The translations under genes were made by a program, and so were the position numbers. From Plumapathes pennacea (lineage: Eukaryota > Cnidaria > Anthozoa > Antipatharia > Myriopathidae), in assembly GCA_964036295.1 (NCBI GenBank), contig OZ038463.1:17099069-17163068 (forward strand): DNA of 64,000 bases. Direction: 5' to 3'. The notes beneath the pieces are model-generated. The model did no database searches and had not been told where the DNA came from. It saw only the letters and a program-made list of their open reading frames with translations. Below are positions 1 to 64,000 of the stretch, one piece after another; the stretch's first letter is position 1; each line of letters begins with the position of its first letter.

Positions 1-533
1 TATTTCCTGAAGTTCTTCAACAATACATCATTTAGTCCAAAGTAAACGTATTCCATCCCAGATTTGATTTGCGTTGGTATCTCTCTGACTGTATTTAGCA
101 ATGAGCGAGCAGTGACTGGTAAATAAGGGTGCCCGGATCTCTTTAAAAGCCTCAGGAGGCCATCCACTGCATTGTGTTTCACTTGGCACTCGTTTACCCA
201 ATTTGCCAAACCATTTTTCAACGATTCATCCTGTAGGTTTTCTGATTCATTACTAGAGACTGATGATAAGGGGGAAACATCTCTTTCTAAAGTCCTGGCA
301 CCTTCAGAATTGCTACCACTCTGGCTTTCAGAATCAGATGCGTTTAGTAGGCTGCCATCAAAACTTCTATTGTCTGCTTCAGATTCCGAACCCACTGGGC
401 CCGGAGAGCTGGTATCTTCAACCAGTGACTCACTATCACTACTGTCACTGTTACACGCATCATTTCCCATGCGATTTAATGACCGATTGGCAGCTTCCCA
501 CTTTCGCTTGTATTGTAGACGGCTTGCCTTCAT
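1..533 (-). CDS. N-terminal part of a transposon-type protein, cut by the window edge
   Basis: An open frame on the minus strand starts at an ATG at 533-531 and runs at least 177 codons to the window edge without a stop. An in-frame stop lies 21 bases upstream of the ATG. The protein opens with a basic stretch ([19 protein letters not shown]), followed by a long acidic and serine-rich linker (about residues 20-100). It then has an ordered segment with [19 protein letters not shown] and a [15 protein letters not shown] motif (about 105-150). I recall this layout (basic start, acidic spacer, short helical block ending in a conserved ARTLL-like motif) from multicopy invertebrate proteins linked to DNA transposons, but I cannot assign a superfamily. 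No catalytic residues are visible because the C-terminal part lies outside the window. It could also be a domesticated single-copy gene. Confidence 0.5.
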
Positions 534-2087
534 GTTACCAGTCTGTAACTTTTATGAATGAAAAAACCTTATTTGCATTTTCCTGATTTTGAGAATACAC
601 GTTTGTTTAACTTGATAGTTATAACTTCTCTCAGCATTAAATGGGGCTACGGTAATTTTCGCTTTTTGGTGCCAAGTACAGTAGGATTGTACATTTTAGA
701 TATGTTACGCTGTGGTTCCTTGTCTGGGAAATAATGCAGAAGCATTTGGACTCGTTGTGTGACTTGGGACTAAATAACCGCAAAGTAATATACAATCGTG
801 ATATACATTGCAAGCAATAACTAGCCAACAGCATTCGAAAATGACAGGTTAATAGTTACCAAATTACTGTGCAGCATTGTTCGATCGACGTTGCAGCCAG
901 AAAGGCAGATTAGACAAGTTGCAATAAACAAAAACGTTTTGCCACGAAAATTAGAAAAATGGTACTGTGCCGTACAAATGGATAAATGAAACGAATTGAA
1001 AGCTTTGTATGAATTAGAAAGATAAGCAAATTATAACCAATAGACTAATTAGCAAAGGTCACCAGGATCAAATGTAAATTAAAGTAAAATCTTACCTTTA
1101 TAGAAATATAGAGATTGACCCTTGGTCCGGCTTGACTTGACTTGACTTGACTTGACTTGACTTGACCTGACTTGACTTGCACAAGAGGAGATGCTGGCAG
1201 CTAGTATAGCTACTATGACTACTACTCAAAGTGATGAATATTGAACAATCTGGTGCTGTTTTATGACTACAGGAAGTCATAAACGTGCCACCTTTGGTTG
1301 ATGTAATATCCTCTGACTAAACATAAAAGAATGAAAAATAACCACGCCAGGATTCCATAGCGCTAGAGTCAGCAGTGAGGGAGGAAATGAATCCTACGAT
1401 ATATACAAATAAGGACTTACAGCAAGTAGAAATTTGTTTTCTCCATTCCGCCCAGCTTCCGGTATAGCATATTGAGTCACCAAATACAGAGGAATTGCCT
1501 TTGTGTACAGTACTTGAAACTAGAACGAATGAAGCTTCTTTATTTCCAATGAAATGCACGAATTATAGACGCCAATTAACGACTCTTCGTGTTTTCCTGA
1601 CTGATGGCAGAAGTGAAAAAATCTCAAAATGGAGGGCTTTGTCCCTGTGCACGACATAACATACACTCCCATGACTATATAATGGACGATCCAACGTGGG
1701 TTTCTTGAGTAAACATTCTTTTATTTTTCTCTCCAGGAAAACCCCATGATATTTCAAAATCTTGTGTCTTCTCGCGACTGGGAAACGCCGCTATGAATCT
1801 GCCAAGGCCCATTTTATTTTTGCCACGCTGAGAAGTCTGGCACGTTTGGAGCAACAACTACCTCCGGTGTCTACAGAGACATTAGCAGCGGGGTTGCTAG
1901 TAGACGTCAGTTACTCCATTGTTTTTTAGGTGTGAGCTTAGCATATTTATGTGATGAGTATTCACACTGCAGGCATACAATTATTAAAAGCAACTCATCT
2001 AGTCTGGGGCTTGGTAATCTGTTATTGTATGACGTTAATTGCTTGGAGATGTGAATTTTCAATATTCATACAAGGAATTTTGCTTCT
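534..2087. other. Non-coding stretch, no gene recognised
   Basis: AT-rich sequence with only short open frames that lack recognisable domains or credible exon borders. The one distinct item is the TTGAC microsatellite listed separately. Confidence 0.5.
1131..1179. repeat. (CTTGA)n pentanucleotide microsatellite
   Basis: About ten tandem CTTGA units with one T-to-C variant. The short minus-strand frame across it (a repeating Lys-Ser-Ser-Gln-Val pattern) is a by-product. Confidence 0.9.
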
Positions 2088-2556
2088 GCGTTAACGTTGC
2101 AGCTCAATGACGTTAAAAAATTCAGCAAGTAACGTTTTTTTTTGTAGGTGACTTTAAAACGTTGCTGTTATTCGTAAAAAGAACGTCGGCGCAACGTTTT
2201 CTTTAGGTAATCTTTAACGTTGCAGCCTGACGTTAAAGGAACGTCAGCACATAACGTTTTCTGGAAGGAACTTTAAAACGTTGTTATCTTTCGTAAAAAG
2301 AACGTCGGCACAACGTTTTCTATAGGTAATCTATAACGTTGCCGATTGACGTTAAAAGAACGTCAGCAAATAACGTTTTCTGTAGGTAATTTTAAAACGT
2401 TACAACTTCAACGTTCCTGCAACGTTTATTAAACGTCGATACCTAACGTTGTCCAGAGATGCCTAAGCAACATTGTGATCTGACGTGACTACAACGTTCT
2501 TGAAACGTTAAAAGTGACGTAACCAATCCACAACCTTGGTACAACGTTGTATGAAC
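2088..2556. repeat. AACGTT-rich tandem array
   Basis: The palindrome AACGTT, or a near variant such as AACGTC or GACGTT, recurs every 15-30 bases. Longer blocks repeat with about 61-62 bp spacing (AACGTTTTCTNTAGGTAATC followed by GACGTTAAAAGAACGTC), suggesting a dimer of about 123 bp. The array runs directly into the broken end of the endoglycoceramidase-like exon at 2577. This is either a small satellite or the subterminal repeats of a DNA transposon. Confidence 0.7.
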
Positions 2557-2576
2557 GTTTGTGTTAGCGGGGGTAG

Positions 2577-2819
2577 CACGTTTAGCCCGAGTGACTTCAA
2601 CAGTTTCATGTCTTCGATAGAAAACGTACCCACGTCAAAGCCCTCTGTCTTCGGGTGCCAAGGGAATTCCTTCACCACCACATTCGTTCCATGGAAAAAC
2701 ATCTCGCGACCCATTACGTCCACAAACCTCTGGTTTTCAGGATTTACGGAGATTGGCAACAATGTTCCATTAGATCCGATGGCAAGCGAGAAGCACAGGA
2801 GGACTGCTAGAAACAACAT
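2577..2819 (-). pseudogene. First exon of an endoglycoceramidase-like glycoside hydrolase (GH5), truncated
   Basis: The 81 codons begin with a clear signal peptide (MLFLAVLLCFSLAIGS). They continue as a secreted GH5 endoglycoceramidase N-terminus: a FVDVMGREMFFHGTNVVVKE block (the conserved 'GR..FHGVN' start of the barrel), then IEDMKLLKSLGLNV, which in the family leads into an IRLGVMW segment. These enzymes release the oligosaccharide from glycosphingolipids. Here the similarity stops exactly after LGLNV, and the next bases belong to the AACGTT array. A weak donor (AAC|GTGCTA) could end a genuine exon here. However, I see no later exon toward the left with the catalytic glutamates, so I favour a truncated gene fragment. 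The start is set by the signal peptide. Confidence 0.65.
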
Positions 2820-2985
2820 GGCTACGACAGGATAGTGAAACGACCAGAGTCACGCTAAAATCACAAGATCAGCATGGTAAAACATTAACTCGGTCACACC
2901 ACAGGCACCCAACTCGGTTGGATGTCAGAAGAGAAATTTTTAAAAACATAATTCTACTTCACTCAGCTTGCTCTTTGACGTGTCA

Positions 2986-4125
2986 ACCTCGTTCCCAGGG
3001 CCATCCGCGGCAGAAGCTCCCGACCAATGACCCTGGTACAGGCTGCAAAATGTACAAGATTCTTGTACATTTCCCCGCTTGGTATCATGGGAAGGTATCT
3101 GATTTTTTTTTTTTTTTTTTCAAAATGGCGGTTTACAATTTCCTGCGTTCTCTGAACTTTTCGGTTCAGGAGTCAGACATATCTGTAAATTTCAAAGTGG
3201 GCCAAGTGCGGGCATTAGAAGCCGTTTATCTGGAGAAGGATGTCCTTGGTGTTCTACCAACAGGATACGGGAGATCGTTAATTTTCCGGTTGATTCCCAA
3301 TTTGATTGCTTTCAAAAAGCACACTGGAATCACCGTAGTGAATAAACAAACAAACATAAATTAACTCATAAATTATTTATTCATGATGTTATGATACCTG
3401 AACCATATTTTACAAACATGGAAGTAAATTAAGTGAAGGTATTTACAATTGCTACCAGGGTGAAGAGAAGGGTCATCCAATAGCAGTTGGTCATCCCAGA
3501 AATGAGAAACACTGCATTTGCAAACGAAAACACTTTTCTTTGCGGACAATCGAAAGTCGCTGTGATATGTCAACAAATCAAGCAACATTGACTCGCAGCT
3601 GATTTCGCACCAAGCGGTATGTGACGCGACTGTAAACTCTGCCCAAATTCGCTGCCGTTTTTATGATTATCGACTCTTATCATTGCAATCTAACTTTCAA
3701 ACATGCTTTTGTAACAGTGTGCAAGGTTTTGAATTGGACTTGAACGGCACTCGCATATGTAAACAGCTTTATTCTCAAAATTACATAAGATGTCGACAAA
3801 CTCACTTGACTCGTCGCTGAAATCATCAGTTCGCGGTCAATTTCCGATTCTTCACCGAAGGATAATTCTTCCACGGCACTATCCAGACCACTAACATTAT
3901 CAGATCCCGGTACTAAAGCCAAACCTTATCAAAATTTAGGATATCGACAATCTTTATCACGCAAAATATGTCGTGCTGTCGCGGAACAACACAACACAAC
4001 ACAACACACCAATCATAAACAATATTTTATTGAGCAGATCGGACCAATCACAGCGCGTGGTAGTTCGGCCTGTACCAGGGTCATTGGTCGGGAGCTTCTG
4101 CCGCGGATGGCCCTGGGAACGAGGT
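2986..4125. mobile_element. 1.1-kb segment bounded by ~58-bp inverted repeats
   Basis: The segment from about 2986 to 3043 (CTCGTTCCCAGGGCCATCC onward, ending CCCTGGTACAGGC) recurs in inverted orientation at about 4068-4125, nearly identical over its length. A related start (CCCAGGGCCATCCGCG) also occurs near 8998, so this is a dispersed family. The interior holds the RecQ-like fragment. No transposase is visible. The bounding repeats could be true termini or two separate MITE copies in opposite orientation. Confidence 0.55.
3125..3343 (+). pseudogene. RecQ-like DNA helicase, N-terminal ATP-binding fragment
   Basis: The frame from ATG 3125 has a helicase pattern: a region leading to KVGQVRALEAVYLEKDVLGV (the Q-motif-like F..GQ..A segment), then LPTGYGRSLIFRLIPNL, which corresponds to helicase motif I (Walker A). 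The expected lysine of G-K-S/T is arginine here (GYGRS), which should impair ATP hydrolysis. The frame loses similarity after about residue 70, and no DEAH box follows in any frame nearby. RecQ-like helicases are multicopy and often decayed in cnidarian genomes. It sits inside the inverted-repeat segment 2986-4125, so transposition is a plausible origin. It could instead be a single first exon with the rest missing. Confidence 0.55.
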
Positions 4126-6460
4126 TGTTGACGTGTGCTTTTATTCCTTGTGTCAGTTCCGGGTTGATCGATTTGAGCGATTTTTCATCTGACAACTCCA
4201 ACTGATGCCTCTGGTCACAACCTTCGCAGGACGAGTGGCGGAATATAGGTTGCGTTCACTCGCTTCACATTTTGGTGGGACTTTCTGCTAAGATGTAAAA
4301 TCCCATCTCTATTCAGGCCGACGACTACATTTCTTTCCTTCTTATCCTTGTTCTTCTACTTTGTCACCTTCATTTGTTTCCTTCTTGTCTTTTTTTTTCT
4401 TTTTTCCTCTTTCTTCTCTCTCGTTCTTTTTCTTGTCTCTTATCCTCACACAGTTTATTTTACTTTCTTTTCTGTCGCACTCAGGTACCTCTATTTGTGT
4501 TTTCTAAGATTTTCGGTCGGATTTTCACACCGATCCAACCCCACTGCCCGGCGGATATTTCACAGGCCGCAAAACAATCCCCGACCCCCACCCTGACCGT
4601 TTGCAGGCTGGGACGACAATCAATGTGATTTGAAATCAGCTCAGTGAAGGTTGAGTTGGACTGTACACACAGCTGTTAGAACCACAAAGAAAGTCGAGAA
4701 ATGAATCTCCACATAGCAAACCGGTTCAGAGAAAATGAACAAATTGCAACACAGGATTCCACTTGATTTTTAATAACAATTTCCAATTTCCAATTCAGTT
4801 CACGTGTGAAAGACCGGCAGAGAAGTGACTATACTGAGACTATACGACTATCACCTTCGCTGAACTTTGGCACGAGTACGGACATATTTTGTGTGAACTG
4901 GCTGCCTATAAACCAGAGTTTTCATTACTGACCTCCACAAGCAGGCTTGTTTACAATTTGCACGGATCAGTGGCCTCACGAGAAAACTACTTCGGTCCTT
5001 ATCTGTTTAATGTGAACGGAGGCCAGCCTCTTCTGAGATAATTAAGCGGAACAGCAAAACCAACATACCTGTAAAGTATCCCGGCGGCGGCTTTTCTGGG
5101 CTTTTCTGGTGTGACATCAAGTTGATCGTTGCTACATGTGCTTAGCTGAAAGACCAAATCGCGGGAGCAATCCAAGTAAAGCTTCATTTAGCCTTACCTC
5201 TTCTTGGCTTTCGAAACAAAGAATTGGAAACTCCTTTCCTCATATCTTTCACTGTTCGCCTGCGGAAATCCGCGCTTACACTGATTTCCAGCATGCACTA
5301 CAGCTTCAGGGATCACATGACACAGAATTAGTGCATTCACTTCCGGGCGGGCCGGTTTTTCCGTCCCTTGTTGACATGGAAAAGTACTTGATAAATCGCT
5401 GGTTTTGGTTGCCGAAATGAAAAACCAATTAGTCAAAGGAATGGCAAAATAAGTAAACTGGTTAAACACAACTAGTAAAGGATTCTCTTGACTTTCGGCG
5501 CAAAACGTAGCTGCGCTATGCCACGGCGTGATGTGACGTGGCGTTATGTGCTGTGCTGTGCTCGTCTCTGTTCTATGTTATCCTCTTGATCAAGTTTGTG
5601 TGCTTTCTGGTCCCTACACTGTTTCAGTCTAATCACTCACCATCGCTTATAAAGGTAGATCACAAACACCAAATCGTCCCTGAAACATGCCAATCTGTGC
5701 GCTGTTGGCATGTGGATAATAAACGCGAGCACATCGTCGATGAAGGTGTTGAACGCCTAAAGGAATGCAAGAGAATAGGACATCAAACTGGTCATCAGCA
5801 TTACCTAAAACTTCCTGGCCGAACTGTCCAATTCTCCACAACATCATCCTTGCCTCCCAACTACACAAATTCTTCTTTAGCAACTACAGCATGTCCACTC
5901 GATCATTTACATAATCTTACAGTGTAATCTTTCCTCGGTTATAATATAATAATAAGCTTAATAATGATACTATCTTTTAGCCAGGGGACTCACGTCACAA
6001 TATGTGATTTTCAGTGCGGCCTCACCTTATACATAAAAGCCCGCCAAGGAAGGTGCGCCACAGACTTCATCTGAAAATCAATCAATCAATTAACTACTAT
6101 GTCAATTGTTCCACGTTCTCTGGAAATAAACCTCAGAGACCAGGATAATCCGCAATCAATCATACATAAAGTTATATCTTAATCAATTGATCAGGCAGTC
6201 GGCAAAGCGATCATTACACGAGACTGGAACGAACTCGGTACGGAGTCATTACACGAGACTGGTATGGAGAACACGTTCCAGAATAACTTTCGATATTCCA
6301 GAATGATAAAATTTGGTTAAGAACAAGTACTACGACTTGATTTATTGCTGAATCACAAACTTTCTGTTCATTTCTTTATCGATGTGCATATTTTTAACCG
6401 AGTCCTAAATGTATTCAGCACACATTTTTTATCGCAAATTTATCCAACACTGCCGAGTCA
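4126..6460. other. Non-coding stretch, no gene recognised
   Basis: Contains a pyrimidine-rich tract (about 4330-4480) and anonymous sequence. A 129-codon plus frame at 5538-5927 overlaps a 78-codon minus frame; neither shows a domain, biased composition or convincing splice context. A LINE-tail-like AATCAATCAATC run occurs near 6080. Confidence 0.4.
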
Positions 6461-6600
6461 AGTTACCTGAATGGATCTGCGATCGCAGAGCCAAAATACC
6501 GCTGGCCAAGTCAAATTACTTGAATGGAATGTGGGACCGCTTCAGATTTTGATCGAAAGTTTCGAATACTCTGCTAAGTCAAGTTACCATTACAGTTACT
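6461..6600 (-). repeat. GCGATCGC-containing ~70-bp repeat, two degenerate copies
   Basis: The block CTGAATGGATCTGCGATCGC, followed by AGAGCCAAAATACCGCTGGCCAAGT, is the reverse complement of the tandem copies at 18207-18410. A second, more degenerate unit follows at about 6505-6600. Confidence 0.65.
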
Positions 6601-6830
6601 AAAAAATAAAAGAAACAGAAATAAGACAGTCAATCAACCTTTATTGTCATAGTTTCAGAATGACTGGAAGAAACCCTTGATGATGCAGACTGACACGTAG
6701 AAAAACTATAATACCCCAAAATGGCCCCACACCACGTTTGATTTACTAGTTTGAGAACTAGATTTCTACTATAAACCGCACACGTCAGTTAACACTGTAG
6801 TTCTAGAGGACTTCTTCAGTTGAGATGTTA

Positions 6831-7031
6831 ACCCTTCACTCCGAAGTTCAAAATTCAGATTCTCTTAACTTCTTAAGAGTAAAATGTACGGGTAATGTAG
6901 TGAGAGTTGATAGTTTAATCCGCTCTCATCTTAGCAAGGTATCAAATACCAAGTTCTCACTACTGTATCATGTTTCTGGTGAAAAACTGAAGGAGAACAT
7001 CGAAGTGGATCACTACTGGGAGTGAAAGGCT
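6831..7031. mobile_element. ~200-bp MITE of the TTAACCCTTTCACTCC family
   Basis: Imperfect terminal inverted repeats ACCCTTCACTCC ... GGGAGTGAAAGGCT, flanked by TA. Other copies or partial copies lie at 8580-8790, 18080-18200, 20570-20700 (inverted), 56614-56818, 59290-59450 and 59920-60100. TA flanks suggest mobilisation by a Tc1/mariner-type transposase, which is an inference. Confidence 0.65.
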
Positions 7032-7635
7032 TAAGACAAACTTTGTTTTCCAAATTATCCAGAGACCGCAGATTAAAATGTCGCATTAAGATTACTCTAC
7101 AACCGAATCATTTAAATACTAGCCAGTGTGCTAAATCATGTAAACAGACCAAAGGCCCGGCAATTTCCAGCAATAACAGAGACAGCAATATTTTAGTTAT
7201 AATCTGTTCTCAATGCCACAGTGGAACTACATGAAACAGAAGGGATACATTGACTGATAACACCTTGAACGTCATTTCCAATCTACAAAACGATCATAAC
7301 AAACTATCAGAACTAAATATACTTTACATTCCTTCTTCTCCACGTACTGGCGAGTTGCAATTAACATGTTTCCGTTCGATGCCAAATCCTTTTCTCTGTC
7401 CATTTGTCCAATGTCGGTCGAAAGAAGTGCGTTACAGGACATAACAGCCACAGATATATGCTGTGATACAATCTTTCTTTGGCTACAATCACCCAGCATC
7501 GCGTTGGTCGTGGCAGAGTTCCGACTCAGTTGAAAATGAGGAGGCGTTTGCTTTGTGAATTGGTTTATATCAACTGTCACAAGATCTTGCGGTATTCTTT
7601 TAAGTAAGCGGCTTCCGGCCCTTTTATTCTTATTT

Positions 7636-8850
7636 TTGCTTGTGACGACACAAGCTTTAAATTGGAACGATTTTTATTGCTCGCGGGCGTGGCCCGTCGA
7701 GCTTAAAATCACACGGCGTGTCTTTATCGTCATGTTAGTTTTTTTCTGGGTTACGAATCTGCACACCATGATTGGTTCAGATTATCACGTGATATGCAAT
7801 GACGTAATTGACTTCGTTAAACAACTCGATTGTGGCCAGTGAATTACTCGGTAATTGTGTGTAAAAGTTAACTGCATTTAATCCAAACTCCACCGTTTGC
7901 GGTTTGTGGAACACGCACTGATAAACTGGATGTTAGGGAACAATTTTGGCTTGCGTTCTTTAGTTCACCGCGGAAGCTTCCAGAATAGCCGTAAACAGAT
8001 GTTTGATCAGATACCGCTGGGGGATTGCAAAATATATCTCAGTCGCCGCTAAATATTTAGTCCCGACGAAACTTTCTGTGGCGACACGAAATAGTTCTGG
8101 GAAGGAAACAAGCCGAAAACGGAAACCAAAGCTGCGATGAGCTTTAGCGCAAAACAATGGCGATTTATGCTTTACTCTGCCGACATGACATCTGTTGCCT
8201 CATAAAATTCTTCTGCTTATCGTACATTGCCTGTTGAAATGTTTCTTTCATTCGATCATGTAGCCTTTGTTTCGCAATGGTCATTGTATACCAGAAATGA
8301 AAAATACACCGAAATAGTCCTGAGTATTAAGTTTGCAGTCGCAAATGGACTGAACACACTGTGAACAAAACCGCAATAATATTGTAAACATCTCTCGTGT
8401 GACATTCCTCGCATTCAATTTTATATTTGTTACAGAGCACGAATACTCGAAAGCCTAATAGAAGTGAAACGCATTCAGTTAAAAAACAAGACAGACTAGT
8501 ATTGAAGCGAAGGCTGGATTAATCGTGGCCTCTGATTAGAATTAAGTGTTCGAGGTCAAACTGTCAAAGATTACGCATTACTCAGATTTACTCGGTGGGT
8601 AACCGTTTCGCTTCTAAGCTCAAAATGCAGAGTCGCTCAACCTTTAAGAACCAAGTGTATGAGTGTTGTAATGATAAATTTATAGTTTAATCAGGTTTCA
8701 TTTAAGCAAGGCGTCAAAAGCCAAGTTCTCTATACTGTGAGAAACTGGAAGTCTCCCGGAAATTCCGCTCTTGTCCTTGCTTTCCATTTTAGTTTATTCT
8801 GCTCTCGACCCAACTAACGCCGCGAGCTCACTGGCAACGCCAGTCTAGTT
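7636..8850 (+). mobile_element. Helitron-like non-autonomous unit, copy 1
   Basis: Shares its order of blocks with 20473-22512 (inverted) and 57840-59550: a segment with CTGGGTTACGAAT and TGATTGGTTCA, a block with TTTAGTCCCGACGAAAC and CTGTGGCGACACGAAATA, a block with CATTCGATCATGTAGCC, and an end with CGCGAGCTCACTGGC. The right end is a short hairpin (ACTGGC-AAC-GCCAGT) directly followed by CTAG and then T. That resembles the 3' end of Helitron/Helentron elements. No helicase gene is present in the unit. Confidence 0.5.
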
Positions 8851-8957
8851 TTTTTTTTATCCCCGAACGAAGTGAGGGAAATAATCACGACGCTAATGCA
8901 GCAAAATCGTATCATTTGAAGACTCCAAGCGTGTCGCCATCTCGAAATTTAATGTTC

Positions 8958-8983
8958 GTGTGTGTGTGTGTGTGTGTGTGTGG
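8958..8983. repeat. (GT)n microsatellite
   Basis: Thirteen or so uninterrupted GT dinucleotides. Confidence 0.9.
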
Positions 8984-10250
8984 GGTACGACTCGTCCCCA
9001 GGGCCATCCGCGTCGAGCGACCACTGCGAGGTTACATCGGCAGCTTAACTGTAAACCGCCATTTTCTTAGTGACATGCGGTAGCTGTAAGAGTACGAACG
9101 GAAGTGATTTTGTACAATAAGATGCAGATACAAGGCCAAGCAATTCGACGGACGGCTGTAATTTGCCCGGATATTTTGCCGGTGTATGGGAGGCAAGCTT
9201 ACTAGCCGTGAAACGGATTCTTAAAGGCACAACTGGTCGACCTGAACACAATCCCAGACGCCAGTACTGTGTTAAAACGCAGACACTTCTTCAGAAAGAA
9301 ATAGCAAAATACAGTTGGTGGAAATCGAACAATCATCGTGGCAAATTTCACCTTTTACAATAACAGGAATGTAGTTTTCAGAATCCAAGTTTGACAAGAT
9401 GACGACACACAATACAATGGAAAGTGGAATTTTCGTACTGTATAAGGCTGCTCTATACAGTGTACTTTGAAATCATTGAAGACGTAAACAATGGTGTTTT
9501 GGGTTTTGTTTCCTTTGCTGGAAAAGAGCTAAAGCTATGGCTTTCAGGAACCGGTGAGTTTTGAAAATTTACATCAATTAACGTACAACGCTTTTGTTAA
9601 ATGACGGTCGTGTTATCATTATGGTATTTCAACAATTGCCGTATATTTTGTCGTTTGATGCCCCGGGAACTGTGATGAAGGCCAAGTAGGATTATACTGT
9701 GATCTTTTCGCTAGTTTTCAAAGCTATTTCAGAGTGCCTTCGTGCAAGATTGTGTCATCCGATTCCTGACATATTTGCATAATTTCACTGACAGTCTGAC
9801 ACATGCTGTGAAGTTTTGTCGCCGCGTTTGTTGGCACACTGTATTCAAGGATAAAATGTAACCGGGTTAAAATGCTTTTGCTTTTTGAAGGCTATTAAAG
9901 TAGAAAATATCCGGCCACTGCTTTCCAAATTAAACAATTACAGTCTATTGTATATTATTGTCTACTAGCGGGACCCCGTAAGATACTCGCTCAACACAAT
10001 CGAACTTTGTATTATTTAGTGACCGGGTTTGCTCGCTCAATACAATCGGACCTTGTATTATTTAGTGACTTGATTTCTTTTTCCTGTCAAAGATTTTAAA
10101 ATCGTCAAACGCAGTTTGAAAAGTTGTTGTGTTCAAAATTGAATACCTGCCAAAATTCACACGGTCCCGAGACTTCGAAAGCGTGTAAACAAGCGACTCG
10201 CTTTGACGGCTCTAAATTATGTCACACTCGAAGAAGCGTATTAAACTTAT

Positions 10251-10284
<34 letters not shown>

Positions 10285-10600
10285 CATTCGGTGTCCAAGA
10301 TCGACTTTGCTTGGCTTTCAAGCCTCGGGAGTATTCTGTAGTTGCGTGTAAATGTTGTCTCAGCGAATTTTGAAGTTCAGCTTAGTGTCTACGAAAATTG
10401 CAGACTGTGCACGTTGTCTGAACTAAACCAGACTGCCGTGCGAAAAAGATTTTTTTTAGCGGCCGACTGGTGACGTCGCTACACAGCCGTGGTTTGCAAA
10501 AAAATTTTTAAATAATCTCCGAACCGAAAATAAACAAGAATCCCGCTTTCCGAAAACCCACTACTGAGCGAGGGGATATCTGCGATTATCGTATTTCTAG
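8984..10600. other. Non-coding stretch with small repeats
   Basis: Contains a diverged CCCAGGGCCATCCGCG terminus near 8998, a ~43-bp direct duplication at about 9985-10067 (ACAATCGRACYTTGTATTAT repeated), and an A homopolymer at 10256-10284. No gene recognised. Confidence 0.5.
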
Positions 10601-10979
10601 TTTTTCTGGGTTAGACAGATGCATGCGGTGATTGGTTCATATTATCATGTGATTTGTGATGACGTTGTGATCAAGTGACTTGGCGGGCGAGCAGTTTCGC
10701 CATTTTGAAGACAGCAAGTTGCTTGCCTTAGTTGGCTCTGTGGATTATTTTATGGACCGCTCATCTTACTTACAAACGCATACGCCAGCTGCGGTAGACC
10801 CATACTAAATTTCATTGAGCGGTTTTGGCTTGGGTCGGTCCGTTCAGCCTCAAAAGCCATATTGAAATCCATGAAAGCAAATGCAATGAACTTATCAATG
10901 AACTACATAACTATGCACAACTGAACAGAAATGTACGAAGAATCTGATATCCAGAACCTGGAGAACTTGAAGGAACAAG

Positions 10980-11231
10980 GTGAACGAAGGCGCTCGAGAT
11001 ACAAAGACGAGAACCTGTGTAAAGACGGCGATTCTTGACAAGCGCTTGATAGCGGATTATATGGAACTGTTTAGTATGAGGGTGAACTTGAAGGTACTTT
11101 GTTTTCTTTTACTTTGTATTATTCTTGCTGATACAAGTAAAGCGTCAGAAAATCTGACTTTTGTTTGGAATCAAAATTTCACTCTGCGTGCATTTATGTT
11201 GTTGTTGCGACATTTTGGCTCGGTGCCATGA
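10980..11231 (+). CDS. Hypothetical small secreted-type protein, left arm
   Basis: An 83-codon frame whose middle is a hydrophobic stretch (LKVLCFLLLCIILADTSKA) resembling a signal peptide or single membrane segment, preceded by internal ATGs at a more natural distance. The mature part would be only about 25 residues. The right arm has the same sequence on the opposite strand (17052-16867) starting at an inner methionine. Conservation between arms reflects recent duplication and is not evidence of coding function. I do not recognise it. Confidence 0.2.
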   Translation: MNEGARDTKTRTCVKTAILDKRLIADYMELFSMRVNLKVLCFLLLCIILADTSKASENLTFVWNQNFTLRAFMLLLRHFGSVP

Positions 11232-11458
11232 AGGTCAAACAATCAGTGGAACAGATGGCGTTATTATTTGAAAATTGGGAAATGGCTGAGGAAAAAGTGA
11301 CCGTTGGTAGATCTTGCTTCGCTCAGTTTTATTGTATTCCCACAAATGTTTATGTGAAAGAAAACCGAAGTCCTCCAAGACGAAGTCGTGAGCCAAGCCA
11401 CGTACCATTGAATTACCTTTCACGCATTTTGAACAAGAGTAGAAAAGCAGGCGACTAA
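11165..11458 (+). CDS. Hypothetical 97-aa frame preserved in both palindrome arms
   Basis: The frame overlaps the preceding one in another phase and has an equally long partner at 16933-16640 with very few differences. Its C-terminal third is basic (ENRSPPRRSREPSH). No domain recognised. It may be chance, because the two arms are too similar for selection to be judged. Confidence 0.15.
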   Translation: MESKFHSACIYVVVATFWLGAMKVKQSVEQMALLFENWEMAEEKVTVGRSCFAQFYCIPTNVYVKENRSPPRRSREPSHVPLNYLSRILNKSRKAGD

Positions 11459-12579
11459 TACAAGAATACATTTCAAAGAATGTCCCAAAGTCGTCAAAAG
11501 TTCATGATTATACCCGAGCTTACGTACTTCACAATGCTAATGCGTTCCGTGAACGTGCATGTAAACAACATGGAAACAATAAAAAGCCACAGATGGAAAT
11601 GGAAAGAGAAAATTAGGATCACTAAACCATCGCTGCGAGAAAGCTACACAGAACCAAGTACAATGGGTTTTCTCTGTCAAGGGATATAGAAAAAAATTCC
11701 GGTCCTTCAGTTGTTGATCCAAACAAAACGATCATCGCGGAAGCCATACTTTAAGAGCGATTTTGGCTTGCATTGTTTTTAAGCGTCGGAAGACTTGAAA
11801 ATAGCCGTACACAAATGCTTGATGTGTTACCAGCGGGACCCCCGTAAAGTACGAAGGGTTGTGTTTTGCAAATGCTCGATTATAGATACCGCTTCAACCA
11901 ATGTATCTGTGTTCTGAGCAATATTTGTGTGAAAGAACATCGAATAAGTAGTAGAAGACGTGTTGAAACTTGATAGAACATGAACTTTTCCCTGCGGGCA
12001 GAGCGTCTCCCTTTGTCGGAAACTCTGCGGCTTTGTGTAACGCGCGGCGTATACGAACAGTCGGCGTTTAACTTCGTTTTGCGTGCAGTAAAGGTTCTTA
12101 GTTTATTGTCTGAGGATATTGAATTACTAATAGGATTGAGGCAAATATCACGCGAGATTAAGATACAAGATCTGTCAATGAAATGTCACGAGCATAATAT
12201 CTAGAACGGGGAATCACGAATCATCAGCTACTTAGCTTTCACTCACGCCGCTTTAACAAAAGCAGGAAAGACCGGCAGGCGATTACATCGAGAATATTTG
12301 TCACTGAATACCTCGAAGTCTTCAAGGTTGATATCCAACTATCCGAGCCGTAATTGTTCGCTCCACAAGCCCGTGATGCACGCCTTTGTTGTCACGGTAT
12401 TCAAACGTCTGCAGCTTCCGATAGAGATTAATTTCGTATCGACCCAGAATTTTGCGTTAAAGCTTAATGCATAGCAGTCTTGAACATATTAGTGATCAGA
12501 CTTGTACATGTAGGATGCGTAACGTCTGAGATGGCTTTTTCATACGAAGTAATTTCATCATGGGAAGTGTCATGTTTTA

Positions 12580-12912
12580 GGCCCCGTCCACACTACGCCG
12601 GATAAATTTGAAAACGCAACTTTATTCTTACGGTTAGGAAAACGCTCTTCAAAGTGGATAAATTTGAAAACGCCGGCTTTGCGTTTTGGTGTGGACGAAA
12701 AACATTTTGAAAACGGAACTTTTCGAAAACCCTGACTCACGTGGTCACGTCAAGTGGTTTCAAAGATTGTCAGGGACGTTTGTAGAGCAATAACAATACA
12801 TTTGGGCCCGGAAACATTTTATACGTTTTCCAGTGTGGACGGAAAACATTTCTTGCGTTTTCAGAGTGAAAGTTGCGTTTTCAAATTTATCCGGCGTAGT
12901 GTGGACGGGGCC
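12580..12912. mobile_element. 333-bp MITE with PIF/Harbinger-like features, left arm
   Basis: The ends are perfect inverted repeats for over 40 bp, beginning GGCCCCGTCCACACTACGCC. The element is flanked by TTA on both sides (12577-12579 and 12913-12915). GG-rich termini with a 3-bp TTA/TAA target duplication fit PIF/Harbinger MITEs. Subterminal parts repeat GTGTGGACG and GAAAACG motifs. Its copy in the other arm (15056-15387) has the same flanks, so it inserted before the palindrome formed. Confidence 0.75.
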
Positions 12913-13431
12913 TTAATGTGCTACAGCTACTTGAACATGATGCACACGCTGGGAAGATGAGATAAGGCTATTACGCTGTCTTACAGCTACTTAAGATGTC
13001 GGGTATTCCCCAGTCAATCCCATTACAAAATGACAACACAGTTCCTCCACAAAACATGTCAGCTTGAAAATTCACTCAACAAGGTTGCCAGGTTGTATAG
13101 AAAGCGTCACACAAGTACTGTCACGTGCATCGGAAAGCAATGAAAACTGGGTTGTTGCAAACGAAGAATATTCCTACGGGGCCTTCGATAATTGTTTTCT
13201 CTCAATTATTATAATACACTTTTTCGTGAATATCTGATTGACCGAAATTAGAAGAAAAGAGGGCAAGAAAAATAAAGGGAGCTCTTGGATCCGTCATTTG
13301 CAAAAACTGACTGGGCTATAATATCTTTTGCATATAAACGCACGACAAAAGTTCCTCTCCCGGGACCCCGCGTGTCTCTATTCATTGTACTAATGACGTC
13401 ACAAGCGCACTGGCCACGGGCCTGTCTTGTT

Positions 13432-14541
13432 TATTATTGTCTTATTTTCCTCCGGCGCTCCGAGATTTGCAGCTGCAGTAAAGATCATTTTGACCCTCGT
13501 TTTTTCACTCCTTTGATATTCTTTCAGTTCCTCTTTTTAGAGACAGCGCTTAGAACTAATTTGTTTGCAAAAGTTAACCCCACGCCGCTTCGCACTTTTG
13601 ACCCCTCGCTGAGGCCGTATGCTAATTCAAAATAGTCAAACAAAGTATGGATAAAAAGAAAAAGTCTTCAGCAGTATTTCTGCACTGCAGCAAAATCATT
13701 TTTGATTTCTCGCCTCAGTGCTGGAGAAGAAGAGAAGAGATATATTTATATGTATATATATATATAAAAGAATAACAAAATGATCAACAAAAAACAATAG
13801 CACCAGAAGCCGCAGCAGGTTTAGCACTTTAAAACAATACCGCGGCATGTGACAGTTATTACAAACCAATTATCCACAAAGTAAACATCTTGCCTTTTTC
13901 AAATTCAGTCAACTTTACCACTGTCCTGCTATAACGTGATACCGGATAATTGTAGCCTAAGAAAAGCTGCACTACAGCGCATCTGTGTGACCGTTTACAT
14001 CCATAACGCACCTCTTTCAACTCACATTTATGAGTAAGGAGAGAGATAAGGATTCGTCGCCGAAGGGAAACATGTCAATTGCTACTCGACGTACGTGGAG
14101 AAGAAGGAAAGTGTAGGTATGCTGCCCTTTTATTATTTTCTCTTCGTTTCAGTATCTCACAAGCTAGACAAGCAAGTTCAGCTACCGCGACTCGCCGAAA
14201 TTTCAGTGCACTGTTGTATTAATATCACGGTCAGCATAAAAACGAAGACTGCGGACTGCAGACTCGGTATAAAACGCAGACTGGGCATAAAATGCAGACC
14301 GAGAATAAAAACTCGTAAAAAGCTCAAATAAGCGGATGTGCAAACTAGGTAAATAAAAATACAAATACTGATACAAGTGCTGAAGGTCCTTGCGAAATCC
14401 AGACCTTCTGGATTGCGTTTCCGACTTTTAACAGCCGTTCCACCGAAATTGATTTGGCAGTTTCCAGCTACAGGCCTCTTTTGATCACTACTGATCGAGA
14501 AGCGGTTGGTAAAAGGCGATTCAATCGATACTTGAAAACAA
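13432..14541. other. Spacer of the palindrome
   Basis: About 1.1 kb of unique sequence between the two arms. It holds a TA-rich patch (13740-13766) and short unremarkable frames. A small direct repeat (CTCGGTATAAAACGCAGACTG-like units) lies at 14264-14310. No gene recognised. Confidence 0.6.
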
Positions 14542-15055
14542 GACAGGCCCGTGGCCAGTGCGCTTGTGACGTCATTAGTACAATGAATAGAGACACGCGG
14601 GGTCCCGGGAGAGGAACTTTTGTCGTGCGTTTATATGCAAAAGATATTATAGCCCAGTCAGTTTTTGCAAATGACGGATCCAAGAGCTCCCTTTATTTTT
14701 CTTGCCCTCTTTTCTTCTAATTTCGGTCAATCAGATATTCACGAAAAAGTGTATTATAATAATTGAGAGAAAACAATTATCGAAGGCCCCGTAGGAATAT
14801 TCTTCGTTTGCAACAACCCAGTTTTCATTGCTTTCCGATGCACGTGACAGTACTTGTGTGACGCTTTCTATACAACCTGGCAACCTTGTTGAGTGAATTT
14901 TCAAGCTGACATGTTTTGTGGAGGAACTGTGTTGTCATTTTGTAATGGGATTGACTGGGGAATACCCGACATCTTAAGTAGCTGTAAGACAGCGTAATAG
15001 CCTTATCTCATCTTCCCAGCGTGTGCATCATGTTCAAGTAGCTGTAGCACATTAA

Positions 15056-15387
15056 GGCCCCGTCCACACTACGCCGGATAAATTTGAAAACGCAACTTTC
15101 ACTCTGAAAACGCAAGAAATGTTTTCCGTCCACACTGGAAAACGGATAAAATGTTTCCGGGCCCAAATGTATTGTTATTGCTCTACAAACGTCCCTGACA
15201 ATCTTTGAAACCACTTGACGTGCCACGTGAGTCAGGGTTTTCGAAAAGTTCCGTTTTCAAAATGTTTTTCGTCCACACCAAAACGCAAAGCCGGCGTTTT
15301 CAAATTTATCCACTTTGAAGAGCGTTTTCCTAACCGTAAGAATAAAGTTGCGTTTTCAAATTTATCCGGCGTAGTGTGGACGGGGCC
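15056..15387. mobile_element. 332-bp PIF/Harbinger-like MITE, right arm
   Basis: Same element as 12580-12912 in inverted orientation. It is flanked by TAA on both sides, the reverse complement of TTA, as expected for duplication together with its flanks. Confidence 0.75.
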
Positions 15388-15613
15388 TAAAACATGACAC
15401 TTCCCATGATGAAATTACTTCGTATGAAAAAGCCATCTCAGACGTTACGCATCCTACATGTACAAGTCTGATCACTAATATGCTCAAGACTGCTATGCAT
15501 TAAGCTTTAACGCAAAATTCTGGGTCAATACGAAATTAATCTCTATCGGAAGCTGCAGACGTTTGAATACCGTGACAACAAAGGCGTGCATCACGGGCTT
15601 GTGGAGCGAACAA

Positions 15614-15988
15614 TTACGGCTCGGATAGTTGGATATCAACCTTGAAGACTTCGAGGTATTCAGTGACAAATATTCTCGATGTAATCGCCTGCCGGTCTTT
15701 CCTGCTTTTGTTAAAGCGGCGTGAGTGAAAGCTAAGTAGCTGATGATTCGTGATTCCCCGTTCTATGATATTATGCTCGTGACATTTCATTGACAGATCT
15801 TGTATCTTAATCTCGCGTGATATTTGCCTCAATCCTATTAGTAATTCAATATCCTCAGACAATAAACAAAGAACCTTTACTGCGCGCAAAACGAAGTTAA
15901 ACGCCGACTGTTCGTATACGCCGCGCGTTACACAAAGCCGCAGAGTTTCCGACAAAGGGAGACGCTCTGCCCGCAGGGAAAAGTTCAA
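15614..15988 (-). CDS. Hypothetical 124-aa frame, right arm
   Basis: Starts MNFSLRAERLPLSETLRLCV and matches the 74-codon frame at 11980-12204 in the left arm. A single inserted base (ATATCATAGAAC against ATATCTAGAAC) removes the left arm's stop and extends the frame by 50 codons. No domain recognised. The length difference caused by one indel argues that selection does not maintain it. Confidence 0.15.
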   Translation of the reverse strand: MNFSLRAERLPLSETLRLCVTRGVYEQSAFNFVLRAVKVLCLLSEDIELLIGLRQISREIKIQDLSMKCHEHNIIERGITNHQLLSFHSRRFNKSRKDRQAITSRIFVTEYLEVFKVDIQLSEP

Positions 15989-17545
15989 GTTCTATCAAGT
16001 TTCGACACGTCTTCTACTACTTATTCGATGTTCTTTCACACAAATATTGCTCAGAACACAGATACATTGGTTGAAGCGGTATCTATAATCGAGCATTTGC
16101 AAAACACAACCCTTCGTACTTTACGGGGGTCCCGCTGGTAACACATCAAGCATTTGTGTACGGCTATTTTCAAGTCTTCCGACGCTTAAAAACAATGCAA
16201 GCCAAAATCGCTCTTAAAGTATGGCTTCCGTGCATCCAGAAAGCCAACCGATGATCGTTTTGTTTGGATCAACAACTGAAGGACCGGAATTTTTTTTTAT
16301 ATCCCTTGACAGAGAAAACACATTGTACTTGGTTCTGTGATTTTGATCTCTGAATACGTCTGATCTTGCAATGCCTGTGTTTTAACACATTTTAAAATAC
16401 AAACGTATCTTAGCACCTCGGTTACTTTTGGCAATCTTCTTTTTGAGCTTCTAGCTTTCTCGCAGCGATGGTTTAGTGATCCTAATTTTCTCTTTCCATT
16501 TCCATCTGTGGCTTTTTATTGTTTCCATGTTGTTTACATGCACGTTCACGGAACGCATTAGCATTGTGAAGTACGTAAGCTCGGGTATAATCATGAACTT
16601 TTGACGACTTTGGGACATTCTTTGAAATGTATTCTTGTATTAGTCGCCTGCTTTTCTACTCTTGTTCAAAATGCGTGAAAGGTAATTCAATGGTACGTGG
16701 CTTGGCTCACGACTTCGTCTTGGAGGACTTCGGTTTTCTTTCACATAAACATTTGTGGGTATACAATAAAACTGAGCGAAGCAAGATCTACCAACGGTCA
16801 CTTTTTCCTCAGCCATTTCCCAATTTTCAAATAATAACGCCATCTGTTCCACTGATTGTTTGACCTTCATGGCACCGAGCCAAAATGTCGCAACAATAAC
16901 ATAAATGCACGTAGAGTGAAATTTTGATTCCAAACAAAAGTCAGATTTTCTGACGCTTTACTTGTATCAGCAAGAATAATACAAAGTAAAAGAATACAAA
17001 GTACCTTCAAGTTCACCCTCATACTAAACAGTTCCATATAATCTGCTATCAAGCGCTTGTCAAGAATCGCCGTCTTTACACAGGTTCTCGTCTTTGTATC
17101 TCGAGCGCCTTCGTTCAGCTTGTTCCTTCAAGTTCTCCAGGTTCTGGATATCAGATTCTTCGTACATTTCTGTACAGTTGTGCATAGTTATGCAGTTCAT
17201 TGATAAGTTCATTGCATTTGCTTTCATGGCTTTCAATATGGCTTTTGAGGCTGAACGGACCGACCCAAGCCAAAACCGCTCAATGAAATTTAGTATGGGT
17301 CTACCGCAGCCGGCGTATGCGTTTGTAAGTAAGATGAGCGGTCCATAAAATAATCCACAGAGCCAACTAAGGCAAGCAAATTGCTGTCTTCAAAATGGCG
17401 AAACTGCTCGCCGCCAAGTCACTTGATCACAACGTCATCACAAATCACATGATAATATGAACCAATCACCGCATGCATCTGTCTAACCCAGAAAAATAAA
17501 AATAAAAAAAAAATCGTTCCAATTTAAAGCTTGTGTCGTCACAAG

Positions 17546-20472
17546 CAATAACAATCGGAAGATTTTGAACAGAAAGTAACAAACTGGAATTAATGTTGCG
17601 TACATCTGAGACTGATTGAAAGGAGGTCACCTGGGGAGTGGCACACGGAAAGTTAATTAGAAGGTCAAGCTGTCATGACAGTTTGCGTTTTATACTGACT
17701 GATTAATATTATCAGGTTGGCAAGCACCGCCACTCACGAGTTCGCAAAATATCGTTGTTTAGATTTCACAATCTTTCATGTAGTAATTTCAGTTGGTATT
17801 CTCCTTGCAATCTAGAAGAAAATGTTGACAATACTATCGAGCGAGTATAAACCGATCAAATTCTCGAAAACAAGTTCTCTGTTTACTCTAATACACAAAA
17901 TGGTTGCAATGTGTTATTTAGTTTCGTTGTGATCGTTTTGTAGGTTGGAAATGACGCAAGCCTACTCAAGCTCACCTTCGACGTGCTATCAGTCAATGTG
18001 TCCCTTACGTAGTTCCACAGCCTCGGCGAGGACAGCTTGTTCCTAAAACTCGCTGTGTGGATTTCTGACAGACTTTAGGCCTTATTAACCGTTTCACTTC
18101 CAAGTTCATAATGCATATTCCCCCAACCTTTTAAGAGGAACTTGTATGAATAGTGTACTGAGAATCGATAGTTTAATCAGCTATCATCTGAGCAAGGTAG
18201 CAAAAGGCCGCGATCGCAGATCCATTCAGGTTAGATTCACTTGGTCAGCGGTATTAAAAAAAATATTGGCTCTGCAATCGCAGATCCATTCAGGTAAATT
18301 GACTTGGCCGGTGGTATTCGAAAAATCTTGGCTCTGCGATCGCAGATCCATTCAGGGAACTTGACTCGGCAGTATTTGAAACGAAAACTGGCTCTGCGAT
18401 TGCAGACCTATGTACTGGTTAACTTTCATCAGCACTCTTGTTAATCTCGCAATAAGTTATAGTTAATTTCTAGAATAAAACAGCGCTTTTGGCAGAAATA
18501 AATGACATGGCCAGATTTCCTCGGCGAAGAAGAAAACTATGCAATGCGCATTGTTTAGGTATTCTGGTGGATTTCATTGAATATCATTATACGTTGTCGA
18601 ATTCAAGGTTATCTTTGCAAATTTCGGAGGTGTTCAATAAATATTGGCATAATTTTTGCAAGAAATTGGAGTCAAAATGATATTTTAGCCATTTTTGACA
18701 CTTTAGAATATCGAAAGTTATTCTGGAACGTGTTGGAGGTAATGAGTGATTACAATAGGTCAGTCTGAAAGTTTACATCGGCACGACTTCAGATCGGTCT
18801 CCATACAAATCCTTGTTTCCGTTTACATGAGAGTGTTCGAAAAATCATCTCAGACCGGTTTGACTCCTTCCGGGAGCTGAAACAGTCAAGAAAAATGAGT
18901 CAGACGGCTTGGACAGTTTTACTCATTTAATCGCTGCCGGAATGAGTCATGTTGATTTTCCAAACCCGTTTCATGCAAATAGAATCAAGAATTTGTACGG
19001 AGACTGAACTGAAATCGTACGGGCTTGAGTTCGCACCGGTCTCGTGCAATCACCCCCAAAGTAATCAATCCATACGTTGGCATTAGGAATTGTCAACTAT
19101 AAAAAAAAACGTTCCCTCATAAAATGGGGGGCGTACACACAATAGAGTGGAACGCCACTGCATCACAGATGGAAGGACGTCTTCCGTGAAACCATACGAA
19201 ATTTCTACCAAGTCGACATTCCATTTGCACCTCTATCTTTTGCCTGCCGACATAATCATTAAACTTTTTAATCCTGAATATCATAGACTTTCATAATTAC
19301 CGTACATAAGAGTTTAGTGTATTCTATATATACACTGAAATATCTGTATAGTTTCCAAATTCTATGAGTACTTTGCAAGAAACAAGAGGTTTACCTTATA
19401 ATTGACGAACAATTGTGGAAGCATGAAGAGAAATCCAAATGCGTAAACACCTGTTCAAAAATTAATAAATAGACAAACGATCAACTTGGGTAACCAACTT
19501 TGTCTGATTGACAAAGAAGTAAGTTCTTATGTACGTGTTTCAACCGCCACAAGGCTACACGTCCTCGGACCCAGGGGGGAGCTCGTGAGGCGAGAGGCAA
19601 AAAGCCGCCCACGATCTGCCCCTGGGTCTCCAAGGAATAAGGCCAAACAGTAAATCTGGTTAAATACAACTCAATGCTCACCATTGACCAGGCAACGAAT
19701 TATCCAGGAATACCAGCTGCAAAAATAAACCGAAAGGATGTGAGTTACAGGGCAAACCAGTTAAACTCTTAATGTTGTTACTGGGTGTAGAATCCCCTCC
19801 ACATAGACCACAGAAGAAACACAAAGGCCATAACATGCATGGCCAGAAATAGCGGACATTCTGAGCCTGCAACATTGTCAGCGGGCCCCGTTCCACCAAA
19901 AACAACTCTGGCGGCTAATGCGAAAGTCGATTATCTCCAGTTGCACAGCCTCTCGTCCCCGGTACTTTATGAAACTAAACCGAAAAGAAGTATTCAGAAT
20001 CCGGACATAGCGGACTCCCTACATAGTATTTCTCACTTGGCGCAGTTCATGAAACATTCGTCTGATAACAATTTCCTTAGTCGTACCGTATCAGTTTAAT
20101 TAGGCAGTGGTCGGAATCTGCCACGAGAAAAACACTGTGGCGGGAGAGATCAGTAGAAGATTTTAGAAGATCGATTACTGGTGGCAACAGCGACTTACGA
20201 GCTACATAACTGAGGCGTCTTGCTATAAAACAAAAGACAGATCTTCTTACAGAGTGTCGAGGTTTCCCCGGGAGAGAGCTTGGCCATGAAGTCCAAGATG
20301 CGACCTTTGAGAAGGTAAACTGCGTTGTTCTTAACAAGTCTCTTCTTCCCACTGCAATAATGTTAGGCTCTTTCACGCAAGTTTTTCTTTCAGTTGTCGG
20401 CACCAATTTATGTGCTTGAACATCGGTGTTCAAAGACAGATTTTGTCTCCAGATTTTTTGGTGATTTGTTAT
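17546..20472. other. Non-coding stretch with dispersed repeats
   Basis: Includes a partial MITE (18080-18200), the GCGATCGC array listed separately, and a GGACCCAGGGG...CCCCTGGGTC inverted pair at about 19566-19630. A segment at 18780-19070 is rich in CAGACCGGT/ACCGGTCT-like motifs. No gene recognised. Confidence 0.45.
18207..18410 (+). repeat. GCGATCGC-containing ~70-bp tandem repeat, three units
   Basis: Three head-to-tail units, each with TGCGATCGCAGATCCATTCA or a close variant followed by GACTTGGYCRGYGGTATT. Spacing is about 68-70 bp. Each unit centres on the 8-bp palindrome GCGATCGC. The same repeat occurs inverted at 6461-6600. Confidence 0.75.
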
Positions 20473-22512
20473 GAACTAGACTGGCCTTGCCAGTGAGTTC
20501 GCGGCGTGAGTTGGGTCGAGACCAGAATATAAAATGGAAAGTAGGGGACAAGAGCGGAACTCCCAAGAGAGACTTCTAGTTTCTCACCATAAAAATATCA
20601 CACAGTATAGAGAACTTGGCATTTGACACCTTCATTAAACTAAAAAATTATTATTACAACATTCATACACTTGCTTCTTAAAGGAGAGCGACCCTGAGTT
20701 TTGATAATGCGTTACACATATTTTTATGCACAATCGATTTTTGACAGTTTGACCTCGACTCTTATTTCTAATCAGAGGCCACGATTAATCCAGCCTTCGC
20801 TTCACTACTTATGTGTTTCCTTTTATTAACTCAATACGTTTTTTCTATCAGGTTTTCGAGTATTCGTGCCCTGTAACAAATATAAAATTGAAAGCGAGGA
20901 ATGTAACACGAGAGATGCTTACAATATTATTTCGGTTTTGTCCCAGTGTGTTCAATCCATTTGTGACTGCAAACTCAATCCTCAGAATTATTTCGGTGTA
21001 TTTTTCACTTCTGGTATTCAATGACCATTGCGAAACAAAGGCTACATGATCGAATGAAAGAAACACTTCAACAGGCAATGTACGATACGCAGAAGAATTT
21101 TATGAGGCAACAGATGTCGTGTACAGAGTATAAAGCATAAAGCGCCATTGTTTTACGGCTGAAGCTCACCGTAGCTTTGGTTTCTGTTTTCGCCCTGTTA
21201 TCTTCCCAAAAGTATTTCGTGTCTCCACAGAAAGTTTCGTCGGGGCTAAATATCGGCGACAGATATATTTGCAATCCCCCAGCGGTGCCAATCAAACATT
21301 TGTTTACGGCTATTCTCAAAGCTTCCGCAGTGAACGCGAGCCAAAATAAAAGCCCTAAAATCCAGTTTATCCGTGCTTATTCCACAGAGCCAAATGCCGT
21401 TGAGTTTGAATGGGATGCAGTTAACTTTTTCGCTCCACTACTTATGTGTTTTCTTTTATTAACTCAATACGTTTTTTCCATCAGGCTTTCGAGTATTCGT
21501 GCTCTGTAACAAATATAAAATTGAAAGCGAGGAATGTCACACGAGAGATGTTTACAATATCATTGCGGTTTTTTTTTTTTTTTTTTTTATTTAAACAATA
21601 TTTGGAACTTTACATTAACTCCAAGAGCTGCAGAATGCAGCTCATCTAGGGAGTTTACGTAAATTTAATACAAAAATAATTATTTTAAGGAGCTGAACAA
21701 AACAAGCAAACATAAAGACAAAATAGAAAGCTAATTTACATGCGATAATGTTAAGATAACAACTAATAATTGAACATGATTTAACACCCTGTTAGAGGAC
21801 GGGACAAATAGTTAAAGTAAGACATGAGGACTAGCAAAAACGCTCGCAAAAACGCTTGCGGTTTTGTTCACAGTGTGTTCAATCCATTTGTGACTGCAAA
21901 CTCAATCCTCAGAATTATGTCGGTGTATTTTTCATTTCTGGTATTCAATGACCATTGCGAAACAAAGGCTACATGATCGAATGAAAGATACACTTCAACA
22001 GGCAATGTACGATACGCAGAAGAATTTTATGAGGCAGCAGATGTCATGTACAGAGTAAAGCATAAAGCGTCATTGTTTTACGGCTAAAGCTCACCGTAGC
22101 TTTGGTTCCTGTTTTCGCCCTGTTATCTTCCCAAAAGTATTTCGTGTCGCCACAGAAAGTTTCGTCGGGACTAAATATTTATCGGCGACAGCGGTATCCA
22201 TCAAATATTTGTTTACGGCCATTCTCAAAGCTTCCGCGGTGAACGCGAGCCAAAATCGTTCCCGAAAATCCAGTTCATCCGTGCATATTCCACAGAGCCA
22301 AATGGTGTTGAGTTTGGATGGGATGCAGTTAACTTTTACACACAAGTAACGAGCAATTCACTGGCCACATCTCGAGTTGTTTAGCGAAGTCAATTACGTC
22401 ATCGCCCAGTACGTGATAATATGAACCAATCACCGTGTGCTGATTCTCAACCCACAAAAAGCAAAAAATAAAAAATAAAATAAAAATTTGCGTTTTTAAG
22501 CTCGCTTGGGCC
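20473..22512 (-). mobile_element. Helitron-like non-autonomous unit, copy 2 (internally duplicated)
   Basis: Inverted relative to copies 1 and 3. Its 3' terminus on the minus strand is at the left: AACTAGACTGGCCTTGCCAGT reads, on the minus strand, as the ACTGGC-AAG-GCCAGT hairpin followed by CTAG and T. The core block (CGACGAAACTTTCTG to CATTCGATCATG) is present twice, at about 20810-21420 and 21860-22330. The second copy is separated from the first by the LINE 3' fragment listed below. Confidence 0.5.
21574..21855 (-). mobile_element. 5'-truncated LINE 3' end with poly(A)
   Basis: On the minus strand this ends in a long A tract (plus-strand T run at 21571-21588) preceded by TTGTTTAAATAAA. 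It is flanked by direct copies of TTGCGGTTTT (21564-21573 and 21856-21865), a target duplication that closes the interrupted block of the host repeat. The remaining sequence is anonymous 3'UTR. Confidence 0.65.
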
Positions 22513-23754
22513 CCAGGCCCTCGCGAGCAATTATGAGTGGAATAGGTTTTGTTGAAGAGAACTTTTCTTGCCTATAAAGGGCATTTATAACAAAGATTGG
22601 TCACACCACAAGGTTCAAATAAAACTGACTGTGATCTTGAATCTCAACTTAATTCCTAATTCGCTGGTTCTTGACAGTTGACTTTGCAATGGCTTTCTCG
22701 CGCGCTGAAGCGTAAAAACATAATTTCATTGTTTTTCTTTGATTTATGCGGCCTGACGAGTGAATTCCACGTTAAATTTCACTCGAAAAACCGATATCGC
22801 ACTCATCGCTTCACGATTGCTGAAAAACTGTTGCGAGATCGTAGTTATTATTGGAAACAGGATGCCTCGAATGAAAAAGCTGAAATGTTTTAAACATGGC
22901 GACTGGTGACACGCACGGTCAGTTTTGTAAAACCTGGTGCTGTAGTTTAATTGCAAATTCTATACTGAAGTTAGAAGAAAGGATGAACAAGTCTTACAAT
23001 TTAGCGGTATTAAAACAGCTCCTGCTTTGTTGGACAGAGTTTCCTTGTCCGTTCTTGAACAACCGTATTTTTGCGCCACGATTAGCGACGTCTTTTTCAA
23101 AGCTCCATTAAATTCCCAAAACAAATCCTGAACTCACTTTGAAGGATGGTTTACTCACAAGGCTACACAGTTTGTTTTGAACAGCTTGGTCGATCGCCGG
23201 GGCCGATCAGAGGGAGCTAGAACCGATCGTGAGTAGCATCAAACCTTGCTTCACTAAGCGTGCGTATCGAGTGATTGTGCGGCTAAATTCACCAAAACAC
23301 ATCTTTATAATCCAAAAACGCAAGAGATACAAAGTGCCGAGGGTTACCAATAAGTTTTTTCAGAAGAATGACCTTTCTCGAAGTAAGAACCGATTGAGCA
23401 GCTTCAATATTTCAACAACTTCAAGGCAAAGTGGTCAGTTACTCTCATCCAGTATGCCGTTTTCAGCTTGTCTGTCATACTGTTGTCAGACGTGTCTTGC
23501 ATCTTTACATTGGAAAAACGCAAGAAGTACAAATGGACAGCTATTAATTTTTTGTTAATATTTTCTGTATTATTGTATTAAAAGAGAATCCGGTTGAACA
23601 GTTTGCTAATTAGTCTCTAGTTCAAAGGTACGATGATTTTTGTGTCCATCTCCATAGTAAAGTCTCTTGTTTAGTTTACACTGAAAGCCAAATAAATTGC
23701 AGCCCCTAATGCGCACGCGTGTCCGCTATTTCTGGCCACGTGGGCTATCCGTAC
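22513..23754. other. Non-coding stretch, no gene recognised
   Basis: Frames of 71-109 codons at 22678-22893, 22896-23111 and 23229-23558 have no recognisable domain. I looked here for the last exons of the CLPTM1L gene (its conserved C-terminal membrane segments) and did not find them. Confidence 0.4.
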
Positions 23755-24242
23755 CTCTTGTGTGTGTGACAGAGAAGAGTATAGACGGCACCAATGCTAA
23801 CAGCGGGTACAGGATGTAGGACAGATAGCGCACCGCCTGAAAAAAAAAATCAAAAAATCAAAACGACAAGACAGTAAGTTAGATTTGTAGTATTTTACAG
23901 CCGGCGCAACAGTATCTAAAAAGACTATTTAAACGTTCTATACATCAAAAACTAAGCAAAGCTACCTGAACAAAAGAAAAACAGACTTCTAAAAAAACGT
24001 TTTCGTTTCATTTCTCATCTCCTTCCTCGTTTATCTAGTTTGATACCCTTATCATTACCTCCTCCTTTACTCTTCCCCTTTTACAGGGCCAAATTGTTTA
24101 TTTAGTTTCCTCACATCTCTTTTCCTTCCGTTCGCCGTTTTCCTCTTTTTCTCATCCATTCAATTCTTGCACCACTTCCTCACTCCCTTCCTTCCTACTT
24201 ACAGTGTACGTCCTCGCTTTCTGCTTCATCTGTTTTAGTTAT

Positions 24243-24464
24243 TTCCCTCGCTTTATCTCAATCATCACAACCCTCATGTAAACCTTCTCTGAACGCCAAA
24301 CTCACCTCGCTATCAAAGGTTTCTGTCTCCTTCTCTGCACTAGTCTTCTCGGCAAACTAAACAGAAAACATAACAAACTGTAATAACACTTTCGTAAAAC
24401 GATTTACACCTGATTCACAAATAAGTGCAAAGGAATACTTGTTTGGGCACACATAGATATATTC
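24243..24464. repeat. Left copy of a ~210-bp duplication containing a CLPTM1L exon
   Basis: Matches 26567-26776 from TTCCCTC through CACATAGATATATTC, with roughly a dozen substitutions and a short indel. It abuts the 3' tail of the inserted LINE. It contains exon 24306-24356 with intact acceptor and donor. Confidence 0.85.
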
Positions 24465-24608
24465 TGTTTTAATCAATCAATCAATCAATCAACCTTTATT
24501 TATACACGATAAAAGTTTAAAGCTACAGCTTGTGTGGTCGTGTGAGTAAATTTTCTGGACTAAAATGCATTAAAATAAGTAACGTTAGTATCTCCAATCA
24601 TAATAATG

Positions 24609-24697
<89 letters not shown>

Positions 24698-24698
24698 A

Positions 24699-24788
<90 letters not shown>

Positions 24789-26566
24789 GTAATAATAACA
24801 ATAATAATATTGATAATAATAATTTCCTTTAGATACTAATAATCAAACCTAATTTACTGGTAAAATAAAACGATAAAAGATTCCCCCTTATTCTTTTCTT
24901 TACTAAATTTAATACTGGTAAGTATGCCCCCCCTCCCCCAACAGTGAAAACTAAGACATAAAAACTACTTTTTACGGTATTTTATAAATATGCAAAATCG
25001 GCTGCCCTATTATTTGCCGTTTGGGCCGAGGTCACATTAAAAGTAAAATTCTTAAAATCTGATGTCTTTACGGCTTCCGTTAAAAATGCCTTGGTGTTGC
25101 CCGACTTAATGTTCTTGCATTTGTTGGCAATGTTGTTTCACAGCACGGCGCCTCTGTGTTGTATAGAGTGCTTCATAGTGTTCGTGTTGTATCGTGGTGT
25201 GTTCAGTTGGTGTGGTTTTCGTAGGGAGTACTTTGTTTGGCGCTTTTCGATCATTGTTGTCATACAGGCAGGCGTAATGCCGTTATATATCTTGTGAATC
25301 AGTTTCAGCAAGGCCAGCTTATATTGAGTGTAGATGGATTTCCAGTTTGTTCGGAGTAGGACTTCGTGGGAGGGGGTGTCCATAGGTATCTTATATATGA
25401 TTCTGGCTGCTCTGCGATGTAGCGCTTCAACCGAGTTGAATGCGTTCATACAGTTGCATCCCCCCCATACTACAAGACCATAAGTGATAGATGGCATGAT
25501 GATTTTCATATATAGCTGTTCCAGTACTCCTTTCGGCAGGAAGCGGGAGCGTTTGAGTACGTTTAGTTTACCGGCAAGGCTTTTCTTGGTATCGTGCACG
25601 TGGCGTCCCCAAGTGAGTCTATTGTCAATGTTAAGGCCCATTAGTCGTGAGTGGGTGACCCATTTGATGATTGTGCCGCCGATACTAACCGGTGCGAGTG
25701 GGCCGACAAAGGTGCCCCTGTGGAGGAGCATTGCTTTGCATTTAACTGGGTGTGGTGTGAGCGTATTTGCTATACACCACGAATACAATTCATTGAGTGC
25801 TTCATTGAGGGAGATGGTGACATCATCTACAGTCTTGCCAATGCAATATAACGTTGTGTCATCAGTATACATGTATGTAGTACCTGACTTTACGCTGGCT
25901 GGAAGATCATTGGTGTAGAGTGTAAATAGGGTTGGTCCGAGGACTAATCCCTGGGGGATACCATGCGTGACTGGTTCCACTGTTGATTTTTTGCCGTTTA
26001 TGACGGTGAATTGTTTTCTGCCATTCAGGTAACTTTTTAACCAATCGAGAAGCGGGCCGTTTATGCCAAACTTGCGTTGTAGCTTTTGGATCAGCATAGG
26101 GTGGGATACGCTGTCGAAGGCCTTTTTAAAGTCTACAAATACTACACCCACAACGCGTCCCAGGTCTACTTCCTTTCTCCAAGTTTCTGTCAAGTGCGCA
26201 AGTAGTAATTCCGTTGTGTACCCTCGACGATAGGCCCCATTGTTTGTCCGTTATTAATTCATTGTGCATGACGTGGTTTACTATTATGTCAGAGACGCAG
26301 GATTCAAGGATCTTGCTTGGCACGCTTAGTATTGACAGTGGTCGGTAATTATTCATATCTGTTTCGTCGTGTTTCTTGTATACCGGTGTTAATCTGGCCG
26401 TCTTCCAGCTGTCGTATACTGTTAGCGTTCTCAGGCTCGAGGTGTAAAGGGAATGTAACGGGGGTACAATAGCATCGCCGGCAAGTTTTATCAGTTTCGC
26501 TGGGATACCCTCAGGTCCTGTTGATTTGTTTGGTTTAAGTAGGTTTACTTTCTTGCGTATCTGAGC
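24465..26566 (-). mobile_element. 5'-truncated CR1/RTE-like LINE inserted in CLPTM1L
   Basis: On the minus strand the element reads from a truncated reverse transcriptase (from 26566) to a 3' region with a long ATT array and a terminal GATT-type tail (plus strand AATCAATCAATC at 24473-24500). Both ends abut copies of the same ~210-bp host segment, which is the arrangement of a target-site duplication, though an unusually long one. Confidence 0.75.
24601..24835. repeat. (AAT)n microsatellite
   Basis: About 230 bp of nearly pure AAT/ATA/TAA triplets inside the LINE 3' region. Long Asn, Ile and Leu frames here are artefacts of the repeat. Confidence 0.95.
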
Positions 26567-26575
26567 TTCCCTCAC
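25138..26575 (-). pseudogene. Non-LTR reverse transcriptase fragment
   Basis: Two overlapping minus frames (26575-26126 and 26193-25138) encode the RT domain of a CR1/RTE-type LINE. Motifs in order: LLKPNKSTGPEGIPAKLIK, then NNYRPLSILSVPSKILE, then VVGVVFVDFKKAFDSVSH (motif A), then THGIPQGLVLGPTLFTLYTN (motif B), then YTDDTT (motif C). The usual YADD/YMDD alanine or methionine is threonine. The thumb-side region RSRFLPKGVLEQLY and the C-terminal AARIIYKIPMDTPSHEVL segment follow. A frameshift separates the two frames near 26150-26190, and no endonuclease precedes them, so the copy is dead and 5'-truncated. Confidence 0.85.
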
Positions 26576-26776
26576 TTTATCTCAATCATCACAACCCTCA
26601 TGTAAATCTTCTTTGAACCCCAAACTCACCTCGCTGTCAAAGGTTTCTGTCTCCTTCTCTGCACTTGTCTTCTTAGCAAACTAAACAGAAAACAAACAAA
26701 CTTTCGTAAAACGATTCACACCTGATTCACAAATAAGTGCAAAGGAATACTTGTTTGGGCACACATAGATATATTC
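26567..26776. repeat. Right copy of the ~210-bp duplication containing a CLPTM1L exon
   Basis: Abuts the truncated 5' end of the LINE. Its exon 26630-26680 encodes FAKKTSAEKETETFDSE, one residue different from the left copy, also phase 0-0 and 51 bp long. Confidence 0.85.
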
Positions 26777-26959
26777 GCATAGTCAAACGATGCTGTAAGT
26801 GAATGAAACGGAGGAACTTGTATACACAAGGCTCATGCAGAGTGCTGTACCTCAAAAGAAGGTCTTGATCCTTTTTCCCATTTAAACTTTAGCTTCAACA
26901 CCTTTTTCACCTTCCACATCTAACAAGCCGAAAGAAGGAGACGACGAATGTCCTGCAGT

Positions 26960-27470
26960 GAGTATTCTTTCGTATAATGCAGTGGAGTGCAGCGGATAGT
27001 GCGAACAGTGCTGTGGAGTGCGATATGTGTGGAATGGATTGAACAGTGGATACTTGCGTAGCAATATAGGTGATCAAGAATTCTGTGATGTAGTGACGTA
27101 TAGTAGTGTAACGCAGTGTCGTGCAGTAGGGAAGTTTATTATATACATACTGAGACATACTCACGAATAAGCCATATCTTAAAATTTCGTACGCAAATGA
27201 GTTCTAGCCAAACGCGCGCACTTTCCATGAAGTAATCTCTATGCACTGTGGATAATCCAGCGCAACACAGTGCAGTGTAATGCAGCTTCGTGCAGTAGGG
27301 CAGTGTACTGTAGCAGATGCAGTGTAGTGTAGTGTAATGTAGTGTAATATAATGTAGTGCAGTGTAGTGTAGTGTAATGTAGTGTAAGTAGTACAGTAAA
27401 GTGCAGTGCGATGCAATGCCATACAATGTTATGAAAAGAAGTATAGTGTACTCTACTGTGGCGTAGTGTT
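26960..27470. repeat. Degenerate TGTAG/TGCAG pentanucleotide-rich tract
   Basis: Irregular runs of GTAGTGTAATGTAGTGCAGTG-type units on both sides of CLPTM1L exon 27165-27236. Minus frames rich in Leu-His-Tyr-Thr are by-products of the repeat. Confidence 0.75.
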
Positions 27471-27696
27471 GAGCAGCATATGGACAATTTAGTCCGGGAC
27501 AATGTTGCGACACACGTGTACAATAAAGTGTGGCAATACAATGTGAAGATGTTGCATTGCGTGTTGCGGTGAGCAAAATACTTCTATGATCGCTCCTATA
27601 CCAGATGGAATAGTACCTAGAAGGCTTGCTTTCTCGTCCATTAGGTATAAAAAGATGATCAGGCTGCTAATACTGCGCCATAAAACTGCAAGAGGA

Positions 27697-27725
27697 GCAA
27701 CAACAACAACAACAACAACAACAAA
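27697..27725. repeat. (CAA)n microsatellite
   Basis: Tandem CAA units immediately upstream (minus strand) of the polypyrimidine tract of CLPTM1L exon 27582-27685. Confidence 0.85.
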
Positions 27726-27954
27726 AAACAACAAAAACAAAAACAAAAAAAGGTGACACACGTATTTAGGGCACAGTTAGTGATGGTGAAAGTGACCCTC
27801 GGAGTTATGAAGAAAGATAGCACGGGGGAAAAAAGCGGGCTTTAATGTGAATCGCGACTGTTGTCAGACTGTTTTTTTTTTATGAAAACTGAATCCTGAT
27901 TAGCACGAATAAAGTAAGCGCAAACGCAACATAATGAAAGTTTGCACTTCCTTT

Positions 27955-28280
27955 CAGAGAGTCGGGATGGTTAGCACGGTCGCCTTTCACGGTGAGGGCG
28001 TGAGTTTAATCCCACTTAAGGTTTGAAACGCATATGCTGGTCCCGTCTAAAGATGAAAAAACCAAAGGGACGTGTAAAAGAATCGCTGAGGACGCAAGTA
28101 AATGTCTGGCAGTGACCACCCTCAGTGCTAATAGAGCACGCAGTAAATGGCTCACTGCTGTTGCAGATACCCTGCCACATGAAAAATGGCGAAACTAATG
28201 GAGTAAAAACATGCTTGGGTTTGACGTGTGAGCATTGCTTGCGTTTGTGCACTTGTTTTGTACATGTGACCATTACCATT
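27955..28280 (+). mobile_element. Possible tRNA-derived SINE
   Basis: The head reads GGTTAGCACGGTCGCC, then CTTTCACGGTGAG, then GTGAGTTTAATCCC. This is the order of an A-box-like region, an anticodon arm resembling tRNA-Glu (TTC) and a B-box-like region. It is followed by about 250 bp of unrelated body. It occupies the place where the missing CLPTM1L exon should be. A true tRNA gene is unlikely because the acceptor arms do not pair. No A-rich tail or target duplication was confirmed. Confidence 0.35.
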
Positions 28281-29499
28281 ACGATATATAGTGGGTTTTA
28301 ATCATTTTGAAACTTGGAGATGTTATAGTTTGTACCACTTACATGGAGAGCAGAAATAGCAAATGTCAGTCCAAGCAAGTAGAGGTTCGTGTCTGTAAAT
28401 AGGCCACGGACATCATCAAGATCCTTTTCTGAAAAACCTGAGTGGCAATTTAAACACAACCAAAATTAATTTGAAATAAACTAAAAAAGCACAAAAGGTT
28501 TCCACCTCAGCCTTCACAAAAGAGTAATGGATATTCATTTAAGACCACAGCACGTAGATAAAAAAGGTACACACAATTTTAATTATCTTAAAAGAAATAT
28601 CCCATGAAAAGAAGGTGCGTGTATGCGCTCCAGTGCACGTACGTGAACGCGACCGTGTACGTGAATGTACATGCTGCACGTGAACGTGCATACCTATATA
28701 CATATCAGTACAAGTGTGTGTGTGCATTTAGTCCGTGAGTCGTGTACGCGTGCTTTTGGAGCATGTATAGACTACCGTAAACGCTCTGTTAAGCCCCCGG
28801 GGGTCTTGTAGAGGGAGAGGGGGAGGGGGGCGAAGGCGTATTTAATAAAATGAGTTAATGAGTTGACAACAAGAGGTACTGGATATTCTTAGTCAACAAA
28901 ATACTATGTGAAGTTAAATGTGGCAAAGTAAAGTTAAAAAATGTATCACCAGACATCTAATGTGTATCATTTGTCTTGTTTCCCTACGAATTTTGGTGCT
29001 TGAAAGTCGACAGCGTGAAAATGGGGGGAAAGGGCTTATTTCAAAAATTGACTTTGTAGGGGCAAGCTTATTAGAGCATTTACAGTAGTTTAAGTTCAAG
29101 TTTAAATGCATCAATGTACAAAAACAAATGGTCTACTGTACCTAAATTTCGCAATGTCTTCAAGGAATGGTAAATTGACGTTCAGACACGCAGCTTTCCT
29201 AATGACATTGGCGAGTATTCAATATCTAAAGGGATCTGTTCCGAACTTGCATTAATTGGCTGCAGGAAACAAAAATTCAAATTTTTAATCATGAGCTTGG
29301 CATGCAGCTCCTAGAAATTCTTTGAATTTTTCTCGAAATTCTCACCTTGAGGTATCTATAAATGACTTGAAGCTGGTCTGTGTAAAGAATTGGCAGGTAC
29401 TTATCACTTGGAGCAACCCTACAAACAATAACAACCAACATTGAATGGGGTGGAGTAATGAACCAACAACTATTAATGAAATGTAAAAAAAAAAAAAAC

Positions 29500-29916
29500 T
29501 TAAAGGCTTGTCCTGTCACATGAGGTGACATGTCCCTGCGACATGTCCCTGCGACCTTGTCCCTGCGACAATATGCCTCGTGTGACATGTTGTTTTTGTG
29601 CAACAAAATAAATCAAATTCAAATCAATCCAAATTGTCACACGAATTAAAATCAATTCAAACAAATGTTGCTCACACATTGCTGCACAGTGCGACATGCC
29701 TGACATGCTGCTGCAACAGATCTGTAAATAAACCAATTATGGCCTTTCCTGTGATGTCGCAGCGTCAAGTCACATCATGTGACATGTTTCTTATTTTGTC
29801 GCGGGGACATTTAGTGGGCAAATGTTGCAGCAACAGTTGCATGGTGTGACATGTATTTCATTTTAAGTCGCGGGGATGTGTCAAAGGGACGTGTCACCTC
29901 GTGTAACAGGACCTTA
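29500..29916. mobile_element. ~415-bp MITE with CATGAGGTGACATGTCCCT ends
   Basis: Imperfect inverted termini: TTAAAGGCTTGTCCTGTCAC at the left, and at the right GTGTAACAGGACCTTAA. Subterminal TGTCCCTGCGAC and GTCGCGGGGACA motifs recur inside. It lies in the intron between CLPTM1L exons 30076-30197 and 29346-29418. Confidence 0.6.
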
Positions 29917-32349
29917 ATGTTAGACAACAATCATAATCAACCTCACAGCACTGAGGATGAAAAGTTTTGGCTATCTGCCTAATAGGGTGACTAGTAATGT
30001 TATGTATTACATTGCACTAAATTCAACTTTCTTAGAAGATAAGAATAGTTTTCTTAGATAAAAGCCCCCACAAACCTGATAAGTGGAAAAATTTCTCCTG
30101 GATTGGCTTGTCGTTAAAAGATAACTTTTTCCAGTAAAACATGAAATGTTAGCTGGGGTTTCCAGTGAGTCACTTGAACATCACCATTGGTTGATTTCTG
30201 CAATAATGAGTTTATGATGGAATAAGAATAGCAATGTTGATTAGTAAAATTGTTTGGTTTGGAGTTGACTTGGGTAAAGATGCATGAGGGAGCTGTTCGA
30301 AATGCTAGCGTAAAGGTCTTCAAAACACTTTCAAACGTCCCCCCTGGAACAAGCAACACTTTGGGTCATTTTGTTAACATTATCTATTCCTATTCTAGAA
30401 TACAGACAATTGAACGCGGCCCTAAAATACCTTTTCAGCAACACTAACACCCGTCTGTATAATATTATAAGTTAATACAGTTTGCCCCATTTGACAGTAA
30501 GTTGTCAAATAACTACCATGACTGTAGCTGTCACATATCAGTTTTCCAAATTATCCTTTGGAAAAAAATTATATTCAGAACAAACCTTCTTCTTCTTGCC
30601 GCTTGACAGGAGGTTGATAGACTCAGACTGGGGAATAGCAAACTGTCAATGGAGCTGAATTCTTTGCAGTGTAGTAATTATCAAATGTTTTTTTCCCCAG
30701 TCGATATATAAAGGCAAACGCAAATAGGGAGCCACTGTTTCTGGTCTCTTGTGGTAAACTCACATTTATGGACCTGGAGTAGAAAAATAATAGTTTATCT
30801 GAGTGTCAAAAGGTGAGTTACTGAATGTAACTGTGACTTTTTACTGTTTCCTTTTCAGGCGTACTCTCATGCCTGTCAATTGATTTTTTTTTCACCCAAA
30901 ACACAAGGTTGAACCAGTCACACAGGCTAGAGAAAACATTATTTTAGGAGTGATTATGGCAGCCATATTTATTGGTTTTACTTCAAGAATAAAAAAAAAA
31001 CATTAGCATTGCGAGAAAACCCCACTGCCACTAATGCTTGCTTGAGTGGGAAGATATTTCTTTTGCTTCTGATCAACTGAGAAATTGCTACCAATCTTGT
31101 TTGAACCAATCACAAAAAGCTTTGAAAACATACTAGCAAACACAAAACCTATTTAAGCAATCATAAAGAATACTTTTTACATTCATTGAAAAACACTCTA
31201 ACAAGGTACAGTAGACAGTATGTGATCAACTTTAAATAAATTATGTACTCTATGGATCATTCTATAAGTAACTTAATTTAAGTCAATTAATTAATTTCAA
31301 GTACTTTTATATGTTCATAGAGTTCACTGCATGTAGTCCATCTCACTTACATTTTAAAGGGCTGAGATATATTGAAAGTGTAATTTTTCCATATAGAAGT
31401 TTCAGGTTTCTGCTGTTACTGGCATGCTTTGATGTTGATGTGAAGACAGATACCTGCATTTAATAATGTGATAAGAATATATATTTGCACTTCTCACCAT
31501 TTCTATGTACTTGTGGAAAGATCATATGTTGCATGTGTATTGTGTTTTGCTTCGGTATTATCATGTTATAAATAAGAATTAAATGCACATCAGATGTTTA
31601 TCTTATTTTTGAACGATGTTACACACTGAGCATGGTCTTCCATGGCACAGAGAAACCTTGCCACCCCCCCCCCCCCCCCGAACCATGAAAACACTGGCAA
31701 ATATAGGGTTGATAAATTTTCTGCCACCCAATATTGATCTGTAAGAAAAGGACGGACGGAAAGAATCTTACAGTATTCAACGCATCCTCTTTGACCCGGA
31801 CGAAAACATATGATCAAGCAAGGAATAAAGTATCGACTCTAATGAAGCTTCAGTACTGGTCCAGTCTCTTATACGCCGGGGGAAAAATTAGCCTGATACT
31901 CTTCATCTTGATTTCTTGGTTAGTCTTCATATTGATTTCAATGGAAAGAAATAATTTCTTGAAATAATTGTAAGAAATGATAATATTATTTATCTGGCAA
32001 AGAGGCCAATGTCACTATATTATTTATTGTAATAATTATTGTAAGTTGCACCTCATCGACTCACTTCCAACTTTTCGTCAATAAGCCGATGAGAGCAAAG
32101 GCATTTCACAGGGACTCTGTAGTTACATATAGATACTTAGGGACACACAGGGACACACCCAATATTCAGGACTGCTTACACTTAGAAAGAGCCCACACTG
32201 CTGCCCAGAATGATCTTCATGTGAATCTCCTGTAGACTTAAATATTTTGAGCAGTGACCTTTCAATCCTAAATTAACAGATTGACAAAGTTGAAATGGAA
32301 AACTAAGATCTTTTGAAAACTTGCAATGCAATATGTGGCGTATGAATAG

Positions 32350-32586
32350 CTACAATCATGGTCAAAAGTCGTTGGGACGCTCCACTTACGCACATCTGGA
32401 GCACAATGTAAATCCGTACAACATATGGGGGTTTCATATTTCCTGTTTTCAAGTCCCTCCCCCTCCCCTCCATTCAATGTTGACCCGTGGTGCAGCTATA
32501 AGCTTAACCATGCTCAACTACCCAACATTGAATGGGGGGAGGGGGTAAACTTGAAATCGTCCCAACAATTTTGACCATGATTGTAG
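32350..32586. mobile_element. ~237-bp MITE with ~28-bp inverted termini
   Basis: Left end CTACAATCATGGTCAAAAGT and right end ACAATTTTGACCATGATTGTAG are inverted repeats. A second inner pair (CCTCCATTCAATGTTGACCC against CCCAACATTGAATGGGGGGA) gives a nested stem. The ends resemble Tc1-type termini. Confidence 0.6.
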
Positions 32587-33179
32587 TGTTAACCCTTCGT
32601 ACCCAGACCGGCCAAAAACCGGCCCGCGGAAAAATATGTTAATTTTCCTGAACCGGCCACAAAGGCCGCTAAATTTTAACTCGCAAACCACCCCTAAGGA
32701 AATATTTTGTCTTTCCTTTGTTATAACTTGGTAGCTATGGAAATAACCAATCAAAATACACTAACTGCGCATACAATTCTGATCATAAGGGGGGAAGGAA
32801 CGCCACCGAAAATTGACCTACTTTCGTGCGGAGCGCGCAAGATGGCGTCGAAGAAAGCTATTTCTTTTTGTGAATATTTCGATAGTTGTGGATTATTTGA
32901 TGCAGTATGAGTGACTCACAACATGAAAGCGGCAGGGTAGGCACTGAAATTCTCTATAAACCATCGGAAAGAATGTTGATGGCCAACGGCATGCCGATGG
33001 AAGATTTCGGCGATCATATATTCGATTAGACTCCTAGCGTTTCTTCTCATATTTTACAGTGTTTTTCAAAGTGTGTTTGAGTCATACGAAGCGAAATACT
33101 TACCGAAATTCCGATACCAAACAAATCTGTTCGCGTCGTGATGTAAATTTGATGCGTTTCTTCGCGGTGTCGAACAAAT

Positions 33180-33958
33180 TCTGACTGCAGACTGCAGACT
33201 GCAGACTAGAAATAAAATGAAACAAAACAAAATACAAAACTTACACAAAATAAAATAAAACAAAACACCGCATCACGGGGTGTCTATAAAAGGAAGACCG
33301 AAGACCGAAGATCCAAACACAAAGACCCCCCTTTTTTTCTGTTGTATCATCATGAAAAGTCACGAAATGTCGTAAAACACAACTTATACAACGAAAGGAC
33401 CATTCAGCGTTGAAATAACCAGGGTCTTCCTTTTATAGTTTACCCCCACCAAAACTACAAAACGAAACCTCCTTCAATTCGGCTCGAAATTTCGTAAACA
33501 ACACTAAATGCGCTCGAAAACTACATTTCAGCAACCAAAAACACTAGAAACACGCAAATCTTAGAAATTGATCAGGGTCTTCGTTTTATAGTTTACCCCC
33601 ACCAAAACTACAAAACGAAGACCCTGATCAATTTCTAAGATTTGCGTGTTTCTAGTGTTTTTGGTTGCTGATTGTAGTTTTTGCTTGAGAGAAGGAAGGA
33701 ATTTTCTGATCCAATAAGTCGGTTTGGATGATGAATTTCCGCAATGATTTGAATGATATCGTTCGTCGAGCTTACGGGAACCAATCAAACTTATTTCACG
33801 GCATTTTACGTACGTTTTTGTTTTTGTAGTTGCACCGTGATGCGGTGTTTTGTTTTATTTTATTTTGTGTAAATTTTGTATTTTGTTTTGTATTTTATTT
33901 TATTTTATTTCTAGTCAGCAGTCTGCAGTCCGCGGTCTGCAGTCTGTATTTGTCCGAC
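33180..33958. repeat. Nested inverted repeat with a long near-perfect hairpin
   Basis: The outer arms (33180-33285 and 33836-33958) pair a CTGCAGACTGCAGACT block and an AAAATAAAATAAAACAAAAC block. Inside, 33519-33680 forms a hairpin with arms of about 67-70 bp (GCAACCAAAAACACTAGAAA paired with its complement) around a loop of about 10 bases (ACCCCCACCA). A third partial copy of the inner arm (CAGGGTCTTC, ACCCCCACCAAAACTACAAA) lies at 33420-33472. Confidence 0.8.
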
Positions 33959-34327
33959 ACCGATTTCTTTCAACTTACAGTGAGTTGCTATTCAGTCAAG
34001 AAAGTTGCAGTATTTGACACTGGTTGTGGCTCAAAGCTGGATATCGCTAGGGCCTCCCATGGCGAGAAATTCCTGTACATACCAACTTTTGTAAGCTATC
34101 ACTTAGACCCCCCCAAAAAAGAGGTCACCCATGGGAGGTTCCACACTGTATGAGCAATTTCTTAATTTACTATGCAGTCACTTCATATCAGGGGCACCTC
34201 TGATCTTACATGTTTTCCTGAAAGCAGTAACCTGGTTCCAGAGGTTCCTCGCTTGCCATTGAAGAGCAGGGAAGGCTTGGCAGAGAGCGGCAAAGACGAA
34301 TGCTGGTGAGGGAACCTCTGAGCGCGC

Positions 34328-34506
34328 TAGGTAGCAACCTCACTTCCATGCCAGTTCTTCTCGATTGCGATCGCCGTTGTGTTTTTTAAACCTATTTGAA
34401 AGAGCAAATCGAATCTTAGCAGCTTTCAGTTCCATGGTCACCAGTTGATTAACCAATCAGCAACGAAGCTCAGATTCTGAACTCATGGAAGTGAGGTTGC
34501 TGCCTC
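34328..34506. repeat. Foldback repeat, ~180 bp
   Basis: GTAGCAACCTCACTTCCATG at the left pairs with CATGGAAGTGAGGTTGCTGC at the right. Adjacent sequence (34230-34318) has a further inverted pair built on GAGGTTCC. Confidence 0.55.
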
Positions 34507-34798
34507 ACACACCCTAGATGTGTTTTCTACTCGCTTTGTCGCCGCCGCAAAAAATGGACTGTGGTTGTGACTTCAAGTGCCTTTTTCATAGACTGATCAT
34601 GTGGTGCAGTTATCCTAGATTTATCACCCATAGAGTGATTGGAAATCCGTATCTAACTATGTAGTTCTTCCAAACACTTGGCAAGTGAATCGATCGCGAG
34701 CAAAACCCAAAGACAAAGCTACGGGCTTTGAACATGTACATACGTAATAATTACACATCAATACTTTACAGTAATGTTACAACTTGTTTGTAAGATAA

Positions 34799-34911
34799 AA
34801 GCCGTATCACACGAGGCAATTTTTCCTGCAACTTGTCTCGCAAAGCTGACGACAGCACTGGCGTTGCGTTGCAAGTTGCAAGAAGAATTGTCTCGTGTGA
34901 CATGGCCTCAA
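34799..34911. repeat. Foldback MITE, ~110 bp
   Basis: TCACACGAGGCAATTTTTCC and AAGAATTGTCTCGTGTGA are inverted termini around a GCAACTTG/CAAGTTGC pair. Confidence 0.55.
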
Positions 34912-35822
34912 GTTTCTTGGTAGTTTTGTTCTTGTTCTTGTTTTAACCTGCAAACAGCAGATTTGGCTCTCCGCCTTCCGAGGTATTTCTCTATATCAAA
35001 TTGATGTAGTGTTTAAAACAGCGCAGCTCTCTTGTTCAAGATGGCGGACACGTCTTCATCAATGAAAGTTTGCAATGAGTTATGGGATTTTGAATCCTGA
35101 TTGGCTGGACAAGATGACGTCCGATATCAGTGTAAGCCAAAAGCGGAGAAAATGATAAAAATGGCCAGTTTTGGGAGTCCGTACTATAGAAAAAATCTAG
35201 AAAATTCTCAGAGGAATTGTATGGGAAAGTTCGCTGGGTGGCAAGTCTTAGAGATGCAATCCAAGTACAAACACTCTTAATTTTGGCGATTTGAATATGC
35301 TATCATTGTATGCTTAATAATGTTAAACTGCGTTTTTCATCTCTGAAGATCATATTGCCCTTAGACGTCATTTGACGGTGACTAAGTCACGTGAAAAGCG
35401 TTGTAAAAGGTCTCACTACACTAAGTTGACTACGCTATAACTCAATATACATTTCAAGGTGTATTTTGGAAGTTGCAACCAAGAAAACTGACTTCAAAAT
35501 AATAAATGTACCCAGATGTAAAAATGAACAAATAAGATCTCAAGTGCATTTCTGCAACAGTATTTGACCGTGGTATTCGAATTATTCCAAGCCTTGATAT
35601 TGAATAATTTCCCTGGCATCAAACTCATTGTAGATTCCCCGCCCAACACCATGTTGGGTTTTATTATGGCAAAAGTTTATCTGTATTGTTTGCAACATAA
35701 TATTTGCTTTTGAATATTACGGGCAACCAACAACGCGAAATACAATTTTCAGCAACCTTATGGCGTCACAAGTGATGTTAGATGACGGCGCCCGGAAAAT
35801 CCAAATGCGTCTTGAATCGGAC

Positions 35823-36106
35823 TGTTACGGCTAATCCAGGAATTCAAGCGTCGCGCCAAGTCTTTTTGTTAATTAGTCGTTTTGTTTCGCTCTTTTGTTT
35901 TCAACTTTTAGTATGCAAATGCGAAAGTAAATATTGTACTGCAAGCGTATTTTCTTTCACTTTTCACCGGAGCTCAACGCGAGTAAGTACACTTCGTTTT
36001 TCCTTTTCCTGCTTTTTTGCGCAATCGTAACTGTATTATTTGCTGTTCTAGTTGAATCGTATCACGTATATCTTCGCAATGCCATTAAAGTGAAAAGTCT
36101 GGAACA
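35823..36106 (+). repeat. 5' LTR of the BEL/Pao element
   Basis: Begins TGTTACGGCTAATCCAGG, ends GTCTGGAACA, matching 55622-55905. TG...CA ends and length define it. The gag start lies only 24 bases downstream, leaving a short leader. Confidence 0.92.
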
Positions 36107-36129
36107 CAACATTCAATCGCGAAATTTGA

Positions 36130-37329
36130 ATGGAAGAAATGGCGACGAGTGCGGAGGAAGGAGTCAAATCTGAGAAAATTCTTGCATTGAAGAGGTCCCG
36201 TTCGGGAGTTGTTGGCAACCTGACTCGGACGTACAAAGATGTCGAGTCGCTGATGCTGAGCTACGAGAACAAGGACGCAGCAGTAAAGAAGAAAAAAGAT
36301 CTTGACGACAGATTTGAAAACTTTAAGCGCCTCAACGAAAATCTATTGGAATTGCTGGACGATCCAGAAGACCAAGAAGAAGCTCGCAACTATTTTGAGA
36401 ATCAGAACAAAGGTAAGATCGAATTTAACGAACACTTTGAAGGATGGATTAAAGCCGCTGAAGGTATTCCGCCAGAACCACGGCCGGGAATTCTTGAAGA
36501 AGAAAACAGCGAAACTAAATCCAGAAGTTCCAGGGGCTCCAGGAGTTCCAGGAGTTCAAGTAGTTCCTACCAGAGGATGAAAGAAGCACAGGCCAAGCAG
36601 GCGGTTGCAAAATTAAAGGCCATACAACTCAAAGTGGCTCAGGAACTAGAGCGTGAAGAATTGGAATTGAAACAAAAGCGCCATTCTATAGAATTGCAAA
36701 ATGAACTAGAACAGGCAGCCTTGGAAGCCAGAATTTGGGAAGAAACCGATAAGCTAATTTCTGGCGCGCGCGACCATTCTCCGAGTCGCATTCAACTAAA
36801 TCCAGAAGCGCCTGCGTGGCAGCCAGGAATCGCGAAACAAGAGAATAAAACGATCAGAGACCACGAACCAAATGAAAGAAACATTCTCGAAATGATTCTG
36901 CAGCAACAACAATATAACGAGAAGTTGGCCACCACCATCAAACAAGGGTTTGTTCTCCCGAAACCAGAGCTGACAGCCTTTAACGGCGATCCTCTTTATT
37001 ATTGGAACTTTATCCAGCTGTTCGAGAATGCCATTGAAGCGAACGCTTCCAACGACTGCGAGAAGTTAACGTACCTGTTGCAGTACTGTATTGGCAAAGC
37101 CAAAGATGTTATTCAAAACTGCGTCACTCTGGAACCATCAGAGGGATATCGCGAGGCCAGGAAGATGTTAGCAGAACGATTTGGAGAACCGTATGTAATT
37201 GCGATGGCCCACGTAAGAAAGGTGACAGAAGGCCAGCCGCTAAAGTCGACAGAGAGGAACACTGTTAGATTTCTCAGATACTTTGAGGAGCTGCGAAAAT
37301 ACTTTGAAAGCAATTGGCTATCTGGATGA
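36130..37329 (+). pseudogene. gag: BEL/Pao gag, N-terminal frame
   Basis: The 399-codon frame has a coiled-coil-rich, highly charged N-terminal half (about residues 1-210, with a serine-arginine patch RSSRGSRSSRSSSS). It then has the retrotransposon gag-like domain typical of BEL elements (DUF1759 type), including LPKPELTAFNGDPLYYWNFI and the following GKAKDVIQNC and EGYREARKMLAERFGEPYVI segments. The frame ends prematurely at 37329. The natural continuation is in another phase from about 37285, so one base has been gained or lost at roughly 37285-37300. Confidence 0.85.
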
Positions 37330-38040
37330 AGTCAACAGCGCGGACAACTTGAGGAAGATTGCAGAAAGGCTCCCCTTTCACCTGAAAGGCAAATGGTTGA
37401 CAAAATCAAGAAAGATCCGCAAGGCCGGAAGTAAACCAAGGATAAATCACCTGTCGGAGTTCGTGAAAGAGAGTGCAGAAGAAGCCAACGATCCAGTTTT
37501 TGGTAGCATTATGGAGACTTACAAGGAGGGCCCGAAGAGAGACAGGGTAGCAGTTCAGAGGCCGAATCAAGGAATTGCCACACCCAAAGTCACCACACTT
37601 ACGATGCACGGGGATTCAGATTCCAGAAACACTACGAGACCGATTACTTCGCACGCGAGGAAGAACGACCGCGGAGAAGCCTGCCCATCATGCAACGGAG
37701 CTCATGATCTGCTAGAATGCAGAGACTTTAGCAACAAATCACATCATGAACGCATCGAAGTCCTCCGCAAGAACAGGATCTGCGACAACTGTTTCCTGAA
37801 AGGACACTTCACTGTTGGGTGCGCCGAACGAGCTGCTTGCACAGTGGATGGTTGTAGAAGGAAGCACCAGACCATAATTCATGCCAGCTCCAATAATGCC
37901 GATGTCAGTGTAGAAAAGATAGATGTAAGCACCCAGTGTAACGTCATCGGGGCCGGAGGCACAAGTCGTGAAGTCACGGATGACGTCACAGCTAGCGAGA
38001 AGAGAGTTCTCCTTAAGATTGTACCAGTCAAGATCAGAGG
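37283..38040 (+). pseudogene. gag: BEL/Pao gag C-terminal part with zinc knuckles
   Basis: Continues gag in a shifted frame: AIGYLDEVNSADNLRKIAER, then a basic linker, then cysteine-histidine clusters CPSCNGAHDLLEC and CDNCFLKGHFTVGC followed by C..DGCRRKHQTIIH. These are the nucleocapsid-type zinc-binding motifs of BEL elements. The frame reaches the LINE insertion point at 38040; the next ~20 codons to 38101 are LINE sequence. Phase on the far side (51605 onward) is the same once the 15-bp target duplication is counted once. Confidence 0.85.
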
Positions 38041-38129
38041 GCGAGTCTCATGGCGAACGGTTGGGCATTTTTGTAGTCCGCCTTCATCTCCCCAATTCTG
38101 AATTTAAAAGGTAAGCCGAATCAATAAAC

Positions 38130-38390
38130 ATGAGTGGAACACCTTCGACCAACAACAGAAGGAAACGAAACGAAAGGGGAAGCTCTACAAGCTCCCCAGA
38201 ACTAGAGAAACCACCGGCGAAACTTGGTAAAACACGCGCCGAAGACGAAGCAGAAGCCAGTCACCACGAGGAACTCACCGAAGTGCCCGAGCTGACTGAT
38301 ATATGGAAAGCGCTCATCAAGATACAAGCGAACACTGACAAACTCCTTGAAGAAAACAAAGAGGCAAGATTTTTGTCCGAAAAACCATGA
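38130..38390 (+). pseudogene. LINE ORF1, truncated
   Basis: The 86-codon frame starts MSGTPSTNNRRKRNERGSS and ends in a coiled-coil-like DIWKALIKIQANTDKLLEEN segment, typical of the start of L1/Tx1 ORF1 proteins (RNA-binding chaperones). The remaining ~400 bp before ORF2 do not continue it, so most of ORF1 is missing by deletion, or this is a naturally very short ORF1. Confidence 0.6.
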
Positions 38391-38795
38391 ATCAGCCCCC
38401 AATGCGCATTTTCAGCCCTTATGATCTTAATTAACGCTACTTTCTTACGAGACAAGCCCCGTCGAAGCCATCATAACGGCATACCGCAAGATCGTGAATT
38501 CTGCCTTTTGTTTTCCCGCGCGATAAATTCCATCTCGCTAACACATTTGGGGAATTGTAGAAGAGAGCAATTACGATCCATTTGCCTTTCGCACATTTTT
38601 GGCATTCTCTTCTATACACAACCTTAATTGTTAAGGTTTTATCATGTGCAAATTCCGTCAACATTGTTTGTGGTCCCGTATTATGTGTATGTGTTACGTC
38701 TTACTTTTTGCAGGCTTTTTTCTGAAACTAAGCTGGAACAGTCTAATAGTCGGCTTTGCAATGCGTGGCTTCAGTGCACCTGAAAAACTCCCAGT

Positions 38796-39631
38796 ATGAC
38801 GCTAAACGCCCTATCTCTGAATATTAGAGGTCTCAACAACCAAGTTAAAAGAAGAAAATTGTTCAGGTGGCTTCACCAAGGCAAGTATGACATTATTTTT
38901 CTGCAAGAAACCTACAGCGATGAAAGCATAGAAAATTTATGGCGAAATGAGTGGGGAGGTTCCATCCTGTTTTCTCACGGTTCTAAACACAGTAGAGGCG
39001 TTATGACCTTATTTAAGCCGACCTTAGATGTGATTTCCATCAACAGTATCACAGATAAAAATGGCAGATCACTGATTGTTAGTGCAACCGTCAACCAAGA
39101 AGAATTATGCCTGGTTAACATCTATGCACCAAATGACCAAAATCAACAAATCATTTTTTTAAACCAGCTGCTACCAACCCTACGACAATTCTCCGCCCAT
39201 AAAACCCTGATTGGTGGAGATTTCAACTGTCCTCTCTCAGCTATTGATAAATTTGGCGGAAAGAGCGTAGAAAGTAAAAAAAACGTCATTCAAGCGATTC
39301 AAAATCTTTGCAAAACTCTCGATCTAGTCGATGTTTGGCGAAAACAACATCAAGCGGAAGTAAGATTCACCTGGAATGATAGCTCGGGAAAAATAAAATG
39401 TAGATTAGACTATTGGCTAATTTCAAAACAGCTTTTACACGCTGTACAAGGTTCCGATATAAAAGCATATTATGATTCAGACCACTGTCCCATAATGATC
39501 AAAATTAGACACGAAGAATTAAAGGAGAACAGAGGACCAGGATTTTGGAAGTTCAACAACTCACTTTTGGAAGATAACGATTTTGTCACTAAGTTATGCT
39601 TCATTATAAGATATGCCATAGAAAAGCACAA
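38796..39631 (+). pseudogene. LINE ORF2, endonuclease part (interrupted)
   Basis: From ATG 38796 the frame gives an AP-type endonuclease: LNIRGLNNQVKRRKL (N of the first motif), IIFLQETYSDES (catalytic E), HSRGVMTLF, ...LVNIYAPND, LIGGDFNCPLS (GDFN), VDVWRKQH, RFTWNDSSGKIKCRLDYWLI, and SDHCPIMIK (the SDH motif). All key residues are present. The frame is cut at 39631 by the TIR element; the last few residues up to the stop at 39668 are encoded by the inserted terminal repeat. The rest of ORF2 resumes at 47168. Confidence 0.9.
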
Positions 39632-39667
39632 AAGGCGTTCCAAAGTAATTTCGATTTTTCCAAAGTA
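39632..39667 (+). repeat. Left terminal inverted repeat
   Basis: 36 bp, identical to the reverse complement of 47128-47163. Holds two TTCCAAAGTA motifs. Confidence 0.9.
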
Positions 39668-40147
39668 GGCTATTTCACAGTTATTCCGTCAATATCGACC
39701 ACTTTTCAAGATGTTGGATAAAACAGTCCGTCAAAAACAGACATTCAAGCATTCTTAAAAGTTTGAGGTCTGTTTGTATGTAAAAACGGACTGATTTGAC
39801 GAAATCGTCAACATTTTTGCTAGCTGAAAGCAGTCAGTTTTGGAGGCACCAATATTATCAAGCACAACAGTAGTTTAAATACATCACTTTATTGTCAAGT
39901 CAAAATTCAGAGCAAAGTTCTTCTAAAAATCTACCCCAAAAACCTGCATTCTGTTGAGCAGTACAATTTAATATTATTTTTCGGCAGCGAAAGGCTGGAT
40001 TTTGGGGGTATTAACTCGCAGTCCACTCATCACAAACCTTTTGCTAGGATATTACGTCAGATTGACTGCTTTACTCCGTGTGGTTTGCGCACTTATGTTT
40101 TTGCCCATAAGTGGTCACCAAAAACGACCATCATTTTGCCTACATTA

Positions 40148-41300
40148 GGTCTGGCGAACTTCTAAGCGCCAAATTACGTTTAATAGACTTCTAAATTCGA
40201 AATTACGTCGGACGGACTTTGAGTTACAAAAGACGTCCGATGCACTTTCAAATCCCACTTCTTGTCGGACTTATAAATCCAAACTTACGTCCGACGGATT
40301 TCATGTTCTAATTTACGTCGGACGGACTTCTAAATGCCAAATTACGTCTGACGGATTTCATGTTCTAATTTACGTCGGACGGACTTCTAAGTGCCAAATT
40401 ACGTCCGACGGACTTCATGCTCTAATTTACGTCGGACGGACTTCTAAGTGCCAAATTACGTCCGACGGACTTCTAAATGCCAAATTACGTCCGACGGACT
40501 TCATGTTCTAATTTACGTCGGACGGATTTCTAAATGCCAAATTACGTCTGACGGACTTCATGTTCTAATTTACGTCGGACGGACTTCTAAATGCCAAATT
40601 ACGTCCGACGGACTTCATGCTCTAATTTACGTCGGACGGACTTCTAAATGCCAAATTACGTCTGACGGACTTCATGTTCTAATTTACGTCGGACGGACTT
40701 CTAAATGCCAAATTACGTCGGACGGACTTCATGCTCTAAATTACGTCGGACGGACTTCTAAGTCCTGCATTACGTCCGACGGACTTCATGTTCTAATTAC
40801 GTCGGACGGACTTCTAAGTGCCAAATTACGTCCGACGGACTTCATGCTCTAATTTACGTCGGACGGACTTCTAAATGCCAAGTTACGTCTGACGGACTTC
40901 ATGTTCTAATTTACGTCGGACGGACTTCTAAATGCCAAATTACGTCCGACGAACTTCATGCTCTAATTTACGTCGGACGGACTTCTAAGTCCTAAATTAC
41001 GTCCGACGGACTTCTAAGTCCTACATTACGTCCGACGGACTTCATGCTCTTATTTACGTCCATCAGAATTCTAACTTAGAAGTGCTAAGTCCCAAATTAC
41101 GTCCGACGGACATTATGTTCTAATTTACATCTGACGGACTACATTTTGTGCTCCAAAGTACGTCTTACGAACTTCCAAGTCCAAAGTTACGTCTGACGTA
41201 TTTCTAGGTCCCAAATTACGTCTGAAGGACTTCTGACCCCAATTTACGTCTGACGGACTTTTAAGTCAGTCCCAAATTACGTTTGATAATCTTCTAAGTC
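40148..41300 (+). repeat. Array A: ~57-bp dimeric satellite
   Basis: About twenty dimers made of a ~29-bp unit (ACGTCGGACGGACTTCTAAR) and a ~28-bp unit (ACGTCCGACGGACTTCATGY). Both share RACGGACTT; the central base pair alternates between CGGAC and CCGAC. Units become degenerate at both edges. The 134-codon frame at 40448-40852 is a translation of the array and not a gene. Confidence 0.93.
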
Positions 41301-41374
41301 GTAAATTGCATCCAGTGGATTCTAAGGTCTCATTACGGTATCACCGCACCCCTCCCCGCCCCCCACTCTCCCCT

Positions 41375-41391
41375 GGGGGGGGGGGGGGGGG
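41375..41391. repeat. G homopolymer
   Basis: Seventeen G in a row next to a C-rich stretch at the right border of array A. Likely to be misread in sequencing. Confidence 0.85.
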
Positions 41392-43508
41392 TGATACCCG
41401 ATATAAAACACACTGAAGTCTAAAATCAAGTGCTTAGTGTACTTTAGACCTGAGCCCTGCGTGATAAGACTCGACAGGACTCACACTTCAAGCGCCGTGC
41501 TGCTGCTGTGTGAAAATGAACTCGACATTTGGCACGGCGTGCTCTACGGCAGGCCGGCTCAATTCATAAACTATGAACTACAAAATGTATTTGGCCGTAG
41601 CACGTATGAAACAACTGCCTGCAGTGGCACGACGTTTGAGAATGGGGCTTATAGGCCTGAGGAAGCCGTTCTGGCAATACTACCATTCCTTGTTTAGCTG
41701 TTATATAAATTGCAAACAGTAATAACATCGAACGTATGATCGGTTCGAAGACAAACGAATACGTACACTAATAGCACTTTCCCACCTATCTTTCTTCATC
41801 TCCAATCTTGTGCTCGCCGAAACCCGCTGTATGAGGATTACAAGTACTTCAACTTGGAGCCAGCAGTATCATACCCTGCGAGCAGAACCTTCTTCACTCT
41901 CTGCCAGCAGGGTAGCAGTATCACAGTTCGATCTTGAATGACTTGATATCCTGGAAGTCCCTTGTTATACTTTGGCTAGAGATAAACATCACAAAAGTAG
42001 ACTTGAGAACGTGACTCTGAAGAACATACAATTCCTTGGTACCAAAAAGCAAAGGAAAGATCGAGATAATACAAGTAAACGTACCTTGAATCGATTCCAG
42101 CCATCGGACGTGAAAAAGCCGTTTAGTTTAGAAAATGTCCGCCAAAACGTGAAGCTCTCATTGGCTTACGCGTGACATGTGACCTTTGAAGTAGTTCCCA
42201 GTCAAGACCGGGCGATATTTGAACCAACGGTTATTTCTACGATCAAAGTCCATCGAGAAGGAGGCGCTCCGTTAAAGTTTTGGTGTATTGCTGTTTAACG
42301 ATGTAACCTAAATGGATAGAAGTGAACAGAATCGTGATACATTCTTGTGGCGAAGATACTGCCGATCCGCTATTTGAAGCATTGTGTTGTGTTCGAACGG
42401 AGAAGAAGACAACGTGGCGGATTATAGAGGAAGCTTACACGTCGGTTAGAAGGAAGCAGACGTTTCAAGGACGGCTCTTGAAAGTACAGCTGATGTTTGT
42501 TAGGTAAGTACTTGTAAATGATTTTTACTTATACGATTTGCATAGCGAAGTGCCAAGGCACTGGACGAAATATACATTTATTGTACGTATGCTTGAGTTA
42601 GTTTGAGCCGTTTTGCCCCTCAACGCTTTGGATGACTTCGAATGTTGCTGAAACGAGCGAACGCTTCGGTTGACTTGTTGTTGAAATGAGCAACCGCTTC
42701 GAATACTGCAACTCTCAAGGGGATCGATAGGGAATATGTCAGAATATTAAAGGTCCGAGCATGAATCAGGCTAGTTGTTACAGTGAGATTATTTCAAAGT
42801 TCCACTGTGGGAATGTTCTTACAGCGTTGTGTTGGCATTTTGGTTCACAGTTTTGAAAAGCCATACATACAGCAGCTCATGTGTTGAAACACCCGGACAA
42901 ATATCAAGTCTTTAATATCTTGCCAATCTGTAGTTGTCTGTTCAGTCCACCTTGAGATTTAAAACCAGCCTAACAAAATATATTCTGACTGAGGATGTGG
43001 GTGTGTGAAAGCTGGATGCCATAACAAATTAAAGGTGAAATGTTGAGTGCTCTTTGACAGGTCAAGTCTTGCTCCAACTTGCACTCGAAATGTCAGCTTT
43101 TAAATTCCAGCTTTCACACATCACCATTTTCTCGATTGGTCATACTGTACAGTCAAACCTCTATTAAGTGGTCAACCTTGGGAATAGCCAACTGTCTGCT
43201 AATAGAGGTCAAGTTCACAGTATAAAAAGTATGGGGAGTGATTTCTGGGACTGTGATAAGTGACTGCTGAAAAGAGGGCCAAATAAGACTGTATATACTG
43301 TAAAATTGACCAATCTTGATGTGAACAATGACATCTTATTGTACCGTATATGTGCAATACATGTATCATGTGTCATGTATCATTATATGGTTGTTGTGTT
43401 GGTGGTTATTGTGTCATGTATCATTATATATGCAGTACATGTATCATGTGCCATTATATGGTTGTTATCTGTGTTAATAAACATCCCTGGTTGGTAATTT
43501 TCCTTAAG

Positions 43509-45093
43509 GATGTGAAGTTGGATGGAGCAGACTTTGCCCTCTTTTTACAAAGGCTCAAAAACAAGCAGGATGGGCAGGTTGCAGGGCCCTCAACTGAAGC
43601 TGAGGGATTCGATGACAAGATTTCATGTGGTGAGAATGTAATCACCATAATCAGGCAGGAAAGCCGACAACTTTCCAGAGGAAATGTAGCATTCTTTGCT
43701 GAGAGTGGAGGGTGTGCATTGTCAGTTTTTACCCTGGATGTTATGGAGGTAAGAATGCAAGGTAATGCCATGCATGTATGGATAATGGGAAATGACAGAA
43801 CATTCATGCTTTAATTATCAGGGTGCACTGAAAGAGAAAATAGTGTTTGTAGAGATATACACTCTTGTCACAACCAAAAACAATTCAAGGGTTTACCTGC
43901 TTTGTATTCTCAAACTCGTAACATTTGGCCAGCAATTCAGGAGAAGAGGGAAGAGAGGTTGTATGTTTTAAAATAAAAAAAAAATGGCCCAGCTGTTAGT
44001 CCTCTCATCCCCAAATTGCAAACTAGTTGTTGAAATATTGGTATGGTTTATGTTTTGTGTGCTAAGTGTATTTACCTTTCTTAACTTTTAGGATTTGGTC
44101 AGGCAAGTGGAGGAAGTGGTGGAGTCAACTAAGAAAATAAACTTCACCCTGAGGAATCGTTTCAACTGTTTTTTTTTGGCGACGTGGCCAAGGCATTCGA
44201 AGTCATTGCTGTAGTGAAGAGAAGTGGTGCCACACCAAAAGTTGAGTACGTTCACGTACCAGTAACAGCTGATTCTGGTAAGAAATCCAAATTTATAATA
44301 TATTTGGAGAATACCTTAACATGCATGCTTATAACTTCTTTGGATATTTCATCCCCTGAACTGCCCACTGTGTTCCATACAGTGTACAGTACCTTTAACA
44401 ACCCATTTTCTTTTTCTCTTGCTTGCTGCTCTGCTTGGCTTTTGAATGTTGTACATTGTCCAAATAAACTGGGTAATAACATGAGCATTTTTCAACAGAT
44501 TGAATTCCAAGCAGGCTTTTGACCCTCTCAACTTCGTATTCTTATGACCTTGTTTTGTTCTAACCAGGGAGCTCACAAGGAATGCAGGAATCCATATGGG
44601 CTTTTGTGGTGGCACATTTCTCTTTCTCTGGGAGTATTCTCCTGGAGCAAGTGAACTTTGCCACCACGGAAAGCAAGGCCAACTTTTTTACAGTGCTAGC
44701 ATTACAATCCCTGGCAGTGTGGATGTGGATTGTTGGGCACTTCAGCAAAGTGGGAGACACTTTGCTGGATGTTGGCTCGGAGAATGGTAAGATAAATTGT
44801 TATAAATGCTTTCTACGTGTGAACGCTTTGTAATTGAATGATTATCACTGAAGCTACATGTACAGTACGTGATAAAAATATCACAAATGTTCTGTCACCT
44901 TACAGATTGCAACGCTTAAACTTTTGCTTTTTTTGTAAATTGATTTTATTCTTGATCTTACTTTGTAGGTGTCGTGTCTGCTGCGTCAGTGTTATCGGAA
45001 AGGAACTGCGTGGCAGTCGTCAAGCCGCATAAGACGTCTGCCGTCAGTGAAGAGATCCAGAAGACGTTAAAGAACAGGTCAAGAAAGCTTTAG
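43509..45093 (+). CDS. Spliced gene with a C-terminal methyltransferase-like motif
   Basis: Four exons fit: 43509-43748, 44092-44277, 44568-44786, 44969-45093 (stop TAG), all with GT-AG borders and compatible phases. The last two encode WMWIVGHFSKVGDTLLDVGS, then ENGVVSAASVLSERNCVAVV and a basic tail. This fits the pattern 'fs..GD.vLD...G.Gt...AA..lgRn.v.v' at the C-terminus of beta-class N4-cytosine/N6-adenine DNA methyltransferases (motifs X and I, SAM binding). The GSGT residues are changed to GSEN, and I see no DPPY/DPPW motif IV, so activity is doubtful. Exon 2 needs one extra T in the nine-T run at 44169-44177 for the phases to work. The start is unresolved; a candidate exon 42322-42503 (donor AG|GTAAGT) is in the wrong phase. 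A different SAM-dependent family (for example DOT1-like) is possible. Confidence 0.45.
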
Positions 45094-45239
45094 TAGCTTT
45101 TAATGCATGACATTAGGTCCGCCACGGAATTCTGTGTGACATAATATCTCCATTCTTACTCCCGAACCAATTTTTTGCCTTAAAACGAACGGGAACGCCT
45201 GCAATGCAGGCTAGACTTTAGTCCTTAGATTTTACATGT

Positions 45240-46870
45240 AGATTACGTCCGACGGACTTAAATTTTCAACTGGACGATATTTGGTCATTTTGGCGGACCT
45301 TAGATTTGAATTACGTCCGACGGACTTGGAGATTTTCTTAACTAATACAGTGTGTGTTATGACGGACTTTTGTGATTACGTCCGACGGACTTAGATTTTC
45401 AAGTGGACGATATTTGGTCATTTTGGCGGACCTTAGGTTTGAATTACGTCCGACGGACTTGGAGATTTTCTTGTCTAATACAGTGTGTGTTATGACGGAC
45501 TTTTGTGATTACGTCCGACGGACTTAGATTTTCAAGTGAACGATATCTGGTCATTTTGGCGGACCTTACGTTTGAATTACGTCCGACGGACTTGGAGATT
45601 TTCTTGTCTAATACTGTGTGTGTTATGACGGACTTTTGTGATTACGTCCGACGGACTTAGATTTTCAAGTGGACGATATTTGGTCATTTTGGCGGATCTT
45701 AGATTTGAATTACGTCCGACGGACTGGCAGATTTTCTTGTCTAATACAGTGTGTTTTGGCGGACTTTTGTGATTACGTCCGACGGACTTAGATTTTCAAG
45801 TGGATGATATTTGGTCATTTTGGCGGACCTTAGATTTGAGTTACGTCCGACGTACTTGAAGATTTTCTTGTCTAATACAGTGTGTTAGGACAGACTTTTG
45901 TGATTACGTCCGACGGACTTAGATTTTCAAGTGGATGATATTTGGTCATTTTGGCGGACCTTAGAATTGAATTACGTCCGACGGACTGGCAGATTTTCTT
46001 GTCTAATACAGTGTGTGTTTGGCGGACTTTTTTGATTACGTCCGACGGACTTTGATTTTCAAGTGGACCATCTTTGGTCATTTTGGCGGACCTTAGATTT
46101 AAATTACGTCCGACGGACTTGGAGATTTTCTTGTCTAATACAGTGTGTTGTGACGGACTTTTGTGATTACGTCCGACGGACTTAGATTTTCAAGTGGACG
46201 ATATTTGGTCATTTTGGCGGACCTTAGATGTGAATTACGTCCGACGGACTTGGAGATTTTCTTGTCTAATACAGTGTGTGTTTTGACGGACTTTTGTGAT
46301 TACGTCCGACGGACTTAGATTTTCAAATGGATGATATTTGGTCATTTTGGCGGACCTTAGGTTTGAATTACGTCCGACGGACTGGCAGATTTTCTTGTCT
46401 AATACAGTGTGTGCTTTGGCGGACTTTTGTGATTACGTCCGACGGACTTAGATTTTCAACTGGACGATATTTGGTCATTTTGGCGGACCTTAGGTTTGAA
46501 TTACGTCCGACGGACTTGGAGATTTTCTTGTCTAATACAGTGTTTTGGCGGACTTTTGTGATTACGTCCGACGGACTTAGATTTTCAAGTGGACGATATT
46601 TGGTCATTTTGGCGGACCTTAGGTTTGAATTACGTCCGACGGACTTGGAGATTTTCTTGTCTAATACAGTGTTTTGGCGGACTTTTGTGATTACGTCCGA
46701 CGGACTTAGATTTTCAAGTGGATGATATTTGGTCATTTTGGCGGACCTTAGGTTTGAATTACGTCCGACGGCCTTTTGTGATTACGTCCAACGGACTTAG
46801 ATTTTTAAGTGGACGATATTTGGTTGTTTTGGCGGACCTTAGATTTGAGTTACGTCCGACGTACTTGAAG
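45240..46870 (+). repeat. Array B: ~133-bp satellite
   Basis: About twelve units, each with two copies of ACGTCCGACGGACTT, separated by TTTTCAAGTGGACGATATTT, GGTCATTTTGGCGGACCTTA and TTTTCTTGTCTAATACAGTG. Spacing between equivalent points is about 133 bp, with shorter variants toward the right. It shares only the GTCCGACGGAC core with array A. Frames at 46327-46725 and 46368-46736 are artefacts of the array. Confidence 0.93.
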
Positions 46871-47127
46871 ATTTTCTTGTCAACATAGTGTGTATTTTGA
46901 CATGTTAAAGCAATAAACAATGTTTCATTTCGAAGGCTTGTGTGAGTGAGTCTGGCGACCTTCTGCTTTCCCCCCTATATCCTTTCCAAAACACATACAT
47001 TTTGGAGACCTGCTTTTTATGGTCCGTCAAAAACAGCAGTCCTAACACTTCTTCATCTCATCCCTATTCTTTTTGCTGAAAACAGCCCTTTTTGACGTAA
47101 AAACCCCGAACGTTGGCCAGAGAATTT

Positions 47128-47163
47128 TACTTTGGAAAAATCGAAATTACTTTGGAACGCCTT
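47128..47163 (-). repeat. Right terminal inverted repeat
   Basis: 36 bp, reverse complement of 39632-39667. Followed by ACAAA, matching the left flank. Confidence 0.9.
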
Positions 47164-47167
47164 ACAA

Positions 47168-50057
47168 AAGCACCCCTGATAAAAGATTATATTGGGAAAT
47201 GCTTAAAATGGAAATCCGTACCTTCACAATTCGATACGCCAAAGAAAAAGCAAAACAGAAGAGGACACGGGAATTAGATCTCCTCCAAAAGTTCAATCAT
47301 CTAAAAGTTCGTATTGACCAAGACCCGAATAATGACGCACTCTTTAAGGAATCGGAAGAACTAAGAATTAAGCTAGACAAAATAGCAATTCAAAACACAA
47401 GAGGTTCCATTGTAAGAAGCAGAGTGAGATGGTATGAACTCGGAGAAAAAAGCAACAAATATTTTCTGAATATGGAAAAAAGAAGTTACAATAAGCGTCA
47501 TATAGTAAAACTCAAATTATCGAACGGTATGATTACTGATGATCCTAAAGTCATTCGAACCGAAATGAAGAACTTTTATAACGACTTGTATACTTCACAT
47601 GTTCCATCGCCGGAGGCATCTACTTCTTTCTTAGAATCGCAAAACATCCCTGTCTTAGACAGCGATTCACAAAGTAAATGCGAAGGTCTCCTAACCGAAG
47701 AAGAGTGCTTATCAGCGCTTAAATCGTGCGCAAAAAACAAAACACCGGGGACAGACGGGTTAACAGCTGAATTCTACCTACACTTTTGGAACGAGATCTC
47801 GAGTCCTCTGGTTGAAAGCCTTAACACGTCTGTTACAGCCGGTGAACTGTCGATTTCACAAAAGCAAGGTATCATCTCCTTGATCCCCAAAAAGAACAAA
47901 GACCCTCTTAGCCTTGGAAACTGGCGTCCCATCTCTCTACTAAACGTCGATTACAAGCTGGCCACAAAGTGTATCGCCAAACGGCTAGAGAAGGTGCTTC
48001 CGCTCTTAATTTCTCCTGACCAAACCGGCTACGTTAAAGGTAGATTTATTGGAGAAAACATACGACTAATCTCGGATATAATTGAAACGCATGAAACTGA
48101 GAATAAGCATGGAATGATATTCTTTCTCGATTTCGAAAAAGCTTTTGACTCTTTGGAATGGAACTACCTCTTTAGCGTGCTCCGAAAAATGAATTTTGGG
48201 CCAAGTTTCTGCAGATGGATCCAAACTTTTTACACTGACATATCGAGCTGCGTCATCAACAACGGCTTCACTTCCGAGTTCTTCTCCTTACGCAGAGGAG
48301 TCAGACAGGGATGTCCCCTCTCGGGGTTACTTTTTGTTTTGGCAGTAGAACCTCTCGCCATTCAAATCAGGACGTGTAAAGAGATCGCAGGACTTGAAAT
48401 TGGGCATAAGACTGCAAAAATAGCAATGTATGCGGACGATACTACAACCTTTGTTCGTGATGATCACTCGGCAATTGTATTATTTCGCCTCCTCGATCAT
48501 TTTAGTACTTTTTCGGGCCTCAAAATCAACAAAGGAAAAACGGAGGGTTTATGGCTTGGACCCTATAAAAGAAGACTAGGAACGGTTAACCCCTATGGAA
48601 TATTATGGCCCCAGAATTACATTATATCGCTTGGGATAGCGTTCGCATACGATCCCAGCTCTGCCAACAAAATTAACTTTGACCAGCAAATTTTGAAACT
48701 TCAGAAAGTTCTTACTCATTGGTCCCCAAGACACCTGTCTATTGTAGGGAGAATAACTATTGTTAAGACCTTGGCGCTGTCTAAACTTATTTATGTCTCC
48801 TCCGTTCTGGATGTTCCAGACAACTACATCAAGGAGGCCAACAAGAGCATTTTTTCTTTCATTTGGAATTTTAAGCCCGACAAAATTAAAAGAGGAACGC
48901 TGGTTGCTCCTATTAGTAAGGGCGGCCTAAATATGGTCAACTTTCACGATGTGGAAAGGTCTCTAAAAGCTGCTTGGGTGCGCCGCATCTGCAACGCAGC
49001 CTGCAGCACGTGGTCGGTCCTGGTCATGTCCAAATTAAGCAAGTTTGGAGGTACTCTCCTGTTTCAATGCAATTTCGATACAAAATTATTAGAGTTAAGA
49101 GATCTGCCAGTCTTTTACAAAAAAATATTGACGACGTGGCAAGAATTGTACTCAAAAACACCACACCTCGCGGAAGAATATAGGCAAGAGATCATTTGGA
49201 ACAACCGCTTCTTACGAATTGATGGAAAGTCTTTCTTTTTTAAGTCATGGTACGACAAAGGAATTTTAAGAGTTCAAGACCTCTTGGACTCGAACAATCA
49301 ATTTTTGACATTTAAGGACTTTACGGACAAATTCTGTATAAGTACGACATTTTTAGGTTATGCTGGTATAATTGCGGCCATTCCCAAACTTTGGAAAGAC
49401 GCGATTCGTAGTGGTACTTCATTCACCAATAATCAGGAACGCGCGGCAACTAATAAGGTCGTAACGCCCAAAAAGATCCGCCTACTGCTTGCTGAGAAGT
49501 CTTTTTTTCCGCCCGTTGTAGAACGCTACCTGGAAGAACAAAAACTGAAGCCAAAAGAAGTTTATGAACTCCCTTTCAAGATTACTATAGAAAATAATCT
49601 AAGGAGCTTCCAGTTTAAGCTAACACATAATCTAATACCGACAAATCAGCTGCTCTTCAATATAAAAATCAAAACCTCACACAATTGTGAGCGCTGTGAG
49701 AGCCCGAATGAAACAATTTCACATATTTTCTACGACTGCTGCAAAGTCAGTGCGTTATGGAAACTAGTTATCCAATGGTGGAACAGAAAGCGATTGGAGA
49801 ACATGAACCCAAACCGAAATGAAATACTTTACGGCTACAAGCCAGAATACCCACATTATTACGCGTTTAACCACTTCCTGCTGATAGCGAAATATTACAT
49901 ACACCTTGCGCGAATCAAATCTGAACTATTGAACATAAACGTTTTCCTCGCACTACTTCAAAGCAAGATTCAATCAGAAAAAGAAATCGCCGTCAGAAAT
50001 AATGCCTACGAAACTTACAAAAATAAATGGACCACGCTTTCAAATTGCGACTTTTAG
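47168..50057 (+). pseudogene. LINE ORF2, reverse transcriptase part
   Basis: The open frame runs from 47073, but host LINE sequence starts only after the terminal repeat at about 47168. It reads WEMLKMEIRTFTIRYAKEKA (the linker), GSIVRSRVRWYELGEKSNKY, KTPGTDGLTAEFYLHFW, LGNWRPISLLNVDYKLATKC, MIFFLDFEKAFDSLEW (motif A), RRGVRQGCPLSGLLFVLAVE (motif B), IAMYADDTTTF (motif C, catalytic YADD), and GLKINKGKTEGLWLG. Near the C-terminus CERCESPNETISHIFYDC is the cysteine-histidine motif of L1/Tx1-clade LINEs. The frame is open for over 960 codons, so this half is undamaged. The protein is inactive because the endonuclease half lies 7.5 kb upstream. Confidence 0.93.
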
Positions 50058-50433
50058 ACTGTTCCCAGCTTTTCTACCTGCACACTAGATTTAGTACTGT
50101 ACTTTTGTAATACTACGTACCTCTCTCAAGAGGAATTTATCCTCTGAGTTATTGAGCGTCAATTTCTGTCACTGTAGTTTCAATCAATGTGAAATGTTTT
50201 GTGTGAAGTCCTTGTTTTGCAAGTATTATTATACATAGATTGTTATGAGAGCCTTTTCGCTTCTTAGAAGCTTAGTTGTTAGAAACATTGTAATAACGTT
50301 TAGCTGTACTTTAAAGAACAAACTTAAATATAAAAAATGTATAGTAACTATGTAGGTATGTAGTAAATCTGTAAGCAAGTATGTAAATATGTATGTATGT
50401 TAGTAAATAATAATAATAAAAAAAAAAAATTTA
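50058..50433 (+). other. LINE 3' untranslated region
   Basis: Follows the ORF2 stop and ends in a TAATAATAATAA run plus eleven A. This may be the original 3' tail, with the next two foldback elements inserted into it. Confidence 0.6.
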
Positions 50434-50620
50434 ACAAATAAACCAGCTTCAAGCGTGCTCCGTTCAGAAATAAAGCACGCAGCAAGTGACGAGAGCACGA
50501 AAGAAGTGTAGGGAGAAACGCGAGCCGAAGGCGAGCGTTTTTCCCCACTTCTTGAGTGCTCTCGGCACTTGCTAAGTGCTTTATTTCTGAACGGAGCACG
50601 CTTGAAGCTGGTTTATTTGT
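50434..50620. mobile_element. 187-bp palindromic MITE
   Basis: Near-perfect inverted arms of about 45 bp: ACAAATAAACCAGCTTCAAG at the left and CTTGAAGCTGGTTTATTTGT at the right, with an inner AGCACTT/AAGTGC-type pairing. TTTA flanks both sides (50430-50433, 50621-50624). Confidence 0.75.
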
Positions 50621-51564
50621 TTTATAACATAGAACTTCAAAACTTTCACAATAAAACTGTCTTTATTCATCAAAAATGTTGGAATGCTAACAGCGATGAA
50701 AAAATAGATTCTCCTAAACGGCTCGACGGTCCGAATTGCCAAGTCAGTACAATTTCGCTTCAATTTTTCAACCAGGCCGTCTGTTCTATAAAATTAGACA
50801 ACACCTCACAGTAAAGAACTATATTTCCTGTAGAACTTTGAACTACAAGTACATGAAATCATACAGTCGGCTAGTGCATAAAATGCAAATTTGAAGGGAA
50901 TCAACAAATGCTCCAACGGCCGACTCGAAAATTGTGTGAATGAAAACTTACCGATTTCTTGACTCTACCTCATAGTACAATCATTTGAAGTCCGTCCGAA
51001 AATTCTTCAATTATTTTTTCAGTCACATCGTCGGAAATTCTTTTTCTTGCATCACTACAAACACGTCTGTTCGTCTGTCTTCGCCGTTCATGTTCAGTGA
51101 TTGCTCACGGCTGATCTTCTTCAACTGAATGATTTGCTCTCTCCTTCCTTGTTGAAGCCATTCAACTTCATTCAAACAACCCACTGATGTAATGTGACTC
51201 CCAAATATGCTGTACTTAGGGACAGTCCTTAAACCGAGTCGCTTTCCACGACGCTGACAAGAAACTTGCCGTTCTTCGACATAGATTTTCCCTCTCCAAA
51301 CTGTTGAAGTGCTTTTTGATGAGGTCACGTTCTTTACCGATTCACGGTGAACCATACTAGCCGGTGCCTTCACTTAAAGCCAAATTTTATCTCGAAGTTG
51401 GGCATTGGTGTCTCCATTCTCGCATTATTTTCTCTTTTTTGCCAGAGGATGACGTAAGCGTGGTTTATAACTTATAAACCACGGGTAAGTGTGGTTTATA
51501 CTCTGGCAAACCACGGTTTTCGACCAATCAGCGCGCGGCTTGTATCGTGACTATGTTATAAATA
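50621..51564. mobile_element. ~940-bp segment with TTTATAACATAG inverted ends
   Basis: TTTATAACATAG at 50621 is inverted as CTATGTTATAAA ending at 51564. Subterminal GTGGTTTATAACTTATAAACCAC and GTGGTTTATAC motifs lie at 51462-51505. The minus frame at 51373-51023 (116 codons, VERRQVSCQRRGKRLG-like basic middle) is anonymous. I do not see a transposase. It and the preceding palindrome together separate the A-rich LINE tail from the target duplication. Confidence 0.45.
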
Positions 51565-51604
51565 TATATATATATATATAAAAAAAGAAAGTCAAGATCA
51601 GAGG

Positions 51605-54480
51605 ACAAGGACGGAACGAAGTAGTGGAAACTTACGCTTTACTAGACAGTGGCTTAGATGTTACTTTGTGCGATAAGAACTTGGTGGAGCAACTAGGGGT
51701 CAACGGTATCGAGAGGAGCTTCCTTATGACTACTCAGGAGACGAAGAACAGTTCCAAGATAGGGCTTGAAGTCGCGCTTACAGTCGAAGCGATGGATGGA
51801 GAAGGCAGACTCAGCATCCCCAGGGTATGGGCAATTGACACCCTCAACATTTCTGAATCCAGTATCCCACGAGTGGATGACGTCAACATGTGGGCTCACT
51901 TGCGAGACATAAAGCTACCAAAGGTGGACCAGCGGAGTGTAAGGTTACTGATAGGTTGCAACGTTCCAGATGCCTTTGTGATATTAGAGGAGAGACGTGG
52001 CAAAGAAGGGGAACCGTATGCCGCTAGGACCACGCTTGGGTGGACCATGTTAGGACCCACAGATAAGGTCAAAGACACTGCCGGGTTTCAAGTGAATTTC
52101 GTACGACTCGATAGTAAAGGAAACGCGGGAGAAGCGAACAAACTGCTCTGCAACCAGCTGGAGAAATTCTGGAAAACAGACTTTGACAATTCCCTGTCCG
52201 ACTCCAGGGTTACCATGTCAGTTGAAGATAAAAGAGCACTGGACCTGTTGGAGAGTTCCGCGAAGAAGGTCGATCAGCACTACCAGTTAGCATTACCATG
52301 GAAACAGCGTCCACCATACCTACCTAACAACCGCCATCTAGCCGATCGGAGAATGTGGCATCTGAAGAAAAGATTGCTGAGCGACAATGGACTGTTCGGG
52401 AAATACAAGACGACAATCAACGACTACCTGAGCAAAGGCTATGCAAGGAAGATTCCAGAGGACGAACTAGCAGCGAACGAGGGGTCAGTCTGGTATCTCC
52501 CCCACCACCCGGTTGTCCATATGCAAAAACCCGACAAAGTGCGCGTAGTATTCGATTGGGCGGCAAAGTACCGGGGAACGTCTTTAAACGACAATTTGCT
52601 GCAAGGTCCTGATCTCACGAACAGCTTGATTGGCGTGCTCACCCACTTCTGCCAGGAACCAGTCGCTGCAGTCGCAGATATTGAAGTAATGTTTTACCAA
52701 GTGCGAGTAGACCCAGCGAACTGCAACGCATTGCAATTCTTGTGGTGGCCAGACGATGATCTATTGAGAGAACCAATAGAACACCAGATGCTCGTTCATC
52801 TGTTTGGAGCTACTTCTTCTCCAACATGCTCCAACTTCGCCTTACGGAAGACAGCCACTGACAACGAAGGAGAGTTTGATGCAGAGATCATAAGGACAGT
52901 ACAGAGAAACTTTTATGTGGACGACTGTCTGAAGTCAGAAAGAACAACAGACGAGGCAATCACGATGGCAAAGAAAACCAGCGAGCTATTGGCAAGAGGA
53001 GGGTTCAAGCTGATGAAGTGGATTAGCAATAAGAAGGAGGTCATTGAAGCCATACCTGAGAGTAATCGAGCCAAATCTATCTTGGACCTGGGGTTAGACA
53101 GACTTCCCGTCGAAAGGACACTGGGTATCCAGTGGGATGTCGAGAATGATGCGTTTGGCTTCCAGGTTGCTCTGAAGGAGAAACCGAAGACTAGAAGAGG
53201 AATGCTGTCCGCGACAAGTTCTATCTATGACCCCCTCGGATTCATCGCCCCCATCATCTTGCCTGCTAAGAAGTTGCTAAGAGACTTAACTCGACAGAAG
53301 TTCTGTTGGGATAGTCCCATTAGTGAAGACGAGCTATCCAGATGGGACAAGTGGACGTTTGACCTACCGAAGCTGTCAGGGATTGCTGTGGACCGATGTC
53401 TTAAGCCAGAAGGTTTTGGTGACATCAAGCTCACTCAACTCCATCACTTCGCGGACGCGTCCCAGGTCGCCTACAGTGCAGTATCGTACATCAGAATGGT
53501 GAACACAAGTGACGACGTCCATTGTGCATTCCTGATCGGCAAATCTCGCCTAGCTCCACTCAAGACTATGACGATACCAAGATTGGAGTTATCCGCCGCA
53601 GTACTAGCAGTGAACATAAACAGATTGCTTCAGTCGGAGCTAGATGTCGACATTCACGAGTCGATCTTTTGGACAGAATCAATGACGGTGCTACAGTACA
53701 TCGAGAATCAAAGGAGACGATTCCACATCTTCGTCGCGAATCGTCTAGCGATGATTCATGATGGATCAGACCCATCCCAGTGGCGATACGTCAATTCAGA
53801 TTTGAACCCAGCTGACGACGCAACAAGAGGTCTGGCTGTCGACCAGCTGTTGAACAATAATCGGTGGTTGAGGGGACCTGAATTCTTGTGGAAGGAAGAG
53901 AACGATTGGCCTGTACGACCGAAGAACAGCCCGCTCGTCGATGACCCCGAAGTAAGACGCGAGGAGCAAGTCAACCTCGTCACACGTCAACCTGACGATC
54001 TCGCTCTGAGTCTGATGATCAGGACATATTCATCTTGGTATACACTGAAGAAAGCAGTCGCTTGGCTTGCAAGATTCAAGCAGTATGTCATGTGGAGCTG
54101 CAAAGAGCGCACAACGGGTGACGCAAACGTCCAAATTCCAAAGGGTGATCTGACTCCCAAGGAAGTTGAAGCCGCCGAAAGAGACGTAGTCAAGTTTGTC
54201 CAAAGGCTTTCCTTCCCGGAAGTGATTAAAGCACTGCAAACCATGAAATCAGACCATCCAAGAAAATGGTCCCTGAAGAAATTTGGTTCCATCCACAAGC
54301 TCGTCCCTGTACTCGACCACGAGGGATTGCTCCGAATCGGCGGGAGACTCAAGAACGCGCCCATCAGCTATGAGGCGAGACAGCCTCTAATTCTGCCCTG
54401 CAAGCATGAATTGTCTGACCTGGTCGTGATGCACTATCATCAAGCAACGGGCCACGCTGGTCAAGAAAACGTTTTGGATC
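51605..54480 (+). pseudogene. pol: BEL/Pao pol: protease, reverse transcriptase, RNase H
   Basis: The frame is open from the LINE exit point to 54629. In order: an aspartic protease start, ALLDSGLDVTLC (catalytic DSG) near 51630; the Pao-type RT, with KVRVVFDWAAKYRGTSLNDN, VADIEVMFYQV (motif A region) and NFYVDDCLKS (catalytic YVDD) near 52908; RNase H-like HHFADASQVAYSAVSYI near 53440; and a zinc-finger-type integrase N-terminus [15 protein letters not shown] near 54433. After about 54478 the frame leaves the expected protein, and the integrase continues in another phase. So there is a one-base frameshift near 54470-54485. The protease shows no other breaks. Confidence 0.88.
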
Positions 54481-55509
54481 GTGAAAGGCCGCTCAGCAGT
54501 GAGACGAGTTCTGAGAGGATGCTTCAGCTGTCGCAAGAGGAGAGCAATATGCGGGCAGCAAATCATGGCAGACTTGCCGAACGACCGTGTAACACCAGAC
54601 AAACCACCGTTTACCAACGTGGGAGTTGACTTTTTTGGTCCGCTTTTCGTGCGACATGGACGCGGCCAAACTAAGCGATACGGATGTCTGTTCACTTGCT
54701 TGACAATCAGAGCTGTACACATCGAGATCGCTCATTCTCTGGAGACTGATTCGTTTGTCAACGCACTTCGGGGGTTCATTTGTCGTCGTGGATGTCCAGA
54801 TGTTATTCGCAGCGACAATGGCACAAATTTCGTTGGTGGCGAGAGAGAACTTCGAGAAGCCACTGAGGGATGGAATCAACACAAGATAAGCGACTTCCTG
54901 TGTCAGAAGGGAATCACTTGGGTGTTCAACCCTCCATCAGCATCTCATATGGGTGGTGTATGGGAGCGCCAGATACGATCAGTACGGAAGATCCTGAAGG
55001 GCATCGTAGAGGAGCAGTTGGTCACAGACGAAATGTTGCTGACGCTGATAGCTGAAGTTGAAGCAATCATCAACGGACGACCACTCACTTCGATTAGCGA
55101 CGATCCAACGGACGTCGAATGCCTGACTCCCAACCACCTACTACTCTTGAGGTCAAACCAGTGCATACCGCCTGGAGTGTTTGACAAGCAAGAGCTGTAC
55201 AGTATTCGGCGCTGGAGACAAGTCCAATATTTGGCAAATCTGTTTTGGAGGAGATGGTCCAAGGAGTATCTACCTACCCTGCAGAAACGGCACAAATTGA
55301 CCGATCCGCAACCAAACTTCGCAGCCGGAGACCTGGTGCTAGTTGTGGACGAGAGACTTCCTCGGGGCCAATGGCCACTTGCACGAGTCACCGAAGTCCA
55401 TGCTGACAAGAAAGGCTACGTGAGGTGTGCCAAAGTGCAGACGAAATCGACGCTGTTGACAAGACCGATAACCAAGCTGTGCTTCTTGGAAGGAAACGAT
55501 CGCAAGTGA
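54481..55509 (+). pseudogene. pol: BEL/Pao integrase
   Basis: The 342-codon frame gives the end of the zinc-binding region (CFSCRKRRA), the DDE core with [11 protein letters not shown] (first D), [12 protein letters not shown] (second D) and [14 protein letters not shown] (E region), and then the BEL C-terminal domain (DUF5641 type): [20 protein letters not shown]. It ends 112 bases before the 3' LTR; no envelope-like gene follows. It is out of phase with the upstream pol frame. Confidence 0.9.
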
Positions 55510-55610
55510 CTATGTGCGAGTCGACTTAAGCAGACAAAGGGGCCGCCTATTAGTGACTGATTTAATTAAAATAAGATTAGGATGAACTTCATCTTGTTGG
55601 ATGCAGTCCA

Positions 55611-55621
55611 TGGGGCCGGAA
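55611..55621 (+). promoter_or_regulatory. Putative polypurine tract
   Basis: GGGGCCGGAA sits directly before the 3' LTR at the position where plus-strand priming occurs in LTR elements. It is short and interrupted by CC, so the call rests mainly on position. Confidence 0.4.
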
Positions 55622-55905
55622 TGTTACGGCTAATCCAGGAATTCAAGCGTCGCGCCAAGTCTTTTTGTTAATTAGTCGTTTTGTTTCGCTCTTTTGTTTT
55701 CAACTTTTAGTATGCAAATGCGAAAGTAAATATTGTACTGCAAGCTTATTTTCTTTCACTTTTCACCGGAGCTCAACGAGAGTAAGTACACTTCGTTTTT
55801 CCTTTTCCTACTTTTTTGCGCAATCGTAACTGTATTATTTGCTGTTCTATTTGAATCGTGTCACGTGTATCTTCGCAATGCAATTAAAGTGAAAAGTCTG
55901 GAACA
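55622..55905 (+). repeat. 3' LTR of the BEL/Pao element
   Basis: Same length and ends as the 5' LTR with about seven differences. Followed by the CGGAC target duplication. Confidence 0.92.
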
Positions 55906-56391
55906 CGGACCATCGATGACATCCGGTATACAATTCACGAAAATTTAAACTCAGTGATAGATCGATACGGAGCGTTTGAGAACAAGTGGTATTCTTTTTT
56001 CTGAAGGATCCTTTTAACATGTGCAAACTAAAGCTGTTTTGACTTCTAAAATACACTTTTATATGCTTATTGAGCTGGCCCTACGTGGTTTTAACTCACA
56101 CTCAGAAAAGAACTTAGATGTCGAAAAAGTTAAAAGTTGAGAAACATTTAGGGGAACCTGGCTGGTTAGAGCATTTAGTTCTCAAGGGCTTCGTTCTGGT
56201 TGGCAGGTTGGACCGGAATCTCTATAGTCTTAACTTTTGTACTGCTGCTGCTTGAGAACTGACACAGACCAAAAATCTGGGTCTTCTTAGCGTTCCACTT
56301 TTCTTTTACCTATTAAAAAAGGGACCGTATCATAGCCACACTAACCTATAGATTACATACTCTTTGACAGTGATATCATATTTGAAATTAC

Positions 56392-59300
56392 CTTTGGATC
56401 ACTTTGACCGTGGCAAACTAGGATGAGAAATCCCTGAAAATATCAAAGGAAGATACACAAATGGAAAAGGATGAGCAGTTTCTGTGGTGCAAAAATTAAA
56501 AAGGGGATTATGGGAAACATAATTAAAATATTACAATTAACACAGTCACTCTAATACGTCTGCAATGATGTTTTCAAGACCTGGCTAAGTTCACAAGACC
56601 GTGTTTATATCTAACCCTTTCATTCGTACGTTCAAAATACAGGTTCTCCCAACCTTTCAAGAAGAAAATATATGAGTGATGTAGAGAGAACTTATAGTTA
56701 AATTAGCTTTCATTCGCGCAAGGTATTAAAAGCCAAGTTTTCTTTACTGTATGATATATTCCTTGTGAGAAAACTGAAGGAGAAAGTTGAAGTTGATCAT
56801 TCTTGGGAGTTAAAGGGTTAATTTATACGTTACACAACACAAATAGTTTTGCTTCAAAAAATGTTCTGTTTTCTTCATTTTATAATAATGGTTTACCTGC
56901 ATGGAGTTCAGCACAGTGAAGATATAGTCGAACTCGATCCCAAGCCCTGCAAGCCTCAGCAGTCCAAAAACCCACGTGATACCAAGCAACGGAAATAGAA
57001 TGACACAGGACCTGGCGCAGCGCCTAAAATGGACAAGACAAGAATCCAATAAAGGTGTTATGACCGCACAATTTACGCTATTTTACAGAATAAAGGTAAT
57101 ATGCTAATATACAAGGGAAGAATGACAGAGAAGCAACTGTGTATGTGTCGTGATGTACTTTATAACAACATAAGGGTGCAAATAAAAAGTAGGAAAGCAA
57201 ATAGTTAGAAAGTAAAAATGAAGATGAGAATTTTAGCGAAAAAAATTATCTATTTGAAGGACCACGTTTGTGTGCAATAAAAGGAAGAGTAATAAAGTAA
57301 TAAAGTCAATAAATATAAATTGTGCGCAGTGCATGTTTACAGAGCCTGATGCAAACACTCGAGTGAGTTTGGGAGAACTCGAAATTTGTGTGAACCTTAG
57401 CAACCGCGCGATATTTATATTGTTTATTAAATAAACGTGCTCCAGATCAGTATAACACACTTTCTATGTTACATAGCCTCATGCAAACACTGCTGGGAAC
57501 CAATCAGAGCGCGCGCTCATAAAATATTGTTTTTACCACTCGAATATATAATTCATGTCTTCGCGCCGTCGTGTAATATTCTCTTTATATAAGTATTATT
57601 ATGCTGGGCCTAAGGGCCCAGCATATAATTGTTTTCACCCCAAAAACACAGCGTAGGTATCATGACAATTGGTAAAATAAGTCCCACCTCTTGGATTTTG
57701 AATTTTGATTGACGTGTGAGCAGAAATACTATATTTTGATTGGATAATGTTCACGTGCAAGTGGCGTGAAAGCTTTTTTTTTTTCTTGGCTGAGTTTCAA
57801 AGTATGTAACGTGAGATTTTTGTTGACGTATACTTGCGCTCTTGCGGTTTTTGTTCATTGCTCGTGGCGAAGCCGACGAGCTTAGGATTGGAAAGCGTGT
57901 CTTTATCATCGTCATATTTTTATTTTTATTTTTTTTTCTGGGTTACGAATCAGCACACGGTGATTGGTTCATATTTTCACGTGATTTATGATGACGTCTT
58001 GTCATCACATGACTTGCCGGGCGAGCAGTTTCGCCATTTTAAAGGAGATATGTGGGCGATAGAATTGTGCTTTGAGAATAGCCGTAAACAAATATTTGAT
58101 GGTACCGCTGTCGCCGATAAATATTTAGTCCCGACGAAACTTTCTGTGGCGACACGAAATACTTTTGGGAAGATAACAGGGCGAAAGCAGAAACCAAAGC
58201 TACGGTGAGCTTTAGCCGTAAAACAATGACGCTTTATGCTTTACTCTGTACATGACATCTGTTGCCTCATAAAATTCTTCTGCGTATCGTACATTGCCTG
58301 TTGAAGTGTTTCTTTCATTCGATCATGTAGCCTTTGTTTCGCAATGGTCAGTGAATACCAGAAATGAAAAATACACCGAAATAATTCTGAGGATTGAGTT
58401 TGCAGTCACAAATGGACTGAACACACTGCGAACAAAAGCGCAATAATATCGTAAACATCTCTCGTGTGACATTCCTCGCTGTCAATTTTATATTTGTTAC
58501 AGAGCACGAATACTCGAAAGCCTGATAGAAAAAACGCATTGAGTTAATAAAAGGAAACACATAAGTAGTGAAGCGAAAAAGTAAACTGCATGCCATTCAA
58601 ATTCAACGCCATTTGGCTCTGTGGAATGCGCACGGATAAACTGGATTTTAGGAAAAGATTTTGGCTCGCGTTCACCGCACAAGCTTTGAGAATAGCCGTA
58701 AACAAATGTTTGATGGTACTTCTGGGGTATTGCAAATATCTCTGTCGCCGATAAGTATTTAGTCCCGACGAAACTTTCTGTGGCGACACGAAATACTTTT
58801 GGGAAGATAACAGGGCGAAAACAGAAACCAAAGCTACGGTGAGCTTTAGCCGTAAAACAATGACGCTTTATGCTTTACTCTGTACATGACATCTGTTGCC
58901 TCATAAAATTCTTCTGCGTATCGCGTACATTGCCTGTTGAAGTGTTTCTTTCATTCGATCATGTAGTCTTTGTTTCGCAATGTTCATTAAATACCAGAAA
59001 TGAAAAATACACCTAAATAATTCTGAGGATTGAGTTTGCAGTCACAAATGGACTGAACACACTGTGAACAAAAGCGCAATAATATTGTAAACATCTCTCG
59101 TGTGACATTCCTCGCTTTCAATTTTATATTTGTTACAGGGCAGGAATACTCGAAAGCCTGATAGAAGAAACGTATTGAGTTAACAAAAGAAAACACATAA
59201 GTAGTGAAGCGAAGGCTGGATTAATCGTGGCCTCTGATTAGAAATATGAGTCAAGGTCAAACTGTCATAATCGATTGTGCATAAAAAGATATGTCACGCA

Positions 59301-61761
59301 TTCTCAAGATGCAGGGTCGCTCAACCTTTAAGAAGCAAGTGTACGAGTGTTGTAATAATAATTTTTAGTTTAATCAAGGTGTCAAAAGAGCAAGGTGTCA
59401 AAAGCCAAGTTCTCTATACTGTGTGATATTTTTATGGTGAGAAATTGGAAGTCTCTCTTGGGAGTTCCGCTCTTGTCCCCTACTTTCCATTTTATATTCT
59501 GGTCTCGACCCAACTCACGCCGCGAGCTCACTGGCAAGGCCAGTCTAGTTATATTTACTTTCGCATTTTTCTTCGTCCAGCTGGTTAAAAGTAAGCGAAG
59601 GAAAGCAAACATAATCAAACGATACCATTTCGACAAGCTGAAGTGGCTCCCGGCTGGGTTTTTCAGCTTTAACATACGCTCGTCAAACAACCGTGAATTC
59701 ATCAAAACTGCGGTGATAATAGCTTAGAAATGAAACAGGCCGACTGGAAATTTAAAAAGCTTGGTAGAAGAAACGCAGTTTAGAAGACGAAAAACAGGTA
59801 AGTAATGAAGCGCAGGCTAGATTAATCGTGGCCTGTGATTAGAAATAAATGTTCGAAGTCAAACTGTTAAAACAATTATCCATGCAAATGAGATAAGTCA
59901 CGCAATTACTCCCAAACCAAAAATGTAGATTCTCTCATCCTTTTGAAGCAAATGTGCGAGTGTTGTAATTATAACGTATAGCTTAATCAGGTTCATTTGA
60001 GTAAATCAAAAGCCAATTTCCCCATACTGTATAATACTTTTTCTGGTGAGAAATCGAAAGAGAAAATTAAAGGTGATCACTCTTGGGAGTCTCGCTCAGC
60101 TCTAGTCCAGAGATTGCTTATTCAACAATTCTTATGGTGCGTGCGAACACTTGAATCGCCAAACCAATCCACACGAAACTTGAATCCCAGCATCTGTTGC
60201 GTTTTCACGCGACAAAACTTGTTCTATAAACAATATTAAGTGCTGACCGCAGCTTCTCTAACTCAGTGTCTTGGCTGTGCTTTCTGCGGAATAGCACGAG
60301 GACGACGCAGCAAAGAACAGCAATGTTGACCTGGTGTAAGATGGCACGTGAATTTGAAACTAAAATAATTTAGAATAGTAGGTTGGTTGTGATCGTCCGG
60401 GTTGGAGTAGTCTCCAGGAAGGCTTGTGACAAGTTGTTGGTGAATGACGTTTCGACTTCCTTAGCGGAAGTCATCTTCAGAGTCAAGTGAAGGATTCGTC
60501 AGATGGTGGTCTATTCACACTCCTTGGTTCTAACAATTTGCCATAATTTAGACTCGTATCAAGTAGAGTTAACTTCAAACATACCAGGATAACAAATGCA
60601 AGAAATCCAGCAAAGACCCAGATCACGTGATGCTTCATTGACAACCAGCAGCTAAAAACAAAAATATTTTGAGTGCGCCGTTAAACAAACACTACATCCA
60701 TTTTACCACTGAATTTACTAAAATAACAACTTACAAGTCCTCGCCGATAGATCCTCTGATATCGTTGTCCGCACCAAACCAACCAATAAGAATGGACACC
60801 CCGGCGCACACCAGAGGGAATCCTGGGTAAATGATTGCTATTAGTTAGTTACGCAGATTTACCCTATCATCTAAATCAGAAACAACTAGGGTTACCTTTG
60901 TTTACATTGTTTCCAGATTTAAAACTTTTCTATCTGTCTATGTCTTCCTCTGCCAAATACTGGTTCTCGGTTTCAGCAAGGATTTGGCGAGTACAAAGTT
61001 ATCTTGATACAAAAATAAACAATTCATAAATTAGTATAAAAGTATCAGTGCAAATCAGTCTGGAAATAAACAACCTTCAATTTGCATTTAGCTTTGCTTT
61101 CTCATGCAAATTCGGAAGCTCTTCGACTAGATTATGCCTACTTTTATCTAGATGCTTCGCACCTTTCACGTTTCGAAATATTTCACTTCCCTCTTGTCGC
61201 GTACAGCATATTGAAGCCTTGCCATTTACTGTAACTTCTGTTGCAAGACATTCTCCCGTGATTAAGTCGATTGAATAATTATGCTAAAATCGAAATATAT
61301 AAGAGGTCCTGTGTGGCGAAATAAATTATTTCTCACTGACAAGAACCAAAGATTATACATTCAGAAATATTGTACACGTTATCGATGGGTCGAGATGTCT
61401 GGGAACCAGCATTGACTTGCCCCGGGTAGGCGAGTTATCCCTGGCGAACCGTTTACATAGGCAAAACTAGCGGGGTACCCGGGTTATGTCGTCCCGCACG
61501 CTTGTAAACACGCTGATTGAAAAAAAAAAAAAAAAAAAAAGGGGGGGGGGGGGAAACCTTAAGGCGCTGGGATAACCTTATATCCTTATAAAATGGCGTC
61601 GATAACTTACCCCACGCAAACAAGTAGCAAAATTGCATGTTCAGAGGTACAGGAAAAACTGTTGTAATCTTGTGGTAGAGCTGAATCCCTTCAATTAACA
61701 TCGAGCAGAATGCAACCAAGAACAAATACTGGATAAGAGACGCAGCGAAAACACAGCCGAT
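56392..61761 (-). CDS. Adhesion-type (family B2) G-protein coupled receptor, 7TM region exons 3-7
   Basis: Six minus-strand exons with intact GT-AG borders and matching phases encode TM3 to the end of TM7. 61611-61761: FAASLIQYLFLVAFCSMLIE then GIQLYHKI (TM3) and YLFAWG. 60735-60822: GFPLVCAGVSILIGWFG (TM4). 60585-60651: CWLSMKHHVIWVFAGFLAFV (second extracellular loop cysteine, TM5). 60248-60330: VNIAVLCCVVLVLFRRK (donor GTCAGC). 56897-57023: VILFPLLGITWVFGLL and FDYIFTVLNSMQ (TM6-TM7). 56392-56433: GFLILVCHG (end of TM7), with a donor after it, so a C-terminal tail exon should follow. These are family B2 hallmarks: C-W-L in loop 2, L-L-G-I-T-W in TM6, and the N-S-M-Q-G-F junction. No stop or frameshift interrupts them. 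TM1-TM2, the extracellular part and the tail are not found here; the BEL element lies where the tail exons might be. Confidence 0.85.
56614..56818. mobile_element. 205-bp MITE, intact copy of the TTAACCCTTTCACTCC family
   Basis: Termini ACCCTTTCATTCGTA and TTGGGAGTTAAAGGGT are imperfect inverted repeats flanked by TA on both sides (56612-56613, 56819-56820). It lies in the receptor intron between exons 56392-56433 and 56897-57023. Confidence 0.7.
57840..59550 (+). mobile_element. Helitron-like non-autonomous unit, copy 3 (internally duplicated)
   Basis: Begins with the CTGGGTTACGAATCAGCACA and TGATTGGTTCA block, contains two direct copies of the core (about 58074-58560 and 58688-59190, period about 614 bp), and ends with hairpin ACTGGC-AAG-GCCAGT followed by CTAG and T. 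It lies in the ~3.2-kb intron of the receptor gene between exons 60248-60330 and 56897-57023. Confidence 0.5.
60400..60490. repeat. Dispersed GAAGTCATCTTCAGAGTCAAG motif repeat
   Basis: The stretch with GACGTTTCGACTTCC and GTCATCTTCAGAGTCAAGTG resembles a sequence I recall as a common dispersed repeat of cnidarian genomes. Only this copy is in the window. Confidence 0.3.
61514..61553. repeat. Poly(A)-poly(G) tract
   Basis: About 22 A followed by about 14 G near the donor side of the TM3 exon. Prone to sequencing error. Confidence 0.85.
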
Positions 61762-62231
61762 CTGCGGATTAGAGACATTGGTATTACGGTAAATTGATAA
61801 TGTCGAGTGAAATGTATTGTTTTTTATGCTCCAGCTGCCATTAATATGCTTGATACATTTTTTCTGAGAAAATAAGTCGGCTTTAGCCATTTAACGAAAT
61901 GCGTCAATCAACCATTTAAGAGTAGAACTGTGCGTCCCTGGTCACACGTTATAAGACAAGTCTTTCTCGTAGATGTAAATTGTACTTTACAGCGTCAGTA
62001 TTCTCATTATACATTGGCCTTACCAAGTTTTTAAAGAGATCGATTCCAATTCGATTCCGAGACAATATTGTTTTTAATAGTTCTGTTGCAGCCAGAGGTC
62101 ACTATAAAGTGACATTGAAATTACTGCGGTAGCTTTAGCAACTATTTTAGCAACCTTTGCACAAAATTATGTCTTTGGCAAAGGTTTGCGATGTTTTTGG
62201 ACTAGATTGTTACTAAATTGATAGCTATTAA

Positions 62232-62745
62232 ATTGTGGGTATCACTGTGACCAGGCTCTTTGTGAGCCCCCCTGTGACCAGATCTTAAGCAGTTACATCT
62301 AGACACTAGTGTACTGAAGCATTTAGGTGCTTAATCGAACATGGACACTCTGTGGCCAGGCTCTCAGTGAGCCAGGACACCCTGTGACCAGATCTTTAGC
62401 AATTACATGGACAGTAGTCTACTGCAACATTTAAGTGCTTAATCGAGCATGGACACTCTGTGACCAGGCTCACCATGAGCCAGGACACCCTGTGACCGGA
62501 TCTTTAGCAATTACATGGACAGTAGTCTACTGCAACATTTAAGTGCTTAATCGAGCATGGACACTCTGTGACCAGGCTCACCATGAGCCAGGACACCCTG
62601 TGACCGGATCTTAAGCAATCTTAATCGAACATGGACACACTGTGACCAGGCTCTCCATAAGCCACTCTGTGACTGGATCTTAGGAATTACATTGACACGA
62701 GTGTACTGCAGCATTTGGACGCTTATTCGAACATGGACACAAAAT
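62232..62745 (+). repeat. 108-bp tandem repeat, ~4.5 units
   Basis: Units start ATGGACACTCTGTGACCAGG and include CACCCTGTGACCAGATCTT and GTGCTTAATCGAGCATGG. Starts at 62341, 62449 and 62557 are exactly 108 bp apart; a later unit lacks 34 bp. Within each unit a shorter CTGTGACCRG motif occurs twice. It lies upstream (minus strand) of the TM3 exon, in what should be a receptor intron. Confidence 0.9.
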
Positions 62746-64000
62746 AATAGTTCATTTCAACAATTACTGATAAACCGTAGTGAAGATAAGGGAATTTTGG
62801 GTTGGAGCTGACATTAGCAATATTATATGATAAATTCATTACCCAATCAGCTGTAAAGAATACATTCAAGGGGATTATACAGCCCATTTGTGAGCAATGT
62901 GTAATACATGATTTACTCGTGTATTACATACTGTTCGCATTTGGGCTATGTATTCCCCATCTCTTCTGTTCTTTAGCAGGAAAACAACAGAGAGAAAGAC
63001 GAAAAAGAGAGAAAACAGACCAAATAACTTTATATAGTCCACTACTGCTTAGCGTTGTATGGTTTAAGCAAAACTCTGTGAATCACAGTGTAATGGAATT
63101 TTGCATTTTGTATTCTAAACAATTTAATAAAAACAACTATTTCAGAGGTCATGATGTCTATGATTACTCTTTCATTGGTGCACCTGTACTTGACTTGTGC
63201 ATGTGATTCACATTCTTCACACATAAATATTGTTCTGCTTATTAATATCATTATTTATAAAATAACTATGATACTACGCGCGCTCTGATTGGTTAAAAAA
63301 CCATTTTATAAATAAGTACAAAGACATGGAAATGACGAATCCTGAAATAAAAAACTGCGTGTCGTCCCCTACTTCAAAGATTCATGTGTTACAGAAACTG
63401 CAGTAGGCTATTAGAGCAAATAGTGAAGCCGTGTGCAAATCATGTGCAATTAGTGAAGCAGCGTGAAGAAAAGTTGTCCGAATAATGCATGAAATTTAAT
63501 TCGGAAACCGTGAGACAGAAAACCAACAATTACACAGTCAAAGAACATTCTCTAAGGTTTCTAACCTTTATACCTTCGTCTCCTGTGGCTCGTAGCTAGT
63601 AACTAGGTGGCTTATATCACCGGAGTTTCACATGAATAATTGTAGGTTTATGGTGATGAAGGCACAAGCAGTCTTCGCTAATGAGTCTGTCTCGGCTGTC
63701 GGCTCGGTGGCACAAAAGCTGTTGAGTCAATTCAATGGAGTTGACTGTCGTCAGAGTTCAAGTAATGCTCAAGTAAAGCAAACAAATGTACAAACTACCT
63801 TCTTCAGCAGAATAGTGTTGTTGTGCAGACATGTTTACGTCGAGTGACACCGTTGTCCTGAAAGTTGAAACCTGACGGCTCAAAACATTCTCGCCGGTTC
63901 TTTTGAATTCTTGACAAACAGTGGTACTAATATCTGACACATTTCTTGCGAAATTCATCTTCATTTAGCAGCCTGTCAAGTTTTTCAAGTGAACGGGAGT
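62746..64000. other. No gene recognised
   Basis: I searched for TM1-TM2 or GPS/GAIN exons of the receptor on the minus strand and found none. Plus frames at 62802-63206 and 63632-63847 have no recognisable domain; the second (MKAQAVFANESVSAVGSVAQ) has no splice or promoter context to support it. Confidence 0.4.

Follow-up and report, generated by a model that had tools for sequence, protein, structure and literature searches.

What kind of unit splits the LINE open reading frame (ORF) at this locus, what moves it, and what is the role of the methyltransferase-like gene that it carries? The initial annotation of the window, by which we mean the whole 64-kb stretch of DNA analysed here, proposed a single mobile unit at 39632..47163 with perfect terminal inverted repeats (TIRs) of about 36 bp, a target duplication of 4-5 bp, two long arrays and a cargo without a recognisable transposase. 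We find that the element is one insertion inside the LINE ORF and belongs to a recently active transposon family, and that a sibling element with the same ends carries a gene for a candidate transposase. The coordinates of its features are given in Table 1.

Table 1. Features of the TIR element and its insertion site, in window positions
Feature	Position	Strand	Basis
LINE ORF (endonuclease, RT, zf-RVT) split by the TIR element	38784..50057	+	Pfam matches, rejoined frame
Left target-site duplication ACAA	39628..39631	.	identical 4-bp flanks; empty site in 13 other LINE copies
Left TIR, 36 bp, perfect	39632..39667	+	terminus search, 28 genomic ends
Left subterminal array, 57-bp period (two ~28.5-bp units)	40200..41300	+	repeat and core scans
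Exon of the methyltransferase-like gene, open in the window copy	43509..43748	+	splice sites and frame
Next exon, frame broken at a poly-T run in the window copy	44092..44277	+	in frame in L037, L038, L045
Next exon, start of motif-I-like region (WIVGHFSKVGDTLLDVGSENG)	44568..44786	+	profile match, paralogue alignment
Last exon	44969..45094	+	its 3' three quarters kept in L039 beside the DUF7869 gene
Right subterminal array, 133-bp period (two 65-68-bp units)	45241..46866	+	repeat and core scans
Right TIR, 36 bp, perfect	47128..47163	-	terminus search and inverted-repeat match
Right target-site duplication ACAA	47164..47167	.	identical 4-bp flanks

A recent insertion and its family

The coordinates proposed for the element are exact and its TIRs are perfect over their 36 bp; the target duplication is present as well, with a length of 4 bp rather than 4-5 bp. 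Precise interruption of the LINE ORF, in the same phase on both sides, also holds. When the element and one ACAA are removed, the LINE frame runs through 1,246 codons and meets a single stop codon, and a 200-bp query made of the joined flanks matches 13 other loci over 198-200 of its 200 bases at 95-100% identity, two of them at 100% (the search gave 17 rows, four of which were not counted, two being the window's own flanks and two being pieces of one LINE copy interrupted elsewhere). These loci represent the precise empty site of a cut-and-paste transposon. Beyond what had been annotated, the LINE itself lies within a BEL/Pao retrotransposon (window 35818-55906, with a Peptidase_A17 match), whose 290-bp LTR segments at 35818-36107 and 55617-55906 are 97% alike. 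Given that the BEL/Pao element is interrupted by the LINE and the LINE by the TIR element, the locus is a three-level nest.

Searching the 290-Mb genome (24 contigs) with the first 30 bases of the terminus (AAGGCGTTCC...), with up to three mismatches allowed, yielded 28 matches, 26 exact and two with one mismatch, and the reversed control yielded none. Pairing of the 28 ends gives 10 copies with two ends, 7.5 to 15.5 kb long, and leaves eight with one end, among which L052/L053 and L049/L050 have common flanks and thus represent duplicated segments, not separate insertions. An exact 4-bp duplication flanks nine of the 10 two-ended copies (ACAA, AGTT, TTAA, ATAT, AGCT, ACAT, TTAC, ATAC and TTTA), and the tenth, L039, has TGGC/TGGT. 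Eight of the 10 are 7.5-7.9 kb long and young. In the gene region, eight copies lie about 0.8% from their consensus outside the exons; long interior blocks of the seven other than the window copy are 93.8-96.5% identical to it. A more diverged relative, L056, shows 79% identity across about 1.2 kb. A multicopy unit with fixed inverted termini and a duplication of fixed length is a cut-and-paste DNA transposon with TIRs; the element is recently active and its spread is recent. The single mobile unit proposed from the letters is therefore real, and the findings named in advance as speaking against it, such as a terminus confined to this locus, did not come true. Three two-ended copies lie within 0.7 Mb of one contig (G000:C2, at 17.14, 17.82 and 17.83 Mb), and two of these share an orientation and are separated by 5 kb; local hopping is possible there.

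Subterminal arrays on a common core

The two arrays had been described as differing in period and sharing one CpG-rich core, and both points are confirmed. Each array is built on TTACGTC(C/G)GACGGACTT, a 17-bp core like TTACGTCCGACGGACTT. Allowing up to three mismatches, the window copy has 33 cores in its left 2.2 kb and 26 in its right 2.5 kb; by strand there are 59 plus and one minus, so that both arrays have the same orientation. The arrays are constant in the ten two-ended copies. On the left they hold 14-39 cores in nine copies, with L046 omitted since its left array is shifted by an insertion; on the right they hold 5-32 in ten copies, the low value of five coming from L039 with its interrupted right array. 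Exact matches to the core number 305 genome-wide, against none for the control, and the first 100 of them, which are those listed, sit at eight loci, all of this transposon family. CpG in the two arrays has observed/expected ratios of 1.89 and 1.60, as compared with 0.95 outside the element and 0.67 in its middle.

What might such arrays do? CACTA/EnSpm elements, as described for the soybean Tgmt* (PMC2613891), likewise have many short repeats beside their TIRs, asymmetric between the two ends and GC-rich in part, and the subterminal repeats of En/Spm are bound by TNPA (PMC2613891). By analogy, the array core may be bound by the transposase or by a helper protein. The family differs from CACTA in that its TIR is not CACTA and its duplication is 4 bp, against 3 bp. 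Tandem repeats near the ends are also described for the foldback-like elements Galileo (PMC3573991, PMC4168063) and Tetris (PMC4079207), whose TIRs are internally repeated, but those of Galileo belong to long inverted repeats, whereas both arrays here point the same way, their periods differ and the TIR is only 36 bp. With its asymmetric, same-orientation arrays on a single 17-bp core, the family is a clean case in which to study what subterminal arrays contribute to transposition.

A sibling element with a DUF7869 gene

A question remains, what moves a copy that encodes no recognisable transposase? That the window copy has none is borne out. Ten of its larger ORFs outside the arrays, like the spliced gene, have no Pfam match above cut-off, the weak rows contain no transposase, and tblastn of the coral DUF7869 protein P0001 gives no credible match to this copy. 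Comparison of interiors, suggested earlier as a way to an autonomous copy, led to a sibling element of which the initial annotation had no notion. With a length of 10.1 kb, L039 has the two TIRs and the two arrays, and a nearly complete minus-strand DUF7869 gene replaces most of the interior. The gene aligns to the 680-residue P0001 of Montipora foliosa in eight blocks, all between residues 92 and 674, and one piece matches PF25273 (8.9e-34). Its stop codon lies about 45 bp from the left array, its N-terminal part is cut exactly at the junction, and its frame changes once near the 3' end; the gene is damaged. At L039:5414 there is an abrupt switch to sequence of the window gene's last exon, followed by the right array, within which lies a further 3.9 kb foreign to the window type, the first kilobase being a repeat present elsewhere. 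An intact autonomous copy with these TIRs was not found in the 290-Mb genome. TIRs were not found in the parts scanned around the DUF7869 loci L061 and L062, copy-number edges at L061 are set by other repeats, and none of 35 matches of the 13-base terminus lies within 100 kb of the other DUF7869 places.

The modelled coral DUF7869 protein has a predicted integrase/Mos1-like DDE core of the DD38E kind; by this model, DUF7869 of L039 and its relatives has the integrase-like core and three acidic residues of DDE/RNase H-like transposases. Three DUF7869 proteins match PF25273 and, up to E 10, no other transposase model in Pfam, the remaining rows (Cor1 0.15, ATP_bind_1 0.022) being below cut-off. 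Since L039 joins the same ends to a DUF7869 gene with a DDE core, it is probable that the window copy, as a non-autonomous derivative, depends on a DUF7869 transposase for its movement; and since L039 retains the last exon, the methyltransferase-like gene predates the split of the L039 and window types. The reading that we favour, and consider reasonably probable, is that the window holds a young non-autonomous cut-and-paste copy with 36-bp TIRs, 4-bp duplications and two arrays, that DUF7869 is the family's DDE transposase acting in trans, and that L039 and the window type derive from a two-gene ancestor, the methyltransferase-like gene being no modifier of DNA. The DUF7869 protein would cut at the TIRs, window-type copies would be moved by transposase made elsewhere, and this protein or a helper would bind the array core in the manner of TNPA on CACTA subterminal repeats (PMC2613891). 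The ancestor would have held two divergently read genes, DUF7869 at the left on the reverse strand and the methyltransferase-like one at the right on the forward strand. L039 and the window type would be two different internal-deletion derivatives of it, and the second gene, rather than modifying DNA, would be a passenger or a helper that is catalytically dead. Among CACTA/EnSpm elements, too, copies with internal deletions are described as moving in trans (En/Spm, soybean Tgmt*; PMC2613891).

Compatible with this reading, and in our estimate possible though just short of probable, is that the methyltransferase-like gene is a captured host gene fragment, a Pack-type passenger with no role in transposition. 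Its decay without visible selection (see below) fits such an origin, as do distant paralogues at four other loci (L057-L060, 29-35% identity), which have the last part of the gene in common and of which three keep the same exon order. Against it, no close parent appears outside the family (among 72 rows, the matches better than E 1e-4 are all at family loci), and the gene is older than the split of the two types. L059 and L060 are near-identical paralogues on different contigs, which suggests a recent duplication or another mobile carrier.

The link of DUF7869 to these ends comes from one copy, L039, and an alternative that we hold to be unlikely, though it deserves weighing, is that an unrelated transposase serves the same transposon and that L039 took up its DUF7869 piece from another element during gap repair. 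The gene occurs in that single copy and is N-terminally cut exactly at the junction, and pieces would have been available for capture, DUF7869 being multicopy in the genome (30 rows, counted exon by exon). Yet ten of the larger ORFs of the window copy offer no other transposase between the arrays, the other 7.5-7.9-kb copies have the same interior, and the transposase-like ORFs of L046 and L056 are in stretches absent from other copies. The position of the DUF7869 stop codon, just inside the left array, fits an integral gene.

If DUF7869 is indeed the transposase of the family, how does it relate to known systems? Between the second D and the E, none of 34 DUF7869 rows has the CxxC that, with HxxH, is given as the signature of EnSpm/CACTA, Mirage, Chapaev and Transib (PMC12730594), and none has the C/DxxH given for hAT, P, MuDR, Kolobok and Dada (PMC9587614). 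The 4-bp duplication alone is compatible with Sola2, which also has TIRs, and Sola2 derivatives are described in which the transposase gene is mostly deleted and another gene takes its place (PMC3627910). The Sola2 families described in that source have AT-rich duplications and 12-21-bp TIRs, against mixed duplications and 36-bp TIRs here. Kolobok resembles the family in its 4-bp duplication, in termini of the form 5'-RR...YY-3' and in the accessory genes of some lineages, but is described as TTAA-specific, with 3-5 bp in some KolobokP (PMC9587614); here TTAA flanks one of ten copies, which sets the family apart from the TTAA targets of Kolobok and piggyBac. A literature search covering mostly openly readable papers, with Repbase outside it, returned no mention of DUF7869 and no description of the TIR element. 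DUF7869 itself ranges over many animals, charophyte algae and a liverwort. A bolder proposal, which we regard as quite improbable as a whole, is that it represents the transposase of an undescribed DDE superfamily (DD38E, DNC-ENKN...GHTHED, 4-bp duplications) whose autonomous elements would carry two divergent genes, the second being a catalytically dead, N6-methylase-like binder of CpG-rich arrays, a TNPA-like helper of independent origin. In any case, a widespread domain of unknown function is tied here to a particular transposon that has defined ends and was active recently, so that its role becomes open to testing.

Two further members of the family carry ORFs of their own. The extra length of L046 was considered as an autonomous form and rejected, as it consists of stretches absent from other copies, one of them with an integrase-like ORF below the Pfam cut-off. 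At 8470-8784, L046 has a repeat-coding ORF (QREQRLNANQKLQEKKR-type) in DNA common to L054 and L055, two loci with ends of the family, and to the DUF7869 locus L061 (3833-4133); it may have belonged to an autonomous form now lost, or may be an element in its own right. In L056, the plus-strand ORF 3188-4499 resembles a replication-associated protein (PF23343, E 0.005, below cut-off), the ORF beside it has what we take to be a P-loop-like motif and no Pfam match, and another nearby ORF resembles a Tc1/mariner transposase by eye.

The methyltransferase-like gene

The spliced gene with a SAM-binding-like C-terminus that had been proposed here stands in part. Four exons are joinable by canonical splice sites (Table 1), whereas the proposed first exon, the upstream ORF 42307-42506, has no in-frame join by obvious splice sites. 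All four are open in two of eight copies (L037 and L038); the other six, the window copy included, have a frameshift, stop or deletion. Substitution at codon positions 1, 2 and 3 (1.35, 1.13 and 1.08%) is not lower than the 0.80% seen outside the exons, and the nonsynonymous/synonymous ratio between copies is 0.78 (47 and 18 changes). In these comparisons we see no sign of purifying selection on the gene.

Even at E 10, Pfam gives no match to the spliced gene, and no homologue appears at E<=1 among 652 candidates from the protein database; a paralogue profile found one match there, P0060, whose single-sequence fold is uninformative (pLDDT 35). Up to E 10, a four-protein profile that includes the L038 copy has a single match in the PDB, to 2zie (E 0.96), a putative modification methylase of bacterial origin, with the alignment covering the SAM-binding strand. 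The SAM loop is degenerate and its sequence is not conserved even among the paralogues. The motif [DNS]PP[YFW] is absent from the four translated exons (the 5' part of the gene lies outside the model) of the eight copies; L037 and L038 are the only ones with an open frame to the end. The methylase resemblance is real enough to note, but judged from its sequence the gene is unlikely to encode an active DNA-modifying enzyme. N4/N6-type DNA methylases, the type to which the detected resemblance points, would not make 5-methyl-CpG. It is thus very improbable that, as first suggested, the transposon carries a working methyltransferase that marks or protects its ends by modifying the CpG-rich arrays, despite the motif-I-like alignment to 2zie, the CpG richness itself and the two open copies, given the absence of the catalytic motif from the translations, the degenerate SAM loop, the frameshift and the lack of any sign of purifying selection. 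In fungi, TET/JBP elements are described as DNA transposons with a gene resembling a DNA-modifying enzyme (PMC12730594); the present family is like them in this and unlike them in that its gene is degenerate and shows no sign of purifying selection. The case illustrates that cargo which looks like a DNA-modifying gene can be a degenerate relic.

Elsewhere in the window, a 228-bp trinucleotide array at 24596-24823 consists of 76 copies of AAT, and a reverse transcriptase fragment of another retroelement lies on the minus strand at 25138-26250 (RVT_1, E 5.5e-24). At 58103-59213 there is a direct duplication of about 480 bp with a spacing of 634-636 bp, and the duplicated repeat is also matched at 7.8-8.9 kb and 20.5-22.4 kb.
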